The notes under the pieces are model-generated. The model was not told the DNA's origin. It searched no databases and saw only the letters and a list, made by a program, of their open reading frames with translations. 64,000 bases of DNA from Sporosarcina sp. FSL K6-2383. GTDB lineage: Bacteria > Bacillota > Bacilli > Bacillales_A > Planococcaceae. Below are positions 1-64,000 of this stretch, piece by piece. Made by a program: the position numbers and the translations under genes. Positions within the stretch are counted from its first letter, which is position 1, and every line of letters begins with the position of its first letter. The DNA lies in NCBI RefSeq assembly GCF_038618305.1, contig NZ_CP152017.1, forward strand, positions 1,899,501-1,963,500. The letters are read 5' to 3'.

Positions 1-110
1 TTTTGAAGAAATGATAGAAATGAATTGATTGAACATATGGGTGGGGACATTTGATAACAAAGGCAGATTAGTTCCAATGAGTGACTTTGATTGAATGAGA
101 GAGGCGGATT

Positions 111-329
111 TTTTGCAGCAAGAGCTATTTCAGCAGATTATAAAAGAAAGGACGGAAAATAACCGACCAACTGGCCAAAGTATATCTAAAGGATGGGGAG
201 GAAAAGTGGGTGTTGGTTCATGTGGAAGTACAAAGTGACAACGAACCAGACTTTGCGAAACGATATGTATTTAAAATGAAGTTGATGGGGGAAATTATTA
301 AAAGTGAACGCCATTCCCAATTAATTTGA
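111..329 (+). pseudogene. Remnant of Rpn/YhgA-type nuclease (PD-(D/E)XK transposase-like)
   Basis: Two adjacent frames together spell a typical internal stretch of the Rpn family (recombination-promoting nuclease / putative transposase). One frame gives LQQELFQQIIKERTE. After a frameshift near 165-171 the other gives LAKVYLKDGEEKW, then VLVHVEVQSDNEPDFAKRY, ending at a stop at 327. The HVEVQS segment corresponds to the family's catalytic E-x-Q region. There is no start or complete fold, so this is a decayed fragment. The left end may lie outside the window. The family assignment comes from recognised wording of the motif, not from a search. Confidence 0.6.
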
Positions 330-365
330 GGTTCTAGCGCACTATCGAATTGTGTTAGAACCTCA
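329..365. repeat. Inverted repeat / possible terminator
   Basis: GAGGTTCTAGCGCA pairs with TGTGTTAGAACCTC, with two G-T wobbles. It lies just past the 3' end of the minus-strand SDR gene. There is no clear T tract, so termination is only possible. A related hairpin with the same GGTTCTA/TAGAACC ends lies at 3061-3095. Confidence 0.4.
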
Positions 366-373
366 CGGCTTAC

Positions 374-1021
374 TTATAGATTCTTCAATACGTCTGGAAT
401 GGCTGTTTCACCGGTGACAAGATCAAATGAACGTTTATAGGTGTTTTTCTCATTTAGTGCTGCAACTAGTGTTTTTGCGACATCTTCACGTGAAATAGAT
501 CCCCGTTGTAAATTCTCTCCCGCAGAAACCTTTCCAGTTCCGGCTTCATTTACTAAGCCACCGGGACGAACAATTGTGTAGTTTAATTTACTACCAACAA
601 GTGCTCTGTCTGCAAAATGTTTTGCAACCATATAGGGTTTGATTGGACTGGTTGCCCAGCTTTCCCTGTTTTGTGCCTGAATTGCACTTACCATCACATA
701 CCGATTTGCACCGACCTTTTCCGCAGCTTCCATCGATTTTACTGCCCCATCCAAATCAACTAATAACGTTTTATCTGGACCTGTATGACCACCCGAACCA
801 GCCGTGAAAATAACAGCGTCACAGCCTTGTGCAGCATTGGCAATTTCATCGACAGAACCTTCCAAATTAGCTACAATCGCTTCTATCCCTTTTTCTTGAA
901 GAACGGCAACTTGAGCCTCATCTCGCACCATTGCTCGCACAGTATGTTCATTGCTTTCTTGCAGTAGTTTGACAACATGTTTACCAATCTGTCCATTTGC
1001 CCCGATTAACAATACTTTCAT
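374..1021 (-). CDS. yhfK: NAD(P)-binding SDR family protein, YhfK-like
   Basis: This 215-residue protein is an atypical short-chain dehydrogenase with one Rossmann fold. The dinucleotide-binding motif GANGQIG is at residues 7-13, followed by MVSAIQAQNRE and YMVAKHFAD, which resemble the Tyr-x3-Lys active-site helix. Length and wording closely match Bacillus subtilis YhfK, as I remember it, and the wider NAD(P)H-binding (NmrA/YwnB-like) group. The substrate is unknown. It is transcribed divergently from the TetR gene at 1271. The start is preceded by AAGGAAG on the minus strand. Confidence 0.85.
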   Translation of the reverse strand: MKVLLIGANGQIGKHVVKLLQESNEHTVRAMVRDEAQVAVLQEKGIEAIVANLEGSVDEIANAAQGCDAVIFTAGSGGHTGPDKTLLVDLDGAVKSMEAAEKVGANRYVMVSAIQAQNRESWATSPIKPYMVAKHFADRALVGSKLNYTIVRPGGLVNEAGTGKVSAGENLQRGSISREDVAKTLVAALNEKNTYKRSFDLVTGETAIPDVLKNL

Positions 1022-1202
1022 CAGCCATGACTTCCTTTCTTTGTATCATTTCCATTCTATTGTTTCAAAAGGGGTGTCGCTTAGCAAGCAGCATGCTTGA
1101 AAAGACTTTATTTCATAATTTCCATTCATTACAAGATTGATATCGTTAATTTAATCATCTTTTTTTGCAGAGTACATCTTCTACTTATGAGCTGCTCTTT
1201 TT

Positions 1203-1231
1203 TTGACATCAAACTAACCACTGGTTATAAT
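1203..1231 (+). promoter_or_regulatory. Sigma-A promoter of the TetR-MBL operon
   Basis: TTGACA (1203-1208) is followed by exactly 17 bases and TATAAT (1226-1231), a full-consensus vegetative promoter. The -10 box lies inside the double palindrome at 1211-1249, so a repressor bound there would block RNA polymerase. Confidence 0.85.
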
Positions 1232-1249
1232 ATAACCAGTGGTTAGTTT
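1211..1249. promoter_or_regulatory. Double palindromic operator, probable TetR autoregulation site
   Basis: AAACTAACCACTGGTTATA (1211-1229) is a perfect inverted repeat of 1231-1249 about the single base 1230. Each arm contains a smaller palindrome of its own: TAACCACTGGTTA at 1215-1227 and TAACCAGTGGTTA at 1233-1245, with centres 18 bp apart. The site overlaps the spacer and -10 box of the promoter for the adjacent TetR gene. That is the usual layout of self-repressing TetR regulators. Two repressor dimers could bind side by side. Confidence 0.75.
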
Positions 1250-1270
1250 GGTGGAAAGAGGTCATATAAT

Positions 1271-1888
1271 ATGAAAAGTAGACAGGAGCAACGTTCAGAG
1301 GAAACCCAAAAGTTGATTTTGGAATCTGCTGCAAATTTATTTGCGAAAAAAGGATATGATGCCGTAACGATTCGGGAAATTGCAAAGAATGCGGGCTGTT
1401 CACATACAGCGATTTATCTATATTTTAGGGATAAGGAAACATTACTTCACCAGTTGTCTTTGCCACCATTGCATCAGTTACATCAAAAATTACAGGCTAT
1501 CTCAAAGTTGGATTCATTATCACCCGAAAGCAAGCTAAAAGAAATAAGTTTAGAATACATGTCCTTTTGTTTGAAGAACCGCAGTATGTATGATGTTTTT
1601 TTCAATGCTAAATCATCGAGAGTGGATGAAAAGCCTGAATTAGAGGTCAATCAGCTTCGAATAGAAATATTTAATCTATTGAAATCTATCATTCAAGAAA
1701 ATCTCTCTATTTCGAATGAGGAACAACTTTTGGCATTTTCTCGAATTTATTATTACCAATTGAATGGAGTATTGAGTACCTATTCTTATCAGCATGAACC
1801 GCATGATTTACTAATGGAACGATTGAGACCAACATTTAATCTAGCAATAGAAATTTTACTTTTAGGTTTCCAAGAAAAATTAAAGTAA
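1271..1888 (+). CDS. TetR/AcrR family transcriptional regulator
   Basis: This 205-residue regulator has an N-terminal helix-turn-helix at about residues 10-55 (LFAKKGYDAVTIREIAKNAG, then HTAIYLYFRDKETLL), the standard TetR_N pattern. The all-helical C-terminal ligand domain (60-205) is family-specific and gives no hint of the ligand. The start has an AAAGAGG ribosome binding site 9 bases upstream. It heads a probable operon with the MBL-fold gene (12-base gap to 1901) and the YrdB-like gene. It probably represses its own promoter through the double palindrome at 1211-1249. Confidence 0.9.
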   Translation: MKSRQEQRSEETQKLILESAANLFAKKGYDAVTIREIAKNAGCSHTAIYLYFRDKETLLHQLSLPPLHQLHQKLQAISKLDSLSPESKLKEISLEYMSFCLKNRSMYDVFFNAKSSRVDEKPELEVNQLRIEIFNLLKSIIQENLSISNEEQLLAFSRIYYYQLNGVLSTYSYQHEPHDLLMERLRPTFNLAIEILLLGFQEKLK

Positions 1889-1900
1889 GGGGGTATGACG

Positions 1901-2584
1901 ATGCAGGTGAAAAAGATTTCTGAGCATATATGGTGTCTGAAAACTTGGATGATCATTCCTATTCATGTATGGGTCGTAAAGGATGGGGAAGGGATTACAT
2001 TAGTAGATGCAGGAATGCCAATGATGACAAACCGCATCATTCAATTTATGGAACGATTAAATGCCGGTCCTTTATTGAGAATACTTTTAACACATGGACA
2101 TTCTGATCATGTCGGGGCAGTAAAGGGAATTTTGAAAAAGTATAAAGTTCCGGTGTATGCTCATCAAATTGAAATCCCTTATATGGAGGGCGAAGTCGTT
2201 TACCCAAAACGTAAAAAGTTGGAAACCAATTTACCAAAGACATTAACCAACCCCCTTTTAGAAGATGGCTTAGGGAATTTAAAGAAAATCGGGGGACTTA
2301 CCCCTTATTTCACACCAGGGCATTCTCCAGGTCACGTCGCCTATTACCATGAACAAGACCAAGTATTATTAGCTGGAGATCTGTTTACATCTAAAAAGGG
2401 GAAGCTCAAGCAACCTATGCCTGCGTTCACAGCAGATATGAAACAAGCTGTAGCAAGTGCTAGTATAATAAGCCAATTAAAACCAAAGCGGCTAGAAGTG
2501 TGTCATGGAAATACAGTGTTTCAACCTTCCGATCAACTAGAGGAATACATGAAGATTATGGAGAGAATGCTAGAAGGTCAATAG
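1901..2584 (+). CDS. MBL-fold metallo-hydrolase
   Basis: The 227-residue protein carries the metallo-beta-lactamase-fold signature THGHSDH at about residue 65, plus GHSPGH, LAGDLF and CHGN further on. These supply the usual two-zinc ligands. The family includes lactonases, glyoxalase II-like thioesterases and other hydrolases, and the sequence does not settle which. I chose the ATG at 1901 because the AAGGGGG at 1887-1893 is 7 bases away; the ATG at 1895 would abut it. It follows the TetR gene and is probably co-regulated with it. Confidence 0.85.
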   Translation: MQVKKISEHIWCLKTWMIIPIHVWVVKDGEGITLVDAGMPMMTNRIIQFMERLNAGPLLRILLTHGHSDHVGAVKGILKKYKVPVYAHQIEIPYMEGEVVYPKRKKLETNLPKTLTNPLLEDGLGNLKKIGGLTPYFTPGHSPGHVAYYHEQDQVLLAGDLFTSKKGKLKQPMPAFTADMKQAVASASIISQLKPKRLEVCHGNTVFQPSDQLEEYMKIMERMLEGQ

Positions 2585-2589
2585 GGATA

Positions 2590-2847
2590 TTGATATTCAA
2601 ATATACAGTATTTAGGTTGTTTTTTGTTATGGAATTATGTGTGCTCGGTGCTTTTTCTTACTGGGGTTTTCACATGAACAAAGGATGGCTCATCAATACG
2701 ATACTCGGAATTGGAACACCACTAGCGGTTGCAATATTTTGGGGAACTTGCATTGCTTCGAAAGCGACTTTCCCGGTAACTATTCCTATTCGAATACTAC
2801 TTCAAATAATCGTATTTGTACTTGCGATTACGGCTCTATTTGTGTAA
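2590..2847 (+). CDS. YrdB-family small membrane protein
   Basis: The frame encodes about 85 residues with three hydrophobic segments. LELCVLGAFSYWGF-like wording (here MELCVLGAFSYWGF), GIGTPLAVAIFWG and PIRILLQIIVFVL match the YrdB (DUF2568) family of Bacillus membrane proteins of unknown function. A longer frame opens at 2500, but its first 30 codons overlap the MBL gene and are not family-like. I prefer the TTG at 2590, with AAGG/GGG sequence just upstream; the ATG at about 2629 is a shorter alternative. It is probably the last gene of the TetR-MBL operon. Confidence 0.65.
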   Translation: MIFKYTVFRLFFVMELCVLGAFSYWGFHMNKGWLINTILGIGTPLAVAIFWGTCIASKATFPVTIPIRILLQIIVFVLAITALFV

Positions 2848-3146
2848 GGAAAAGGTAAACTGGCTATTGTATTTAGTATGATTGTTGTAATAGAAATGAT
2901 TTTAATGTATTCCATAGAGGGACAATGATGTGAAAGGATCAAACTATTCTCTACTGGTGTGGGCTGTTTTTTTGAATTGTAGAGGATATTGAATGAAGCA
3001 TTTTCTACCTGACATGCGTATTTGGTGGTAACTGGCAGTTTAGAATTAATTTGTAGTAACAGGTTCTAATACAATTCGAAATTGTTTTAGAACCTTCACT
3101 ACTCTAATTGTGTTGACACCTTGCCCGCTATTGCATCCTCCTACTC
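2848..3146. other. Intergenic region with an inverted repeat
   Basis: I see no convincing gene here. The only structure is the hairpin at 3061-3095, where AGGTTCTAATACAATT pairs with AATTGTTTTAGAACCT with one mismatch. It lies between the converging YrdB and YfhF-like genes but lacks a T tract on either strand. Confidence 0.5.
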
Positions 3147-4037
3147 CTAGCCTTTTAATATATCTTGAAGCGCATCCTCGATTACACAAAATGTAAACTG
3201 AAACCCTTCCTTTTCCAACCTCTCCGGAACAACCCAACGACTTTTTAAAATCAATTCTGTTTCGGTTCGCATAAAGACCGCACCCATTTCAAGTATCCAT
3301 TTCGGTGATGGGAGGCCTATCTTTCGATCCATCGATTTTCGCAGCTGCGACATGAATTCTCGATTTGAGATAGGCTGAGGAGCTGAGCAATTAAAAACTC
3401 CGTCCAACTGTTTATTGTCTTGAAGAAATAGTACAATCCGAAATACATCTTCTACATGAATCCAGCTGAACATTTGGTTGCCTGTTCCTTGTACACCACC
3501 GAGGCCGAAGCGAACTAGGTTACGGTAAGGCTCCATTACTCCGCCATCTTTACCAAGTACGATGGCTATTCTTAAGGCGACTGTCCTTGTCTGAGGAAGG
3601 TCGAAACTAAATAGGGATTCCTCCCAAACTTTAGCCACATCAACGGAGAAACCAGTTCCAATCTCACCACTCGCTTCTGTCATAGGACGATCTTGCGCAT
3701 GTCGATAAATCGTTGCAGTACTTGAGTTAATCCATAAAGAGGGTGGATTTTTACAAGCTAACAGTGCGTGACCGAGAATGTGAGTAGTTTCTGTTCTGGA
3801 ATCTATGATTTCTTTCTTATTCTTCTCGGTGTAGCGACAGTTGACGGACTTGCCTGCAAGATTGATGAGCATTTCTGCATTTTCCAGAGCCTTCACGATA
3901 CTTGCCTCATCCGTCCAAGAAAGATGTTGTGGTTGCCTTGAAATGATTATTACTTCATATCCTAAGTCCGCAAACTTCTCCTCAAAATAGTGTCCTATAA
4001 AGCCCGTTCCACCAGCAATGACTATCTTCTTTTTCAT
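3147..4037 (-). CDS. TIGR01777-family NAD-dependent epimerase/dehydratase (YfhF-like)
   Basis: The protein is 296 residues from the ATG at 4037, which has GAGTGGATGAT just upstream; the ATG at 4046 is an alternative. It starts with KKIVIAGGTGFIG, a Rossmann NAD(P)-binding loop. INLAGKSVNCRY, INSSTATIYRHA and WEESLF then follow in the order seen in the SulA/YfhF extended-SDR family. The C-terminal 50 residues, with LPSPKWILEMGAVFMRTETE and LKSRWVVPERL, match the DUF1731 tail of that family. The reaction is not known. It is a single gene with no operon partner. Confidence 0.88.
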   Translation of the reverse strand: MKKKIVIAGGTGFIGHYFEEKFADLGYEVIIISRQPQHLSWTDEASIVKALENAEMLINLAGKSVNCRYTEKNKKEIIDSRTETTHILGHALLACKNPPSLWINSSTATIYRHAQDRPMTEASGEIGTGFSVDVAKVWEESLFSFDLPQTRTVALRIAIVLGKDGGVMEPYRNLVRFGLGGVQGTGNQMFSWIHVEDVFRIVLFLQDNKQLDGVFNCSAPQPISNREFMSQLRKSMDRKIGLPSPKWILEMGAVFMRTETELILKSRWVVPERLEKEGFQFTFCVIEDALQDILKG

Positions 4038-4149
4038 ATCATCCACTCGCTTCTTATGAGTTCTTACAAATAGGACGACAGTAAGCCTACTTATGATGCC
4101 GATAATTCCATTATTCTTTTGAAAGTCGGAAAAGTCTTATTTGTTTCAA

Positions 4150-4303
4150 GTAATGTACTAGAATTTTGGCAATGCTTACTGCGCATCGGGCTGAAATCCT
4201 AGGCAAAGGAGATTGCTTTGGCAGGCTAGAGAGGGGGTTGGATGCCAACTTCCTAGCCGTAGAAGGTATTCCTAGCTTAGAGATTACCGAGACTGAAAGA
4301 TAA
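4150..4303 (+). pseudogene. C-terminal fragment of an amidohydrolase
   Basis: The frame from about 4166 to the stop at 4301 reads MLTAHRAEILGKGDCFGRLE, then RGLDANFLAVEGIPSLEITE. This is the C-terminal signature of metal-dependent amidohydrolases (x-A-x-x-LG-x-x-x-x-G-x-LE-x-G-x-DAD). No upstream catalytic part exists in any frame. It is a gene relic in the gap before sat. The match is by motif recognition only. Confidence 0.55.
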
Positions 4304-4500
4304 GGCAAGTTTTCTTTTGGGGTGAAAAAGTAATTGATCGCTAAGCGTGAACTAAAATCATCCATATAAGTGTGAATGGCTTGAATAATAGTGTAAGTGT
4401 CAGAGTATTTGATTTTTATGAATATAAGCTTATAGTAATATTGAAAGTGCTAAATGTTTTCCGTATGTAGATAAATATTTAAAAAGTGGGAGGGAATGGG
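4304..4500. other. Leader region of sat
   Basis: No gene or recognisable riboswitch is visible. The GGGAGGG at 4488-4494 is the ribosome binding site that decides the sat start at 4501. No S-box or T-box core was recognised by eye. Confidence 0.4.
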
Positions 4501-6246
4501 ATGGTAAATGTGCCAGTGAAAAACAAGTTCTTGAACTATCCACAACAGCCTCATGGGGGCAAATTGGTGGATAAAGTAGTGACGGGAAAAGAGCGAGAAG
4601 AAGAGCTTGTCAGAGCCAAGCAACTACCAACGATTATGGTAGACATGGAGGCTTCAATTACGCTTGAAATGATTGCGACAGGGGTTTTGTCTCCGAATGA
4701 GGGCTTTATGAACGAGCCAGATTATAACTCCGTTCTTGCGACAGGGCGGTTAACCAATGGCATCATATGGCCTGCGCCGCTAAGTTTTGCGCCAATCGGT
4801 AATCGGAACCAAGATATCGTGAAGTCACTTAAGCTTGGGGATGAGGTGACACTTGCGGATGAAAACAATGAGCCTGTTGCTATTTTGCAAATAGAAGATA
4901 TTTTTCAATATGATAAGGAAAAGCGTGCGTCATCTCTTTTCGGTACGACTGATCGAAACCACCCAGGGGTAGATGCAATTTATAGAAGAATGGGCGATGT
5001 CTCTTTAGGTGGGCCTATTCGATTATTGCGGCGAATGGATTGGGGACCATTTGAGAAGCTTCGCCTGGAACCAAAAGATACGTGGCATACATTTTATGAG
5101 GAGAAGAAGTTTCGCACTGCGGCAGGTTTTATAACAGGAGCCAATCCATTGCATAGAGGCCATGAGTATATTCATAAGAACGCTTTAGAAGAATTAGATG
5201 GCTTGCTTCTTCAACCTTTAGTCGAGATGGCCAAACGTGAGTATACCCGTCATGAATTCCGTATGTTGTCTTATCGAAGCGTTTTGGATACGTATTATCC
5301 GCAAGGCCGCTCGATTCTCGCTCCTTTGCGGGTAACGTATATTTTTGCAGGGCCACGGGAGACTGTTTTACATGCCTTAATAATGAAAAACTATGGATGT
5401 ACGCACGCGCTCATAGGGCGAGATCATGCAGGAATTGGCGATTATTATGATAAGTATGCGAGTCATAGTATATTTGACGAGTTTAAACCAGAAGAGTTAG
5501 GGATAGAGATTCGACTGTTTCATGAAGTCTTTTACTGCACACGTTGTGATAGCCCAGCTACAGGGCAGTCCTGTCCGCATGATGAACAGTATCGGATTAA
5601 TATTTCTGGTACGGGTATACGGGAAATGCTTCGCCATGGGATTATGCCACCGAAGGAAATTGTGCGTCCTGAATCAGCTCGCATTGCGATACAAGGAGTT
5701 CAGCCGAAAGGACTTGATGAGTTTGGAAGATCCATTTCACCAGTCGGCAAAACGCTTAAAAGTATATTCCCTTTCTATTTAGAAAGGACAAGGCTCGGTG
5801 GAAGAAAGCGCATTACACCTTTGACAGTAGAGGAACTAACGAACCTTGATTTGGAAGCGGCGAACTTGGATGTCCGGACCAATGCGGATCGAATCTATCG
5901 AGACATTTTTGATGAGTTTAGTAGTGTTGGTGATGTCAATCGTAGTTTACAGCCAGAATGGATTGCAGATGCCCGGGAGTCAATGCGTGTTCATCAGGAG
6001 ATGGTCATTCAGGATTTGGAGGAGAAAGTGACTCAAGCATCAGCTACCGCTTCCGATGAATTCTTATATCAGGATAAAGAAGATTCCCGAAGCGAACTTG
6101 ATGTCGCTAAAAAGATTCTTGCGGACATTCCGAAGGTGCTCACTGATGAGCATTTCCAAGAGCGGATTTGGAACCTTCTCCCTTACCATCGTTATCGTGG
6201 CAGCGATGAACCAAATGAGCAAAAAGAGGACAATCACGAAAAGTAA
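4501..6246 (+). CDS. sat: Sulfate adenylyltransferase (ATP sulfurylase) with a C-terminal extension
   Basis: The enzyme makes adenosine 5'-phosphosulfate from ATP and sulfate. Residues 1-400 of 581 are a complete ATP sulfurylase. They show the nucleotide-binding HRGH at 218-221, GRDHAG at 307-312, a Cys/His metal cluster (C346, C349, C358, H360) and SGTGIREML. About 180 residues follow that the usual enzyme of about 380-400 residues lacks. They contain no P-loop, so this is not an APS-kinase fusion. I chose the ATG at 4501, 6 bases after GGGAGGG, over an upstream GTG at 4486. No other sulfate-assimilation gene lies nearby, and a strong terminator follows. Confidence 0.9.
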   Translation: MVNVPVKNKFLNYPQQPHGGKLVDKVVTGKEREEELVRAKQLPTIMVDMEASITLEMIATGVLSPNEGFMNEPDYNSVLATGRLTNGIIWPAPLSFAPIGNRNQDIVKSLKLGDEVTLADENNEPVAILQIEDIFQYDKEKRASSLFGTTDRNHPGVDAIYRRMGDVSLGGPIRLLRRMDWGPFEKLRLEPKDTWHTFYEEKKFRTAAGFITGANPLHRGHEYIHKNALEELDGLLLQPLVEMAKREYTRHEFRMLSYRSVLDTYYPQGRSILAPLRVTYIFAGPRETVLHALIMKNYGCTHALIGRDHAGIGDYYDKYASHSIFDEFKPEELGIEIRLFHEVFYCTRCDSPATGQSCPHDEQYRINISGTGIREMLRHGIMPPKEIVRPESARIAIQGVQPKGLDEFGRSISPVGKTLKSIFPFYLERTRLGGRKRITPLTVEELTNLDLEAANLDVRTNADRIYRDIFDEFSSVGDVNRSLQPEWIADARESMRVHQEMVIQDLEEKVTQASATASDEFLYQDKEDSRSELDVAKKILADIPKVLTDEHFQERIWNLLPYHRYRGSDEPNEQKEDNHEK

Positions 6247-6312
6247 GTACATCTTATTAATCATGGATTTTGGAAGATGACCTACTGAAATAGGTTGAAC
6301 TTGACTAACTAA

Positions 6313-6358
6313 AAAGAGCAATCCCTAAGTTTTTTGACTTATGGATTGCTCTTTTTTT
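6313..6358 (+). terminator. Intrinsic terminator of sat
   Basis: AGAGCAATCC (6315-6324) pairs with GGATTGCTCT (6343-6352), followed by a run of seven T. Confidence 0.9.
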
Positions 6359-6760
6359 CATGTTTTTATTTTCGCATGCCAAGCAGGTCTAAAACCTTGA
6401 TTATTACAATCGCGCGCTAGAAGATGTTTCGGCCGATAGGTTGTATCGGACAACTTTATCGATACTTTCAAGCTAAGAGACATCCCATTATGTTGGGTCA
6501 TCGTCGGATTTGTTTTATGGGCTGGAGATTCTAAGCAGTGAAAGTAAAACATACTATCCAAAGAGGGATGGCGGTCAGTCGTAAACTGGAAAATAGTCTT
6601 ACTCATATAATCAAGCTATAAGGGGAATTGCTTAAATGATTTCAAGACCATTATCTAGAAATAACTTGAAACGTCAAAGTAATTTATTGATTGTAGGAAG
6701 ATTGAGTGAATGGAGGCTCTTAGAAAGTATCTAAATATAAAAATAGTGAGGGGGATTGTA
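6359..6760. other. Gene-free stretch, possibly a decayed transposase
   Basis: No intact gene is supported. One plus-strand frame at about 6398-6475 reads DYYNRALEDVSADRLYRTTL before a stop, and another frame further on includes SSSDLFYGLEI and YYPKRDGG. This order faintly recalls IS1634-type transposases, but the resemblance is too weak to assert. The last part carries the leader of the binding-protein gene, with its GAGGGGG ribosome binding site at about 6748. Confidence 0.25.
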
Positions 6761-8080
6761 ATGAAGAAAAAATGGAATTGCTTTCAGAAGGTCGGTTTCT
6801 CGCTGGTGGCTCTGATCGGGGTAAGCGCTGCTCTGGCTGCTTGTAGTGGTGACAAAAAAGAAGATGAAGTGACTACCGGAGAAAAGTCATCTGGGAACGA
6901 GCCTCAAACAATCAGATTGGTTGCTGCTAATCACCCATGGACCGAAGCCATTATGCCAATGCTACCTGATTTTGAAAAGGAAACAGGCATTACGGTGAAA
7001 GTAGACAGTTATTTCGAAGATCAGCTATCCCAAAAGACTTCTGTTGAGTTTGCGGCAAACGCAAAGAGTATCGACGTCGTGCTGTTCCGTCCACTTCAAG
7101 ATGGGAAACAGTTTGAGAAGAATGGGTACTTTGCCTCTTTGAATGACTATGTTTCTCAAGAGGGGAATTCCACGGATGATTTTGTTCCGTCCGCTCTTGG
7201 CAGTGTGAAAAACGGGGATAACCTGTACGGGCTTCCAGTTGTAACTGAATCGACGGTTTTATACTACCGTAAAGATATCTTAGAAAAGGCAGGTCTTCAA
7301 CCACCAAAGACGTTGGATGAATTGAAAGAACAGGCGGAGAAATTGAGTGATCCTCAAAACGGCTTGTATGGGTTTGTCGCACGTGGGAAACGTTCTCCAG
7401 CGGTTACTCAGTTTTCAAGCTTCCTTTACAGCCATGGCGCTGATTTCATGGAGGATGGACAAGCGACTTTGAATACACCTGAAGCAATCCAAGCCTTTGA
7501 ATATTACGGTGGGTTGTTAAAAGATTATGGTCCTCCTGGAACGTTGAATATGAGCTGGCCGGAAGCGATGGCTGTCTTCACGCAAGGAAAAGCAGTTTTC
7601 TATACAGATGCATCTGCCCTTTATACAAATGCAACGGATCCCTCGAAGTCAGGGGTAGCTGAGGAAGTTGGTTTTGCACCGTTCCCAGCCGGCCCTGGTG
7701 GAAATAAAGTGGCAGCCCCTCCAGCTTGGGCTATCGCCATTGGTGCCAACTCTGAAAAGAAAGATGCTGCATGGCAGTTCGTGAAATGGGTTACGAGTAA
7801 AGATATCGTGTTGGATCTTCAGGCCGACGGAATCACAGGGGCTCTCACATCGGTTTGGGAAATGCCAGAAGGTGTTGCTCATTTTCCGGAAGACTTAACA
7901 GAAGCGATTGTGGAAAACAACAAACACGGCGTGCCATATGACCGTCCAGCCATCATTAACGTAGGTGAGGCACGTGATGCGATTGGTGATGTCATCAATG
8001 CTGCGATTGAAGGTAAAGATGTAAAAGCCGCTGCAGATAAGTCCAATGCGGCGTTCCAAGCCATTCTAGATAAAGAATAA
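6761..8080 (+). CDS. Sugar ABC transporter substrate-binding lipoprotein
   Basis: This is a 439-residue extracytoplasmic solute-binding protein of family 1 (maltose/multiple-sugar type). A lipoprotein signal peptide ends in LAAC at about residues 25-28, so the mature protein is lipid-anchored outside the membrane. YGLPVVTESTVLYYRKDI and WPEAMAVFTQGKAVFYTDAS are typical of the family. I used the ATG at 6761, preceded by GTGAGGGGG; the longer frame from 6710 has no ribosome site. The two permease genes follow after a hairpin. The sugar cannot be read from the sequence. Confidence 0.92.
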   Translation: MKKKWNCFQKVGFSLVALIGVSAALAACSGDKKEDEVTTGEKSSGNEPQTIRLVAANHPWTEAIMPMLPDFEKETGITVKVDSYFEDQLSQKTSVEFAANAKSIDVVLFRPLQDGKQFEKNGYFASLNDYVSQEGNSTDDFVPSALGSVKNGDNLYGLPVVTESTVLYYRKDILEKAGLQPPKTLDELKEQAEKLSDPQNGLYGFVARGKRSPAVTQFSSFLYSHGADFMEDGQATLNTPEAIQAFEYYGGLLKDYGPPGTLNMSWPEAMAVFTQGKAVFYTDASALYTNATDPSKSGVAEEVGFAPFPAGPGGNKVAAPPAWAIAIGANSEKKDAAWQFVKWVTSKDIVLDLQADGITGALTSVWEMPEGVAHFPEDLTEAIVENNKHGVPYDRPAIINVGEARDAIGDVINAAIEGKDVKAAADKSNAAFQAILDKE

Positions 8081-8089
8081 CAGCAATAT

Positions 8090-8157
8090 GGATGATGATT
8101 TTCGATTGCTAAAGGATGTTTCCTTTGCTGACAATTGGAAGTCATCCTCCTCTTTTT
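8090..8157 (+). terminator. Hairpin between binding protein and permeases (attenuator)
   Basis: GGATGA (8090-8095) pairs with TCATCC (8142-8147), and the inner GC-AAAGG/CCTTTGC forms a second stem. A T-rich tract follows. Hairpins here commonly reduce read-through so that binding protein outnumbers permease. Confidence 0.6.
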
Positions 8158-8195
8158 ATCTACCAAATAAACTTTCGAAGAAAGGGGGAAGTTGA

Positions 8196-9074
8196 ATGTT
8201 GTACTGGATTGACAAGAATGTGAAATGGATTTACCCTCTGCCGGCGGTTTTATTTGTTGGCTTGATGATGATTTTTCCGATAGGCTATACGTTTTGGCTA
8301 AGTTTCCATGAATGGAGCATGTCGAATATTACGCCTCCTTTATGGGTCGCCCTCGATAACTATATGTCTCTCTTTAAAGACGAGCTGTTTCGTGAGTCGC
8401 TTTGGATTACGTTTTATTTTACCGTTGTTGCTGTCGGGGTGCAGACGGTGCTCGGGATTCTCCTTGCTCTATTGATGAACAAACATATTATTGGTAAGGG
8501 CCTTGTCAAGACACTTTTTCTTCTTCCTATGATTGCGACACCAGTGGCTGTTGGCTTAGTTTGGGTCTTGATTTACGAACCTAATGTTGGCGTTGCGAAT
8601 ATCTTTTTGCAGGCACTCGGTTTGCCGGTACAGGAATGGCTTGCATCCCCCGACCTTGTAATCCCGTCCTTAATCCTGATTGATGTATGGGAATGGACGC
8701 CGATGATTGCCCTTATCGTCCTTGCAGGTCTAGTTTCCTTGCCTAAAGATCCTTATGAAGCGGCCATTGTGGATGGGGCTAGCGGTTTTCAGGTTTTTTG
8801 GAATATCACTCTGCCGTTATTGAAGCCGGCTATTTACTCAGCTGTACTACTTCGTTTAATTGATGCGTTGAAAACATTTGATATTATCTATGCGACGACG
8901 CAAGGGGGACCGGGAACCTCATCCCAAACGCTGAATATTTACGGGTATGTGTTAGGGTTTCAATATTTCCAAATCGGGAAGGCATCCGCTTTATTGATGG
9001 TGTTTTTTGCGATTGTTCTCTCTCTTAGTATTCTGGTAATCTCCTTACGTAAAAAGGCAGGTGCTGCATTATGA
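8196..9074 (+). CDS. Sugar ABC transporter permease (MalF-type)
   Basis: This inner-membrane protein of 292 residues has six hydrophobic segments. It has the permease EAA loop DPYEAAIVDGASGFQVFWNI at about residues 187-206, which docks to the ATPase. TQGGPGTSSQTLNIY is typical of the MalF/LacF/UgpA family. AAAGGGGGAA precedes the start. The gene overlaps the next permease by four bases, so the two are translationally coupled. Confidence 0.93.
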   Translation: MLYWIDKNVKWIYPLPAVLFVGLMMIFPIGYTFWLSFHEWSMSNITPPLWVALDNYMSLFKDELFRESLWITFYFTVVAVGVQTVLGILLALLMNKHIIGKGLVKTLFLLPMIATPVAVGLVWVLIYEPNVGVANIFLQALGLPVQEWLASPDLVIPSLILIDVWEWTPMIALIVLAGLVSLPKDPYEAAIVDGASGFQVFWNITLPLLKPAIYSAVLLRLIDALKTFDIIYATTQGGPGTSSQTLNIYGYVLGFQYFQIGKASALLMVFFAIVLSLSILVISLRKKAGAAL

Positions 9075-9895
9075 ATAAACGGAAGAAAAACACGATGAAA
9101 TTGATTTCTACGAATATAGCAATTTACGTCATTCTAATTCTCTTCATCTTGCCGTTTCTTTGGATGATTTTGGCTTCATTTAAAACCCAGCAACAGATTT
9201 TGGATACATCCAATCTCTTCGGTTTTACGCCAAACTTTGATAACTATATAAGCGTATTTACTAAATATGAGTTTATGGATTTCATCGTTAACTCGTTTCT
9301 TATAGCAGTGGCATCCACCTTTTTAGGTCTTTTACTTGGATTACCGGCCGCTTATGCCATTGCAAAATATAAACAAAACGGACTGGGTTTGTTGATTTTA
9401 ATTGCTCGAATTGTTCCAGGAATTTCGTTCTTGATTCCTTGGTTTATCATTTTTTCAAGGCTAGAACTCATCGATACATATACAGCTTTGACGCTTAGTC
9501 ATACGCTCGTAACGATGCCATTCATCATTTGGGTAATGATTCCTTTTTTCGAAAGTATGCCGGGGGAATTGGAAGAATCAGCGAGAATCGACGGTTGTAC
9601 GACTACGGGTGCCTTTCTTCGAGTAATTTTACCCATTTCTGGTCCTGGAATAATCACATCCTCTATTCTAGCCTTTATTTTTTCGTGGAACAATTTTATG
9701 TTTTCGCTTATTCTTGCGGGAGAAAAGACCAAAACCCTGCCAATCGCGGTATTTAATTTCCTTTCCTATTCCGACATTAACTGGGGAGGTTTAATGGCTG
9801 CATCTGTGATCATCACATTGCCTGTGCTCGTCATAGCATTAATCATGCAGCGCTTCATTATCGCAGGTTTGACCGGTGGGGCAGTCAAAGGGTAA
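9071..9895 (+). CDS. Sugar ABC transporter permease (MalG-type)
   Basis: The 274-residue second permease has six membrane segments and an EAA loop in the form LEESARIDGCTTTGAFLRVI. It ends in FIIAGLTGGAVKG, the usual MalG-family C-terminus. It overlaps the preceding gene in an ATGA junction. No ATPase gene follows, so the complex presumably uses a shared ATPase such as MsmX encoded elsewhere. Confidence 0.93.
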   Translation: MNKRKKNTMKLISTNIAIYVILILFILPFLWMILASFKTQQQILDTSNLFGFTPNFDNYISVFTKYEFMDFIVNSFLIAVASTFLGLLLGLPAAYAIAKYKQNGLGLLILIARIVPGISFLIPWFIIFSRLELIDTYTALTLSHTLVTMPFIIWVMIPFFESMPGELEESARIDGCTTTGAFLRVILPISGPGIITSSILAFIFSWNNFMFSLILAGEKTKTLPIAVFNFLSYSDINWGGLMAASVIITLPVLVIALIMQRFIIAGLTGGAVKG

Positions 9896-10089
9896 CTTAT
9901 GTAGCTGACACTTCGCTTTCAATACTAAAACATTTGCTAATTCAATTTTGAATATCTTGTTCATAGTAATACTTGAAGAAAGTATCTATACATTTCAATC
10001 CTCCTATCTAATTGGAGTGTTAGTAGAGCCAGATATCTTAATTTCATGATAAAATAGACATACTTTAATTTAGAAAGGAAGTGTTCTTG

Positions 10090-10719
10090 GTGAAATCACC
10101 ATTTACATTTACGCATACAACACCAACAGCGGAGTCGGGAAAGCAACCTGCTATTTTTTTATTACATGGCATGGGGAGTAACGAAGAGGATTTGCCACAG
10201 CTTGTCCAAGATTTTAAAGATAGCCACCATATATTTAGTTTGCGTGGTCCTATTGTATCGAAACCGGGTTATTCCTATTTTACAATTGAAGAGATAGGAA
10301 AGCCGATTCGCTCGGTATTTGATGAAGTGCTAACGTATATTCAATCTTTTATTCACGAGGCGATTGCGGAATTTGGGCTAGATGAGGAGCAAATCTACAT
10401 ACTTGGATTTAGTCAGGGTGCGATCCTTGCTCAGTCTTTAGCGGTAACAATGGGCGACGTAATACGTGGCGTTGTAGCATTGAGTGGCTATGTGCCAGAT
10501 TTTGTGAAGACGGATTATGAAATTCGTGCAGTCGATCATTTGAACATCTTTATTTCACATGGAGAGTATGATTACATCATTCCGCCACATTGGGGGAGGG
10601 AGAGTAAGGAGTACTTTGAATCGCTAGATGCCAATGTGACCTTTAAGTCATACAATGACGGTCATGGTGTCACGCCTGAGAATCATCAGGATCTAGTGGC
10701 GTTTTTGCGCCAATTTTGA
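10090..10719 (+). CDS. Alpha/beta hydrolase, phospholipase/carboxylesterase family
   Basis: This 209-residue cytosolic esterase has the lipase-like triad. The nucleophile is in GFSQGA, the aspartate lies in SHGEYDYIIPP and the histidine in NDGHGVTP. LLHGMGSNEEDL forms the oxyanion region. This pattern belongs to the phospholipase/carboxylesterase (YpfH/EstB-like) family. I chose the GTG at 10090, with AAAGGAAGTG at a proper distance; the GTG at 10081 abuts that site. It is a single gene closed by a terminator. Confidence 0.85.
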   Translation: MKSPFTFTHTTPTAESGKQPAIFLLHGMGSNEEDLPQLVQDFKDSHHIFSLRGPIVSKPGYSYFTIEEIGKPIRSVFDEVLTYIQSFIHEAIAEFGLDEEQIYILGFSQGAILAQSLAVTMGDVIRGVVALSGYVPDFVKTDYEIRAVDHLNIFISHGEYDYIIPPHWGRESKEYFESLDANVTFKSYNDGHGVTPENHQDLVAFLRQF

Positions 10720-10734
10720 ATAATGCACAAATTA

Positions 10735-10787
10735 AATTAGGCTACCATGACACCCTGTTTTATAGGTGTTAGGTAGCCTAATTTTAT
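10735..10787 (+). terminator. Intrinsic terminator of the esterase gene
   Basis: AATTAGGCTACC with CACC pairs with GGTG and GGTAGCCTAATT, followed by a TTTTATTT tract. Confidence 0.88.
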
Positions 10788-10859
10788 TTCAAGGATAAAT
10801 AGTAGGTATTAAAGTTTCAATTTCAACTCACCCTAAGCTATCTTGTTAAACACTGAAAA

Positions 10860-10938
10860 TTTACAAATATTAATATAAACCAGCTTGCTTTTAACGAAAT
10901 TTACAAAACCTTTACAAGAAACCAGTCGATAATTTACA
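10860..10938 (+). promoter_or_regulatory. Pho box upstream of pstS
   Basis: TTTACA occurs at 10900, 10911 and 10933, starts 11 and 22 bp apart, so all lie on one helical face. A degenerate TTTTAA lies at 10889 in the same phase, and another TTTACA at 10860 is out of phase. Repeated TT(A/T/C)ACA hexamers at 11-bp spacing are the known binding site of PhoP~P in Bacillus. The array ends about 170 bases before pstS. Confidence 0.8.
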
Positions 10939-11105
10939 TAAGGAATTTATTCTAGTAGTAGACAAAATGCGACATAGAAAAGACTTTATTCTTACTGAAC
11001 TAATGATTCTAGATAACCCACAGCAAAGGCATCCCCAAGCGCCGAGCGTTGTCGGAATGATTCTTTATGCTAATATACATAACCTATTTATCTTGGAGGT
11101 ACCAA

Positions 11106-11945
11106 ATGATCAGTTTGAAAAAAGTGAAAATGGGATTTCTAATGCTGTCTCTACTTACTGTACTCTCAGCATGTACAAGCGATGATAATACCGCACAATC
11201 GTCAAAAGGTAGCAACACAACAGTGGCTATTTCAGGATCAACATCCGTAGGACCGCTTGCTGAAAAATTAGCTCACAAATATTCAGAGCAAGATAATACA
11301 AATATTGAAGTCAATCAAATTGGTTCATCTGCGGGTATTACCAACGCAATCAGTGGAGTGTCTGAAATCGGCATGTCTTCACGTGATTTAAAGGAAGAAG
11401 AAGTAGCTAGTGGATTGAATGAGGTAGTTATTGCTTACGACGGAATTGTAGTCGTGACTCATCCAACTAACAAAGTAAAAGATCTTACGATGGAGCAAGT
11501 AAAGAAGATTTTTACTGGTGAAGTGACGAACTGGAAAGAACTTGGTGGAGATGATTTAGAAATTGTTGTTGTCTCTCGTGAGGATGGTTCAGGTTCGCGT
11601 GATGCTTTCCAAGAAATTGTAGATTACAGCTCTGGTGAATTAATCAGAAATGCAATTATCGCAAGTGGTAACGGCAATATTAAAACAACAGTTGGGAACA
11701 ATAAACATGCAGTGGGCTTTATTTCATTTGAATATATCGATGAATCCATTTCTACAATCGATATTAATGGAGTGGCAGCAAATGCAGAAAATGTACTAAA
11801 AGAACAATACAGTTTGTCTAGACCCTTCTTATTTGTCTATAAAGAAGGTCAATTAACAGATGCTGGTCAACGATTTATAGATTTTATCTTAAGTGAAGAT
11901 GGACAACTCATTGCAGCAGAAGCAGGAGCCATTCCTATAAAATAA
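11106..11945 (+). CDS. pstS: Phosphate ABC transporter substrate-binding lipoprotein PstS
   Basis: This 279-residue high-affinity phosphate-binding protein has a lipoprotein signal ending in LSAC. AISGSTSVGPLAEKLA and SREDGSGSRDAFQEI are the two phosphate-binding loops of the PstS family. GGAGG at 11094-11098 fixes the ATG at 11106; a longer frame from 11067 is not translated from a good site. It heads pstSCAB-phoU and should be induced by phosphate starvation through the Pho box upstream. Confidence 0.95.
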   Translation: MISLKKVKMGFLMLSLLTVLSACTSDDNTAQSSKGSNTTVAISGSTSVGPLAEKLAHKYSEQDNTNIEVNQIGSSAGITNAISGVSEIGMSSRDLKEEEVASGLNEVVIAYDGIVVVTHPTNKVKDLTMEQVKKIFTGEVTNWKELGGDDLEIVVVSREDGSGSRDAFQEIVDYSSGELIRNAIIASGNGNIKTTVGNNKHAVGFISFEYIDESISTIDINGVAANAENVLKEQYSLSRPFLFVYKEGQLTDAGQRFIDFILSEDGQLIAAEAGAIPIK

Positions 11946-11991
11946 AGAATGACAAAACATAATTTTGAGCGTGATTTTGGAGGAATAAAGT

Positions 11992-12906
11992 GTGTCTATC
12001 CTAACAACTAATAAGCAGGCCGTAGAAATTGGTAAAGTGAATAAAAGGAAGTATATGTTGGAGAAAGTGTCTTCAAAAATTTTCATGATTTGTGCACTTC
12101 TTTCAGTCATAACTTTATTGTTAATTATTGGATTTGTCTTTTACAAAGGAGCTCATCCTTTTGTAGCAGAGGGCTATAGCTTTATAGACTTTATTTTCGG
12201 TACTGATTGGGTACCAAGTGAAGATAAATTCGGTATTTTTCCAATGATTGTTGCATCCATTTATGCAACAATTGGAGCCTTAATTATCGGGGTTCCTATA
12301 GGTTTATTTACAGCTATTTTCTTAGCAGAAATTGCATCTAAAAGGGTAGCTAAAATAATTTCGCCAGCCATTCAATTGCTAGCGGGTATCCCATCTGTCT
12401 TATATGGTGTATTTGGCCTTGCCATCATTGTTCCATTTTTACAAGATACGTTTGGTTTAGTGAAAGGACAGAGCTTAATAGCTGTTATTCTTGTACTAGC
12501 CATCATGATGTTACCAACAATTGTGACTGTAGCAGAGACGGCGATTCGTGCTGTTCCTCAAACATATCGCGAGGGATCACTAGCACTTGGTGTATCCCAG
12601 ATCGGTACCATCTTCAAAGTCATTGTACCTGCAGCTAAATCGGGAATTATGACGGCAATCGTATTAGGTTTAGGTAGAGCAATCGGAGAAACGATGGCAG
12701 TTATCTTAGTAGCAGGTAATAGTTTAATCGTGCCTACAAGCCTAACAGACAGTGTTCGTCCACTGACGACAAATGTTGCATTGGAAATGGGCTATGCCTT
12801 CGGTACCCATCAAGAAATGTTATTTGCGACGGGAATTGTTTTATTCTCATTTATATTAATTTTGAATTTTGTATTAGCAAAAATAAGTGCGAAGGGTGGC
12901 AATTAA
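11992..12906 (+). CDS. pstC: Phosphate ABC transporter permease PstC
   Basis: This 304-residue integral membrane protein has six predicted helices. GIPSVLYGVFGLAIIVPFL and YREGSLALGVSQIGTIFKVI (the ATPase-docking loop) are hallmarks of PstC. The start is a GTG eight bases after GGAGG. The gene follows pstS by 46 bases and runs up to pstA. Confidence 0.95.
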   Translation: MSILTTNKQAVEIGKVNKRKYMLEKVSSKIFMICALLSVITLLLIIGFVFYKGAHPFVAEGYSFIDFIFGTDWVPSEDKFGIFPMIVASIYATIGALIIGVPIGLFTAIFLAEIASKRVAKIISPAIQLLAGIPSVLYGVFGLAIIVPFLQDTFGLVKGQSLIAVILVLAIMMLPTIVTVAETAIRAVPQTYREGSLALGVSQIGTIFKVIVPAAKSGIMTAIVLGLGRAIGETMAVILVAGNSLIVPTSLTDSVRPLTTNVALEMGYAFGTHQEMLFATGIVLFSFILILNFVLAKISAKGGN

Positions 12907-12907
12907 G

Positions 12908-13735
12908 ATGAGACAATTTAAAGATAACTTGTTACGTGGATTCTTATGGTTATCAGCTTTCTTATCGGTTGCTGTCCTCGTCATGATTGTAGGATTTATC
13001 TTTTATAAAGGATTTGGTTTAATAAGTTTCGACTTCATTTTTGGCGATTATTCACCAACTCGAGGCGGTGGGATTTGGCCAATGATTGTAACAACTGTCT
13101 ACACAATTGTTATTTCATTAGTCATCGCCACACCAATTGGAATTTTAGCGGCCGTTTACTTGCAAGAATATGCTAAGCAAGGACGATTAGTAAAAATTAT
13201 ACGTTTTGCAACAGAAAGTTTAACAGGAATTCCTTCGATTATTTATGGTCTTTTTGGTGCAGTATTCTTTGTAACAACGTTAAAGTTAGGGATGTCTATT
13301 ATTGCTGCATCATTAACCTTAGCGATTATTGTTTTACCTGTCATCATTCGGACAACAGAAGAAGCATTAAAAACAGTGCCGACTTCGTATCGGGAAGGTT
13401 CGTTAGCACTTGGCAACACGAAGCTACAAACCTTATACAAGGTGATTTTACCTACTGCAATGCCGGGAGTTCTATCTGGTATCATCCTCTCTATTGGACG
13501 AATTGTTGGAGAATCAGCTGCCATCTTCTTAACTGCTGGAACTGTTGCTGCCATGCCGGAGGGCATCTTTTCATCAGCTCGAACGTTAACAGTACATTCC
13601 TATCTAGTTACGCAAGAATCGGGAGACATTGAATTAGCTGCGGCAGTTGGCATTGTCCTAATCGTTATTATTTTAGCCATTAACCTCTCAGCAACGTATA
13701 TTTCGAAAAAATTAAATAAAGCGACCAACAAATAA
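12908..13735 (+). CDS. pstA: Phosphate ABC transporter permease PstA
   Basis: The 275-residue second permease of the phosphate importer has six hydrophobic segments, GIPSIIYGLFGAVFFV and YREGSLALGNTKLQTLYKVI. The ATG at 12908 starts one base after the pstC stop, with GGGTGG inside the end of pstC as its ribosome site. This suggests coupled translation. Confidence 0.95.
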   Translation: MRQFKDNLLRGFLWLSAFLSVAVLVMIVGFIFYKGFGLISFDFIFGDYSPTRGGGIWPMIVTTVYTIVISLVIATPIGILAAVYLQEYAKQGRLVKIIRFATESLTGIPSIIYGLFGAVFFVTTLKLGMSIIAASLTLAIIVLPVIIRTTEEALKTVPTSYREGSLALGNTKLQTLYKVILPTAMPGVLSGIILSIGRIVGESAAIFLTAGTVAAMPEGIFSSARTLTVHSYLVTQESGDIELAAAVGIVLIVIILAINLSATYISKKLNKATNK

Positions 13736-13794
13736 GAAGGTCGTCACATACATCAACGATCAAATAAAACCAAGTAGGGAAGGTATTATCGCAT

Positions 13795-14565
13795 ATGGAG
13801 AAACTTAAAGAAAGTACATCGAAAATTAATGTGAAAGATTTAAATTTATTCTATGGTGAGAAACAAGCGCTGTTTGGTGTAGATCTTGCTATTCATGAAA
13901 AACAGGTTACTGCTTTAATCGGTCCATCAGGTTGTGGTAAATCAACTTTTTTACGAACATTAAATCGCATGAATGATCTAATTGATGGTGTGAAAATTAC
14001 AGGTGAAGTAGTCATTGATGATGAAAGAATTTATCATTCAAATGATGTCATCAAATTACGTACAAAAGTGGGAATGGTTTTTCAAAAACCGAATTTATTC
14101 CCGATGAGTATTTATGATAATGTTGCTTATGGTCCAAGAGGACAAGGCATAAAAAATAAAAAAGAATTAAATAAAATTGTGGAAGAGAGTTTGCGTGGAG
14201 CAGCGATTTGGGACGAGGTAAAAGACCGTCTTAAAACATCAGCACTAGGTTTGTCTGGCGGTCAGCAGCAACGTGTTTGTATTGCACGTGCAATTGCGAT
14301 GAAACCAGATGTTATATTAATGGACGAACCTACTTCTGCACTAGACCCAATCTCTACGTTAAAAGTAGAAGAACTCATCTCAACCTTGAAAAAAGAGTTC
14401 ACAATTGTTATTGTTACTCATAACATGCAACAAGCTGCACGAATCTCTGATAAAACAGCGTTTTTCTTAAATGGTGAAATTGTTGAATACGATGATACTG
14501 ATAACATTTTCTCCACACCAAAAGATCAAAGAACTGAAGATTATGTAACGGGTCGATTCGGATAA
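13795..14565 (+). CDS. pstB: Phosphate ABC transporter ATPase PstB
   Basis: This 256-residue ATPase powers the PstCA channel. It has Walker [10 protein letters not shown] at about residues 42-50, the signature [17 protein letters not shown], Walker [14 protein letters not shown] and a switch histidine in VTHNMQQA. Only one pstB is present here, whereas B. subtilis has two tandem copies. It ends 14 bases before phoU. Confidence 0.96.
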
Positions 14566-14579
14566 TAGGGGGGTAACTA

Positions 14580-15239
14580 ATGGCTATGCGTGAAAACTTC
14601 GAGAAAAACTTAGAGGAATTAAAAAGTAAAATCACCGAAATGGGTGAACTATCCATTACTGCCCTAGAGAAATCCTTTAAAGCTTTGAAAACGCAAGATA
14701 TTGAGAGAGCTTTAAAAGTTATTGAGGGCGATACAACAGTTGATAATCTGGAAACGGAAATTAACCAGTTTGCTATCTGGATAATGGCGAAAGAAGCACC
14801 TATATCAAGGGATTTACGCCAGATTATTGGTGTACTTAAAATTTCGTCTGAAATTGAACGAGTTGCGGATTTCGCCGTGAATATTGCCAAAGCAACGATT
14901 AAAATTGGTCATACAAAATCTTTATTGGACATTACGCATCTAGAGAAGATGAAAGAATTATCCATTGAAATGCTCCGAAAAGCACTCCAATCTTTTTTAG
15001 AGGAAAATATCGCACTTGCTAAAGAAGTTGGCAACTTAGAGGATGAAGTGGACCAATATAGTGATGAAACCTATAAAGAATTGACTACTTATCTAAGTGA
15101 ACATCCAGAAGACACAAATCAGCTTGTGCAATTATTATTTGTCAATCGTTTTCTTGAGAGAACGGCAGACCATATGACAAATATCGCTGAAAGTGCGGCC
15201 TATCTGATTAAAGGTCAAATATATGATTTTAATTCATAA
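14580..15239 (+). CDS. phoU: Phosphate signalling protein PhoU
   Basis: The 219-residue protein consists of two repeated three-helix PhoU domains, each with the E-x-x-x-D-type metal-binding pattern (ERVADFAVNIAK and ERTADHMTNIAES). It connects the Pst transporter to phosphate signalling. GGGGGTAACTA precedes the ATG. It is the last gene of the pst operon and is followed by a very strong terminator. Confidence 0.95.
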   Translation: MAMRENFEKNLEELKSKITEMGELSITALEKSFKALKTQDIERALKVIEGDTTVDNLETEINQFAIWIMAKEAPISRDLRQIIGVLKISSEIERVADFAVNIAKATIKIGHTKSLLDITHLEKMKELSIEMLRKALQSFLEENIALAKEVGNLEDEVDQYSDETYKELTTYLSEHPEDTNQLVQLLFVNRFLERTADHMTNIAESAAYLIKGQIYDFNS

Positions 15240-15250
15240 AAATTAGTGAA

Positions 15251-15306
15251 CGGTACCCGTATCCAAAACAATTTCGAATTGTTTTGGATACGGGTACCGT
15301 TTTTTT
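15251..15306 (+). terminator. Strong terminator of the pst operon
   Basis: CGGTACCCGTATCCAAAACA and the next ATT (15251-15273) pair perfectly over 23 bp with 15277-15299, with a three-base loop and a run of seven T. Confidence 0.95.
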
Positions 15307-15647
15307 ATCGATAAGAGGTACTCACATAATTTGGATTTGTATGAGTACTCTAAATGGGTTTCTTTACACTCTCTTTATCCTTTTCCGGTCAAACTATTTT
15401 TACTTACCTCTTATTCTATACCTATCGGCAATGAAAGGATGATTGCATATGCTGGGAGTGATTCTTAAAACGACGAATGTATCAAAGATGTATGGGTAAC
15501 TCAAGGTCCCTGATAAAGAAGCAAGTGAATAATTGGACAGCCTATAGTCAAATAAACTATTTCAATAATAAATTTGTTCATATGTTAGAGAAGCAAGGTT
15601 GTAAAGCATATTTCAATCTGGCTAATAAATGGGGAGGAGGTTATGAA
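15307..15647. other. Intergenic region with a tiny ABC-ATPase-like relic and a coat-gene leader
   Basis: A 16-codon frame at 15449-15499 reads MLGVILKTTNVSKMYG and then stops. That is the typical N-terminus of an ABC-transporter ATPase, so it may be a gene relic. CATATGTTA at 15579-15587 fits the sigma-K -10 pattern CATAnnnTA and precedes the coat gene, but I see no matching -35 at the usual distance. Otherwise nothing recognisable. Confidence 0.35.
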
Positions 15648-16148
15648 ATGAGTAGCTGGAAATGTAGACGATGTAGTTATGAAAATATGGGTCCAGTAAA
15701 AAACTGCAATCGATGTAACAACTATCATTCTGAGGAGAGGACGCTGGAAGATAATCCTTACAATGACTTTAATGATGCGATGGTTTTTGAGGACATCGAT
15801 CAACTTGCATCCGTATATCAAAATTCCGATGAAGTCATATGGATTAAGGATTCTTGCAACATTAGCGTTCAAACAACAGATACGCAAGCATCGGTATCTC
15901 TTCAAGTTGGCTTACAACTTGCGATTGCTTTAGTTGTAAGTATCGCAATTGGTGACTCTGATCGGGGACAGGCTGTTGCACAAGACATCTTTCAGCAATT
16001 TAATGACGAACAAACGAATAAACAAAGGATCTATATTGATAACTCGAATGACGTTAATGTTGTGACTATTGATACAGACTTGGCTGTGAATATTCAGGCA
16101 TTGTTACAAGTGCTGGTTTCGTTAGTAGTTAGGTTAGATGTACTTTAA
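15648..16148 (+). CDS. CotX-family spore coat protein with an N-terminal zinc finger
   Basis: The 166-residue protein has two parts. Residues 3-22 read WKCRRCSYENMGPVKNCNRC, which fits the RanBP2-type zinc-finger pattern W-x-C-x2-C-x3-N-x6-C-x2-C. Residues 65-166 form a CotX domain built of two related halves (IKDSCNISVQTTDTQASVSL and IDNSNDVNVVTIDTDLAVNI), as in the insoluble coat proteins CotX/CotV of Bacillus. I chose the ATG at 15648, just after GGGGAGGAGG; the frame runs back to 15477 without family-like sequence. It is expected to be made in the mother cell late in sporulation. Confidence 0.85.
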   Translation: MSSWKCRRCSYENMGPVKNCNRCNNYHSEERTLEDNPYNDFNDAMVFEDIDQLASVYQNSDEVIWIKDSCNISVQTTDTQASVSLQVGLQLAIALVVSIAIGDSDRGQAVAQDIFQQFNDEQTNKQRIYIDNSNDVNVVTIDTDLAVNIQALLQVLVSLVVRLDVL

Positions 16149-16332
16149 TTTGATTCAGTAAACGTTTTTGTACCAAAAGTGAGTCGTCAGTTGCAGAAGT
16201 CCCCAAATTCCATGAGTAGCGGGATGAATGCTGGACAAGCATTCAATTCATTGTGGTTCAAACCCCAACTGCATGTCCTGCTTCTTTAGGCGCGAGGTGT
16301 AATAGATTTAACAACGAAAAGAGGTGGAAAAA
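16149..16332. other. Gap between the two CotX-type genes
   Basis: No gene is visible. GAGGTGG at 16321-16327 is the ribosome binding site of the next gene. A GGTTCAAACCCC run resembles a tRNA T-loop, but no acceptor or anticodon stem fits around it. Confidence 0.4.
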
Positions 16333-16761
16333 ATGAGTGGAAACAAATGGAGGGCATTAGATCATTGCAATAACAATAGAAGAAACAGCGCGGATGTTCA
16401 ACAAAATGGAGAACAATCAGTATCTAATAAGCAGCAATCTTATGAATGGATCGTCGTAAAGGATTCCGAACATATTGATATACACACAACAGATACACAA
16501 GCAGCATTGTCATTACAACTAGGAATTCAAGCCGCTATTGCAGCAGTCATTAGCATTACTATCGGAGATACAGTTCAAGGCAAAGCGGTCGCACAAGATA
16601 TGAAGCAATTTATAAAAACAAAACAACGAAACGTTCAAAAAACGATTGTTGAGGGATCAAGAAATATAACAGTTACAACAACCGATACTGACTTGGCAGT
16701 AAACATCCAAGCATTACTTCAAATCCTTGTTACTTTAGTAGCGAAGTTAGATGTTCTATAA
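16333..16761 (+). CDS. cotX: CotX-family spore coat protein
   Basis: This 142-residue coat protein has a hydrophilic, Asn/Gln-rich N-terminus (1-40) and a CotX domain with two similar halves: VKDSEHIDIHTTDTQAALSL and VEGSRNITVTTTDTDLAVNI, each followed by a hydrophobic stretch. It lacks the zinc finger of its upstream paralogue. The ATG at 16333 follows GAGGTGG; an in-frame GTG at 16324 overlaps that site. CotX/CotV proteins form the insoluble outer coat or crust of Bacillus spores. Confidence 0.88.
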   Translation: MSGNKWRALDHCNNNRRNSADVQQNGEQSVSNKQQSYEWIVVKDSEHIDIHTTDTQAALSLQLGIQAAIAAVISITIGDTVQGKAVAQDMKQFIKTKQRNVQKTIVEGSRNITVTTTDTDLAVNIQALLQILVTLVAKLDVL

Positions 16762-16995
16762 TTTACTGCTATATCAAATAGAACTACGGTGTATTAACTT
16801 CAAAAGAATATTTACTGAAAAATTTATGGTGAATTTTCACCAACGCAACAAATAAATTTCTTTGTTGCGTTGAATATTATTTATAATGTAATTCCGATAT
16901 AAAAGTGGGTGGGAATACGAAAATATTCCACGTCTCCTTTTAATTGATAGTTGCATATAAATAATACGAGAGATATCACAAGAAGGAGCGGTAGC

Positions 16996-17214
16996 TTGAG
17001 CGATTTACCTAAAAAGACGAATGCAATTTCCGACAAGGTTATTGATTTAATAGTAAGTAATACTCTAAGTAAAAACGGGGTAGATTTAGATGATGTAAAA
17101 GGGAAAATATCAGCTGAGGAAAAACAGTTACTTAAAGAGCTGGTAGAAGAACTGACTTTACAAGTCGATCAATTTGTTGATCAATCCACATCTCCGAAAA
17201 AGGATTCCAAATAA
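16996..17214 (+). CDS. CotW-like small spore coat protein
   Basis: This short acidic, helical protein has 72 residues. VIDLIVSNTLSKNGVDLDDV and ISAEEKQLLKELVEELTLQV resemble the core of B. subtilis CotW (..FSKHGVTKDKM..VSDEEKEMLLNLVKDL..) as I remember it. CotW is encoded next to CotV and CotX there, so the position supports the call. The start is TTG, 7 bases after AAGGAG (16983-16988). The frame extends back to 16951 without a better site. A terminator follows. Confidence 0.65.
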   Translation: MSDLPKKTNAISDKVIDLIVSNTLSKNGVDLDDVKGKISAEEKQLLKELVEELTLQVDQFVDQSTSPKKDSK

Positions 17215-17229
17215 AAATCTATATCACTT

Positions 17230-17255
17230 AAAATGCCACTAACACTGGCATTTTT
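17230..17255 (+). terminator. Terminator of the coat gene cluster
   Basis: AAATGCCA (17231-17238) pairs with TGGCATTT (17246-17253), followed by T residues. Confidence 0.8.
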
Positions 17256-17561
17256 AATTTGTGAATGTCTTTTACACTAAGACTTACAGAAAATGCCCCT
17301 AGTTTCATACTTCCACCTCCCAACAAATTAAAAACTTTACTTGTAATGTAGTATAAATGGGCATCCCGAAATACACAACATCCACGACAAGTTATGCAAC
17401 CTCACGTTTGCGAATAATTGGAACTCATAAAGTGATTCTAGATTTCCATCCAAAAATACGTGCTCATCCAAAAGCTGATGGAAATAGTAATAATACTTTC
17501 TTCCCCTATCCATTAAGTGATAGGATAATAGGAGTACAACTGTTAAAGTGAGGGGATTTCT
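17256..17561. other. Intergenic region before the Nudix gene
   Basis: A 64-codon open frame at 17357-17551 has no ribosome binding site and no recognisable sequence, so I do not call it a gene. GTGAGGGGA at 17548-17556 serves the Nudix gene. Confidence 0.4.
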
Positions 17562-18176
17562 GTGTTCCTAGATAAATTGAAGCAGTTAAAAGAAAATGAG
17601 TTTCATTTTATAGGGGAGGAAACAGCTTTTCGTTCGGCTGTGCTAATCCCAATTGTGCAGGTAGATGGAGAATGGCATATCCTTTTCGAAATTCGTTCAT
17701 TCACGATGCGTAGACAGCCAGGGGATATTAGTTTTCCAGGAGGTCGAATCGACATCACAGACCCAACGCCATTGGCAGCGGCATTACGGGAAACGCATGA
17801 AGAATTGGGTGTTGATCCTAAAACGGTTACAGTCATTAGACAATTAAGTCCCTACATTGCTTCGCCTGCCTTTGTAGTTTACCCATTTGTAGCGATTATC
17901 GAATATAGTGAAATTATTCATTCTTACAATACTGAAGAAGTGGAAGAGGTATTTACAGTTCCGATTAAATGGCTTTTGAATTATGAGCCGTATATGCATG
18001 TCGTTTCCGTTCAAGCAACGCCTGCATCCAACTTTCCCTTTGATAAAATCATGAATGGTACCCAGTATCAGTGGAGAAGTATTGGAATGGAGGAATGGTT
18101 TTTTGACTATAAGCAATATACTATCTGGGGGTTAACCGCCAGGATTTTAAAGCATTTTATTGATATTATCAAATAA
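17562..18176 (+). CDS. Nudix hydrolase, CoA pyrophosphatase type
   Basis: The 204-residue protein contains FEIRSFTMRRQPGDISFPGG, the UPF0035 motif of coenzyme-A diphosphatases, running directly into the Nudix box (GGRID...AALRETHEELGV) at about residues 65-90. Such enzymes split CoA to 4'-phosphopantetheine and 3',5'-ADP using Mg2+. The start is GTG behind GTGAGGGGA. It lies just upstream of manA (27-base gap), but the pairing has no obvious functional meaning. Confidence 0.85.
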   Translation: MFLDKLKQLKENEFHFIGEETAFRSAVLIPIVQVDGEWHILFEIRSFTMRRQPGDISFPGGRIDITDPTPLAAALRETHEELGVDPKTVTVIRQLSPYIASPAFVVYPFVAIIEYSEIIHSYNTEEVEEVFTVPIKWLLNYEPYMHVVSVQATPASNFPFDKIMNGTQYQWRSIGMEEWFFDYKQYTIWGLTARILKHFIDIIK

Positions 18177-18203
18177 ATATTATTTTTTATGGAGGAATTC
18201 AAG

Positions 18204-19157
18204 ATGTATCAAGAACCCATTTTTTTGAAACCAGTATTTCAAGAACGTATTTGGGGTGGGAGTAAACTGCAGACATTGTTTGGATATGCGATTCCAAATG
18301 ACTTAACGGGTGAGGCGTGGGTGATTTCAGCTCATAAAAACGGTCCATCTACGATCCTCAATGGTCCATTACAGGGGGAAAACTTAGCACAGGCGTGGCA
18401 AGAACACCCATCATTATTTGGTAAAGAAACGTCCGATGGTGACTTTCCGTTATTGGTGAAAATATTGGATGCCAATGATAATTTGTCAGTACAAGTCCAT
18501 CCGAATGATGAGTATGCTAGAAAAGTAGAAAATGAACCATATGGTAAGACGGAGTGTTGGTATGTGTTGGATTGTGAGCCGGATAGCGAAATTATTTTTG
18601 GTCATCGTGCCAACACGAAAGAAGAGTTTAAGCGTCGGGTAGATGCTGGCGAATGGGATGATTTACTCATTAACGTTCCCGTGAAAAAAGGTGATTTCTT
18701 TTATGTTCCAAGTGGGACGATCCATGCGATTGGTAAGGGGATTGTCATTCTAGAAATCCAACAAAGCTCAGATATTACGTATCGTGTCTATGATTATGAC
18801 CGCAAGGATGATGCAGGACAAACACGTGAACTCCATATTCAGTCTGCAATTGACGTAACGAATTATCCTCACTCTACAACTACAACGCAGAAAGTAGAGG
18901 AGACAATTGATGATTTAGTGACTGTGCAATTAGTAAAGGAACAGTATTTCACAGTCTACCATTGGAAGTTGGCTGGCAAGGTCGCGATGCCTTTACAAAC
19001 GGATTATCTGCTAGTTAGTATTGTGAATGGTACGGGGGAAATCACTGTTAATGGTCATTCATTCCCGCTTGAAAAAGGGGATAACTTTATGTTGCCATCA
19101 AAGATTACGAATTATGAAATTGAAGGAAGTTTAGAAATGATAGTATCACACGAATGA
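18204..19157 (+). CDS. manA: Mannose-6-phosphate isomerase, class I
   Basis: This 317-residue cupin enzyme interconverts mannose 6-phosphate and fructose 6-phosphate. KPVFQERIWGG at the N-terminus, LSVQVHPND with the metal-binding Gln and His, GKTECWYVLD, and FYVPSGTIHAIGKGIVILEI with the last zinc histidine are all present. The length matches short Bacillus ManA/Pmi enzymes. GGAGG at 18191-18195 selects the ATG at 18204 over the one at 18189, which overlaps it. The downstream RpiR and PTS genes also concern sugar use. Confidence 0.93.
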   Translation: MYQEPIFLKPVFQERIWGGSKLQTLFGYAIPNDLTGEAWVISAHKNGPSTILNGPLQGENLAQAWQEHPSLFGKETSDGDFPLLVKILDANDNLSVQVHPNDEYARKVENEPYGKTECWYVLDCEPDSEIIFGHRANTKEEFKRRVDAGEWDDLLINVPVKKGDFFYVPSGTIHAIGKGIVILEIQQSSDITYRVYDYDRKDDAGQTRELHIQSAIDVTNYPHSTTTTQKVEETIDDLVTVQLVKEQYFTVYHWKLAGKVAMPLQTDYLLVSIVNGTGEITVNGHSFPLEKGDNFMLPSKITNYEIEGSLEMIVSHE

Positions 19158-19334
19158 GTTGGCGAAGCTAAAATTTAAAAGGGTTAAGATTTATGACCAT
19201 ATATTTTTAGCGAGATTTTTAGGGTGTCCACTTCGCCTTCTAAACGGATGATGAGAGAATAACTTTAAAGTAAGCCACAGATAAAAAAGGCTTGGGCTAA
19301 ATAAATGAAATTCAACTGATAAGTGGTGATAGAC

Positions 19335-20108
19335 TTGCAAATTTTTTTAAAACGGTTAACCCAACATCGTGAGCGCTTGAGTCGTTTGGAAATCGAAGTG
19401 TTAGATTACATTTTGCACTATCCGGAAATAGTTGTAGATTTGAATGTGGATCAGCTAGCAAAAAAGCTCTTTGTTTCTACGGCCACTATTAGTAGGACAT
19501 GTCAGCAGCTAGGTTTTCGTGGTTTTCAAGATATGAAATATTCTTTAAGTAAAGAAGTTGGTCAAGAAAAAGAGCTGAGTGGTTCATCGAATGCTGGTGT
19601 TTTAGTTGACCATATCAGTAGAATCCAAAATGAAATGACAAGTACTTTGCAGTTGGTTAATGAGGAACTAATAACTGAAGTTGCAAAATGTATTCATGAA
19701 AGCACCCATGTGGAGTTCATTGGAATGGGGAATTCTCTTCCAGTTTGCATTGATGCGGCAAGGAAGCTCATGTTTTCGGGGAAAATAACGAGTGCTCGAG
19801 AAGATTGGGATGAGCTACGGAGTGTTGCCAATAGTTTAACGACAGGAGATTTGGCGATTTTGGTTTCCTATAGTGGAGAAACCATCAATATGCTAGAGTA
19901 CGCTTCTTTATTGAAGGACAGAAATGTGAAGATGATTGCGATTACTGGTCAACAAAAAAATAGATTACAACAACTAGCAGATATCTCCCTTCAAGCACAC
20001 GTAACGAACTGTTATTATGGAGAATTAGATATGAGCTCACGATTTCCGTTAAGCATGCTTTTAGATTTTATCATTCTAACGTATCTTGATCAGTTTAAAA
20101 ATAAGTAA
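19335..20108 (+). CDS. RpiR/MurR-family transcriptional regulator
   Basis: This regulator of about 257 residues has an N-terminal HTH_6 domain (LAKKLFVSTATISRTCQQLG, then FRGFQDMKYSL) and a C-terminal SIS phosphosugar-binding domain (FIGMGNSLPVCIDAARKLMF, then VSYSGETINMLEYA). RpiR proteins sense sugar phosphates. I prefer the TTG at 19335 behind GGTGAT, though GTG codons at 19323 or 19326 are possible. It stands just upstream of the malX/malY-like pair and is the likely regulator of it. Confidence 0.85.
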   Translation: MQIFLKRLTQHRERLSRLEIEVLDYILHYPEIVVDLNVDQLAKKLFVSTATISRTCQQLGFRGFQDMKYSLSKEVGQEKELSGSSNAGVLVDHISRIQNEMTSTLQLVNEELITEVAKCIHESTHVEFIGMGNSLPVCIDAARKLMFSGKITSAREDWDELRSVANSLTTGDLAILVSYSGETINMLEYASLLKDRNVKMIAITGQQKNRLQQLADISLQAHVTNCYYGELDMSSRFPLSMLLDFIILTYLDQFKNK

Positions 20109-20137
20109 AGCCGTAGAATTACTTCTACGGTTTTTTT
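20109..20137 (+). terminator. Terminator of the RpiR gene
   Basis: CCGTAGAA (20111-20118) pairs with TTCTACGG (20123-20130), followed by seven T. Confidence 0.9.
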
Positions 20138-20517
20138 CTTGTTTAATTGTGCGTCTGTTCACTAGTTATTTCCTTGTGTAAATCGCAAGTAAGCAAAGGC
20201 TTGAAAACCACCTTCATAACAATCACCAAAAAGAATGAATAGGGATGCGACTTCGCCGCGTCCCTATTCATAAATACAGTACAGTACTGTATAGAAGTCG
20301 TTCAATCCAAAATGATCCAAGACGGTTGAATATAGAGTGCTTTGCGTTTGAGTAAGTTATGTTTAGTTAATCAACAGGCGTGGTTTAATTGGGTAGAAAA
20401 GAGAGTGTGTGTACAAAAAATGTATGTACGTACAAAGACTTGGAAGCGCTTGCTTACTAAAATGTAGTCAAAGTATACTGATAATTGAATACAACTTCTA
20501 TTCGAAAAGGAGAATGA
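20138..20517. promoter_or_regulatory. Regulatory region of the PTS/malY-like operon
   Basis: There is no gene in this 380-base gap but several signals. A GAATAGGGA-nGCG hairpin lies at 20236-20269, and the palindrome TACAGTACTGTA at 20280-20291. TGTACGTACA, another perfect palindrome, lies at 20425-20434. TGGAAGCGCTTGCT at 20441-20454 is a good cre-like site for CcpA. The site nearest the gene suggests glucose repression. The palindromes are candidate sites for the RpiR protein, which is inference. Confidence 0.55.
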
Positions 20518-22077
20518 ATGATGAAAAATAGATCTATGAAATCTCGATTATGGGAATTCTTCCAAGGTCTTGGGAAAACATTTATGCTACCGGTTGCTTT
20601 GTTAGCATTTATGGGGCTTGTTTTGGGGATAGGTAGCTCGTTTACTAGTCCTTCTACGATTGATGCTTTTCCATTTTTGGGACATCCTATTTTACAAGTG
20701 TTATTTAGCTTTATGAGCACTATTGGGGGCTTTGCATTTACTTACCTACCAGTTTTGTTTGCAATGGCAATTCCAATGGGGCTTGTTCGCTATGAAAAAG
20801 GTGTTGCTGCTTTTTCAGGGTTTATCGGCTATGTGATCATGAACTTATCAATTAATTTTTATTTATCAGAAACTGGAAAGTTAGTGGATGCTGATCAATT
20901 ACGTCAGGCAGGTCAAGGAATGGTAATGGGGATTCAGACAATAGAGATGGGTGTACTAGGTGGTATTATCGTCGGTATAATCGTTTACCTATTACATAAT
21001 CGTTTCTATGCAATTAAGTTACCAGATGCTTTTGCATTTTTTGGCGGAGCGCGTTTCGTACCGATTATCACAGCACTTACTGTGTCGATTGTGGGTATTC
21101 TTATTCCGATGATTTGGCCAGTTTTTGCGCTAGGTATTACGGGCATTGGAACAATTATTCAAAAGGCGGGTATGTTTGGTCCGTTTTTATTCGGCGCTGG
21201 TGAACGCTTTTTGCTACCATTTGGGCTACACCATATCTTAGTGGCGATGATTCGTTTTACTGAGGCTGGTGGTACAGAAGTAGTCAATGGTCAAACTATC
21301 TCTGGTGCTTTAAATATCTTTTACGCACAGTTGCAAAGTGGAGTAGGAATCAGTCCTTCGGCAACGGCATTTTTATCACAAGGAAAAATGCCAACCTTTA
21401 TGTTTGGATTACCAGCTGTAGCCCTTGCGATTTACCATACAGCTCGCCCAGAAAATCGTAAGAAAATTAAGGGCTTATTAATCTCCGGTGTGATTGCTAC
21501 TTTTGTAACGGGCATCACTGAACCAATTGAGTTCTTATTTTTATTTGTTGCACCTGCATTATTTGTGATTCATGCATTTTTGACAGGTTTAGGTTTTATG
21601 GTTATGAGCGTGTTAGGGGTTACCATTGGAAATACGGATGGTGGCATACTCGACTTCATGATTTTCGGTGTGATGCAAGGGGTGAATACGAGATGGTATC
21701 TTGTACTCGTAGTAGGTGCGATTTGGTTTGCAATCTATTATATTGTTTTCCGCTATGCAATCGCGAAATTTAATATAAAAACACCGGGGCGTGAAGCGGC
21801 GAATCCTGAGGAAGAAGCAGGCTCAACTGCGAATGATGGATCGAGTTATGCTGAACAGGTTTTACGAGCATTAGGCGGCAAAGAAAATATTCAATCACTG
21901 GATAATTGTGTGACTCGCTTGCGTCTTGTTGTGGAAGATATGGACAAGGTCGATGAGAAGGTATTGAAAGAACAATGCCGAGTCCTTGGAGTTGTAAAAC
22001 TAGATGAACAGAATGTGCAAGTTGTGATTGGCCCGCAAGTAGGGATATTAAAATCACAAATTGAGAAGATTATCTAA
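20518..22077 (+). CDS. PTS transporter subunit EIICB (maltose/glucose family)
   Basis: This 519-residue sugar phosphotransferase permease has an EIIC domain of about ten membrane segments (20-420). It includes GERFLLPFGLHHILVAMIRF and the substrate-site motif GITEPIEFLF. A C-terminal EIIB domain (about 440-519) carries the phosphorylated cysteine in LDNCVTRLRL. It belongs to the glucose/maltose EIICB group with MalP/MalX/GlvC. There is no EIIA domain, so it must borrow EIIA from elsewhere. AAAAGGAG precedes two ATG codons, at 20518 and 20521. The malY-like gene follows 16 bases on. Confidence 0.92.
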   Translation: MMKNRSMKSRLWEFFQGLGKTFMLPVALLAFMGLVLGIGSSFTSPSTIDAFPFLGHPILQVLFSFMSTIGGFAFTYLPVLFAMAIPMGLVRYEKGVAAFSGFIGYVIMNLSINFYLSETGKLVDADQLRQAGQGMVMGIQTIEMGVLGGIIVGIIVYLLHNRFYAIKLPDAFAFFGGARFVPIITALTVSIVGILIPMIWPVFALGITGIGTIIQKAGMFGPFLFGAGERFLLPFGLHHILVAMIRFTEAGGTEVVNGQTISGALNIFYAQLQSGVGISPSATAFLSQGKMPTFMFGLPAVALAIYHTARPENRKKIKGLLISGVIATFVTGITEPIEFLFLFVAPALFVIHAFLTGLGFMVMSVLGVTIGNTDGGILDFMIFGVMQGVNTRWYLVLVVGAIWFAIYYIVFRYAIAKFNIKTPGREAANPEEEAGSTANDGSSYAEQVLRALGGKENIQSLDNCVTRLRLVVEDMDKVDEKVLKEQCRVLGVVKLDEQNVQVVIGPQVGILKSQIEKII

Positions 22078-22093
22078 AAGTAGGTGATAAAAG

Positions 22094-23284
22094 ATGAAGA
22101 GCTTTGACGAAGTGATTGATCGACAGGGTACATTTTGTACACAGTGGGATTATATTGAAGATCGATTTGGCGAAAAGGGCCTCTTGCCATTTTCTATTTC
22201 TGATATGGATTTTCGTTCACCGGAAGCGATATTAGTAGCACTTGAAGCACGACTACGACATGGTGTTTTTGGGTATACACGCTGGAATCATGATGACTAT
22301 AAAAAGTCTATCCGTAGCTGGTACCAAAGACGATTTTCAAGCACGATACAAGAAGAGTGGATTATTTATAGTCCCTCTGTTATCTATTCTATTTCAAAAA
22401 TGATTGGGCTATTAACAGATGAAATGGATCATATCGTCATCCAAACACCTGCCTATGACGCTTTTTATAAAACGATTCAAGACAATAATCGTATCATTTC
22501 ACGCAATGAATTGATCTACCAGGATGGACAATATTCTATTGATTTTATCGATCTAGCTGATAAGCTATCGCATTCAAAAGCAAAAGTGCTACTTCTTTGT
22601 AGTCCACATAATCCTTCAGGTCGTGTTTGGACAAGAGCTGAACTAGAAAAAATAGTTCAGCTTTGCAATCAGTACAATGTCTATATTATTTCTGATGAAA
22701 TTCATATGGATATCATTCATGGAGGAAATAGCCATATCCCAATTACAGATGCTGCGATAGATGTGAGCAAAGTGTGCATTTGTACTTCGGCAAGTAAAAC
22801 ATTTAATATACCTGGATTGGGTGGTTCTTATCTGCTTACTCCTGACGAACAGATTAGAAAAGAATTTCTGTTAGCTTTAAAAAATAAGGATGGCTTATCA
22901 AGTGCTAGCGTGCTTGGGCTTACTGCTACCATGACTGCGTATAATGATTGCGAAGATTGGGTAGACGAATTAGTTAGCTATCTTCACGTCAATTTGCAAA
23001 CCATTCAAGACTTTTTAGTTGAACATTTACCGACTCTCCATTTGACGATACCCGACTCTACTTACCTCGCTTGGATTGATGTATCACAGCTGCCCTATTC
23101 AAGCGAACAGTTGCAAGCTGCACTTGTTCACCATGGCAAAGTAGCGATTATGTCTGGGGATACGTATGGGGATGAAGGGAAGCACTTTATCAGAATGAAT
23201 GTAGGCTGCCCTCGATCCAAGGTAGTAGAAGGTTTACAACGATTGAAAAAAGCAATTGAGTATTTGGAGCAGCAAAAGGAATAG
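22094..23284 (+). CDS. MalY/PatB-family PLP-dependent C-S lyase/aminotransferase
   Basis: This 396-residue fold-type I PLP enzyme shows IYSPSVIYSISKMI, LLCSPHNPSGRVWT, IISDEIHMDI and the PLP lysine in SASKTFNIPGLGGS. These mark the MalY/PatB (cystathionine beta-lyase) subfamily. In Escherichia coli, malY follows malX, a PTS EIICB gene, in one operon. The same order occurs here, so the pair may be a conserved module whose role is still unclear. GTAGGTGA precedes the ATG. Confidence 0.88.
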   Translation: MKSFDEVIDRQGTFCTQWDYIEDRFGEKGLLPFSISDMDFRSPEAILVALEARLRHGVFGYTRWNHDDYKKSIRSWYQRRFSSTIQEEWIIYSPSVIYSISKMIGLLTDEMDHIVIQTPAYDAFYKTIQDNNRIISRNELIYQDGQYSIDFIDLADKLSHSKAKVLLLCSPHNPSGRVWTRAELEKIVQLCNQYNVYIISDEIHMDIIHGGNSHIPITDAAIDVSKVCICTSASKTFNIPGLGGSYLLTPDEQIRKEFLLALKNKDGLSSASVLGLTATMTAYNDCEDWVDELVSYLHVNLQTIQDFLVEHLPTLHLTIPDSTYLAWIDVSQLPYSSEQLQAALVHHGKVAIMSGDTYGDEGKHFIRMNVGCPRSKVVEGLQRLKKAIEYLEQQKE

Positions 23285-23415
23285 CTAATGGATTTCCTTG
23301 AAGATACATTGTTATCTGTGGAAGCGGATTATAAAAACGTTTAACGATTGTAGATTATACAATAGATTGGGCTATCTCAGCTTGACAATTTATAAAAATA
23401 TAAACAACTTTCATG

Positions 23416-23448
23416 CCCTTATCCATACAGCTGGATAAGGGATTTTCT
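23416..23448 (+). terminator. Terminator of the EIICB-malY-like operon
   Basis: CCCTTATCCA (23416-23425) pairs perfectly with TGGATAAGGG (23432-23441), followed by ATTTTCTAT. The rest of the gap to 23575 shows nothing else. Confidence 0.75.
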
Positions 23449-23575
23449 ATCTCTTATTTATCACGTGATGCAGTTTAGCTAATTACTTGGTAAAATACAT
23501 TAAAGCATATAGAATAGATAGGGGAACAACTCTTTTCTAAAAAACTTTAATTTTCACTGAAGGATTTGAGAAAAA

Positions 23576-24211
23576 ATGACTTTTAAAGAACGTCGATCAC
23601 AACATATTTTACAGGCAGCATTTTCAGTTTTTTCGCGTAAAGGATTTGAATGGTCGACGATGCAAGACGTGGCAGATGAAGCGGAACTTGGGGTAGCAAC
23701 AGTTTTTCGTTATTTCCCTAAAAAAAACAAGTTGATTATTGCTGTCATGGTAGACATCCTGGAAGGTAGGCTACCGGCATTTGAACACATATTAGCGAGC
23801 GAGGGTAACTGCTTACAAAAATTTGAGATGCTGCTGGATCATTATCTTGGGACATCGAAGCCAGAATTGATGGATAGCATGAAGTTGCTAGAAGCATTTG
23901 AAGTCTATGCTGCTTTTTCACAAGAACCAATGGAAGATATAGCGAACTATCATAGAGCCTATTCGGATATTGTAAATGTTATTTCGGACATTATTAAAGA
24001 GGGCAAAGAAGACTTATCAATTCGGCAAGATCTTTCTATAGAGGAAACATTAGGCGCGATTTCAAATATTTTTGGTCTTTTTACAAGAAAGCTTTCATTT
24101 TTTGAAAGTGTAAGGATGGGAAATCTCGTCATTTTACCGATTGAACAAGCAATTCTTGTTAAAAACATCTTTCTCGATTATTTAAAACCAGAAAAGACTA
24201 CACAAGATTAA
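23576..24211 (+). CDS. TetR/AcrR family transcriptional regulator
   Basis: This 211-residue regulator has the HTH at residues 10-55 (AFSVFSRKGFEWSTMQDVAD, then GVATVFRYFPKKNKL). The helical C-terminal domain gives no ligand hint. It converges on the CoxG/FAD gene pair on the other strand and may control it, perhaps through the palindrome at 26487-26507; no copy of that palindrome is seen before the regulator itself. A terminator follows. Confidence 0.9.
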   Translation: MTFKERRSQHILQAAFSVFSRKGFEWSTMQDVADEAELGVATVFRYFPKKNKLIIAVMVDILEGRLPAFEHILASEGNCLQKFEMLLDHYLGTSKPELMDSMKLLEAFEVYAAFSQEPMEDIANYHRAYSDIVNVISDIIKEGKEDLSIRQDLSIEETLGAISNIFGLFTRKLSFFESVRMGNLVILPIEQAILVKNIFLDYLKPEKTTQD

Positions 24212-24232
24212 TCTCTTGTGTAGTCTTTTTTC
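24192..24232. terminator. Terminator after the TetR gene
   Basis: AAAAGACTACACAAGA pairs with TCTTGTGTAGTCTTTT around a six-base loop, with T-rich ends on both strands. It could serve both converging units. Confidence 0.9.
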
Positions 24233-24293
24233 TTACTGTCCAGACTCCTGGCCTAGGCGCTTACGCTTTCCTTAACTAAAATTGTTAGTGGTC

Positions 24294-24749
24294 TTAAACG
24301 TTGACACTTTCAATTTCATTAATTTTCGCAGCAATTGCTTCAGTTAATTGTTGCGCAGTTTCAGGCACAAAGTTTTTCAGAATGGTGTTAACCATCGCAC
24401 CCATCATACCGCCTGCTGTAATGTCTAAGTGACCAGCCATGCTTGTAGAGGAATCTGAAATCTTTTCAGCGATAAAATAACCGCCGCCTGTAAAGTTATC
24501 CGACAAACCTTTTAAATCAAAAGTTACTTTTGATGGCTCGATCCATTCTTGGATATCAATTTGAAGTTTAACTGTTTTTTTCATGAAGCCTAAATCGCCC
24601 TTAAATTTCCAAGTTGACTGCTTGTCGCTTAAAATTTCGTGCTCGATATAACCAGGTACTAACGGTGCCCATTTATTCATATCACTGACGAAATTCCAGA
24701 TGTTTTCGATAGGTACTTGAAGTTCTACTGTATGTGTTCCGTTAGGCAT
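24294..24749 (-). CDS. SRPBCC-family protein, CoxG-like
   Basis: This 151-residue START/SRPBCC-fold protein has the CoxG pattern: VPIENIWNFVSDMNKWAPLV near the N-terminus, GYFIAEKISDSSTSMAGHLD in the middle and an Ala/Gly-rich GGMMGAMVNTILKNFV helix. CoxG proteins are known from carbon monoxide dehydrogenase loci, but many lie beside other oxidoreductases. It follows the FAD dehydrogenase gene by 48 bases on the minus strand and probably shares its transcript. It may bind the same hydrophobic substrate, which is inference. Confidence 0.82.
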   Translation of the reverse strand: MPNGTHTVELQVPIENIWNFVSDMNKWAPLVPGYIEHEILSDKQSTWKFKGDLGFMKKTVKLQIDIQEWIEPSKVTFDLKGLSDNFTGGGYFIAEKISDSSTSMAGHLDITAGGMMGAMVNTILKNFVPETAQQLTEAIAAKINEIESVNV

Positions 24750-24797
24750 AATTAGTCACGCTCACTTTTCTTGTTAGTTAAGATTATTGTTTGAAAA

Positions 24798-26444
24798 TTA
24801 AATTTCACGTGCAGCTTTTGAACCGACTTCTTTACCGATGATATAACCCATTGTCATACCAGGCCCGATTGTACCTCCAGCACTTGGGTAGACAGGTCCT
24901 AGGATACTCATCGCTGCGTTACCCGCTGCGTATAGGCCGTCAATTGCTTTTCCACGAAGGCTCATTACTTCGCCTTTTTCGTTAATGCGAGGGCCACCAT
25001 TTGTGCCAAGTGCACCTGCATATACAGGGACTGCATAGAATGGTCCTTTTTCGATTTTTCCAAGGTTAGCTTCAGCATTTCCGCCGCCACCTAAAATATT
25101 TTCAAAATGAGTCGTTCCACGATGGAAATCAGGGTCTTCCCCTTTGTCACAGTGATCATTCCAACGTGCAACAGATGCTTCTAGGCCATCAGCGTCTACA
25201 CCGATTTTTTCAGCAAGTTCGCGTAAAGAAGAGGCTTGGTCTACCCACTCAGGAGCTTCTTCACCTGGCATCATCGTAATAATCATCGTCTTATCTTTTA
25301 ACTGTTGGTCGAATACCATCCAAACAGGTCCCTCGTTCGGATATTCTAGTTTAGCAGCATCGAATTCGAAAGTAGCACGAGGCATATCATTGTACGTTGT
25401 GCCTTCGTGTACAAAGCGCTTCCCATATTTGTTAACAATGATGCTGTTCGGGCCGAAACGTCCGCCACCTGTTTGATTCATGACATGATCCTCATATTCA
25501 AACGTTGGATCTTGCATCGTTGGGTAGTACCAAGCTTCACTCATGTTGCCAAGAGCAGCTCCAGCTTCCATTGCCATGATTAAGCCATCTCCATCGTTAC
25601 CTGGAGGTGACATTGGGTGAGTAATTGGACCTTTTAGGAATGTTTTAATTAATTCCTGGTTCCATTCGTAGCCACCAGATGCGAGTACAACACCTTTTCG
25701 AGCGCCGATGAAGATTTTTTCTCCATCTGCATTTTCAGCGACCACACCAATTACTTTGCCGTCATCGTCTAGTACAAGTTCTGTACCTGGAGTGCTCACT
25801 TTGATGTCGATACCGCGATCAAGCGCACCTTTTAATAGTGCTCCGATAAGAGAACGCCCCATTGTGACGATATTGTTTTCCATGCGCTCACCAAGTTTAG
25901 CGAAGTCGATTCCGCCAACTGCTCCACCCTCAGCTAACGTAAGGGGTGGGAAAACCGGGTTTTGACGGACAAGTGGACCCCATTCGCCAACTGTATTTAA
26001 ATCGAATGGTACTGGATCCATTGAACGTGTTCCTTTGTGCAAGGCTTCTGGAAGATGTGCATAGTATTCAGAATAGCCTTCAGGCATTTCAAAACGTAAT
26101 GGTGTATTTTCATGTAAATAATCGATCATGACATGTCCATTATCAACAAATACGTCAATTAATTTTGAATCAGGTTCTTTGCCTAGTGTTAAGCGTTTAA
26201 TAAATGCGATAGCTGCTTCACGACTATCATCGATGCCCGCTTCTTTCATGTAGCGGTTCATTGGAATCCACGGTATTCCACCAGAGAAAGCAGTCGTTCC
26301 GCCGACCTGATGTGTTTTTTCTAGCATTAACACTTTTGCGCCTTGATCAGCAGCTAAAATGGCTGATACAAATGCAGCGCCGCCTGTACCTAAAACAACT
26401 ACATCTACTTCTTCATTCCATTGTGCAGGTTTTTTTGCTGGCAT
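24798..26444 (-). CDS. FAD-binding dehydrogenase (fumarate reductase / 3-ketosteroid dehydrogenase-like)
   Basis: The 548-residue flavoprotein has the N-terminal FAD-binding GTGGAAFVSAILAA, then VLMLEKTHQVGGTTAFSGGI. The second FAD segment near the C-terminus is YPSAGGTIGPGMTMGYIIGK. This layout belongs to the FAD_binding_2 superfamily, closest in look to 3-ketosteroid-delta1-dehydrogenase-type enzymes. It is soluble, with no signal peptide. Its substrate is not determinable. I chose the start at 26444 because AGGAGG on the minus strand lies 7-8 bases before it. The longer frame to 26465 includes that site. Confidence 0.88.
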   Translation of the reverse strand: MPAKKPAQWNEEVDVVVLGTGGAAFVSAILAADQGAKVLMLEKTHQVGGTTAFSGGIPWIPMNRYMKEAGIDDSREAAIAFIKRLTLGKEPDSKLIDVFVDNGHVMIDYLHENTPLRFEMPEGYSEYYAHLPEALHKGTRSMDPVPFDLNTVGEWGPLVRQNPVFPPLTLAEGGAVGGIDFAKLGERMENNIVTMGRSLIGALLKGALDRGIDIKVSTPGTELVLDDDGKVIGVVAENADGEKIFIGARKGVVLASGGYEWNQELIKTFLKGPITHPMSPPGNDGDGLIMAMEAGAALGNMSEAWYYPTMQDPTFEYEDHVMNQTGGGRFGPNSIIVNKYGKRFVHEGTTYNDMPRATFEFDAAKLEYPNEGPVWMVFDQQLKDKTMIITMMPGEEAPEWVDQASSLRELAEKIGVDADGLEASVARWNDHCDKGEDPDFHRGTTHFENILGGGGNAEANLGKIEKGPFYAVPVYAGALGTNGGPRINEKGEVMSLRGKAIDGLYAAGNAAMSILGPVYPSAGGTIGPGMTMGYIIGKEVGSKAAREI

Positions 26445-26486
26445 AGCTAATCCTCCTATTATCAAATGATAAATTATTTTACCGAA

Positions 26487-26507
26487 AATGATAGTATGGC
26501 TATCATT
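26487..26507. promoter_or_regulatory. Palindromic operator before the FAD/CoxG operon
   Basis: AATGATAG and CTATCATT form a perfect 8-bp inverted repeat with a five-base centre, 43 bases upstream of the FAD gene start. Size and position suit a TetR-type repressor, possibly the one at 23576. Confidence 0.6.
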
Positions 26508-26661
26508 AATTCTATTTTAATAGATAGATGAGAGTGAAATCAATACCAAAGTCTTAAATAATACAAAATATTTAATGTTGTATTATTCCGAATAAATAAC
26601 TTTTGGGTAGAAGGTGTTCAATCGTTTATTACGGTCTTTTTTCAAGAATATAAAATCATAA

Positions 26662-26713
26662 AAAAATCCCTGCTGGGCATACTTTGACTATTATTTCAAA
26701 GTAGGAGGATTTT
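26662..26713 (+). promoter_or_regulatory. RNA hairpin enclosing the RNase J ribosome binding site
   Basis: TACTTTGA (26680-26687) pairs perfectly with TCAAAGTA (26696-26703). Outside it, AAAATCC (26662-26668) can pair with GGATTTT (26707-26713). Together they would hold the GGAGG (26704-26708) that serves the TTG start at 26718. Folding could limit translation until it is opened or cut. The pairing is visible in the sequence; the role is inferred. Confidence 0.5.
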
Positions 26714-26717
26714 ACCG

Positions 26718-28391
26718 TTGACTAAAACTGACAATAAATTATCCGTATTTGCATTAGGGGGTATTAATGAAATCGGCAAGAATATGTATGTTTTACAATA
26801 TGAAGACGATATCTTTGTGATCGACTGTGGGTCTAAGTTTCCTGATGAAACTCTACTTGGTATCGATTTAATTATCCAAGATATTTCTTATTTAAAACAA
26901 AATAAGGATAAGATTCGTGCATTACTTGTTACACATGGGCATGAAGACCATATAGGAGGTATCCCATACTTTCTAAAACAATTAAATATACCGATTTATG
27001 CAACACGATTAACGCTAGGTTTAATTCAGCTTCGGTTAAAAGAACATGGTCTTCTTAGGTCAACTGAGCTAGTTTTAGTAAATGATGAGTCGGACCTAGA
27101 GTTTGGTGCAGTGAGACTAACATTTTTCAAAACAAACCATAGTATTCCGGATTGTCTAGGCGTTGTATTTCATACGCCAGAGGGGGCAGTCGTCCATACT
27201 GGTGATTTTAAGTTCGATTTAACGCCGGTGAATAATGATTATCCGGATATTCACAAAATGGCCGAAATCGGTCATAAGGGTGTCTTACTTTTATTATCGG
27301 AAAGCACTAATGCGGAGCGCCCAGGTTTTAATCCGTCCGAACGGCTTGTAGGGGGGCATATTGAAGAAGCTTTCCGCCAAGCGAGTCGGAAGGTATTCAT
27401 CTCCACCTTCGCTTCTAACGTCCATCGTGTCCAGCAAGTAGTAAATGCAGCACAAAAAACAAACCGTAAACTTGCCTTGCTTGGGCGAAGCATGGTGAAT
27501 GTTGTTGCGGTTGCATCGGAACTCGGCTATTTGAAGATTCCGGAAGGGATGTTAATCGAGAAGAATGAAATCAAGGGCATGGATCCTGAGAAAGTTGTGA
27601 TACTTTGTACAGGGAGCCAAGGAGAACCAATGGCAGCACTTTCTCGCTTGTCGAGTTCAAATTTTCGGGAGGTAGAAGTCGAGCCTGAAGATACAGTTAT
27701 TTTTGCTTCAACACCAATCCCGGGGAATGAAAAAAGTGTGGCGCGTATCATCGATAATTTATTTATTTTAGGAGCCAAAGTGATTTATGGGTCAGGAACA
27801 GTTACAGGTATGCATGTTTCAGGTCACGCCTGTCAGGAAGAACTGAAGCTTATGTTAACTCTCATGAAACCGAAATATTTCATTCCGATCCATGGAGAAT
27901 TCAGAATGCTGTATCAGCATCGCTTATTAGCCGAATCCGTTGGTGTGCAAAGAGAAAATATTTTCATTATTAATAATGGAGATGTCGTTGATATTACGAA
28001 TCAAGTTGCTCGTCAAACAAGGAAAGTCCAATCGGGTAATATTTTCGTAGACGGCATGGGGATTGGAGATGTTGGAAATATCGTATTACGTGATCGAAAA
28101 CTGTTATCTGAAGAGGGGATGCTAGTCATTGTCATTACGTTGAATAAAACGGATGGCCAGCTCATTTCTGATCCAGATGCAATCTCTCGTGGCTTCGTAT
28201 ACGGTAGCGATTCGGAGGCATTGTTGCGAGAGGTCAATCAGCTAGTCAGTACAACCATTAAAAAAATACAAAGTGCTGATAGAAACCAAAGAATTAATCT
28301 GAAACAACATATAAAAAAGTCGGTTGAAACACTGCTCTATTCGCGAACAAAAAGAAGACCGATGATTCTGCCAGTCGTTATTGAAATATAA
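26718..28391 (+). CDS. Ribonuclease J
   Basis: This 557-residue metallo-beta-lactamase/beta-CASP RNase processes and degrades RNA with 5'-exonuclease and endonuclease activity. It contains THGHEDH at residues 72-78, HTGDFKFDLTPV, the beta-CASP segment FISTFASNVHR, GSQGEP and GMHVSGHACQEE. It ends in TKRRPMILPVVIEI, the classic RNase J tail. It resembles RnjA but has variants such as SESTNAERPGF in place of the usual SDSTNSE, so it may be a paralogue rather than the main rnjA. The start is TTG after GGAGG. Confidence 0.92.
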   Translation: MTKTDNKLSVFALGGINEIGKNMYVLQYEDDIFVIDCGSKFPDETLLGIDLIIQDISYLKQNKDKIRALLVTHGHEDHIGGIPYFLKQLNIPIYATRLTLGLIQLRLKEHGLLRSTELVLVNDESDLEFGAVRLTFFKTNHSIPDCLGVVFHTPEGAVVHTGDFKFDLTPVNNDYPDIHKMAEIGHKGVLLLLSESTNAERPGFNPSERLVGGHIEEAFRQASRKVFISTFASNVHRVQQVVNAAQKTNRKLALLGRSMVNVVAVASELGYLKIPEGMLIEKNEIKGMDPEKVVILCTGSQGEPMAALSRLSSSNFREVEVEPEDTVIFASTPIPGNEKSVARIIDNLFILGAKVIYGSGTVTGMHVSGHACQEELKLMLTLMKPKYFIPIHGEFRMLYQHRLLAESVGVQRENIFIINNGDVVDITNQVARQTRKVQSGNIFVDGMGIGDVGNIVLRDRKLLSEEGMLVIVITLNKTDGQLISDPDAISRGFVYGSDSEALLREVNQLVSTTIKKIQSADRNQRINLKQHIKKSVETLLYSRTKRRPMILPVVIEI

Positions 28392-28426
28392 GGGCGGCTT
28401 ATTACTATGTAAATATGTAGAGGAAG

Positions 28427-28457
28427 ATCAGTCATTTACGTAAATGGCTGATTTTTT
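28427..28457 (+). terminator. Terminator of the RNase J gene
   Basis: ATCAGTCATTTAC pairs with GTAAATGGCTGAT (one G-T pair), followed by six T. Confidence 0.9.
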
Positions 28458-28579
28458 GTTTAGATGATTAAATTTCATTTTTCGACACTAATCCAAAAGT
28501 TGTTCTTACAATGTCTATCATCTATAATTAAGTGTAGAATCTTTCGAATTAATCATTCTTTTTGAATCAAGTCAAAGCA

Positions 28580-28608
28580 TTGACAACGTATATCGATTAC
28601 GTTAGTAT
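28580..28608 (+). promoter_or_regulatory. Sigma-A promoter of the peptide transport operon
   Basis: TTGACA (28580-28585), 17 bases, then TAGTAT (28603-28608). A leader of about 125 bases precedes the binding-protein gene. Nothing else is recognised in the 28458-28735 gap. Confidence 0.6.
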
Positions 28609-28735
28609 TCTTCATATCATACAAAACAAACCTGTACAGTATGAATTGATTTTATTTCCAATAAAGACAGTAGGAGCCTGCAAAGAAATGGAAATGCTAC
28701 AACGACGAAATCGCATAATTTAGGGGGAGTAACAA

Positions 28736-30316
28736 ATGAAGTCAAAGAAAATCAGTCTAGTATTAGCATTATTTGTTGTGGTCATCGCCTTGATGGGATG
28801 CGGCAATAAAGCTGATAAAAATAGTAAATCAGAAGGCCCGGGAGATGCGGGAAATACAGAATATAAATCTGAAATAAATGTGGCAGTGACTGCACAGCCA
28901 CCTACATTAGATCCATCGATGACTGTGTCGCAAGTGGCACTCAATATTGCAGGCAATGTATTCGAAACCTTGTATACGTTAAATGCGAACTATGAACCCG
29001 TTCCGATGCTTGCTGAATCAGTAGAGGTAAGTGAGGACGGCAAGATCTATACGTTCAAACTGCGAGAAGGAGTCAAATTCCATAATGGGGAAGAGATGAC
29101 GGCAGAGGATGTTGTCGCTTCTATGAATCGTTGGGTGACGACATCATCACGTGCTAAATCATTGTTAACAAATGCAGAATTTACAGTTCAAGATCCAACA
29201 ACTGTCGTGTTAACACTTGAAAAGGCAACATCAGATGTGTTAATTATCCTTGCGACGAAAGCGCAATTCCCGGCCATTATGCCAGCTGACATCGTGGCGG
29301 CGGCTAGTGCTGAAGGTGTCAATGAATATATTGGGACAGGCCCATTCCAATTTGAAGAATGGAAACAAGACCAATACATTCACCTTGTTAAAAATGAAGA
29401 GTATCAAGCAGTAGAAGCTGAAGCAAGTGGTCTGTCAGGAAAGAAGGAAGCATTTGTTGAAGATGTTTATTATCATTTTGTAACAGATCATTCAACTCGA
29501 ATTGCGGGGATTCAAACAGGGCAGTATGATATTGCAGAAAGTATTCCATTGGAAAGTTATGAGCAATTGAATAGCTCTAATGATGTTAAAGTCCATTCGT
29601 ATGATGGTGGTGCATTAACTGCTTTTTATAATACGAATGAAGGCTTATTGTCGAATGTGAAAATCCGCGAAGCCATTACAACTGGATTGAAAATGGATGA
29701 AATTCTATTGGCAAGCTTTGCAGATGCGGATCTTTTCTCACTTAATCCAGGATATATGAACCCAAACCAAACGCAGTGGGCTACTAATGCGGGTGAAGGG
29801 ATTTATAATGCAGGCGATGTCGAAAAAGCGAAACAATTGCTGCAAGATGCTGGGTATAATGGTGAAGAAGTAACATTGCTGACAACGAAAGATTACGGGG
29901 AAATGTATACAGCGACGATTGTCATTCAAGAGCAGCTTCGTCAAATGGGTGTCAATGTCAAAGTAGAGAATTTCGATTTTCCAACATTTCTTGAGCGGAA
30001 AAATGATTTTGCCAAATGGGATATTTTTGTAGCGAGCACAGGCTATCAGTTGACACCGCCACAATTATTAGCGGTTACACCTGACTGGGCAGGAACGAAA
30101 GACCCGAAAATCACTGAATTATTGACGGCGATTCGCTCGGCGGAATCTCCAGAAGTAGCGCAAGCGAAGTGGGATGAGCTGCAAGGGTATTTATATGAGT
30201 ACTTACCGTCGTCTGTCATTGGACATTATAAGAGTCTAATTGCTTCGACCAATGAATTGGAAGGCTTTACTGTGTTTGAAGCACCGATTATTTGGAATAC
30301 AAAAGTGATTAAATAA
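28736..30316 (+). CDS. Peptide ABC transporter substrate-binding lipoprotein
   Basis: This 526-residue family 5 solute-binding protein (DppA/OppA type) has a signal peptide ending in LMGC at about residues 19-22, so it is a lipoprotein. FKLREGVKFHNGEEMTAEDV and IGTGPFQFEEWKQDQYI are the family's conserved stretches. Substrates of the family are di- or oligopeptides, and less often nickel or glutathione. GGGGGAG precedes the ATG. The complete set of permease and ATPase genes follows. Confidence 0.93.
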   Translation: MKSKKISLVLALFVVVIALMGCGNKADKNSKSEGPGDAGNTEYKSEINVAVTAQPPTLDPSMTVSQVALNIAGNVFETLYTLNANYEPVPMLAESVEVSEDGKIYTFKLREGVKFHNGEEMTAEDVVASMNRWVTTSSRAKSLLTNAEFTVQDPTTVVLTLEKATSDVLIILATKAQFPAIMPADIVAAASAEGVNEYIGTGPFQFEEWKQDQYIHLVKNEEYQAVEAEASGLSGKKEAFVEDVYYHFVTDHSTRIAGIQTGQYDIAESIPLESYEQLNSSNDVKVHSYDGGALTAFYNTNEGLLSNVKIREAITTGLKMDEILLASFADADLFSLNPGYMNPNQTQWATNAGEGIYNAGDVEKAKQLLQDAGYNGEEVTLLTTKDYGEMYTATIVIQEQLRQMGVNVKVENFDFPTFLERKNDFAKWDIFVASTGYQLTPPQLLAVTPDWAGTKDPKITELLTAIRSAESPEVAQAKWDELQGYLYEYLPSSVIGHYKSLIASTNELEGFTVFEAPIIWNTKVIK

Positions 30317-30317
30317 G

Positions 30318-30363
30318 ACGATTCCTCCATTGCGATTTTAGTGATGGAGGATTCCGTTTTTTA
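30318..30363 (+). terminator. Hairpin between peptide-binding protein and permease genes
   Basis: TCCTCCAT pairs with ATGGAGGA, followed shortly by six T. It is probably a partial terminator that keeps the permeases at a lower level than the binding protein. Confidence 0.75.
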
Positions 30364-30391
30364 TTGAAGTAATGGGAAGAGGGGGTTCGTC

Positions 30392-31342
30392 TTGATTATT
30401 TACATACTAAAACGCATTTTATCGCTCATTCCGGTTCTTTTTGTCGTATCGATTGCTATTTTTTTTATCATCCATTTAACACCGGGCGATCCAGCTGCTA
30501 CTATTTTAGGCATTGAAGCGACGCAAGAACAAATTGCGGAGTTAAACGAACAAATGGGGCTTAATTTACCGTTGTATCAACAGTATATCCAGTGGGTTTC
30601 GGGTGTGCTACAGGGGGATTTTGGACAGTCTTATTTTATGAAAGAGTCAGTTACAGAGGCAATTTGGAGTCATTTGGGTCCGACAGCATCGCTTGCAATT
30701 TTGGCTGAAATTGTTGCACTTGTTATTGCGATTCCGATTGGTATTTTTGCGGCGTATCGACGAGGCACGATGGTCGATCAATCACTAATGGGTGTGTCAT
30801 TAATAGGTATGGCGGTGCCTAGTTTCTTACTAGCTTTGTTACTGATGTTATTTGTCGGAGTTTACTTACAATGGCTACCAGTTGCGGGCTATAAGCCTTT
30901 GAGTAAAGGGTTATGGGAGCATTTTCAGTACTTGATCTTACCGGCGATTTCTTTGGGAGCTATTCAGGCGGCACTTGTGGCACGTATGACGCGAGCATCC
31001 ATGCTAGAAGTGCTAGATGCGAATTTTATTAAGACGGCTCGTTCTAAAGGGGTTTATGAATATAAAGTTGTGCTTAAACATGCACTGCGTAATGCGTTTC
31101 TGCCGATTTTAACAGTCATAGGTCAATCTTTTGGAACGCTGGTGACAGGAGCAGTAGTTGTAGAGACGATTTTTAATATTCCTGGATTGGGTCAATTGAT
31201 TATAAATTCTATTGTTCGCAGGGATTTTGCTGTTATTCAAGGCGTTGTGTTATTCGTTTCACTCATCTATGTAACCATCAATCTTGTCATTGATTTGTTA
31301 TATGGGATTGTGGATCCGCGAGTCAGGCTAGAGAGGAAGTAG
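30392..31342 (+). CDS. Peptide ABC transporter permease (DppB type)
   Basis: This 316-residue membrane protein has six predicted helices. IIHLTPGDPAATILG in the N-terminal region and TARSKGVYEYKVVLKHALRN (the ATPase-docking loop) are typical of DppB/OppB. The C-terminus includes ETIFNIPGLGQLIINSIVRR. The start is TTG behind AGAGGGGG. It is followed by the DppC gene after 12 bases. Confidence 0.95.
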   Translation: MIIYILKRILSLIPVLFVVSIAIFFIIHLTPGDPAATILGIEATQEQIAELNEQMGLNLPLYQQYIQWVSGVLQGDFGQSYFMKESVTEAIWSHLGPTASLAILAEIVALVIAIPIGIFAAYRRGTMVDQSLMGVSLIGMAVPSFLLALLLMLFVGVYLQWLPVAGYKPLSKGLWEHFQYLILPAISLGAIQAALVARMTRASMLEVLDANFIKTARSKGVYEYKVVLKHALRNAFLPILTVIGQSFGTLVTGAVVVETIFNIPGLGQLIINSIVRRDFAVIQGVVLFVSLIYVTINLVIDLLYGIVDPRVRLERK

Positions 31343-31354
31343 GGGTGAATACAT

Positions 31355-32257
31355 ATGTCTGCTGCAAACAAAGCTGCTGATATTCAGCAAGTGGCATTAA
31401 GATTAAAAAAACAACAGCGCCAATTAATGATGAGGCGACTGTTGACGAATAAATTAATGGTTTTCGGGGGCATTATTTTTATTGTATTTGCATTTATGTC
31501 GCTTATCGGCCCTTATTTAATGGCTTTTGACCCCTATGAAATGAAAGTCACGGAACGTTTACAAGCGCCAAGCGCAGTGCATTGGCTAGGGACTGATGAA
31601 TTTGGGCGAGATCTCTTGACGCGAATTGTCTACGGTGCCAAGGTGTCTATGGGGGTAGGGCTTGCAGTAACGGTTATTTCCTCCGCTGCTGGTTTAATCA
31701 TTGGCTTATATGCAAGTTATTATCGCTTGCTAGATCATATTTTGATGCGGATTTGTGATGGTCTCATGTCAATCCCTGGTATTTTATTGGCGATTGCCTT
31801 GATGGCGGCACTTGGTCCGTCTTCTACAAATGTCATTATCGCGCTTTCAATTGTTTTTACGCCGAATATTGCGCGCATTGTGCGGTCTTCGGCATTGATT
31901 ATTCGAGAGCAAACATATATTGAGGCCATGCATGCGCAAGGTGCGAGTACGATGCGTATCATTTGGCGACATATTGCACCGAATACGATTTCACCGCTCG
32001 TTGTCCAAGCTACTTTTGTTTTTGCGGAAGCCATTATTTCTGAGGCGGCGCTAAGCTTCTTAGGCGCGGGAATCCCGGCTCCAGAGCCGAGCTGGGGAAA
32101 TATTCTCTTCGCTGGTAAATTGGTAATTTTTAAAGCGTGGTGGATGGTTGTATTCCCAGCGGCTATTATTGTGCTATCTGTCTTAGGACTGAATCTGTTA
32201 GGGGACGGTTTACGCGATTTCATCGACCCACATACGTCTAAGAAAAATAAAAAATAA
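31355..32257 (+). CDS. Peptide ABC transporter permease (DppC type)
   Basis: The 300-residue partner permease has a cytoplasmic N-terminal arm of about 30 residues, a first helix, the periplasm-facing HWLGTDEFGRDLLTRIVYGA, and four to five further helices. The docking loop is YIEAMHAQGASTMRIIWRHI. The family pattern AALSFLGAGIPAPEPSWGNI is present. It lies between the DppB and DppD genes with short gaps. Confidence 0.95.
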   Translation: MSAANKAADIQQVALRLKKQQRQLMMRRLLTNKLMVFGGIIFIVFAFMSLIGPYLMAFDPYEMKVTERLQAPSAVHWLGTDEFGRDLLTRIVYGAKVSMGVGLAVTVISSAAGLIIGLYASYYRLLDHILMRICDGLMSIPGILLAIALMAALGPSSTNVIIALSIVFTPNIARIVRSSALIIREQTYIEAMHAQGASTMRIIWRHIAPNTISPLVVQATFVFAEAIISEAALSFLGAGIPAPEPSWGNILFAGKLVIFKAWWMVVFPAAIIVLSVLGLNLLGDGLRDFIDPHTSKKNKK

Positions 32258-32289
32258 GGATTATTTGATAGAGGGAGGTACGTACATCC

Positions 32290-33303
32290 ATGGAGAAAGA
32301 GCCCCTTTTGGAAGTGAAAAATATAAGGACGCATTTTTACACAGATAGGGGACAAGTAACGGCTGTCGATGACATTAGCTTCCGTGTCAATGCGGGTGAA
32401 ATTATCGGTGTCGTTGGCGAATCTGGCTGTGGGAAAAGTGTGATGTCCCAATCGATTATGCGCTTATTTGATGAAAGAAATACAGTGGAATATGAAGGGG
32501 AAGTTCTTTTTGAAGGGAAGGATTTATTGAAATTATCAAGATCCAGTATGCGAAAGGTACGGGGGAATGATATTTCAATGATTTTTCAAGATCCACTTAG
32601 TTCATTAAATCCTGTGTATACAATTGGTGACCAAATAAGAGAATCGATTTTATTGCACCAAAAAATAACGAAAAAAGAGGCCTATGCCAAAGCAGTTGAT
32701 ATGCTACGGCTGACGGGAATCCCCTCGCCCGAGCAACGTGTTAATGAATATCCACATCAATTATCAGGAGGTATGCAGCAGCGTGTTATGATTGCAATGG
32801 CGTTGTCTTGCCAGCCAAAGCTTTTAATAGCTGATGAACCAACGACAGCTTTAGATGTAACAATTCAGGCACAAATTTTAGATTTAATCGTAAATCTCAA
32901 TCAAGAGCTCGGTATGGGCGTGCTATTCATCACGCATGATTTAGGTGTAGTGGCTGAAATTTGTTCAAAAGTAATGGTGATGTACTTGGGGCAAATTGTT
33001 GAGGAAATTGATACGGAAAGTCTTTTTACGAAGCCTTTACATCCTTATACGAAAGGTTTAATACAATCCATTCCGCTATTGGAAGGCGATCGCTCACAAG
33101 AATTGCATGTCATCGAAGGTACCGTTCCTTCGTTGAATAATGTGCCAAAAGGCTGTCGTTTTGCGGCACGTTGTCCATTTGCCGATGATCTATGTAGAGA
33201 AGAGGAACCGGCATTGCGGATACATCAGGGAGATCATAGAGTGAGATGTTGGCATTATGAAAAAATCAATCAGTTGGAGGGCGTGACACATGAGTCAGAA
33301 TGA
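32290..33303 (+). CDS. Peptide ABC transporter ATPase (OppD/DppD type)
   Basis: The 337-residue ATPase has Walker A GESGCGKS at about residues 43-50, [12 protein letters not shown], the signature [15 protein letters not shown] and Walker [14 protein letters not shown]. The C-terminal oligopeptide-transporter extension has a cysteine cluster ([16 protein letters not shown], then RCWHY) that may bind an Fe-S cluster or zinc. It overlaps the OppF gene by 14 bases. Confidence 0.95.
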
Positions 33304-34285
33304 AATAGTAACTAAAGAACCAATACTTGATGTGCACAACCTCCAAAAGTATTTTCCGGTGATGAGTCAGTTGGGACGTTTAGGCGGCGTGAAAAACCAT
33401 GTTAAAGCTGTCAATGATGTATCCTTCCAATTGTATGAAGGGGAAACGTATGGCCTTGTTGGCGAATCTGGTTGTGGAAAAAGTACGACAGGACGTACAG
33501 TTCTTGGTTTAACTGAGGCAACGAATGGACAAGTATTGTATCAAGGACAGGATATATTTAGTTTGTCAAAAAAAGAACTACGGGGAATTCGTAAGGATTT
33601 ACAGATGGTTTTTCAAGATCCATATTCCTCTTTAAATCCACGCATCCGAATTGGACAAATGTTAGAAGAGCCGATGATTATTCACGGAATTGGTGGCGAT
33701 AAGCAGCAGAGACGCCAGCATGTATTTGATATTTTACAGAAGGTTGGTCTACAGCCGGAGCATTATTACCGCTTTCCACATGAGTTTTCGGGCGGTCAAC
33801 GGCAACGATTAGGTTTGGCACGTGCGCTAATTGTTAACCCGAAAATTATTATTTGTGATGAGCCAGTTTCGGCGTTAGATGTGTCGATTCAATCGCAGAT
33901 TATTAATTTGTTAAAGCAATTGCAAGCAGAATTCGGGCTGACTTATCTGTTCATCACTCATGATATTAGTGTTGTACGCCATATTTCTGATCGCATTGGC
34001 GTCATGTATTTAGGTAATATTGTGGAGGAGGCACCCACGGATAGCTTGTTTGCCACACCACTACATCCTTATACGCAGGCGCTGTTTTCAGCAGTACCGA
34101 GTACGGATCGAACGAAGATCAAGGAGCGAGTTGTCTTACGTGGTGAAATTCCATCGCCATTAAACCCTCCATCGGGCTGTACATTCCACACAAGATGTCC
34201 TTTTGCGATGGATATTTGTAAAACGGTTGTTCCTAAGTACAAGGAAATTCATCCAAAGCATAAAGTTGCTTGTCATCTTTACTAA
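33290..34285 (+). CDS. Peptide ABC transporter ATPase (OppF/DppF type)
   Basis: The 331-residue second ATPase of the importer has Walker [26 protein letters not shown], the signature FSGGQRQRLGLARAL and Walker B IIICDEPVSALDVS. The C-terminal SGCTFHTRCPFAMDICK, with its cysteines, is characteristic. It overlaps the preceding ATPase, and the HxlR gene begins 26 bases after its stop, perhaps in the same transcript. Confidence 0.95.
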   Translation: MSQNEIVTKEPILDVHNLQKYFPVMSQLGRLGGVKNHVKAVNDVSFQLYEGETYGLVGESGCGKSTTGRTVLGLTEATNGQVLYQGQDIFSLSKKELRGIRKDLQMVFQDPYSSLNPRIRIGQMLEEPMIIHGIGGDKQQRRQHVFDILQKVGLQPEHYYRFPHEFSGGQRQRLGLARALIVNPKIIICDEPVSALDVSIQSQIINLLKQLQAEFGLTYLFITHDISVVRHISDRIGVMYLGNIVEEAPTDSLFATPLHPYTQALFSAVPSTDRTKIKERVVLRGEIPSPLNPPSGCTFHTRCPFAMDICKTVVPKYKEIHPKHKVACHLY

Positions 34286-34311
34286 TCAATCAAAGGAGGG
34301 AGAGTAACTAT

Positions 34312-34656
34312 ATGCAAAGTGAAACGGTCAAAACTTGTTTACCGTCGGGTGTTGACTTACCGAATACTGGATTTGGTTATACGTTGTCCTTAATAGGGGG
34401 TAAATATAAAATACTCATTTTATATTGGCTATATGAAAATAAAGTCATTAGGTTCAACGAGTTAAAACGAAATATAGATACTATATCTTTTAAAACACTC
34501 AGCGTTATGTTAAAAGAATTGGAAGCTGACGACTTAGTCATACGTGAGGAATTCCCACAGATACCTCCCAAAGTTGAATATTCGTTATCTGAGCGTGGTC
34601 GATCATTGATTCCAGTAGTGGATATGATGTGTCAATGGGGAGAAAGTAATCGGTAA
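34312..34656 (+). CDS. HxlR-family transcriptional regulator
   Basis: This 114-residue winged-helix regulator has TLSLIGGKYKILILYWLYEN followed by RFNELKRNIDTISFKTLSVM and a C-terminal wing, YSLSERGRSLIPVVDMMCQW, all as in the HxlR family. One cysteine (C9) lies before the DNA-binding domain, near where redox-sensing HxlR members keep theirs. AAAGGAGGG fixes the ATG at 34312. It may control the peptide importer upstream or act divergently on other genes. Confidence 0.88.
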   Translation: MQSETVKTCLPSGVDLPNTGFGYTLSLIGGKYKILILYWLYENKVIRFNELKRNIDTISFKTLSVMLKELEADDLVIREEFPQIPPKVEYSLSERGRSLIPVVDMMCQWGESNR

Positions 34657-34782
34657 TTAGTCAAATAAGTTTTTTCAAATCCAAACATTAGCAAGTAGTA
34701 GTCGGGCCAATAGCCACAGTCTATACCACTTATTGGGCTTAAATAAATTGTTTGCCGACCGAGCTATTAATGTAGACGTAAG

Positions 34783-34832
34783 AAAAAGGGCTGTTCCACC
34801 TGTCATTTTTATGACCTTTTGTAACAGCCCTT
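34783..34832 (-). terminator. Terminator of the NAD(P)H oxidoreductase gene
   Basis: AAGGGCTGTT pairs with AACAGCCCTT. On the minus strand the stem is followed by five T, fitting the gene that ends at 34871. Confidence 0.75.
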
Positions 34833-34870
34833 CACTATTTCCATTATAATACGATAGGTTTTTTAAGCAT

Positions 34871-35419
34871 CTATAAATTGTCTATAAATTTTACTAACCC
34901 TCTTGCACTTTTCGTTAATTCATTTTTCTCTGGCTCGATATCCTCTTCAGTAGCTCCCTCATTTCCATAAAACGCATAGATTGAGCGATAATCAGCATCA
35001 CAATAAAATAGTGTTGTTTCAAACGGAATTAATATTTGTTCCAACGTATGCCGATATTTCCCGTTTTCACTATAATCGGATTGTTTTGCTCCAGCAGAAA
35101 CGGCTAAAGCCACTTTACGATTCTGCAAATGATCACCACCATTTGAACCAAACGCCCAGCCGTAAGTAAAAACTTCATCCAGCCATTCTTTCAAAACAGA
35201 AGGGCAGTTAAACCAATAGATAGGAAATTGTAAAACCAGACTGCCATGTGATTCAATTAATTTTTGTTCTTTTTCAATATCTATCTTTCCATCTGGATAA
35301 TCTTTATACAACTCATGCACTGTATATTTCTCTGGATATTGTTTAAGTTCTTCTATCCACCGTTTATTTACTACAGATGTTTCTATATTGGGATGAGCTA
35401 CAATCACAAGTGTTTTCAT
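34871..35419 (-). CDS. NAD(P)H-dependent oxidoreductase, flavodoxin-fold (YwrO/KefF-like)
   Basis: This 182-residue FMN-dependent quinone-reductase-like protein begins with TLVIVAHPNIETSVVNKRW. It has LVLQFPIYWFNCPSVLKEWL (the FMN phosphate and dimer loop) and DEVFTYGWAFGSNGG, all standard for the MdaB/KefF/YwrO group. It is a single gene. Its role is probably detoxification of quinones or electrophiles, judged from the family. Confidence 0.88.
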   Translation of the reverse strand: MKTLVIVAHPNIETSVVNKRWIEELKQYPEKYTVHELYKDYPDGKIDIEKEQKLIESHGSLVLQFPIYWFNCPSVLKEWLDEVFTYGWAFGSNGGDHLQNRKVALAVSAGAKQSDYSENGKYRHTLEQILIPFETTLFYCDADYRSIYAFYGNEGATEEDIEPEKNELTKSARGLVKFIDNL

Positions 35420-35642
35420 AAATGTGTTTCCTCCTTAATTGTTGTGGTTTTGCTCTTTGAGTATATCGGCAATATTTATTCTTTGTAAGTACGCACTTTT
35501 TCACCAGGTACTTTCTTAAATGTAAGTAGACTGTAAAAAGTAAAACATAATTATATAGTCTTTTTATTCTAATATTTGCAATCACAATACTGAATGCTAT
35601 ATTAATAAGTGCTATATATTATTTATAAAGACAGGAGAAATT

Positions 35643-36551
35643 ATGAGAACAAAACAACATAAGATAATTTTCACCATATTAATAATTTATACAGCTTTGA
35701 TATTATACTTTCTGTTTTTTGGTGTTGGTAGACCTGGTGCAGCAATAAGCATTCACGAATATCGATTTAATTTAATTCCAAATATAATTTATTTAGATAT
35801 TCCAGCCATTTCAGATTTGAAATATTTTCGATTTTTCACCTTTGGTAATTTTGCAGGATTTATACCTTTTGGTATACTGATTCCTATGCTATATCGCTGT
35901 AATTTTTTTAGGTTTATCTCATTATTTCTCCTGTCAATCCTGATAATAGAAACCGTGCAAATGCTAACTTTTCTCGGTAGTTTTGATATAAATGATGTAA
36001 TAGTGAATTCATTAGGTGCAGCAGTAGGATTTTGTGCATACAAAATTGGATTTCGTTTCAAGGGAATTCGAAAAGAACTTGTTGTCACGGCCATGTCCGT
36101 TGTTATCCTTTCAATAGGGGTAATGGTTTTCTCGGAATTGCTAAACAAATCTTTCACAAAAATAGAAGGGCCGATTATGGCTTTAAATGAACTGGATAGT
36201 AACAGAAATGTACAGATGGATAAATATCTCCAAAGTTTCGAAATTGACCATGAAAAAATTGAACCAAAAATAAACTTGTATGGTAGCGAAGGTGATGGCG
36301 TGGAAGTATTTACCTATTCATTTGATGGTAAAGACATTGTGCTTTCTTTAAACTATGGGATTCCTGATAATGCTAGTGACTATGATGGTATGATAATTAT
36401 TTCTGTTGATGGGAAAGAGGTAGAAACCCATTCTAATAAAGGCTCTTCCGAATCTTATATGGATGAGGTAAATGAACTTACAATAACAATTAAAGGGAAT
36501 GTAAAGTTATGGGATGTTACATTTAAAGAAATGAAGTATTGGTGGAACTAG
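35643..36551 (+). CDS. VanZ-like membrane protein with a C-terminal exported domain
   Basis: The 302-residue protein has an N-terminal VanZ-like domain of four to five helices (about 1-150). It shows FNLIPNIIYLD, FGNFAGFIPFGILIPMLY, ETVQMLTFLGSFDINDVIVN and SLGAAVGF, the last typical of VanZ. A further membrane helix at about 148-165 leads into a 135-residue hydrophilic domain that is probably outside the cell and is not part of ordinary VanZ proteins. The function of most VanZ-like proteins is unknown; some affect teicoplanin resistance. GACAGGAGA precedes the ATG. Confidence 0.75.
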   Translation: MRTKQHKIIFTILIIYTALILYFLFFGVGRPGAAISIHEYRFNLIPNIIYLDIPAISDLKYFRFFTFGNFAGFIPFGILIPMLYRCNFFRFISLFLLSILIIETVQMLTFLGSFDINDVIVNSLGAAVGFCAYKIGFRFKGIRKELVVTAMSVVILSIGVMVFSELLNKSFTKIEGPIMALNELDSNRNVQMDKYLQSFEIDHEKIEPKINLYGSEGDGVEVFTYSFDGKDIVLSLNYGIPDNASDYDGMIIISVDGKEVETHSNKGSSESYMDEVNELTITIKGNVKLWDVTFKEMKYWWN

Positions 36552-36915
36552 TAGAAAAGGTCGGTTTTCTTAATAACCATCATGACATACGGTATAGAAA
36601 GCACCCGTATCCGTTTTTACTTAGATATTATTTAACAGGGACTAAAGAATTGACAGATTAAATGAATGGATGTTATGTTTATATTTAATTCAAGATAAAT
36701 TAATTAAGGATAATTAAAGAAGTAATACGATTGGAATTAGTCGCAAAAGAGTTGACGGCTTGCTCCGTTATCCTTCGTTCCTGTGAATCAATAATTATGC
36801 ATGTCTAACGAGCACTGATAATAAGCTGATAAATCAAGTTCTTCGCAGCATGAAAATATTTTTTTGAATATACATTCCGAAATCAAGGTGTATATTATAA
36901 TGGGAGGAAGTTATT
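36552..36915. other. Intergenic region before the OsmC gene
   Basis: No gene is seen. TATACA (36869-36874) and TGTATA (36889-36894) make an inverted repeat with a 14-base centre. TATAAT lies at 36896-36901 next to the GGGAGGAAG ribosome site, so this may be an operator, but a matching -35 box is not clear. Confidence 0.35.
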
Positions 36916-37308
36916 TTGACAATTATCAATAAGATTAATGGCGTAAATGGCATCTATAACGAGGCTGGATTGCAGCTAGAAGGAAGCTTAGCACCTAATT
37001 TAAATGGACTATCTCCACGAGAATTGTTGGAAGCATCATTAGGGTTATGTGTGTCTATTTCGCTGCAAAAAATGTTTGAGCGAGACAATATTGTAGTGGA
37101 AGATCAGGATATTTCGATTGAGGTAGTGGCTTCTAAAGAGGAAAATATTACAACGCGCTTCGGAAAATTTGATGTGTCTATCGCATTTCCTGAACATTTC
37201 ACTGAGGAATATAAGCAGAAATTAATCATTTCAGTTGAAAGAGCCTGTACAATTGGCAATACGTTAAAAAATGGTGTGACGATTCATACAGTGGAAAAAG
37301 CTGAATAA
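36916..37308 (+). CDS. OsmC-family protein
   Basis: This 130-residue protein belongs to the OsmC/Ohr fold family, which reduces organic peroxides with two cysteines. The two are present, in SLGLCVSISLQKM and in ERACTIGNTLKN, and LSPRELLEASLG precedes the first. It lacks the features of Ohr itself and is closer to YhfA-like OsmC members of uncertain substrate. The start is TTG, seven bases after GGGAGGAAG. A strong terminator follows. Confidence 0.85.
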   Translation: MTIINKINGVNGIYNEAGLQLEGSLAPNLNGLSPRELLEASLGLCVSISLQKMFERDNIVVEDQDISIEVVASKEENITTRFGKFDVSIAFPEHFTEEYKQKLIISVERACTIGNTLKNGVTIHTVEKAE

Positions 37309-37314
37309 GTAAAT

Positions 37315-37364
37315 GAGACGCATCAAGTTACAGCCTATTGCTGAAGCTTGATGCGTCTTTTTTT
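37315..37364 (+). terminator. Terminator of the OsmC gene
   Basis: GACGCATCAAG (37317-37327) pairs with CTTGATGCGTC (37347-37357), followed by seven T. Confidence 0.9.
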
Positions 37365-37430
37365 GCCTGCGAATATGTTTCTAACTTCATCCATAAACTA
37401 GAGAAACATCAAAATAGAAAGGATGAAGTA

Positions 37431-37511
37431 TTGAAGCGAGCATTATTGTACGGTGCAGCTATCTTAGTTGGACTCATTCTTGGTGTTCTAATTACTTATC
37501 TTATGGAATGA
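37431..37511 (+). CDS. Single-span membrane miniprotein, 26 residues
   Basis: The frame reads MKRALLYGAAILVGLILGVL followed by ITYLME. It is a lysine/arginine start and one clear membrane helix. It begins with TTG, about five to seven bases after GAAAGGATGA, and is followed by a terminator-like hairpin at 37530-37567. I do not recognise the family. The ribosome site, hydrophobic pattern and position support a real gene. Confidence 0.55.
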   Translation: MKRALLYGAAILVGLILGVLITYLME

Positions 37512-37529
37512 GTAAGCTAGTATAATTAT

Positions 37530-37567
37530 AAAAAGAGCAAAGTCGAAAAATTGACCTTGCTTTTTTA
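37530..37567. terminator. Terminator between the miniprotein and MFS genes
   Basis: AGCAAAGTC pairs with GACCTTGCT (one mismatch), with A-rich sequence before it and T-rich after it. It could serve both converging genes. Confidence 0.65.
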
Positions 37568-37568
37568 T

Positions 37569-38786
37569 CTATTTATTTAAAGCCTTTGAATTCCGAGCAA
37601 ACCGAATATACACAATGAAGAAGAGAGCAGCGCTTAAAAAGCGTAACCCGGAATTGATGGTCATTGCTATTTCAACACCCCACATTTCCAGTAACCAAAT
37701 CCCGATTTGCGGTGCGATAAAGGCCATGACCGCGAGCAAAACATTATAGGTCGTGATGCAATACGTTCTTGATGCTTCTGGTGATTGTTCAAGCAGTAAA
37801 TTGAACAAAATGAGTATAGTTCCTGATAAGAAAAAGCCTGATGTTGTTTGCACAAGTGTTAGATAATACAAGTTTGTAGACAATATCGTTAAAAACGGAG
37901 TCGTTGCCATACCAATAGCTGCCCAAACGAACACTTGGATATTGGATCTTTTTTCTGCCCATTTCTTCCAAAGGGGAAACGTTAAAATTTGCATGAGCAT
38001 ACTACCGACAGAAAACATGCTAATCCAAAAAATCGTTGCACCTACGATACGAACATGATAGATATTGAAAATCCCCCATGCCATTTGCCACGTAAAGTTA
38101 AAAAATAGGGCAGCAACTAAAAAGGATACATAGCGGGAGTTCTGAAAAATGGACCAATCCATCGCTTTCTTTTTTTCGATTGGCCCATCCCGTTTTACGG
38201 GCTCCTCCTCATGTTTCATCAATAAAAATACTTCTACTAAACCAAAACAAAAGGCGATGGCGAATAATACTTGATAAGCCGTGACATTGTCAGACATATC
38301 TTTCATAATAATCCCGATCAACAGCGTTGAAATAAGGCCGACTATCGTGAGCATTCGGTTACGGTCACTAAAAAATGCTCCTCGTCTTGAATCACTAACT
38401 AAGCCCCCAATCAGTGTTTGCCATCCGATGTTGGCGACAGTATTCGGCATACTCATAACAGCAATCACGATGAGAAATGTCCATGCTTGAAGTGTTGTAG
38501 ATGGTAAATAGACAAGGAAAATGATGAATAAAAACATTAAACGTGCAAGTAAGACTGACATCGCGACAAGCTTTTTCTGTGCGTGGGCCCGGTTGAGTAA
38601 AATAGCAGCTGGAATTGTCATCAGCAATGCCATCAATGGGGGAAGGGAGCTGATAAGCCCAACTTGGTAATTTGTCGCGCCTAAAATGGTAATCGCAAAA
38701 ATCGGAAAGAAGTTATTTGAGAAGTTTAATGCAATCGTCGATGCCATTCCATGATAAATACTGATTTTTTCATTATAAGTCCGCAT
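37569..38786 (-). CDS. MFS transporter
   Basis: This 405-residue protein has about twelve hydrophobic segments, a first helix entered by ASTIALNFSNNFFPIFAITI, and a loop 2-3 region ILLNRAHAQKKLVAMSVLLA of major-facilitator type. The central cytoplasmic loop (about residues 195-215) is rich in Lys/Glu. The substrate is not evident. The gene is alone, with the S9 peptidase divergent; nothing notable lies in the 213-base gap between them. Confidence 0.85.
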   Translation of the reverse strand: MRTYNEKISIYHGMASTIALNFSNNFFPIFAITILGATNYQVGLISSLPPLMALLMTIPAAILLNRAHAQKKLVAMSVLLARLMFLFIIFLVYLPSTTLQAWTFLIVIAVMSMPNTVANIGWQTLIGGLVSDSRRGAFFSDRNRMLTIVGLISTLLIGIIMKDMSDNVTAYQVLFAIAFCFGLVEVFLLMKHEEEPVKRDGPIEKKKAMDWSIFQNSRYVSFLVAALFFNFTWQMAWGIFNIYHVRIVGATIFWISMFSVGSMLMQILTFPLWKKWAEKRSNIQVFVWAAIGMATTPFLTILSTNLYYLTLVQTTSGFFLSGTILILFNLLLEQSPEASRTYCITTYNVLLAVMAFIAPQIGIWLLEMWGVEIAMTINSGLRFLSAALFFIVYIRFARNSKALNK

Positions 38787-38999
38787 ATGATCTCCACACT
38801 TTTTATAATTTTATCTTCTGTATTGAATTATAGTCTCGAATAGCTAGAAAACAAGTACTTTGAGAAACGAAATTTTTTGGCTGTCTATACACTGTAAGAT
38901 TTTTAAATCGTAGAAAACTTCAAGTATTCTATCTTATTAGACAGAACATGTATTAATGGGATAAAATGAAAGCATTGATTATTAATTAGGGGGCAAACA

Positions 39000-40790
39000 A
39001 TGATTAATTTCCCAAAACCAACAGTTGAACAATTTTTCCGTACGTACACGATTACAAACTTTGCGGTGAGTAGTGATGAAAAGCGATTAGTGTTTAATGC
39101 CAACTTGAATGGGAAAATGAATTTATGGGCGATGGATTTGCCTGACACGTATCCGTATTTATTTGCTCATCGGGATGAATCTTGTAATTTTATCAAATTT
39201 GATCCGGAAAATCGCTATGTACTTGCGGGATTTGATAAAGATGGGGATGAGAATTATCAAATTTATGCGATTCCAAGTGAAGGTGGATTACCAGAGCCAC
39301 TAATAACAGGCGTTGCATCTGAAAAGTATTATTTCGGCCATTTAAGTAAAGATGGCAAACGTCTTTACTATGTGACTTCTGAAGAGAACCCATCCTTTTT
39401 AAATACGCACGTCCGTGAACTGGAAAACGGAGGAGATACGTTGTTAAACGTTGGAGAGGTATCTCATACTGAACTAGCAGCAGTATCCGAGAATGAACAA
39501 GCATCTGTCTATTTACGAGCATTTGCGAATACGTATGTCGTTGGCTTTGTGAAGGTAGGAGAGGAAACATTCAACCTTACACCAGATCCAGAGAAGATTC
39601 ATGTTGCATATGAACCAGTCTTTACAGATAATGACACCATTTACTTTGTGACTGATTACGATAGCGACGATCTGTATTTGGCCAAGTTCGATTTGACATC
39701 AAAAGTGTTTTCAAAAGTGTTAGCAATCGAAGGTGAAGGCATTCAATCTATTAGTTGGGATAAAGGAAATGATGTATTATATTTAACGACTGTCAAAGGT
39801 GTTACGGATGTCTTATATCGATACGTCATTTCTGAAGATAAATTAGAGAAATGTTCCTTACCTGTTGATATTATTGAACAAATCCATGTGGCTAAATCAG
39901 GAACGCTTTATATTTTAGGACGAAGCGCGACGATACCGCATAATATCTATCAATCAGCAAATGGACTAGAATGGAAGCAATTGACGAATAACCGTGTTTT
40001 AGGTTTAGGCCAGGAAGATATGGTGGAGCCAGATATTGTTTCGTATACATCATTTGATGGAATGGAAATCGAGGCTTTATTATTCAAAGCGAAGCCTGAA
40101 AATGATAATGGTTATACGATTTTTTGGCCACATGGTGGACCGCAGGCAGCGGAGCGAAAAATGTTCCGTTCGATGTTTCAATGTTTCATCAATCGAGGCT
40201 ATACGATTTTTGCGCCGAATTTCAGGGGGAGCACAGGCTACGGATCGGCGTTCACAAAACTGGTTGAACAAGATTGGGGTGAAGGACCACGGCTCGACTG
40301 TGTTGCTGGAATTGAGTGGTTGTTCGACAATGGATTGACGGATCGGGATAAGCTATTCCTTGTCGGTGGTAGCTATGGCGGATACATGGCACTGCTCTTA
40401 CATGGTCGTCATCCGGACTTTTTCAAAGCAGTTGTTGATATTTTCGGGCCATCTGATTTATTTACATTCGTCAATTCTGTGCCTCCACATTGGAAGCCAA
40501 TCATGGAACGCTGGCTTGGAGATCCTGAGCACGATAAAGATCGTTTTATCAAAGATTCACCTGTTACGTATTTAGATGGCATGATCAAGCCAATGCTCGT
40601 CATCCAAGGAGCAAAAGATCCGCGTGTCGTAAAAGAAGAATCAGACCAAATTGTTGCCAAATTACAGGAAATGGGTCGCAATATTGAGTATCTTGTTCTA
40701 GAGGATGAAGGACATGGCTTCTCGAAAAAGGACAACGAAATTAAAGTATATAGTTTGATGTTGGAGTTTTTAGAAAAGCACCAGGCATAG
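39000..40790 (+). CDS. S9-family serine peptidase (acylaminoacyl-peptidase-like)
   Basis: The 596-residue protein has an N-terminal beta-propeller (about 1-330) and a C-terminal alpha/beta hydrolase. The nucleophile S458 lies in LVGGSYGGYMALLLHG, the aspartate in VIQGAKDPRV and the histidine in EDEGHGFSK. HGGPQAAERKMFRSMFQCFI and NFRGSTGYGSAF belong to the prolyl-oligopeptidase (YuxL-like) family. No signal peptide is present, so it is cytosolic. GGGGG precedes the ATG. It probably trims short peptides. Confidence 0.92.
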   Translation: MINFPKPTVEQFFRTYTITNFAVSSDEKRLVFNANLNGKMNLWAMDLPDTYPYLFAHRDESCNFIKFDPENRYVLAGFDKDGDENYQIYAIPSEGGLPEPLITGVASEKYYFGHLSKDGKRLYYVTSEENPSFLNTHVRELENGGDTLLNVGEVSHTELAAVSENEQASVYLRAFANTYVVGFVKVGEETFNLTPDPEKIHVAYEPVFTDNDTIYFVTDYDSDDLYLAKFDLTSKVFSKVLAIEGEGIQSISWDKGNDVLYLTTVKGVTDVLYRYVISEDKLEKCSLPVDIIEQIHVAKSGTLYILGRSATIPHNIYQSANGLEWKQLTNNRVLGLGQEDMVEPDIVSYTSFDGMEIEALLFKAKPENDNGYTIFWPHGGPQAAERKMFRSMFQCFINRGYTIFAPNFRGSTGYGSAFTKLVEQDWGEGPRLDCVAGIEWLFDNGLTDRDKLFLVGGSYGGYMALLLHGRHPDFFKAVVDIFGPSDLFTFVNSVPPHWKPIMERWLGDPEHDKDRFIKDSPVTYLDGMIKPMLVIQGAKDPRVVKEESDQIVAKLQEMGRNIEYLVLEDEGHGFSKKDNEIKVYSLMLEFLEKHQA

Positions 40791-40806
40791 GTTTTGAATC
40801 AATACC

Positions 40807-40859
40807 AATAACCGCTATGAGAGCAGGAGAATTCAATCTCGTAGCGGTTATTCCTATTT
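40807..40859 (+). terminator. Hairpin after the S9 peptidase gene
   Basis: AATAACCGCTA pairs with TAGCGGTTATT, with an inner GAG/CTC, followed by CCTATTTT. Confidence 0.7.
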
Positions 40860-40891
40860 TGCATCTGCAGCACTAGCCAGGAGATGATCTT

Positions 40892-41983
40892 TTGATTGAA
40901 GTAAAACATTTGCAGTTAGATAAAACAAAACGTTCGATTGTAATTTCAGATATCCACGCGAATCTACAGCTTTTCAAGAAATTATTAACCAAATTACAGT
41001 ATACATCCGAAGACTACCTGTTCATTAATGGAGATTTGTGTGAGAAAGGACCGGCAAGTTTAGAGGTGGTTGACTATGTGCGCAACATGTCCGAAGAGTC
41101 AACGAATGTCTTTATCACAAAAGGAAATTGTGATGTTGTATTTAGATATGTATACAACGGAGATGAAGGAATTATTTCGTATATGGATAGACGAAAGGAT
41201 TCTATTTTAAACGAGATGCTTTCAAAATGTGGTAAATCATTGGAAGACTTTGCTGACCTACAAGAGCTAGCCCATTTTTACCAACACTATTTTTCGGAAG
41301 AACTAGATTGGCTTGATGCACTTCCGGCGGCATTTGAAACGGATGATTTTATTATCATTCATGCGGGCATTGAAGATATTAAAGATTGGCAGCTGACAGA
41401 TGAACAATTTGCTTTATCTGCATCTGCATTTTATGAAAAAGGGCACCAGGCCAATAAAACAGTTATTGTAGGACACTGGCCAGTCGTGAATTATAGAGCA
41501 AAACAAATTAGTTCACATAATCCATTGATTGATCTAAAAAAACATATGATTGCGTTGGATGGCGGAAACCAAATAAAAGTAGATGGTCAGCTAAATGCCC
41601 TAATTATTGAGAATGGCACTTATTCTTATACATATGTTGATGAGTTAACGCATGAAATGATTGTGCAACAGGATCACGTGGACCCAACGGAAAGAATTGG
41701 AACCGTTACTTATCCGAATTACCAAATGAAAATAATAGAGCAGGGAGAGTTTTTTACACTTTGCGAAAATAGTAATCTCGGTATTCAGCAATGGATTAAA
41801 AATGAATATCTACTTGTTGAAGATGGGCAGCCATACTGTAAAGATGACCTAAGTATAACCTTTTTATCAGTGGAAAAAGGTGAGAGCGTGTTTATTGTTG
41901 ATGACACATGCGAAGGGTATACGCTTATTAAGAGAAATAATGGGGAGGTAGGATGGATTCCTGCATATTGTTTGAGCTCTTAA
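40892..41983 (+). CDS. Metallophosphoesterase with a C-terminal SH3-like domain
   Basis: The 363-residue protein has a calcineurin-like phosphoesterase domain (about 1-240). It shows the metal motifs SDIHAN, NGDLCEKGP, TKGNCD, IHAG and VGHWPV, as in PrpE/ApaH-type phosphatases. A C-terminal part (about 255-363) reads like a pair of SH3-type folds, with NNGEVGWIPAYCL at the end. The substrate may be a phosphoprotein or a dinucleotide. The start is TTG after AGGAGATGA. Confidence 0.85.
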   Translation: MIEVKHLQLDKTKRSIVISDIHANLQLFKKLLTKLQYTSEDYLFINGDLCEKGPASLEVVDYVRNMSEESTNVFITKGNCDVVFRYVYNGDEGIISYMDRRKDSILNEMLSKCGKSLEDFADLQELAHFYQHYFSEELDWLDALPAAFETDDFIIIHAGIEDIKDWQLTDEQFALSASAFYEKGHQANKTVIVGHWPVVNYRAKQISSHNPLIDLKKHMIALDGGNQIKVDGQLNALIIENGTYSYTYVDELTHEMIVQQDHVDPTERIGTVTYPNYQMKIIEQGEFFTLCENSNLGIQQWIKNEYLLVEDGQPYCKDDLSITFLSVEKGESVFIVDDTCEGYTLIKRNNGEVGWIPAYCLSS

Positions 41984-42039
41984 CTTTGAAATGATTTTCT
42001 CGGCAATGCTTTTATTCGAAATGAAAGGTGGATGATCTT

Positions 42040-42207
42040 TTGTTCACATTGCGACGTAAGAAGAAAAGAAAGAACAATAATGAGCCTTATTCAAAAGCTG
42101 ATTTCCTTTTTGATATAGTATTTTGGATTCCCGAGTTAATCTTTTTGCCATTTCGTTTATTTTTTTATGGTGCAAGGGGTATTATACGTTGGATTGATGA
42201 CTTTTGA
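42040..42207 (+). CDS. Small basic membrane-associated protein, 55 residues
   Basis: This short frame encodes a very basic start (RRKKKRKNNN), then DFLFDIVFWIPELIFLPFRL and FFYGARGIIRWIDDF, an aromatic-rich membrane segment. It starts with TTG, 9 bases after AAAGGTGG (42023-42030). I recall small Bacillus proteins of this style with no assigned role. It lies between the phosphoesterase and the MNT gene. Confidence 0.6.
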   Translation: MFTLRRKKKRKNNNEPYSKADFLFDIVFWIPELIFLPFRLFFYGARGIIRWIDDF

Positions 42208-42209
42208 TG

Positions 42210-42234
42210 TTCCAAATTGGAACTATGCTATGAT
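42210..42234 (+). promoter_or_regulatory. Extended -10 promoter with operator, MNT gene
   Basis: TTCCAAATTGGAA (42210-42222) is a perfect 13-base palindrome immediately before TGCTATGAT, an extended -10 element (TGnTATGAT, 42226-42234). This is a likely autoregulatory site for the toxin-antitoxin unit. Confidence 0.5.
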
Positions 42235-42254
42235 AATTGAAAGGGGTGGGGGAA

Positions 42255-42578
42255 ATGGCTACTCGGCTGGAGTTACGTGGGCAAATTTTGAGCGAGTTAA
42301 AAAATATTATTGATCAAACTTTGTGCAATGAAGATGTGAAAGTATACTTGTTTGGTTCATGGGCGAGAAATGAAGAAAAGCAAAGCTCGGATATTGATAT
42401 AGCTGTGGAATCCCGTCATCAGCTTTCCCCTTCAAAGTGGTTGGAGTTACATGATCGGATTGAAGAATCCATTATTCCATACAATGTAGATATTGTTAAT
42501 CTTGCAGATGCAAGTTCGGCTTTAATTCAAAATGTCAAAAGGGAGGGAGTCATTTGGAAAGACTACAAGAACGAATAG
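42255..42578 (+). CDS. mntA: MNT-type nucleotidyltransferase antitoxin (MntA-like)
   Basis: This 107-residue minimal nucleotidyltransferase has VYLFGSWARNEEKQSSDIDI at about residues 30-49, with the G-S and D-x-D catalytic pattern, and VDIVNLADAS with a third acidic residue. In MntA-HepT systems it adds AMP to the HEPN toxin and so inactivates it. GGTGGGGG precedes the ATG at 42255; the frame opens at 42237 but the later start fits better. It overlaps the HEPN gene by 25 bases. All active-site residues are intact. Confidence 0.85.
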   Translation: MATRLELRGQILSELKNIIDQTLCNEDVKVYLFGSWARNEEKQSSDIDIAVESRHQLSPSKWLELHDRIEESIIPYNVDIVNLADASSALIQNVKREGVIWKDYKNE

Positions 42579-42946
42579 TATCTGCCAAAAAAGCATTAGC
42601 TTCCTTACAGAAACTTGTTGTGATTGAACATCCGGACGATGTAGAACGAGATGCGCTAATTCAACGATTTGAATTCACATTTGAGGCATCTTGGAAAGCG
42701 GCCAAACAATATTTGTATGATATGGAGGGCATAGATATTGGCTCACCAAAAGGCGTCATTCGAAGCTGTCGGGAAATAACGCTATTTGATGATGAAGAAA
42801 CGATTCTTGCATTGTAGATGGTAAACGATAGGAATCTAACTGTCCGTACATATAACGAAGAAGTAGCGATTAAAATCCAAATGAATATCAAAACGTATTT
42901 TCCGTTATTATCGAATTGGATTTTGCGAATAGAAAAAAGAATATAG
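42554..42946 (+). pseudogene. HEPN-domain toxin, interrupted (HepT/HI0074-like)
   Basis: The frame starts at TTG behind AAAAGGGAGGG and reads FEFTFEASWKAAKQYLYDME, the usual HI0074/HepT pattern. It meets a TAG at codon 88 (42815-42817). The same frame then continues VNDRNLTVRTYNEEVAIKIQ to a stop at 42944, which is the family's C-terminal part. The RNase motif R-x4-6-H is expected as RNLTxHTYNE; here the His is Arg (R98). Both defects could be single transitions. The toxin is probably dead, unless the TAG is read through. Confidence 0.8.
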
Positions 42947-42951
42947 CGACC

Positions 42952-42994
42952 AAAACCACTAAGCCCTATGTAAAGGTATAGTGGTTTTGTTACG
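42952..42994 (+). terminator. Terminator after the MNT/HEPN unit
   Basis: AACCACTA pairs with TAGTGGTT around a 17-base loop, followed by TTGTT. Confidence 0.65.
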
Positions 42995-43018
42995 TAAGCT
43001 ATAAATGGAGGAAAAGTT

Positions 43019-43714
43019 ATGCGATTGAATCAATTTATTAGTGCTTCAGGATTTTGTTCGAGACGTAAGGTGGATAAGTTAATTAAGGAAGGGATAGTGA
43101 CGGTGAATGGAGAGCAAATTAAACTTGGTTATGTGATGAGTGAAGGAGATCGCGTTGAAGTGGATGGGCAGCTTATTAAAGCGAAAGTAAATGATGTTTA
43201 TTTAATGCTCAATAAGCCACCTGATGTAACTTGTACGGCGGCGAGTGGAATTGAAGGGAATATTATTGATTTTGTTAATTATCCGGAACGTATTTTTCCC
43301 GTTGGGCGGCTCGATAAGCAATCTGAGGGCTTAATTTTACTGACGAATGACGGCAGCATTGTCAATGAGCTGTTAAAGGAAGAAAATGAGCATGAAAAAG
43401 ATTATATTGTGACGGTCGATAAAAAAATAACACCTGAATTTATAGAAGATATGGCGAGTGGCGTTGACATTTACAATCCTAGAAAAAAGGGGAATGTTCA
43501 AACGAAGCCTTGCCGAGTTGTTCAACTAGATGATTATTGTTTTAAAATTACGTTATCACAAGGGTTGAATCGACAAATTAGACGCATGTGCCGACGCTTT
43601 CAATATACGGTCACACGGTTGCAACGTGTGAGAATCAAGGAATTATCGTTAGGAACATTACCGCTTGGTCAATGGCGTTCGCTAACACAAGGAGAAATAG
43701 CTAGGTTGAAATGA
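43019..43714 (+). CDS. rluF: RluF-type 23S rRNA pseudouridine synthase
   Basis: This 231-residue enzyme has an N-terminal S4 RNA-binding domain (LNQFISASGFCSRRKVDKLI, then VTVNGEQIKLG). The RsuA/RluB catalytic domain contains the aspartate in FPVGRLDKQSEGLILLTND. It continues KPCRVVQLDDYCFKITLSQG and LNRQIRRMCRRFQYTVTRLQ. The combination and length match the RluF group, which isomerises a uridine of 23S rRNA. It has its own GGAGG site. A short tail without the usual C-terminal extension of RluB is consistent. Confidence 0.85.
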   Translation: MRLNQFISASGFCSRRKVDKLIKEGIVTVNGEQIKLGYVMSEGDRVEVDGQLIKAKVNDVYLMLNKPPDVTCTAASGIEGNIIDFVNYPERIFPVGRLDKQSEGLILLTNDGSIVNELLKEENEHEKDYIVTVDKKITPEFIEDMASGVDIYNPRKKGNVQTKPCRVVQLDDYCFKITLSQGLNRQIRRMCRRFQYTVTRLQRVRIKELSLGTLPLGQWRSLTQGEIARLK

Positions 43715-43768
43715 ATATCTACATTGAATCCATTTAAAATAAAACAATAAGTTTTGAAATCTGAACAA

Positions 43769-43896
43769 GGTTGATTTCCACTTCAGTCGGTCGCTTTCCG
43801 CGGGCTTGGCTTCAGCCGCTTCCCTCGCTGTGCTCAGTCCAGGGTCTTCAGCTCAAGATTTTCCCACTGGAGTCGCCGCCTTCCCCTACAATCAAC
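43769..43896. repeat. 128-bp dispersed element, copy 1
   Basis: It starts GGTTGATTTCC and ends ACAATCAAC, so its ends are inverted repeats (GTTGATT/AATCAAC). The inside has GCTTTCCGCGGGC, GGCTTCAGCCGCTTCCCTCG and GTCCAGGGTCTTCAGCTC. A second 128-bp copy lies inverted at 48174-48301. It encodes no protein. It is GC-richer than its surroundings. I recall similar intergenic repeats in Bacillaceae/Planococcaceae genomes. Confidence 0.85.
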
Positions 43897-44157
43897 GAGA
43901 TTAGAATATTATACCCCTGGAAGTTAATTGAGTAAACGAGCAACCATTCGATTTTTCAGTAAGATAGATGATAACGAAAGTGACCTGCAGTAATAAAACA
44001 AATGAATGTTGTGGTAGAATAGAACTACGAAACTTTCCGAAGGTTTTAAGTATAAAAATGTTTGTATAGATTTCAAAAACCGAAGTACTTGATGAATTAA
44101 ATTTTATAGAAGTGACAAAATTTCTATGAAGATAATAAAGTTAGGGGATTGAGTCTA

Positions 44158-47100
44158 TTGAAGAAATTCACAGCCAATTATTGCAAGTCAAATTCAAATT
44201 TTATTATTACGAATTTACCTGAGTATCCCAACAGTGGTGCTTATACAAACCTTATACGAATTGTACAAAATTTATTGACACGTGGCAATCCAACTATTGC
44301 CTCTTCTTATATTCGTAAAGAGCTACTACTTAATCGAAATTATCTTGATACACTTGCTGAAGTTATTTTTTTGTCAAATGAAGATCTTAATTGGTCACAA
44401 ACAATAAAGGGAGATATCAGTCGTGCAGATTATCCCGCCGATGAGCTTTATAGTGATTTATCGGAAATACTAAAAAGTGTTGGATTTATTAAGAACTTAA
44501 CGATTGCAGAATATAAAGTTCAAGACATTTTGCCGGAAGTAAGCGATGCATTCCATGAACAACAAGTTGATTTTTACATCCCATTGCTTAAAACAGTCAT
44601 TGAAGTAGATGGGAGTGGACACCAAGATATTGCTCAAAAAGAGTTAGATAATAAGCGTGATAAATTATTTGAACGAAATGGCATTGCGGTTATTCGAATT
44701 AATACTGATGATATTCGTAACAAAAATTATGAACCTTTTAAAAAGGCTTTTCGTAAGGTGTATATAAAAAATAAAAAAATCATTAATCACTATGGGAGTG
44801 GTTTGGCAACACCACATTCACAGATTGAAACACAAATTCTACTTACCTCAATTGCCCGTATTCAAGTTTTAATACTAGAATTATTGGATCGAGGAGTTAT
44901 TTCATTTACCAACCGTGTATGGAGGTTTAATATACTTGCAAAAGGTGCTGAACGGTATTTGGAAATAGCATTAAAAGATTTAGAAAATTGGTTTGATAAT
45001 GTGGCTGCACTCTTAAATATTCAAATTTCGTTACCTAAAGTTCATATCACCATTTTTGAAAGGGAAGAAGATTTTCCCTTAGATCAGAAGCACATCAATA
45101 TAGACTTTAACCTATTCAAACGATGGGACGAGACAATAAACAAAGAGAATGTCTATACGATTAGAACGGATTTTGATGATAATGCCAATTACTATAGAGT
45201 AAAAACAAATGAGCCTGTCACATATGAGATAGGGAAGGACTCACATCCTGTTCAATTAGAGTTTATCTTGGAAAATCTATTTGGATTTTCAGAATTTCGT
45301 GATGGCCAAAAAGAAATAATCGTGAACTCTCTCAACGGAGAGGACACTGTTGGACTATTGCCTACGGGTGGAGGGAAATCGCTAACATATCAAATTTGTA
45401 CACTATTACAACCCGCTATTAGTTTCGTAGTTGCGCCAATTAAATCCCTGATGTTGGATCAAATACGAAATATGAAAACGAAGCATCATATTACTCACGC
45501 CACCTATATTAATAGTGATTTGAGGGTAGAAGAATCAAGTAGGGCACTACATGATTTCGGTGCAGGTAAGTACTTATTTATTATTATCTCTCCTGAACGT
45601 TTTCAAATACAGAAATTCCGTAATGAATTGTCACTCATCAATCGTACAAAAGCAATTGCCTTAGCTACAATTGATGAAGTTCATTGTCTATCTGAATGGG
45701 GTCATGATTTTAGAACCTCTTATTTGATATTGGCGGATACAATACGCCGTTTTGCACCATCTGCTCGCTTTTTGGCATTGACAGCAACTGCATCTTCCAA
45801 AGTATTGAAAGATATTATGACAGAATTAAAAATTGAATCGCATAACGTAAAAACAATATCAGACTTTACTCGTAAAGAATTAACTTTTGATATAAAGAAT
45901 GTTGCAAAGGCAAAGAAATCGCAAGAGCTATTGGAATTAGTAGGTGTTTCAAATCAAGTAGAAAGTACTGTTGAAGGGCCAACTCTTGTATTCACTTCAG
46001 TAATTAATGGGAGTAGTGGTTGCTTCGAATTAAGCAATTTGATTAGTAAAAATACTGGTCTTTCGACGAATTTTTACTCAGGAGGAAAACCTAAAAAATT
46101 TGAGTCTAATAACTTTAATAAGCATAAAGAACAGATTCAGGAATTATTTATGGATAATAAAATAGATGTACTTGTTGCGACAAAAGCTTTCGGAATGGGC
46201 GTTGATAAAAGCAATATTCGACGAACGATTCACTATGGAATTCCGAGTTCATTGGAGTCTTTTTATCAAGAGGCAGGTAGAGCTGGGCGGGACAAAAAAC
46301 CATCTGAATGCTTTATTTTATATAGTCCTGATATATTAGATGATCAGAAAATAGAAGATATATTTGGTACTGAAACAGATTTAAATAAACTAGAAAAATA
46401 TCAGAAAGAAATGTCGGGAGATTTAAATACTTCGTTGTTTTTCTTAAAGAATTCCTTGATGGATATTCAAGTTGAAGTTGATGAGCTTTTTGATTTTTTT
46501 GTTAATTACCTTTTGGATGTAAATCAATCGATTGACATTCCTTATTTTGATGAATTTGATTTAGGGAAGAAAGAGCGTTTTATTTATCGTTTAGCACTTA
46601 TTGGGGTAGTAGAGGATTGGACTATTGATTGGAATAAGAAAAGAATTGAAGTAGAAATGACAGAGTGGACAGAGCAGTCAGTTATTAAGACTCTGGAGCG
46701 TCATATTCAAAAATACGAGTATAATTTCACATTTGAAATGAAAGAATCTAAGGAGGACGTTTTTAATAAAACAATTGAATATTTCTATGGAAGTGAAGAG
46801 CCGTTTTTGAAAAGAATTTTATATGTACTTTTAAAATGGTATAACGATAATGTTAGTTATTCGCGAAAACGTTCTTTACTTTTAATGAAACAGTACGCAG
46901 ATGAATTTACTGATAGTGCTGCATTGCAACAAAAAATTGAAACATATTTTAAGAGAAATGATGATGTCTACTTTTTAGAGAAAATAGTAGCAAGTGAGAG
47001 TAATCTTGAAAAATGGTTCGAAATATTTTTTATTGAAGAAGAGGGAAAAAAACTACAGCCAAGGCCAATTGCTTCATTTAAAAATTTATCTATTACATGT

Positions 47101-47478
47101 AGTCGTTTCTTAGAGGATAATAATCATGACCCAGCATTAAATTTAATATCAGGTATGCTGGAATTACAACAAGGTCGCTTTGAAACTATAGATGGGAGGA
47201 AACGGATGGCTTCTGCCATTCGGGATATTGTAAAAATGGATATGGTGAAAAGAAGGAAAATACTCATATCTATTTTGCATACATTTAATTCGTATTATGA
47301 CAATGAAAAGCGAGATCAATTGAGTGACGTGCTGATTTCAAACGGATTTGAAGCGATGAATGATTTAAAGGAAATTCACGCAGTCCTTGAAGACCCGATT
47401 AGCTATCGTCACATGATACAAACACTTCATACGAATGTACAGAATCAAAAAGTAGGAGGGTACCCATGGGAGATTTAG
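44158..47478 (+). CDS. RecQ-like DNA helicase with N-terminal PD-(D/E)XK nuclease domain
   Basis: The 1106-residue protein has, around residues 135-200, VDFYIP then IEVDGSGHQDIAQKELDNKR and GIAVIRI. This is a Vsr/DUF559-type nuclease core with D138, E149, D151 and H155. A RecQ helicase core follows from about 370: FSEFRDGQKEII, Walker A PTGGGKS (402-408), DEVHCLSEWGHDFR (506-519) with the RecQ aromatic loop, ALTATASS, and QEAGRAGRD (704-712). About 390 residues at the end match nothing I know; RQC and HRDC domains are not evident. I chose the TTG at 44158, nine bases past GGGGA. The next gene overlaps its end. Confidence 0.88.
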   Translation: MKKFTANYCKSNSNFIITNLPEYPNSGAYTNLIRIVQNLLTRGNPTIASSYIRKELLLNRNYLDTLAEVIFLSNEDLNWSQTIKGDISRADYPADELYSDLSEILKSVGFIKNLTIAEYKVQDILPEVSDAFHEQQVDFYIPLLKTVIEVDGSGHQDIAQKELDNKRDKLFERNGIAVIRINTDDIRNKNYEPFKKAFRKVYIKNKKIINHYGSGLATPHSQIETQILLTSIARIQVLILELLDRGVISFTNRVWRFNILAKGAERYLEIALKDLENWFDNVAALLNIQISLPKVHITIFEREEDFPLDQKHINIDFNLFKRWDETINKENVYTIRTDFDDNANYYRVKTNEPVTYEIGKDSHPVQLEFILENLFGFSEFRDGQKEIIVNSLNGEDTVGLLPTGGGKSLTYQICTLLQPAISFVVAPIKSLMLDQIRNMKTKHHITHATYINSDLRVEESSRALHDFGAGKYLFIIISPERFQIQKFRNELSLINRTKAIALATIDEVHCLSEWGHDFRTSYLILADTIRRFAPSARFLALTATASSKVLKDIMTELKIESHNVKTISDFTRKELTFDIKNVAKAKKSQELLELVGVSNQVESTVEGPTLVFTSVINGSSGCFELSNLISKNTGLSTNFYSGGKPKKFESNNFNKHKEQIQELFMDNKIDVLVATKAFGMGVDKSNIRRTIHYGIPSSLESFYQEAGRAGRDKKPSECFILYSPDILDDQKIEDIFGTETDLNKLEKYQKEMSGDLNTSLFFLKNSLMDIQVEVDELFDFFVNYLLDVNQSIDIPYFDEFDLGKKERFIYRLALIGVVEDWTIDWNKKRIEVEMTEWTEQSVIKTLERHIQKYEYNFTFEMKESKEDVFNKTIEYFYGSEEPFLKRILYVLLKWYNDNVSYSRKRSLLLMKQYADEFTDSAALQQKIETYFKRNDDVYFLEKIVASESNLEKWFEIFFIEEEGKKLQPRPIASFKNLSITCSRFLEDNNHDPALNLISGMLELQQGRFETIDGRKRMASAIRDIVKMDMVKRRKILISILHTFNSYYDNEKRDQLSDVLISNGFEAMNDLKEIHAVLEDPISYRHMIQTLHTNVQNQKVGGYPWEI

Positions 47479-47978
47479 ATCAGATAGAACTACTTGAAGA
47501 ATATATTGAAGACTTTGGAAAAGAATTAAAAAGCATTAAGAAGGCGTCCGAATACTTGGAATTGATTGAACGATTCCAAGATGAAATCACAAGAACGACC
47601 GATATTATGGATCAATCGAAAGACAATATGGTTGCACATCAAGAACTTGCAACGACAAAATTATCACTTTACCAATCAATTCTACAAGGAATTGAACACA
47701 AACAAAAGTCCTTAGAAGAATTACAAAAAAATACATTGGATGATCTTTCGGGCTTTGATCAAAAATATGAAAAATACATGAATGAATCAAATAAGTCAAT
47801 TAAAGAATTATTTAGCAATGTCAATGAGAATAGAACTATGATTGAAACATTATCAAAAGAACAAATGGACCATCGGGGATTTTTGTTCAAGAAGTTATAT
47901 ATGATAGTAGGAGGATTTCTTGGTCTTAACATGGCTTTGGGTGTAGTAATTTTATTTATTTTGCTAAATGGAAAATAA
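47466..47978 (+). CDS. Coiled-coil protein with C-terminal membrane anchor
   Basis: The 170-residue protein is mostly helical and charged (about 1-140), with heptad-like stretches such as EYIEDFGKELKSIKKASEYL and KSLEELQKNTLDDLSGFDQK. It ends in one membrane helix (KLYMIVGGFLGLNMALGVVI, about 144-168), so it is probably tail-anchored with its body in the cytoplasm. GTAGGAGGG lies just before the ATG, which overlaps the end of the helicase gene by 13 bases; the two are surely one operon. No family recognised. Confidence 0.8.
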   Translation: MGDLDQIELLEEYIEDFGKELKSIKKASEYLELIERFQDEITRTTDIMDQSKDNMVAHQELATTKLSLYQSILQGIEHKQKSLEELQKNTLDDLSGFDQKYEKYMNESNKSIKELFSNVNENRTMIETLSKEQMDHRGFLFKKLYMIVGGFLGLNMALGVVILFILLNGK

Positions 47979-48429
47979 GTGATGTTAAAGTGGGCGGAGT
48001 GAAATTCAAATCGCATTTTAGTTATATTAAGGAATCTTTAACCTTTTATTTTTCTGTTGAATATAAGGTAGCTGTTTACTTAAAACATTTTCATAATTAC
48101 CTATTCCAATTAAAAAGACACATATTTGTATGAATACTAATTTATTTGTTAATAAATATAAAATTCTACTTTTGTTGATTGAAGTGCAAGACGGCGACTC
48201 CAGCGGGAATAGCGCGAGCTGAAGACCCTGGACTAAGCATAGCGAGGGAAGCGGCTGAAGCCGTGCCCGCGGAAAGCGTCCGTCTGGAGCGGAAATCAAC
48301 CTAGTTCGGATTTTAAGGTTAATTGTTCTATTATAAAACTGAATCGCTTATGTAAAAATACAGGAGTGCATTCGTCCCGTTTGGACATACTACAGCGTGA
48401 GTTGAAATGTCTAGTTGGAGGTGAAGCAC
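47979..48429. other. Intergenic region containing repeat copy 2
   Basis: It contains AT-rich sequence without a convincing gene, then the 128-bp element at 48174-48301. GGAGG at 48418-48422 serves the small gene at 48430. Confidence 0.5.
48174..48301. repeat. 128-bp dispersed element, copy 2 (inverted)
   Basis: It is the reverse-complement counterpart of 43769-43896, with the same length and the same terminal GTTGATT and AATCAACC. On this strand it reads GGCGACTCCAGCGGGA, GAGCTGAAGACCCTGGACT and GCCCGCGGAAAGCG. The two copies enclose the helicase/coiled-coil operon and nothing else. Confidence 0.85.
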
Positions 48430-48564
48430 ATGGCGAAAAATAATAATGCTGATAAGGGAAAGAAAGCGATTAGTGTAACGCCGCAAGGATATACGGATAC
48501 GGAATTCGCGGAGGCACCAAAAAGTAAACTAGAAAATGCGGCGAAAAAGAAAAATACTAAATAG
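48430..48564 (+). CDS. Small basic protein, 44 residues
   Basis: The frame encodes MAKNNNADKGKKAISVTPQG, then YTDTEFAEAPKSKLENAA and a KKKNTK tail. It is hydrophilic, lysine/asparagine-rich and has no membrane segment. GGAGGTG precedes the ATG at 48430. The look recalls small spore-associated proteins of Bacillus, but I do not recognise the family. It is followed by a similar small gene. Confidence 0.6.
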   Translation: MAKNNNADKGKKAISVTPQGYTDTEFAEAPKSKLENAAKKKNTK

Positions 48565-48617
48565 GTAAGTGTTTGTAGAACTATAAGGTAAAAAATTACG
48601 GGAAGGAGCTTTCGTAA

Positions 48618-48755
48618 ATGAGCGAGAAAAAGCCTCCGCATGAACAAATGACCAATAAAAATAATGGATTATCTTCAGCGCAAGAAGTGCTCTACCAAGA
48701 AGAATATAAAAAAGCAGATAAGGTCGCGAAAAATAAAAAGAGCAGTACAAAATAA
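48618..48755 (+). CDS. Small hydrophilic protein, 45 residues
   Basis: The frame reads MSEKKPPHEQMTNKNNGLSS, then AQEVLYQEEYKKADKVAKNK and KSSTK. It has GGAAGGAG 8-12 bases before its ATG and a terminator right after. Like its neighbour at 48430, it is charged, lysine-rich and soluble. No family recognised. Confidence 0.6.
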   Translation: MSEKKPPHEQMTNKNNGLSSAQEVLYQEEYKKADKVAKNKKSSTK

Positions 48756-48757
48756 TG

Positions 48758-48808
48758 AAAAGAACCAAGTCCATAACGCACTGAATGGTTTCGGTACTTG
48801 GTTCTTTT
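48758..48808. terminator. Bidirectional terminator
   Basis: AAAAGAACCAAGT (48758-48770) pairs with ACTTGGTTCTTTT (48796-48808). T tracts exist on both strands and the genes on either side converge here. Confidence 0.85.
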
Positions 48809-48809
48809 C

Positions 48810-49457
48810 TTATGAAATATCAGGAAATGAGATCACTAACTGTCCCTCTACATTGATAACTTCGATGAGTGCATCGTTGAAAAGATAAGGCGTGTCATTG
48901 CTGTCCTGCGGCGTTATATTTTCGTATATATTCTTCACAGACAATACAGGAAACGTCACAGGAATGTAGCGACCATTGCTAAGTGTCTTCATATTCCCCA
49001 TTAAAAAGATTTCTTTACTCGAGGCTGCAAAACTTAAATGCCCGACTTCTTTTTTCAACGTTCCGGAGACCAATGCTACGCTTTGTAATAAAGAGATGAT
49101 ACATAAAATGAAGTCATTGATGATTTCATTCGATAGCTTGTCAAAACCGTAGCTACTGAATAATGCGTTAAAGCTATTTCGAATTTCTTTAAATGAAAAC
49201 AGGTCTTCAATCTTTTTTCTGTTCTTTGTCTTTTCTAAATGAGTAATAATTTGTTTACATTCTTCAAGATAATCCTTGACGTAGCCTGTGTTATTTTCCC
49301 GTTGGAGTAGAAAGTTACTAATCTCTTGAATTACATTATTATCATGCACATCGTTTCTAACAATCATTAAAAAACTATACAGGTCTTTTTCGTCAAAAGT
49401 CTGTTCTGTAAACTTAGTATAATAATATGCCATTAATTGCTGTTGTTTTTTATCCAA
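48810..49457 (-). CDS. Unrecognised 215-residue protein
   Basis: The protein is soluble and largely helical in its first 150 residues (YYYTKFTEQTFDEKDLYSFL, CKQIITHLEKTKNRKKIEDL). It is followed by a probable beta-rich end (GRYIPVTFPVLSVKNIYENI, VEGQLVISFPDIS). It has no signal peptide, membrane segment or motif I can name. It is encoded opposite to, and upstream of, the large SF1 helicase. The start is preceded by a GGGAGCGAG-like ribosome site on the minus strand. A functional link to the helicase is possible but unproven. Confidence 0.6.
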   Translation of the reverse strand: MDKKQQQLMAYYYTKFTEQTFDEKDLYSFLMIVRNDVHDNNVIQEISNFLLQRENNTGYVKDYLEECKQIITHLEKTKNRKKIEDLFSFKEIRNSFNALFSSYGFDKLSNEIINDFILCIISLLQSVALVSGTLKKEVGHLSFAASSKEIFLMGNMKTLSNGRYIPVTFPVLSVKNIYENITPQDSNDTPYLFNDALIEVINVEGQLVISFPDIS

Positions 49458-49598
49458 AATGCTCGCTCCCAGCTATATAATCACTAATCTAATTGTAATG
49501 ATACCATGCCGGGAATCCAAAATCACGGGACATTTCATTCGAAATACACTATAATAGGAACATTAGCTTGTATAAAAGGAAACGATAAAAATAATGCA

Positions 49599-49634
49599 AA
49601 GTCAGTCATCTCAGATGTAAAGGGAGGCTGACTT
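49599..49634 (+). promoter_or_regulatory. Leader hairpin upstream of the SF1 helicase gene
   Basis: AAGTCAG (49599-49605) pairs with CTGACTT (49628-49634), with AAAGGGAGG in the loop. No start codon suits that SD-like sequence, so its role is unclear. Confidence 0.3.
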
Positions 49635-49662
49635 CTGTTTGTTGTAGAAAGAAGGCATTCCT

Positions 49663-52600
49663 GTGACCCGACAATTAACTAAACAACAAGTGTTGCGCTG
49701 TGGCCTCGGCATGACGGAGAACGCGCGTAAAGGAATGGCGCAAATCGTAACAGGAGAACATGCTTTTTTTGCGTTACAGGATGCTTTTGACATCTATATT
49801 GAAAAACGGCCCAATAATAAACAAGGCAATATGTCATTTTCATTTTTCTTTGACAACGATACGAATGAAGTGCTTGCAAAACGGCTACAAGGCAAGGTGG
49901 CTGTCATGGAATGTGTATATCAGCATGATGGTTTTTTAGCTACAGGTTTTCACGTCAGAGGCCGTAAGGAAGTCGTCCGCACCAACCGCCGTTTACCAAC
50001 TCGTTTAAAGTTCCTGCTCGGTCGTAATACGGGAGCGACGATGCCTGTTGACTTGTATACGAGTCTTCGGGAGCTACCGATTGCAGAAGAGCGCTCTGAG
50101 TATGTGAAGAAAAGAATTTCTAGCTGGGAAGGCTATTTACGGATACAGGAACGCAATGCAGATGTTGCAGATGTGACATCGGCTTTTTCGCGTGCCAGTT
50201 TTAGCGAGGATTTTAGTAAGCTCCGCTTAGTGTGCAATGATTTAAAAGGCCCTGATTGGCATGCGATTAAAGGCTTCAGCGCCAAGATGGCAGGGACTTC
50301 ACAGGATATTGGGAGTGTACTGAATGCCGATCGCTCGAAAAGTCTAATCGAAATTGAACTGAATCGCCATTACAGGGAGCTGGCAAGACAGCATAAATGG
50401 CAGCCTCAATCGTTCAAGGCAGTGACATTCAGTAACTTTTTGGAATTAAGCCAAGTGAGACGACTGCGTAAGGGCTTCAAGGATTTGCAGGATGGTCTAG
50501 CTGCTAACGCCAATTTGGAGAAAGTTTTATTTGAAGAGCGACCAACTGTCCGTATTTCCAAGCAACAGCAGCAACTAGAATTTCATAATGAGTTAAATAA
50601 ATTCCAGAGGGAAGCCGTCACTGGAGCTATGACCTCGCATGATTTATATGTGATTCAAGGGCCTCCGGGAACAGGGAAAACAACGGTGATTTCTGAAATT
50701 TGCCATCAAAATGTTAAGGCTGGACTACGCACGCTGGTCGCTTCTCAAGCGAATTTAGCTGTCGATAATGCGCTTGGCCGCTTATTGTCGCACCAAGACA
50801 TTCGAATTTTACGCTATGGTCGAACAGAGAGCATTGAAGAAGAAGGAAAGAAATTCATCGAAGAAAACGTGGCGCTTAATTGGAAAGATCAGACCTTAGA
50901 TGCCGTCAATGAACAACTGCGTGCACATAGTGAAAGAGAAGCGCAACTGACAGAGGATATCAGGCGTGGTGTGGCTGAGCAAATAGAATTACAAGAGCAA
51001 TTAACTGTCATTGCGGAAAAAGTACGGTTGAAGCAGGCGACTGAAGTTGAACAACGAACGCTTTCTGAACAGGTTAGTCAGCTGACAATAAGAATGAATG
51101 CTATTACCGCAGAGCGCGAGGGCTTATTGCAGCGTCAATCGGAGTTAGAAAAAATAGTCGAAGAAGCTACGACTGAAATCCAACGACTGGAACAGCTTTT
51201 GCAATCACAAAGTAGTGGGATGCAGTCTACTGAACAAATTGATAAATTGCAACAACAACTACTGAAGCTATGCGGTGACATTGACTATCGTCAAACGGCG
51301 CAAAAAGTAGACGAAACCCAGCAATCCCTTGCGGCGACCCAACAGAACCTTACGGTAAACCGCCAAAAAACAGACAAGCTCCAGCATTTGGTCAATGAAC
51401 TTGGAGGGATCATGGAGCTAGTTATTTTCGAACAACGGCTAGCTGAGGTAGGAGTTGACGTACCGTACGGGACGAAGCCAAAGATAATCGATTTAAATCA
51501 GTTACTTGCCGATATTGCCGCTAGTCAATCAGAGGATGGCTATACAGAATGGGCAGAACTCGCTAATAGGTTGTCCACTGCGATTAAGATGATAGAGGAT
51601 TTGTTAAAAGAGCATGGGTTTTTGAAGCATTCAGGCGAGAAAACGGTAAGTCGTTCGTATATAACAGTAGCGGAAATCAATGGACTGGTTGATAATATCG
51701 CACGATTCCTTGTTGCATCGACAACGAAGCAGAGCCTAGCCATTAAAAGCTACTCAGCTGAGAAATATGAAAACCTTGAAAAAATTGCGATCGCTTTACA
51801 TATGCTGCGTCAACAAAAAAGTTTTACCTCGATAAAGCTAGCAGGCTTTGAAAAGCAAAATGGGCTACTTGGTCAATCGAAAGCATTATTTATGACTATT
51901 CGACAGGAAATCATTCACGCTTTACAGCAAGATATTACAACTGTTGAACAGAATTCAGCGGTCATGCAACAGCAATGTGACAGACAGCGGCTGAAGCTAA
52001 TTGATCTTCAACAAGCGAGCATGAAATTGTTGGAGCAACTTGGTGTTGTTGATGAAATAACCGTATTAAGTGATATGCAGGCAGAAATGATGGAAAAAGA
52101 AAAAATGTATGCTGCTTACCAACGAACGAAGGTAACAGTAGAGACCACTGGATCTGAGTTGAAGCAACAACAGACTGCGGCTCAGTTAACTACTGAAGAA
52201 CTGATAAACAATACATCAATGTTAAAGAAGTTGGCTGATGAAAAAATTAGCTTGAATGAAGAACTAGTGGCACCGCAACAGCGACTTGAAGTGTTGGCAA
52301 AAATTTTGCAAGAGCAGCCTGAAGTGGAGTATCGCCAAGTAGTTGCAATTATGGAAGCGGCACTGGCCGAGCTGAAGGAATTGGAGAAAGAACAACGTGG
52401 TTTGCCAATTAAACAGGCTTTACAACAGCAATGGCTATCCCTGCTGACAGAAGCCAATGACTATGATTTGGATGAAATACGAAAGCTATATGTTAAACAT
52501 GCTAACGTCATTGGTACAACATGTGTGGCGTCAGCAAGACGCGATTTTATGGAAGAATATCCAACCTTTGATGTCGTCATTATTGATGAAGTATCAAAGG

Positions 52601-53514
52601 CAACTCCGCCTGAGTTACTATTGCCGATGTTAAAAGGTAAAAAGGTTATTTTAGTAGGGGATCATCATCAGTTACCCCCACTCGTTGGACAGGAAACGAT
52701 GGAGGAATTCCTTGAAGAAATCGATATGCAGGAAGAGAAGAAGGAATTTGAAAAATTGCTGAATGAGTCGTTATTCGAGCGTCTATTCAGAACATTACCG
52801 AAGCAAAATAAGACAATGCTTGGTATTCAGTATCGAATGCATGAAAGCATTATGCAGACAATCACGCCTTTTTATGAAGAAGGCGATTACAGTTTGCAAT
52901 GTGGATTGCCGGATTCTGATACGGTACGTGATCATATGATTGATTCTCGTTATATTCAACGGAAAGACCATCTTCTTTGGTTTGATATGCCCAATAAACC
53001 AGCGTATTTTGAGGAAAAGGTGAAGGGCGGAACAAGTCGTTTTAACGAAGCCGAGTTAAAGATGGTTAAAAATGTATTAGTCGATTTGGAACAAGCTACT
53101 GACAAGGCAAAAATAGAAGGTAAGATGAAGCCAGAAGATAAAAAAAGTGTCGGTGTCATTAGTTTTTACGGGGAACAGGTGAAGCGTATCGATCGCTTAA
53201 TTCAACAGGACTTAGTGCCACAGCATTTGCATTGCCGAACAGGGTCTGTCGATAAGTTCCAGGGGATGGAAATGGATATTATCATTTTAAGCTTCGTGAG
53301 AAATCATGGGGAAAAGGGCGGCGACATCGGATTCGCACGCGATTATAGGCGGCTAAACGTAGCGTTGTCGCGGGCGCGTGAGCTACTTATTATTATAGGA
53401 AGTTCTGAAATGTTTACTATGAGAACGAAGCATCCAAGCTCGAGAGCGATGTATGGTCGTCTGTTAGAGAATATTAAAAAGAATAACGGCTTTAGACAGT
53501 ATAATGAAATATAA
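49663..53514 (+). CDS. Superfamily 1 helicase/ATPase with a long coiled-coil insertion
   Basis: The 1283-residue protein starts at GTG with GAAAGAAGG upstream. After an N-terminal domain (1-310) come the SF1 (Upf1/DNA2-like) motifs: LNKFQREAV, GPPGTGKTT (333-341), DEVSKATPPEL (975-985), VGDHHQLPPL, QYRMHESI (1056-1063), DKFQGMEMD (1197-1205) and NVALSRAR. Between motif Ia and II lie about 550 residues, much of it Gln/Glu/Leu-rich coiled coil (EQIELQEQLTVIAEKVRLKQ, for example). No nuclease motif was recognised. Related large AAA helicases occur in some defence loci, but the role here is open. Confidence 0.88.
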   Translation: MTRQLTKQQVLRCGLGMTENARKGMAQIVTGEHAFFALQDAFDIYIEKRPNNKQGNMSFSFFFDNDTNEVLAKRLQGKVAVMECVYQHDGFLATGFHVRGRKEVVRTNRRLPTRLKFLLGRNTGATMPVDLYTSLRELPIAEERSEYVKKRISSWEGYLRIQERNADVADVTSAFSRASFSEDFSKLRLVCNDLKGPDWHAIKGFSAKMAGTSQDIGSVLNADRSKSLIEIELNRHYRELARQHKWQPQSFKAVTFSNFLELSQVRRLRKGFKDLQDGLAANANLEKVLFEERPTVRISKQQQQLEFHNELNKFQREAVTGAMTSHDLYVIQGPPGTGKTTVISEICHQNVKAGLRTLVASQANLAVDNALGRLLSHQDIRILRYGRTESIEEEGKKFIEENVALNWKDQTLDAVNEQLRAHSEREAQLTEDIRRGVAEQIELQEQLTVIAEKVRLKQATEVEQRTLSEQVSQLTIRMNAITAEREGLLQRQSELEKIVEEATTEIQRLEQLLQSQSSGMQSTEQIDKLQQQLLKLCGDIDYRQTAQKVDETQQSLAATQQNLTVNRQKTDKLQHLVNELGGIMELVIFEQRLAEVGVDVPYGTKPKIIDLNQLLADIAASQSEDGYTEWAELANRLSTAIKMIEDLLKEHGFLKHSGEKTVSRSYITVAEINGLVDNIARFLVASTTKQSLAIKSYSAEKYENLEKIAIALHMLRQQKSFTSIKLAGFEKQNGLLGQSKALFMTIRQEIIHALQQDITTVEQNSAVMQQQCDRQRLKLIDLQQASMKLLEQLGVVDEITVLSDMQAEMMEKEKMYAAYQRTKVTVETTGSELKQQQTAAQLTTEELINNTSMLKKLADEKISLNEELVAPQQRLEVLAKILQEQPEVEYRQVVAIMEAALAELKELEKEQRGLPIKQALQQQWLSLLTEANDYDLDEIRKLYVKHANVIGTTCVASARRDFMEEYPTFDVVIIDEVSKATPPELLLPMLKGKKVILVGDHHQLPPLVGQETMEEFLEEIDMQEEKKEFEKLLNESLFERLFRTLPKQNKTMLGIQYRMHESIMQTITPFYEEGDYSLQCGLPDSDTVRDHMIDSRYIQRKDHLLWFDMPNKPAYFEEKVKGGTSRFNEAELKMVKNVLVDLEQATDKAKIEGKMKPEDKKSVGVISFYGEQVKRIDRLIQQDLVPQHLHCRTGSVDKFQGMEMDIIILSFVRNHGEKGGDIGFARDYRRLNVALSRARELLIIIGSSEMFTMRTKHPSSRAMYGRLLENIKKNNGFRQYNEI

Positions 53515-53563
53515 AGAGCGCCAGCATCTACAGTTCTGTAGACGTTGGCGCCTCTTCTTTTTT
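53514..53563. terminator. Bidirectional terminator between helicase and YesL-like genes
   Basis: GCGCCAGCATCTACAG pairs with CTGTAGACGTTGGCGC (two G-T-type mismatches) around a short loop. It is followed by T-rich sequence on the plus strand. Confidence 0.85.
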
Positions 53564-54241
53564 GGTATGCGTTAAGAAATTCCGGTAAAATGCGGAAAAT
53601 GATAGAAAAGCAATGAGTGAACCAGTGAGAAAGGGTAATAAAAATGTAAAGACGTTAAAGCTTATATAGAGTATGATGCCACTACATAAAGCGACTGCAA
53701 TAAATAATAGTGGGCTTCCAATCGTTATAAAAAACGTGTTTTTTAAAGAAGGTAGCCATTTCATATGATAATGAACAGTTACGGAAAAAAGATTGATTGT
53801 GAAGACGAATAGTAGCATTCCTAACACGATAAAAACAATAACCATTATTTTATTTTTATCTAAGAAATAGTAAAGGTCGACTGCCCAAATGAGCCAAATC
53901 AGTGTGACGAATAATCCATTTCCTACACTTCTTTTATAGTTTTCTTTGTAAAAACGTAAAAAAGGTCGGAAAAGCTTTTCGCTATCCTCGGTTTTCATAA
54001 TCCAACCCCTAACTACGGCAAACATCGCGGTAGTCGCGGGGAAGAATAGCATAGGCATCAAAAGTGCTAAAGGAATAAGAAAGAACAATACTTCTTCTAG
54101 CTTTTCAACGAATAATAGATTTAATAATAAAAAGGCGATGGGTAAGTTGAATAGTATCCAGAATAGATTTGTAAGAGAAAACTTCATAATCCATTCACTG
54201 ATAGCAAACAAACCACCCATTAACCCAGAATGATTAGTCAT
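53528..54241 (-). CDS. YesL-family (DUF624) membrane protein
   Basis: The 237-residue protein has five to six hydrophobic segments. The start GGLFAISEWIMKFSLTNLFW and the following ILFNLPIAFLLLNLLFV match the DUF624/YesL family. These proteins are often encoded next to family 1 sugar ABC transporters, as here, and their role is unknown. It follows the ROK kinase gene by 32 bases on the same strand and is probably co-transcribed. Confidence 0.85.
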   Translation of the reverse strand: MTNHSGLMGGLFAISEWIMKFSLTNLFWILFNLPIAFLLLNLLFVEKLEEVLFFLIPLALLMPMLFFPATTAMFAVVRGWIMKTEDSEKLFRPFLRFYKENYKRSVGNGLFVTLIWLIWAVDLYYFLDKNKIMVIVFIVLGMLLFVFTINLFSVTVHYHMKWLPSLKNTFFITIGSPLLFIAVALCSGIILYISFNVFTFLLPFLTGSLIAFLSFSAFYRNFLTHTKKEEAPTSTEL

Positions 54242-54273
54242 ACTTGTGCACCTCCTCTAAGCTGCAAACGCCA

Positions 54274-55158
54274 TTACTCGTACAAGTGCAAAGATGCTGC
54301 TCCAAGTAATCCAGCCTTATTTCCAAGACTTGCACTAATAATTTGAACGTCAGAAAAACTGCTAATCGCCAATTGTTGTACTTTTTTAGAAACAGCAGCC
54401 ACGAGTTTTTTCTGCTCCATCACACCGCCACCAATAATAATCGCTGGTGGATTAAAGATATGAATGAGTGAAACAAGTCCATTGGCTACTTCAAGCACCC
54501 AATCATTCAATACATTTTCTAGCTGCTGGTTGCCTTGCTCAATACCTTCGAAAATCATGCGACCGTTGCTATATTTACTGTCCAGCTCCGACGCTTTTTT
54601 TACTAGAGCTGTTGTAGAGCCATACATTTCATAGCAACCAATACAACCACAATTGCATTTCTCGCCACCAGGGTGTAGCATCATATGTCCAAATTCACCT
54701 GCAATGCCATTCATCCCTTTGTAAACTGTGGAATCAATGACGATTGCGCCTCCAATACCTGTTCCATACGTCAAACATAAGAAATCTTTAAATGATTGAC
54801 CAGCTCCAAAATAATTTTCTCCCAGAGCTGCTGCATTGACATCGTTTTCAACTTTTACAGGAACATCAAAACGCCCCTCAAAAATCGCTTTCATATTCAT
54901 GCCTGTATAGCCGGGGAAGTTTTCATTCGCATAAATAATTATTCCTTCTTCGCTGTTTACCTGACTTGCTGTACTAATCCCAATGGCATCAAACGCTGTA
55001 TACGTCTCTGCAATTACCTGCATCAGATTGTCGACTAAGTATTGCCCACCTTTTATAGCTCCAGATTCAATTTCCTTAAATGCAGAAGCCTGTCCATTAT
55101 TGTCCACTAGACACATTTTAATATTTGTACCACCAATATCAATCGCTAATACGTTCAT
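54274..55158 (-). CDS. ROK-family sugar kinase
   Basis: This 294-residue sugar kinase has the ATP-binding [15 protein letters not shown] at the start, [18 protein letters not shown] with the catalytic aspartate, and GTGIGGAIV. The ROK zinc motif is [14 protein letters not shown] at about 165-180. It phosphorylates a hexose such as glucose, mannose or an amino sugar. The start at 55158 has AAGGTGA upstream. It is divergent from the sugar importer and probably serves it. Confidence 0.9.
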
Positions 55159-55317
55159 CGCAATCACCTTATTCTTCATTATTTTAACAAGTTAGCAAAT
55201 TAACTGTAGCATAAGATTTCTGTAGTTTCTAGACCCATTCGAATAGATGTATCAGAAAACAATAAATATTTGTATTGCACAAATCTACATTTCGTGTTAG
55301 TCTGGAATTGCAATTCA

Positions 55318-55399
55318 ATGCAACCGGTTTCATAAAGCGCTTCTAGAATGAAAGTACTGTCTAGAAATTACTTCTTTGAAACTGTGCAACCGTATTCAT
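55318..55399. promoter_or_regulatory. LacI-type operator pair and cre-like box before the sugar importer
   Basis: ATGCAACCGGTTTCAT (55318-55333) and GTGCAACCGTATTCAT (55384-55399) share TGCAACCGnnTTCAT. A third related site precedes thuA at 59600. AAAGCGCTTC at 55334-55343 resembles a CcpA cre core. They lie in the divergent gap between the ROK kinase and the importer, so both units may be controlled, probably by the LacI protein encoded at 58551. Confidence 0.6.
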
Positions 55400-55421
55400 T
55401 TTAAAGAAAAGGGGAGATTGT

Positions 55422-56738
55422 ATGAAGAACAAAAAGTATTTGATTGGCATGTTGTCTGTAATATTCCTGTCTATTTTCGCATTAGTTGGCTGTACACCAG
55501 CGGAAGATGGAGAAACAGGGAACTCGGATAAGGAAACAGCTAGCGGTGATCAGGTAACAATAGATATATTTCAATTTAAAGTAGAGATTAAAGATCAATT
55601 TGAAAGTTTAGTTAAAGTTTATGAAAAAGAAAATCCCAATGTAAAAATTAATGTGAAAACTGTCGGAGGCGGAAATGATTATGGTGCAAGTTTAAAAACA
55701 TCATTTTCTTCTGGTGAAGAGCCAGACATTTTTAACGTAGGTGGACCATCAGCTGTTGAAGAATACAAAGAGTACTTAGCAGATGTATCTGACACGGCAG
55801 CGGTTGCTGCATCTCTAGACGGAACGCTAACTGCAGTACAAGATGGTGATAAAGTTCTTGGATTACCATTTAACCAGGAAGGTTACGGTTTAATTTTCAA
55901 CAAAGCTATTTTAGATAAAGCCGGTATTAACCCGGATGAAATTATTACATTTGCTGATTTGGAGGAAGCGGTTGAATTACTAGATAGTAAAAAAGCTGAT
56001 TTAGGTATTGATGCAGTATTCGCGTTACCAGCAAAAGAACTGTGGGTTCTAGGCGATCACATTTCAAATATGTTTATCGCACCAGAATTCAATAATGATA
56101 TTTCAGAGGCTTATAAAGCTGAGACGATTGCATTTGAAAAAGGCGATGAGTTGAAAAGGTATCTTGACTTGCAAAACAAATATTCTGTTCAGCCAGTTCT
56201 GAGCTTGGACTATTCTCAGCAAGTTGAGCAATTATTCTCACTGGAAAGAGTAGCAATGATCCAACAAGGAAACTGGGTCTATAATTCTGTTTATGACATG
56301 GATTCAGAGCTAGCGGAAAACGGTATCGGTATTCTTCCGGTTCCGGTTGAGGGCTTTGAAGGTAAGATTCCAGCAGGCGTACCAATGTTCTGGGCTGTTA
56401 ACGGCAAAAGTGATCCAGCAAAGGTACAGGCAAGTAAAGATTTCTTAGATTGGATGTATACATCTGAAACAGGAAAGACTGCTGTACTAGAAGACTTTAA
56501 ATTTATTCCAGCATATAAAGGGTATGATGCAACTAAAATTTCTGATCCACTTTCACAAAAAATCTATGAATATGCTGAAGCGGGAAATACCATTGAAGGA
56601 TGGGTATATCAAGCAAGCCCAACCGGATGGAATCAAGAAACACTAGGTGCAAATATACAAAAGTATTTAAGTGGTGGAATAGAGTGGGACGAAGTCATGA
56701 CACAATCAAGAGCGAAATGGGAAGAAGAACGAAAATAA
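55422..56738 (+). CDS. Sugar ABC transporter substrate-binding lipoprotein
   Basis: This 438-residue family 1 binding protein has a lipoprotein signal ending in LVGC at about 20-23. The mature part includes VKTVGGGNDYGASLKTSFSS and EPDIFNVGGPSAVEEYKEYL. Also seen are LPFNQEGYGLIFNKAILDKA and QGNWVYNSVYDMDSELAENG. AAAGGGGAGA precedes the ATG. The two permease genes follow after a hairpin. Neighbouring kinase and oxidoreductases point to a sugar or glycoside. Confidence 0.92.
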   Translation: MKNKKYLIGMLSVIFLSIFALVGCTPAEDGETGNSDKETASGDQVTIDIFQFKVEIKDQFESLVKVYEKENPNVKINVKTVGGGNDYGASLKTSFSSGEEPDIFNVGGPSAVEEYKEYLADVSDTAAVAASLDGTLTAVQDGDKVLGLPFNQEGYGLIFNKAILDKAGINPDEIITFADLEEAVELLDSKKADLGIDAVFALPAKELWVLGDHISNMFIAPEFNNDISEAYKAETIAFEKGDELKRYLDLQNKYSVQPVLSLDYSQQVEQLFSLERVAMIQQGNWVYNSVYDMDSELAENGIGILPVPVEGFEGKIPAGVPMFWAVNGKSDPAKVQASKDFLDWMYTSETGKTAVLEDFKFIPAYKGYDATKISDPLSQKIYEYAEAGNTIEGWVYQASPTGWNQETLGANIQKYLSGGIEWDEVMTQSRAKWEEERK

Positions 56739-56789
56739 GTTTGAGATACTAAAGCTATCGTGGCGTATATAATAAAGATAGCACAATAC

Positions 56790-56824
56790 AGCTAACAAAA
56801 ACGATGAAAAAGTTTTTGTTAGCT
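56790..56824 (+). terminator. Hairpin between binding protein and permeases
   Basis: AGCTAACAAAAAC (56790-56802) is a perfect inverted repeat of 56812-56824. No T tract follows, so it may stabilise the upstream mRNA rather than terminate. Confidence 0.65.
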
Positions 56825-56849
56825 GTACTACATATTGGAGGTGCCAGCT

Positions 56850-57710
56850 ATGCGTAACCGTGATGTTTCATTTTGGTTATTTTTGATGCCAGTCATTTTA
56901 AGTTTGGGAATCGTCATTATCGTGCCGTTTGTGTATGGTTTTATTTACTCCTTTACCAATTGGAACGGGATGGTGGCTACTGAATTTCTCGGCTTTAAGA
57001 ATTACATCACCTTATTTAAAGATGCCGAATTTAGAGCGTCGATCTGGTTTACGACGAAGTTTGCAATAACTTCCGTTATACTACTTAACTTTTTAGGATT
57101 AGGTCTCGCTTTACTTGTTACTCGGAAGATGAAGACAAGTAGTTTAATGCGAACGGTTTTCTTTATGCCGAATTTAATTGGCGGCCTTATTTTAGGGTTT
57201 ATTTGGCAGTTTGTATTCATCAGCGTTTTTGGTAGTTTAGGAGATTTACTTGGAATTGAAGCATTAACAGGTTGGTTATCTACGACCGCAACTGGTTTCT
57301 GGGGATTAGTCATTTTGACATCTTGGCAAATGGCAGGGTACATTATGATTATTTACATTGCTTACTTGGAGAACATTCCAAAGGATTTATTAGAAGCTGC
57401 GGAAATTGACGGTGCATCTAGTTTTCAGCGCTTTAGGAATATCACTTTTCCGCTTGTTGCACCGGCATTTACGGTTAGTATGTTTTTAACATTGTCCAAC
57501 TCATTTCAAATTTACGATCAAAACTTGTCGTTGACAAATGGTGGGCCCTATAATTCTACACAAATGGTTGCGATGAGTATTGTTAAAACGGCTTTTACCG
57601 AAAATAAAATGGCTTATGCTCAAACACAAGCAGTTATTTTCTTCATCATTATAGCGGCCGTTGCCATCACACAAGTTTATTATAATAAAAAGCGGGAGGT
57701 AGACTTGTAA
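56850..57710 (+). CDS. Sugar ABC transporter permease (MalF-type)
   Basis: The 286-residue protein has six hydrophobic segments and the docking loop DLLEAAEIDGASSFQRFRNI. SLTNGGPYNSTQMVAMSIVK belongs to the same position as GGP..ST in the family. The ATG at 56850 lies 6 bases after GGAGGTG; the TTG at 56835 is part of that site. The next permease starts within the TAATG junction. Confidence 0.93.
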   Translation: MRNRDVSFWLFLMPVILSLGIVIIVPFVYGFIYSFTNWNGMVATEFLGFKNYITLFKDAEFRASIWFTTKFAITSVILLNFLGLGLALLVTRKMKTSSLMRTVFFMPNLIGGLILGFIWQFVFISVFGSLGDLLGIEALTGWLSTTATGFWGLVILTSWQMAGYIMIIYIAYLENIPKDLLEAAEIDGASSFQRFRNITFPLVAPAFTVSMFLTLSNSFQIYDQNLSLTNGGPYNSTQMVAMSIVKTAFTENKMAYAQTQAVIFFIIIAAVAITQVYYNKKREVDL

Positions 57711-58528
57711 TGAAGCGAAGTAAACGTAATTTGTATCTCATTGAGTTATTTGGCCTGTTGCTTGCTTTATTATGGCTATCTCCTTTTTACTTAATGATTG
57801 TCAATGCATTCAAAACGAAAAGGGAAATCTTTACGGATGTACTTGGATTACCAAAAGAATACACGATGGATAATTTTGTGAAGGCTTTTGCCGACTTAGA
57901 TTTTATGAGGTCACTTTTCAACTCGCTACTTATTACCGTTCTAGGTGTCAGTGTCATTATTATCTTTTCCTCAATGGCAGGCTATGCACTGGCGCGTAAT
58001 AAGAGTCGATTGAGTGGTATTATCTTTTTAGTATTTGTTGCTGCAATGCTCATTCCATTTCAATCAGTGATGATTCCACTCGTTTCACTTTTTGGTAAAG
58101 CAGATATGCTTAATAAAACAGGTTTGATCTTTATGTATCTAGGATTTGGATCAAGTCTATCCATATTCTTGTATCATGGTGCCATGACAGGTATATCGAG
58201 CTCGTTGGATGAGGCTGCTATTATTGATGGTGCGAATAAATTCCAAGTATTTTGGAAAATTATTTTTCCATTATTAAAGCCTATTTCAGTGACAGTTGGT
58301 ATACTGAATGTTATCTGGATCTGGAATGATTATTTACTCCCTTCACTCATCTTGGCAGATTCAAGTGCGACCATTCCTTTAAAAATGTATTTATTTTTTG
58401 GTCAATATACGAAACAATGGCATTTAGCGTTAGCTGGTCTGACAATCGCAATCATTCCAGTGATTATCGGTTATTTCTTTGCGCAAAAACAAATTATTGA
58501 AGGCGTATCAGAAGGTGCTGTTAAATAA
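57710..58528 (+). CDS. Sugar ABC transporter permease (MalG-type)
   Basis: This 272-residue permease has six segments, the loop SLDEAAIIDGANKFQVFWKI and the C-terminal QIIEGVSEGAVK. Its ATG overlaps the stop of the preceding gene. No ATPase is encoded in this operon, as with the importer at 6.7-9.9 kb, so a shared MsmX-type ATPase is likely used. Confidence 0.93.
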   Translation: MKRSKRNLYLIELFGLLLALLWLSPFYLMIVNAFKTKREIFTDVLGLPKEYTMDNFVKAFADLDFMRSLFNSLLITVLGVSVIIIFSSMAGYALARNKSRLSGIIFLVFVAAMLIPFQSVMIPLVSLFGKADMLNKTGLIFMYLGFGSSLSIFLYHGAMTGISSSLDEAAIIDGANKFQVFWKIIFPLLKPISVTVGILNVIWIWNDYLLPSLILADSSATIPLKMYLFFGQYTKQWHLALAGLTIAIIPVIIGYFFAQKQIIEGVSEGAVK

Positions 58529-58550
58529 ATTAGACGAAGGATGTAGAGTT

Positions 58551-59570
58551 ATGTCAGTGACGATTAAAGATGTTGCAGCAAGGGCGGGGGTAGCCCCATC
58601 TACGGTTTCACGTGTCCTCTCGGATAGTCCGCATATTAGTGATAAAACAAAGCAAAAAGTGCGTAAAGTAATGGATGAAATGGGCTACCATCTGAATTAC
58701 AGTGCACAAATGCTCGCGACACAATCCACCAAAACGATTGGGATTATTATGAAAAACTCGACGTCAGAGATTATGCATAATTCATTTTTCCCAGAAGTTA
58801 TTAGAGGAATAAGTGCATTATGTAGTAAGTATGATTTCAGTATCAGTTTAACGACAGGGGAATCTGAGGAAGAAATTTTTAATGATACAGTCAAGATGGT
58901 CCGTGGAAAACGAGTAGATGGCATGATTGTTTTATATTCCAAAAAAGAGGATAAAGTAGTCCCTTATTTAATTGAATCGGGCATTCCTTTCGTCGTCATC
59001 GGTAAACCACTAATTGAATCTAGTAAAATTATGTTTGTCGATAATGATAATATTCAAGCAGCAAAAGAAGCAACGGACTTTTTACTGAACTTGGGTCATG
59101 AGAAAATTGCGTTTATTGGAGAAGATGAACAGTTTGAAGTAAGTGAAGCAAGGCTTAACGGTTTTAGTCAGGCAATTAAAGGGAGAGACCTTACCGTTCC
59201 GAAGAGTTATATTAAAAATATAGCATTCAACCCTAACCATGGGAGGCAAATCATTGGCGAATTATTAGATTTGCTTGAACCGCCAACTGCATTAGTCGTG
59301 TCGGATGACTTAAATGCATTAATTGTGCTAACAGCTTTAAGTGAAAGAGGAATTAAAGTACCTGATGATATGAGCATGATTGTTTTTAATGATTCTGTCA
59401 TAGCTAAGGTATCTAATCCATCTCTAACAACAGTAGATACTCAAATTTTTCAGTTAGGCTATGAGTCAGCGAATTGCTTAATCGAATTGGTAAAAGAGCC
59501 AACAATGTTTAAAAAAAGTGTTATCATTCCAACCGTTATTGTGGAAAGAAATTCGTGTTTACCTCTGTGA
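58551..59570 (+). CDS. LacI-family transcriptional regulator
   Basis: This 339-residue regulator begins with the LacI HTH (TIKDVAARAGVAPSTVSRVL, then SDSPHISDKTKQKVRKVMDE). It continues as a periplasmic-binding-protein-like sensor with TKTIGIIM, GMIVLYSKKE and LTTVDTQIFQLGYESANCL. AAGGATG precedes the ATG; the frame runs back to 58479 but overlaps the permease. It probably controls the importer and thuA genes through the TGCAACCG sites and responds to the imported sugar or its product. Confidence 0.92.
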   Translation: MSVTIKDVAARAGVAPSTVSRVLSDSPHISDKTKQKVRKVMDEMGYHLNYSAQMLATQSTKTIGIIMKNSTSEIMHNSFFPEVIRGISALCSKYDFSISLTTGESEEEIFNDTVKMVRGKRVDGMIVLYSKKEDKVVPYLIESGIPFVVIGKPLIESSKIMFVDNDNIQAAKEATDFLLNLGHEKIAFIGEDEQFEVSEARLNGFSQAIKGRDLTVPKSYIKNIAFNPNHGRQIIGELLDLLEPPTALVVSDDLNALIVLTALSERGIKVPDDMSMIVFNDSVIAKVSNPSLTTVDTQIFQLGYESANCLIELVKEPTMFKKSVIIPTVIVERNSCLPL

Positions 59571-59599
59571 CTAGGGGAAATACGAAATTTCATTCGAAA

Positions 59600-59615
59600 A
59601 TGCAACCGATTGCTT
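59600..59615. promoter_or_regulatory. LacI-type operator before thuA
   Basis: ATGCAACCGATTGCTT contains GCAANCGNTTGC symmetry and shares TGCAACCG with the two sites before the importer. Confidence 0.6.
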
Positions 59616-59648
59616 AAATTCGTGCAATAAAACAAGGAGGAAGTTATT

Positions 59649-60374
59649 ATGAATATTGTCGTTTGGAATGAAAATCGTCATGAGCAAAAAAATCCAGCGG
59701 TCGCTGAGATTTACCCGGAAGGGATTCATGGGGCGATTGCGGGATTTCTACGTCAAGATGATAATCAGGTAACAACTGCAACGCTAGATGAAATAGAGCA
59801 TGGTTTAACGGAAGAAGTACTGAAAGCTGCAGATGTACTCATTTGGTGGGGACATCTTGCGCATGATGAAGTACATGATGAAGTGATAACTAGAGTGAAG
59901 CAGCGCGTACTGGAAGGCATGGGACTCATTGTTCTACACTCTGCACACTTTTCTAAAATTTTCAAAACGTTAATGGGCACAACTTGTGACTTAAAATGGC
60001 GTGAAGCCGATGAGAAAGAGCGTTTATGGGTAGTCGACCCTAGTCATCCGATTACAGCCGGAATTGGCGAGTATATCGAACTTGAAAAAGAAGAAATGTA
60101 CGGCGAGCATTTTGATATTCCAGCACCTGATGAGTTAGTGTTTGTGAGTTGGTTTGAAGGTGGAGAAATTTTTAGAAGCGGGGCAACGTTTAAACGTGGC
60201 AAAGGAAAGATCTTCTACTTCCGTCCAGGACATGAAACATATCCGACATATTACAATGAGGATGTACAAACGGTCATTCGCAACGCAGTGAAATGGGCTG
60301 CGAATTCAAATTCACCAACACCGATTTACGGTAATGCAAAGCCGTTAGAAAAAATTGCGAATCATAATGAATAA
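59649..60374 (+). CDS. ThuA-like protein
   Basis: The 241-residue protein is of the ThuA (trehalose utilization) family, a glutamine-amidotransferase-like fold. [32 protein letters not shown] and [20 protein letters not shown] are its characteristic stretches. ThuA proteins occur with Gfo/Idh/MocA dehydrogenases in pathways that oxidise sugars at C3; the same company is present here. AAGGAGGAAG precedes the ATG. It is the first gene after the LacI-type operator at 59600. Confidence 0.88.
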
Positions 60375-60394
60375 CACCAAGAGGAGTGAAACAA

Positions 60395-61420
60395 ATGACA
60401 ACTTTACGCGTTGCAGTAATTGGCTGTGGAAGCATTGCGAAATTTAGACATTTAGGGGAATATGATAATCATTCGGCAGTAGAGATTGTTGCAGTTTGTG
60501 ACATTGTTGAAGAACGAGCACAAGAGACGGCTCAGCAATACGGTGCTACAGCTTATACAGATTATAAAAAACTACTTGAAGTTGAACAAATCGATGCAGT
60601 TAGTGTGTGTTTACCAAACTATTTACATGCACCTGTATCTATCGCAGCTTTAGAGGCAGGCTGTCACGTATTATGTGAAAAGCCAATGGCAACATCAAAA
60701 GAAGAAGCAAAAGCTATGATTCAAGCAGCTAAATCGAATGACAAAAAGCTAATGATTGCCCATAATCAACGCTTTGTGCCGTCACATGCGAAGGCTAGGG
60801 CGTTAATTGCCAGTGGAGAAATCGGGAAAATTTATAGCTTTAGAACGGCTTTTGGTCATGGAGGACCTGAGCAGTGGAGTAGAGACGGTGCAAATAGCTG
60901 GTTCTTCAAAAAAGAACAGGCTTTTATAGGTGCAATGGGTGATTTAGGTGTACATAAGGCTGATTTACTCCGTTATTTACTTGGTGAAGAGTTCGTCGAG
61001 GTCGCTGGTTTTATCGAAACAAGTGCGAAGGAAAATACAGATGTCGATGACAATGCGGTTTGTATTTTAAAATCTGAGAGTGGTGTGATCGGTACACTGG
61101 CAGCAAGTTGGGCTTACACAGCAAAAGAGGATAATTCAACGATTATTTACGGTGAACATGCTATATTACGTTTAGAGGATGATCCAGACTATTCACTAAT
61201 CGTCCAATATAAAAATGGGGAAGTCGTAAACTACGCATTAGGTGCGATTCAATCGAATGCAGAAGACGGTCAAACGACGACACATGTGATTGAGCATTTT
61301 ATAGAATCAATTGTTCAAAATACGGAGCCACTTATTAATGGAGTAGAAGGTATGAGATCGCTGGAGGTTATTCTTGCAGCGTTGGCATCAATGGAGAAAA
61401 AACAGTTCGCTAAAATATAA
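60395..61420 (+). CDS. Gfo/Idh/MocA-family oxidoreductase 1
   Basis: This 341-residue NAD(P)-dependent dehydrogenase has the Rossmann loop VIGCGSIAKFRHLGEY, then AVSVCLPNYLHAPVSIAALE, CHVLCEKPMA with the catalytic lysine, and GDLGVHKADLLRYLLG with the active-site His. Substrates are sugars, inositols or glycosides. I chose the ATG at 60395, behind GAGGAGTG. It lies between thuA (20 bases) and the isomerase gene (18 bases). Confidence 0.92.
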   Translation: MTTLRVAVIGCGSIAKFRHLGEYDNHSAVEIVAVCDIVEERAQETAQQYGATAYTDYKKLLEVEQIDAVSVCLPNYLHAPVSIAALEAGCHVLCEKPMATSKEEAKAMIQAAKSNDKKLMIAHNQRFVPSHAKARALIASGEIGKIYSFRTAFGHGGPEQWSRDGANSWFFKKEQAFIGAMGDLGVHKADLLRYLLGEEFVEVAGFIETSAKENTDVDDNAVCILKSESGVIGTLAASWAYTAKEDNSTIIYGEHAILRLEDDPDYSLIVQYKNGEVVNYALGAIQSNAEDGQTTTHVIEHFIESIVQNTEPLINGVEGMRSLEVILAALASMEKKQFAKI

Positions 61421-61438
61421 CGGATGGGGGAATCATTC

Positions 61439-62407
61439 ATGAAATTAGGCGTATTTGCAGTGTTATTTTCAGAAAAATCATTTGAAGACATGTTGGATCA
61501 TGTGAAAAATGCAGGTGTAGAAGCAATTGAAATTGGGACGGGTGGCTATCCGGGCAATGCTCATTGTAATGTAGATGAGCTATTAGCTAGCGAAGACAAG
61601 CGTAAGGACTATTTGGATAAAGTGCAATCACGCGGATTAACGATTAGCGCGTTTAGCTGTCATGGTAATCCTGTTTCACCTGACCAACAAGTGGCGCAAG
61701 AGGCGCATGAAATATTTGTTAAGACGGTGAAGCTAGCAAGTCTATTAGGTGTCCCAGTCGTCAACACGTTTTCAGGAACGCCCGGAGCGCATGAGGATTC
61801 TAAGCAGCCGAGCTGGCCGGTTTCCCCGTGGCCAACGGAGTACACAGATATTTATAACTGGCAATGGGAAGAAAAACTGATTCCTTATTGGAAAGAGCAA
61901 GGGAAATTTGCGGAAGAGCATGGCGTGAAAATTGGTATTGAGTTGCACGGTGGTTTTTCCGTACATACACCGTATACGTTACTGAAATTAAGAGAAGCGA
62001 CATCACCTGCTATCGGAGCGAACTTGGATCCGAGTCATCTATGGTGGCAGGGGATTGACCCTGTGGCAGCTATCAAAATTTTAGGTAAAGAAGACGCCAT
62101 TCACCATTTCCATGCGAAGGATACGTTTATTGATCAAGACAATGTCAATATGCATGGTCTAACGGATATGCAGTCTTATGGAAATGTGCAAACACGTGCC
62201 TGGACTTTTAGATCCGTAGGTTGTGGGCATAGTATCCAGGAATGGTCTGATATGATGAGTGCGTTACGCACGTATGGCTATGATTATGTAGTCAGCATTG
62301 AGCATGAGGATCCATTAATGTCGATTGACGAAGGATTTTCACGCGCTGTCACGAATTTGAAAACGGTTTTGATCAAGGATCAACCAGCGGATATGTGGTG
62401 GGTGTAA
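61439..62407 (+). CDS. Sugar phosphate isomerase/epimerase-like TIM-barrel protein
   Basis: This 322-residue protein belongs to the AP-endonuclease-2/xylose-isomerase-like superfamily. It shows AGVEAIEIGTGGYPGNAHCN, VGIELHGGFSVHTPYTLLKL with a metal-binding Glu and His, GANLDPSHLWWQGIDPVAAI and HHFHAKDTF, then VSIEHEDP. These residues form the divalent-metal site. Relatives include inosose dehydratase/isomerase (IolE/IolI) and, in recent reports, 3-keto-glycoside lyases. The second part is inference from context. GGATGGGGGAA precedes the ATG. Confidence 0.88.
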   Translation: MKLGVFAVLFSEKSFEDMLDHVKNAGVEAIEIGTGGYPGNAHCNVDELLASEDKRKDYLDKVQSRGLTISAFSCHGNPVSPDQQVAQEAHEIFVKTVKLASLLGVPVVNTFSGTPGAHEDSKQPSWPVSPWPTEYTDIYNWQWEEKLIPYWKEQGKFAEEHGVKIGIELHGGFSVHTPYTLLKLREATSPAIGANLDPSHLWWQGIDPVAAIKILGKEDAIHHFHAKDTFIDQDNVNMHGLTDMQSYGNVQTRAWTFRSVGCGHSIQEWSDMMSALRTYGYDYVVSIEHEDPLMSIDEGFSRAVTNLKTVLIKDQPADMWWV

Positions 62408-62426
62408 CTTGAATCATAAATAAGTA

Positions 62427-62468
62427 AAGTTGTGTTGTATGAAAAAATTCATACAACACAACTTTTTT
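62427..62468 (+). terminator. Terminator-like hairpin between isomerase and second oxidoreductase
   Basis: AGTTGTGTTGTATGAA pairs with TTCATACAACACAACT around four bases, followed by six T. The next gene therefore relies on read-through or its own promoter. Confidence 0.85.
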
Positions 62469-62505
62469 CAGTAGTTTTAATCTAACAAAGAGAAGAGTGT
62501 TCTAT

Positions 62506-63546
62506 ATGACTGTATTAAGAGTAGGAATTATCGGTGCGGGTGGTATTGCAAGAGATGTACATATACCTAGTTATTTGGCTAGTGGGGACAAGGTAGAAAT
62601 CGTTGCGATTGCTGATGTTGCGGTCGAACGGGCACAGGAAGTTGCGGATAAGTTTGCGATTCCACATGTCTATGATTCGTACCAAAAAATGCTTGCAACA
62701 GTAAAAGTGGATGCCGTTAGTATTTGTGTGCCAAATAAATTTCATGCTGAAGCAACGATTGCGGCGCTTGAAGCGGGCTGTCATGTGCTATGCGAAAAAC
62801 CGCCTGCGATGACTGTGGAGGAGGCGGAACAAATGGTGAAGGTAGCGAATGATGCTGGAAAAATTTTAACGTACGGCTTCCATTATCGCTATCGTCCTGA
62901 AGTGGAAATCGCAAAATCATTTATCGATGCAGGAGAAATGGGCGATATTTACTCAGCACGTGTTCATGCGATTCGTAGGAGAGGGATTCCAGGCTGGGGA
63001 GTATTCACAAATAAGGACCTGCAAGGCGGCGGTCCGTTAATCGATATTGGCGTGCATATGTTAGATACCGCACTCTATCTCATGGGCTACCCAGAGCCTG
63101 ACGTTGTATTGGGAAAAACACATCAGCAGATTGGTCATAAAAAGGGTGTTGGACTATTTGGTGAGTGGGATCATGAAAACTATACTGTCGAGGATATGGC
63201 TGTGGGAATGGTGACATTCAAAAATGGTGCCACCTTAACATTGGAGGCAGCTTTTGCAGCAAACGTTGAAAATGATGATACGATGCAAGTGTCTTTGATG
63301 GGCAATAAAGGGGGAGCTGATATTTTTCCATTGAAAATATATCAGGAGAAATACAATACACTTATTGATAGTACACCTGCTTATTTACCGGAAACAAACG
63401 GACATCAACTTGAAATTAACCAATTTGTTGCGTGTTGTTTGGAAGGGACGACGCCATTAAGTACACCTGGACAAGGGCTTATCATTCAAAAAATCGTCAA
63501 CGCTATTTACGAGTCGGCAGAAACAGGGAAGGCCGTACAGTTTTGA
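62506..63546 (+). CDS. Gfo/Idh/MocA-family oxidoreductase 2
   Basis: The 346-residue second dehydrogenase of the locus starts with VGIIGAGGIARDVHIPSYLA. It has AVSICVPNKFHAEATIAALE, CHVLCEKPPAMT with the catalytic lysine, YGFHYRYRPEVEIAKSFI and DIGVHMLDTALYLMGY with the active-site His. It differs clearly from the first copy, so a different substrate or step is likely. I chose the ATG at 62506 over the GTG at 62497, which overlaps the GAAGAG site. A terminator follows. Confidence 0.92.
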   Translation: MTVLRVGIIGAGGIARDVHIPSYLASGDKVEIVAIADVAVERAQEVADKFAIPHVYDSYQKMLATVKVDAVSICVPNKFHAEATIAALEAGCHVLCEKPPAMTVEEAEQMVKVANDAGKILTYGFHYRYRPEVEIAKSFIDAGEMGDIYSARVHAIRRRGIPGWGVFTNKDLQGGGPLIDIGVHMLDTALYLMGYPEPDVVLGKTHQQIGHKKGVGLFGEWDHENYTVEDMAVGMVTFKNGATLTLEAAFAANVENDDTMQVSLMGNKGGADIFPLKIYQEKYNTLIDSTPAYLPETNGHQLEINQFVACCLEGTTPLSTPGQGLIIQKIVNAIYESAETGKAVQF

Positions 63547-63571
63547 TTCATTATTAAAGATTTTCGAACTA

Positions 63572-63620
63572 AAAAAGTTATGCAGTATGAGTTCAATCTT
63601 CATACAGCATAACTTTTTTT
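63572..63620 (+). terminator. Terminator after the second oxidoreductase
   Basis: AAGTTATGC-GTATGA pairs with TCATAC-GCATAACTT, followed by a run of T. Confidence 0.9.
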
Positions 63621-63679
63621 AATGGTCCTTCTTTAATTACTTTCAACTATAGTGAGGCTTGAAACTTATTTTAGAACAC

Positions 63680-63731
63680 TTGACAGATTATTTATAATAT
63701 ACTATCATTCAAAATGTAATCGATTACATTT
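63680..63731 (+). promoter_or_regulatory. Promoter and perfect palindromic operator before second LacI gene
   Basis: TTGACA (63680-63685) and TATCAT (63703-63708) are 17 bases apart. AAATGTAATC and GATTACATTT form an uninterrupted 20-bp palindrome at 63712-63731, next to the expected transcription start and 22 bases before the gene. This is a typical LacI autoregulatory site. Confidence 0.75.
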
Positions 63732-63752
63732 GAAGAAAGTAGGACAATCAAG

Positions 63753-64000
63753 ATGGCGAACATTCAGCAAGTCGCAAAAGAGGCCGGAGTATCCGTAGCA
63801 ACCGTCTCAAGAGTGTTAAATGGACAAAATTCTGTAACGGCTAAAACGAGGATGAAGGTAGAAGTTGCAATTGAAAAATTGAATTATGAACCAAGTATGC
63901 TAGGTCGGAATTTAAGGAATTCGAAAAGTCGTTTACTGTTAATTCTAATCCCCCAGATTTCAAATCCATTCTATTTCGAAATAATTAAGGGTATTGAAAG
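63753..64000 (+). CDS. LacI-family transcriptional regulator (partial, cut by the window edge)
   Basis: The first 82 residues are visible. They contain the HTH (ANIQQVAKEAGVSVATVSRV, then LNGQNSVTAKTRMKVEVAIE), the hinge KLNYEPSMLGRNLRNSKS and the start of the sensor domain (LLLILIPQISNPFYFEIIKG). The rest lies beyond the window. It has its own promoter and operator and probably governs a separate sugar operon downstream. Confidence 0.9.
   Translation, partial: MANIQQVAKEAGVSVATVSRVLNGQNSVTAKTRMKVEVAIEKLNYEPSMLGRNLRNSKSRLLLILIPQISNPFYFEIIKGIE

Follow-up and report, generated by a model that had tools for sequence, protein, structure and literature searches.

What is encoded by two overlapping genes that sit alone between opposed repeats in Sporosarcina sp. 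FSL K6-2383, and could they constitute an as yet unnamed form of immunity against incoming DNA? An earlier note, made from the sequence of this locus, had raised the possibility; here it is examined in the window (the whole analysed stretch of 64,000 nucleotides) and in related loci from other bacteria.

A two-gene insertion flanked by dispersed repeats

Comparison of the window with its relatives reveals an insertion of 4,638 bp that has the gene pair as its coding content (Table 1). Precise empty sites occur at the same position in two close relatives: by BLAST, window positions 43715 and 48354 correspond to the adjacent positions 9510 and 9511 in one (G002) and to 3156 and 3155 in the other (G053). 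Further, between the repeats the plus strand has no ORF of at least 80 aa apart from the helicase and partner genes, a result that, together with the two empty sites, confirms the earlier statement that the pair is enclosed with nothing else.

A MITE-like repeat stands at both ends of the insertion, with one copy at each and the two inverted relative to each other. The repeats had been described as two 128-bp elements in opposite orientation; the orientation holds, whereas the length does not, as the arms measure 181 bp with 83% agreement (43733-43913 and 48157-48337) and, on alignment with other genome copies, prove to be parts of a roughly 265-bp element. This repeat is dispersed in its own genome (23 BLAST matches), where a second inverted pair encloses ordinary-looking chromosomal genes, and is present in all 13 genomes of the genus that were searched, its own among them, and in one of 8 others. 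Hence, bracketing by repeats alone proves nothing, and it is the empty sites that prove the insertion. The idea that the repeats are specific brackets of a defence module could be kept only by half, the repeat being dispersed genus-wide and absent from the homologous loci of related genomes (0/5). No target-site duplication is discernible in the AT-rich insertion junctions, Rfam yields no matches in the window, and a promoter and terminator scan did no better than on shuffled sequence.

Table 1. Features of the inserted locus, in window coordinates
Feature	Position	Strand	Basis
Inserted segment with gene pair, 4,638 bp	43716..48353	.	BLAST of window against relatives
Left MITE-like dispersed repeat	43726..43989, ends approximate	+	Inverted-repeat arms; alignment with other genome copies
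Ribosome-binding-site-like AGGGGA, 5' of TTG 44158	44143..44148	+	Sequence
Nuclease-RecQ helicase, 1106 aa, TTG start	44158..47478	+	ORF; Pfam/NCBIfam; family start; model
DUF559 nuclease region, about residues 95-205	44440..44772	+	Pfam DUF559; invariant residues
RecQ helicase core, about residues 355-735	45220..46362	+	
C-terminal part: winged-helix-like, then mostly helical	46363..47475	+	DSSP of model; sequence
Tail-anchored coiled-coil-like partner, 170 aa	47466..47978	+	ORF; single-helix model; sequence search
C-terminal membrane helix of partner, residues 144-162	47895..47951	+	Kyte-Doolittle segment
Right MITE-like repeat, opposite orientation	48081..48344, ends approximate	-	Inverted-repeat arms; alignment with other copies

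A putative nuclease-helicase with a predicted single-helix partner

The longest form of the helicase ORF (44149-47478) also begins with TTG, and 44149 is thus an alternative start; the second TTG is favoured on account of the family N-terminus (MKKFTANYC...) and the AGGGGA in front of it. Profile searches bear out the proposed fusion of a nuclease-like domain to a RecQ-like helicase: Pfam DUF559 (PF04480), a region which we take to be a PD-(D/E)XK/Vsr-type nuclease, scores 29.0 bits against a cut-off of 20.6, Pfam DEAD and Helicase_C score 64.8 and 57.1 bits, and the NCBIfam RecQ subfamily model TIGR00614 scores 277.4 bits against a cut-off of 219.8, identifying a RecQ SF2 core. The classical bacterial RecQ equivalog TIGR01389, in contrast, reaches 295 bits against a cut-off of 640.2, and the housekeeping RecQ genes are separate from the paired helicase.

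Inspection of a multiple alignment (A2) covering 49 of the 58 helicase homologues found shows that E118, D138, E149, D151 and H155 of the nuclease region are invariant, as are K407, D506, E507 and R708 of the helicase. These residues, leaving aside E118, are likewise kept at 29 of 29 loci checked and in nine of nine further distant members. Among the 58, P0061 retains a single one of the four core nuclease residues, and P0044 is a partial record without the nuclease region. The structural model of the helicase (pLDDT 88.5, pTM 0.86) matches BLM, RECQL5 and WRN, a list which covers essentially the RecQ core. The protein resembles the RecQ family in these matches and in its subfamily score, but differs in its N-terminal nuclease-like region, its extra helical C-terminus, the start of which reads as winged-helix-like in the secondary structure of the model, and the absence from the sequence of a cysteine cluster right after the core.

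The partner ORF overlaps the helicase ORF by 13 bp and had been described as a coiled-coil gene with one C-terminal membrane helix, in agreement with the segment in Table 1 and with its AlphaFold2 model, which is one helix spanning residues 2-168 (pLDDT 90.3, pTM 0.35). Its stalk has a hydrophobic period of 3.52 residues and no proline. A sequence search with the partner returned 6 proteins, query included, and Foldseek with its model gave no match at E<=10.

Conservation, distribution and neighbourhoods of the pair

The survey of the wider family included 80 loci taken from at least 193 relatives. Of these, L060-L106 except L072, and L108-L110, were not counted, since none of their ORFs of at least 300 aa reaches E<=1e-20 with the family profile. 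L032, L038 and L072 were dropped as their contigs end inside the helicase, L034 as its helicase ORF stops short at 268 aa with no partner seen, and L141 and L142 as near copies of L140/L041. The loci that could be evaluated number 39 and span several phyla; they are not all independent, as L041 and L140 share 97.5% identity and a number of the Bacteroidota loci are closely related. At every one of the 39, the helicase is directly followed by a same-strand gene for a helical, charged protein, which overlaps it or lies no more than 102 bp away. The question in the earlier note of whether the two genes are rarely adjacent elsewhere is thereby answered in the negative; each of the 8 other genomes that a search with only the helicase brought up keeps the pair as well. 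The partner stalks contain 0-1.9% proline and 24-40% charged residues at all 39 loci. Excluding L046, whose partner is cut by a contig end, 33 of 38 partners end in a membrane helix; those of L052, L055, L057, L058 and L120 have none recognisable, so membrane anchoring is not universal. As a chance baseline, 37 of 1069 ORFs of at least 100 aa in the fetched loci, partners included, are 90-240 aa long with a single C-terminal membrane segment. Additionally, the distances among helicases correlate with those among partners (r = 0.90 over 29 of the 39 pairs, with none of 5000 permutations as high).

Carriers of the pair are rare. The helicase was found in 2 of 68 genus and 5 of 261 family genomes and in 2 of 398 sampled genomes of the class at E<=1e-90, and in 4 of 398 sampled genomes of the phylum at E<=1e-80 (own counted throughout), limits that more distant members may escape; it is thus not the core gene that the earlier note had allowed for. 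The phage records searched gave no match, and among 20 loci the viral contigs supplied one full-length homologue (L120), with a coil partner, on a contig classed as viral. The pair also occurs on plasmids and has moved recently, the Advenella and Raoultella/Klebsiella copies sharing 99.6% identity across 6.1 kb of DNA. On enterobacterial plasmids it takes a three-gene form, to which a ShosA-like gene (E=6.8e-68) is added and in which part of the helicase protein weakly matches ShosT (E=1.5e-7). A DprA-like gene is present in the plasmid and Advenella forms and missing from the window insertion. A blastn search with the Cedecea copy against E. coli genomes found, among the best 20 of 2746 records, a 3% match to housekeeping recQ only.

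Known defence genes recur near the pair, though some loci are without such neighbours. At E<=1e-15, PADLOC recognises 94 families among 58 neighbour genes of six loci (own and five relatives); in six control regions from the same genomes, which comprise 89 genes, it recognises 15. This comparison counts redundant models in a small sample. The neighbours include BREX and Shango (G084), DISARM (G220), a Type III restriction enzyme (Anaerobium), TmtA (a Bacteroidales genome) and, in Chryseobacterium, Zorya with ZorA/ZorB/ZorC genes separate from the pair. Defence neighbours are weak or absent in G053, G137 and the window itself, and the scanned neighbours L115:14075, L119:3521, L117:2096, L045:6096, L050:15715 and L039:8384 have no PADLOC match. 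The recurrence in defence islands and the patchy distribution that the earlier note had looked for are thus both seen, the former at some loci. These patterns also bear on a DNA-repair or plasmid-maintenance module that occupies variable islands by happenstance. RecQ, DprA and PD-(D/E)XK proteins act in repair and recombination, and on plasmid pLAO18 the genes in the vicinity of the copy include those for a primase, a DnaB-like helicase and a ligase, as such a role would have it; however, the pair is missing from nearly all relatives searched and its defence-system neighbours recur in unrelated hosts, making this account quite unlikely.

Functional considerations and relation to named systems

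Gene order, overlap, catalytic-type residues, the membrane segment and the conserved pairing, along with the patchy distribution, the defence genes near several loci and the insertion, point to an explanation that we favour with moderate confidence: the pair would be an uncharacterised two-component defence against incoming DNA of phages or plasmids, in which the coil would serve as the membrane tether of a DNA-degrading helicase. Both the defence role and the tethering are what we infer from these features; counted against them is that RecQ and DprA proteins also act in repair and DNA uptake. In such a mechanism, the N-terminal end of the partner would bind the nuclease-helicase, while its C-terminal membrane helix would anchor the complex on the inside of the cytoplasmic membrane, the entry site of foreign DNA. 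DNA entry would be the trigger and foreign DNA the target: the RecQ motor would load on single-stranded or end-bearing DNA and unwind it, and the fused DUF559 region, as a putative nuclease, would cut it.

Alternatively, the pair might act by abortive infection, with the nuclease-helicase sensing phage DNA and the tail-anchored coil, once released or oligomerised, killing through membrane damage. Small membrane proteins are effectors in several defence systems, and the pairing is invariant across the loci examined. Against this stand the five of 38 partners without a membrane helix, and the membrane segment itself, which looks like a plain hydrophobic helix with no discernible conserved polar face; moreover, the strong conservation of the nuclease residues indicates DNA as the target. 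Such killing is hence an unlikely function of the coil.

Among named systems, the likeness to Dpd lies in the helicase core: PADLOC model PDLC02868 ('DpdF') aligns to helicase residues 80-1028, most of its length, with E=1.3e-100. However, NCBIfam DpdF (NF041063) scores 173.9 bits against a cut-off of 550, DpdA (NF041059) is found in none of the 6 genomes with the pair, and the insertion has two genes only. Dpd membership was rejected on the score and on DpdA, and it is highly improbable that the helicase is the DpdF of this 7-deazapurine DNA system. The earlier view that no named system with this pairing is known thus stands in spite of the PADLOC label, and no description of the pair was found in the open-access literature searched, a scope outside which most subscription papers and preprints lie; on MITE cassettes, too, this literature yielded nothing of use.

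In Zorya, a helicase/nuclease cooperates with a membrane component that extends a long helical part into the cytoplasm, and the window pair is similar in placing a helical membrane protein beside such an enzyme. It differs in having no MotA/MotB-type motor and a single-helix partner that contains one membrane segment; the PADLOC ZorA2 match (14.7 bits) is confined to the coil. Zorya membership was rejected on this anatomy. ZorA and ZorB form a 5:2 complex (PMC11890865).

A further comparison is offered by PsyrTA/RqlHI, which has a RecQ-like helicase (RqlH) and, as in ShosTA, a DprA-like partner, the ShosA-like gene of the enterobacterial plasmid form being a likeness to these systems. In the part of the RqlHI account considered (PMC4670107), RqlH carries its helicase at the N-terminus and a PRTase at the C-terminus, its genotoxicity is restrained by RqlI, and no coil partner is mentioned. 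A Pfam scan of the window helicase gave no PRTase match at E<=1, PADLOC PsyrT matches residues 369-742 only, and, unlike in PsyrTA/RqlHI or ShosTA, no DprA-like antitoxin is adjacent in the window insertion. By analogy with RqlI and RqlH, the coil could sequester a genotoxic nuclease-helicase at the membrane until invasion; the overlap of the two genes and the ShosA-like antitoxin homologue and weak ShosT match of the plasmid form would suit this arrangement. Nevertheless, it is improbable for the window pair, the partner of which is a single predicted helix unlike the DprA-like RqlI, and the two-gene form has no further gene in its inserted segment.

If membrane-tethered defence is correct, the pair would represent a nuclease-helicase immune system spread across bacterial phyla and so far unnamed because its fast-diverging single-helix half is barely found by sequence search and its other half is filed as RecQ/DpdF. 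It would also provide a simple test case for the posting of DNA-degrading machines at the membrane against incoming DNA. More tentatively, and with rather less confidence than in defence by the pair itself, it is possible that an ancient multi-phylum immune family exists in which a single long, tail-anchored helix tethers the nuclease-helicase to the membrane as a motor-free counterpart of Zorya, with add-on domains and DprA or ShosA genes as swappable sensors or effectors; DNA would then be intercepted where it enters the cell. The N-terminal add-ons in this family are either a HAD together with a ShosT-like region or a zinc ribbon of the topoisomerase type; the DprA/ShosA gene is optional. 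Were the defence role true, the annotation of existing copies would also be corrected: those examined on enterobacterial plasmids are labelled RecQ family helicase plus hypothetical protein, and others HAD-IA family hydrolase.

Recurrence of the pair and conservation of its catalytic residues

Whole-genome searches with the helicase alone recovered eight carriers beyond the genome of the window (genomes G053, G084, G137, G220, G392, G620, G749 and G785), and in all eight the next gene on the same strand encodes a helical protein with one C-terminal membrane helix, overlapping the helicase gene by 13 bp in five and 4 bp in two, with a 20-bp gap in one. Further, the 39 evaluable loci, window included, which were drawn from the helicase searches, a GTDB scan with a nuclease-region alignment, plasmids (four of ten matching records) and one viral contig, all have an adjacent same-strand helical partner gene (overlap at most 26 bp, gap at most 102 bp) with a stalk of at most 1.9% proline. 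The description as a coiled coil is based on a predicted structure for the window's partner and on composition for the others, 28 of which additionally show periodicity. The C-terminal membrane helix is present in 33 of 38 partners, that of locus L046 being cut by a contig end and standing outside this count; the exceptions are L052, L055, L057, L058 and L120. Four of these five carry short basic or hydrophobic tails, RGLFGRR-like or KKGxxF-like, which, speculatively, might mediate peripheral membrane binding. As a background, 37 of 1069 ORFs of at least 100 aa in the fetched loci are 90-240 aa long with a single C-terminal membrane segment, the partners themselves being counted. Across 29 of the 39 pairs, distances between helicases track those between partners (Mantel r 0.90, 0 of 5000 permutations), the pattern that joint inheritance would produce. 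L120 lies on a 206-kb IMG/VR contig classed as viral, which encodes a full-length helicase homologue and a coil gene with a 4-bp overlap.

In an alignment of 49 of the 58 helicase homologues, the nuclease residues E118, D138, E149, D151 and H155 and the helicase residues K407, D506, E507 and R708 (numbering of the window's helicase) are invariant, and the latter four are unchanged in all 58. The nuclease residues fail in only three homologues: P0061, a true exception with four of the five changed or missing; P0044, a partial record; and P0065, in which E118 is replaced by Q. Both sets are preserved at all 29 loci checked, and nine distant members retain D138, E149, D151 and H155, with E118 replaced by Q in eight. 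This conservation across homologues points to a DUF559 nuclease that is probably active.

Carriers of the pair are rare: 2 of 68 genomes of the genus, 5 of 261 of the family, 2 of 398 sampled from the class and 4 of 398 sampled from the phylum, counts that include the window's own genome and may miss more distant members. Two genus members contain third RecQ-like matches (Table).

Table. Coordinates of the pair and of associated features
Feature	Sequence	Coordinates	Strand
Nuclease-RecQ helicase, 1106 aa	Window	44158-47478	+
Tail-anchored helical partner, 170 aa	Window	47466-47978	+
Inserted segment	Window	43716-48353	
Nucleotidyltransferase-like gene	Window	42237-42817	
Stretch holding another inverted repeat pair (locus L180)	G000:C1 (own genome)	1515000-1527500	
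RecQ-like match (670-aa open frame)	G058:C73	126231-127259	
RecQ-like match (1101-aa open frame)	G008:C5	193833-194831	

The inserted segment and its bracketing repeats

In BLAST comparisons, two genomes of the same genus, G002 and G053, join the flank up to 43715 directly to the flank from 48354 onwards (G002, 87% identity in the left flank and 82-86% in the right; G053, 85-87% in the left), and the intervening segment was thus inserted in the window's genome or its lineage. Genus members G020, G037, G038 and G054 likewise lack it here and have some 50 to 250 bp of non-aligning sequence in its place. Each end of the insertion carries one copy of a MITE-like element of about 265 bp, the two in mutually opposite orientation; in well-kept copies among the 15 aligned (the window's two plus 13 in 12 further stretches) the ends of the element are inverted repeats of one another. 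Every one of the 13 same-genus genomes searched has the element, which gives 23 BLAST matches in the own genome, some being two pieces of one copy; G002 has a copy some 1.3 kb away from its empty site. Additionally, the G+C content of the pair is 33% as against 37-39% in its surroundings, with a similar drop at four of five other loci.

The simplest reading is that of a cassette moved between two MITE ends, akin to the mobile insertion cassettes known in Bacillus cereus. Alternatively, the two repeats may have inserted stepwise around an incoming segment. Another inverted pair of the repeat, 8.5 kb apart, is found in the own genome (L180) around ordinary-looking chromosomal genes (by eye recG-, sdaAB- and plsX-like), which advises caution against taking such brackets as transposons.

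Neighbouring genes and a proposed mechanism

Among 58 genes around six loci (own and five relatives), models of 94 PADLOC families match at E<=1e-15 (25 of the 94 are listed), as against 15 families for 89 genes from six control regions in these genomes, each set off by roughly half a contig, a comparison that tallies redundant models rather than genes and excludes ORFs open at their ends. In G084 the pair lies between BREX (PglZ, BrxL) and Shango (SngB, SngC) genes. Other neighbours are DISARM DrmA/DrmB in G220, a UvrD-like helicase matching the RTasHel and GajB models in G392, only a weak TmtA match in G137, and, in G053, transposase-like genes (by eye) with a PD-(D/E)XK protein lacking a PADLOC match. 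In the window, the nucleotidyltransferase-like gene, across which G002 is collinear, matches PDC-S09; with the short overlapping ORF that follows, itself devoid of a PADLOC match, it looks by eye like an MNT/HEPN toxin-antitoxin pair. A large helicase nearby matches MkoA, a model that also matches a control region. At 16 other loci, which had no control set of their own, 131 neighbours match 124 PADLOC families. In Chryseobacterium the genes after the pair are those of Zorya; Anaerobium has a Type III restriction enzyme on the upstream side, and in a Bacteroidales genome a TmtA protein is encoded downstream; three of the ten neighbour proteins scanned in this set gave no PADLOC match.

Taken with the membrane tail and the neighbouring genes, the conservation of nuclease and motor suggests a machine for degrading incoming DNA at the membrane. 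The partner would most naturally bind the helicase through its N-terminal helix, with its long helix a putative spacer between helicase and membrane.

Relation to known systems and architectural variants

The earlier note had proposed an undescribed system. No description of the pair was found in the open-access literature searched, nor in passages of PMC4670107, PMC9122126, PMC5512222, PMC13092281 and PMC13316683. In our judgement the system has no name as yet, belongs to the familiar broad class of nuclease-helicase defence modules and is new in its membrane-tether design. The PADLOC label DpdF was rejected, as the NCBIfam DpdF score fell under the cut-off and DpdA was absent in six of six genomes.

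Advenella and plasmids of E. coli, Klebsiella and Raoultella carry a longer helicase protein of 1558 aa. A scan of the E. coli copy placed a HAD domain in its N-terminal part, together with a weak match to ShosT, and the start of the helicase gene is overlapped by a DprA-like gene with a ShosA match (E = 6.8e-68). This yields a three-gene form (L140, L141, L142 and L041) of a ShosA-like DprA, a HAD-ShosT-like-DUF559-RecQ fusion and a tail-anchored coil, whose DNA hardly differs between Advenella and the enterobacterial plasmids. While the plasmid form shares parts with RqlHI and ShosTA, the defining pieces of both are absent from the two-gene form. Of 5426 E. coli genomes, 7 carry the 1558-aa form, on plasmids in four and on chromosomes in three, two of them with an IS element inside, and the Advenella and Raoultella copies share 99.6% DNA identity over 6.1 kb. 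Three genomes of the window's phylum (loci L198, L199 and L200) instead have an N-terminal topoisomerase-type zinc ribbon, with a partner of the same kind.
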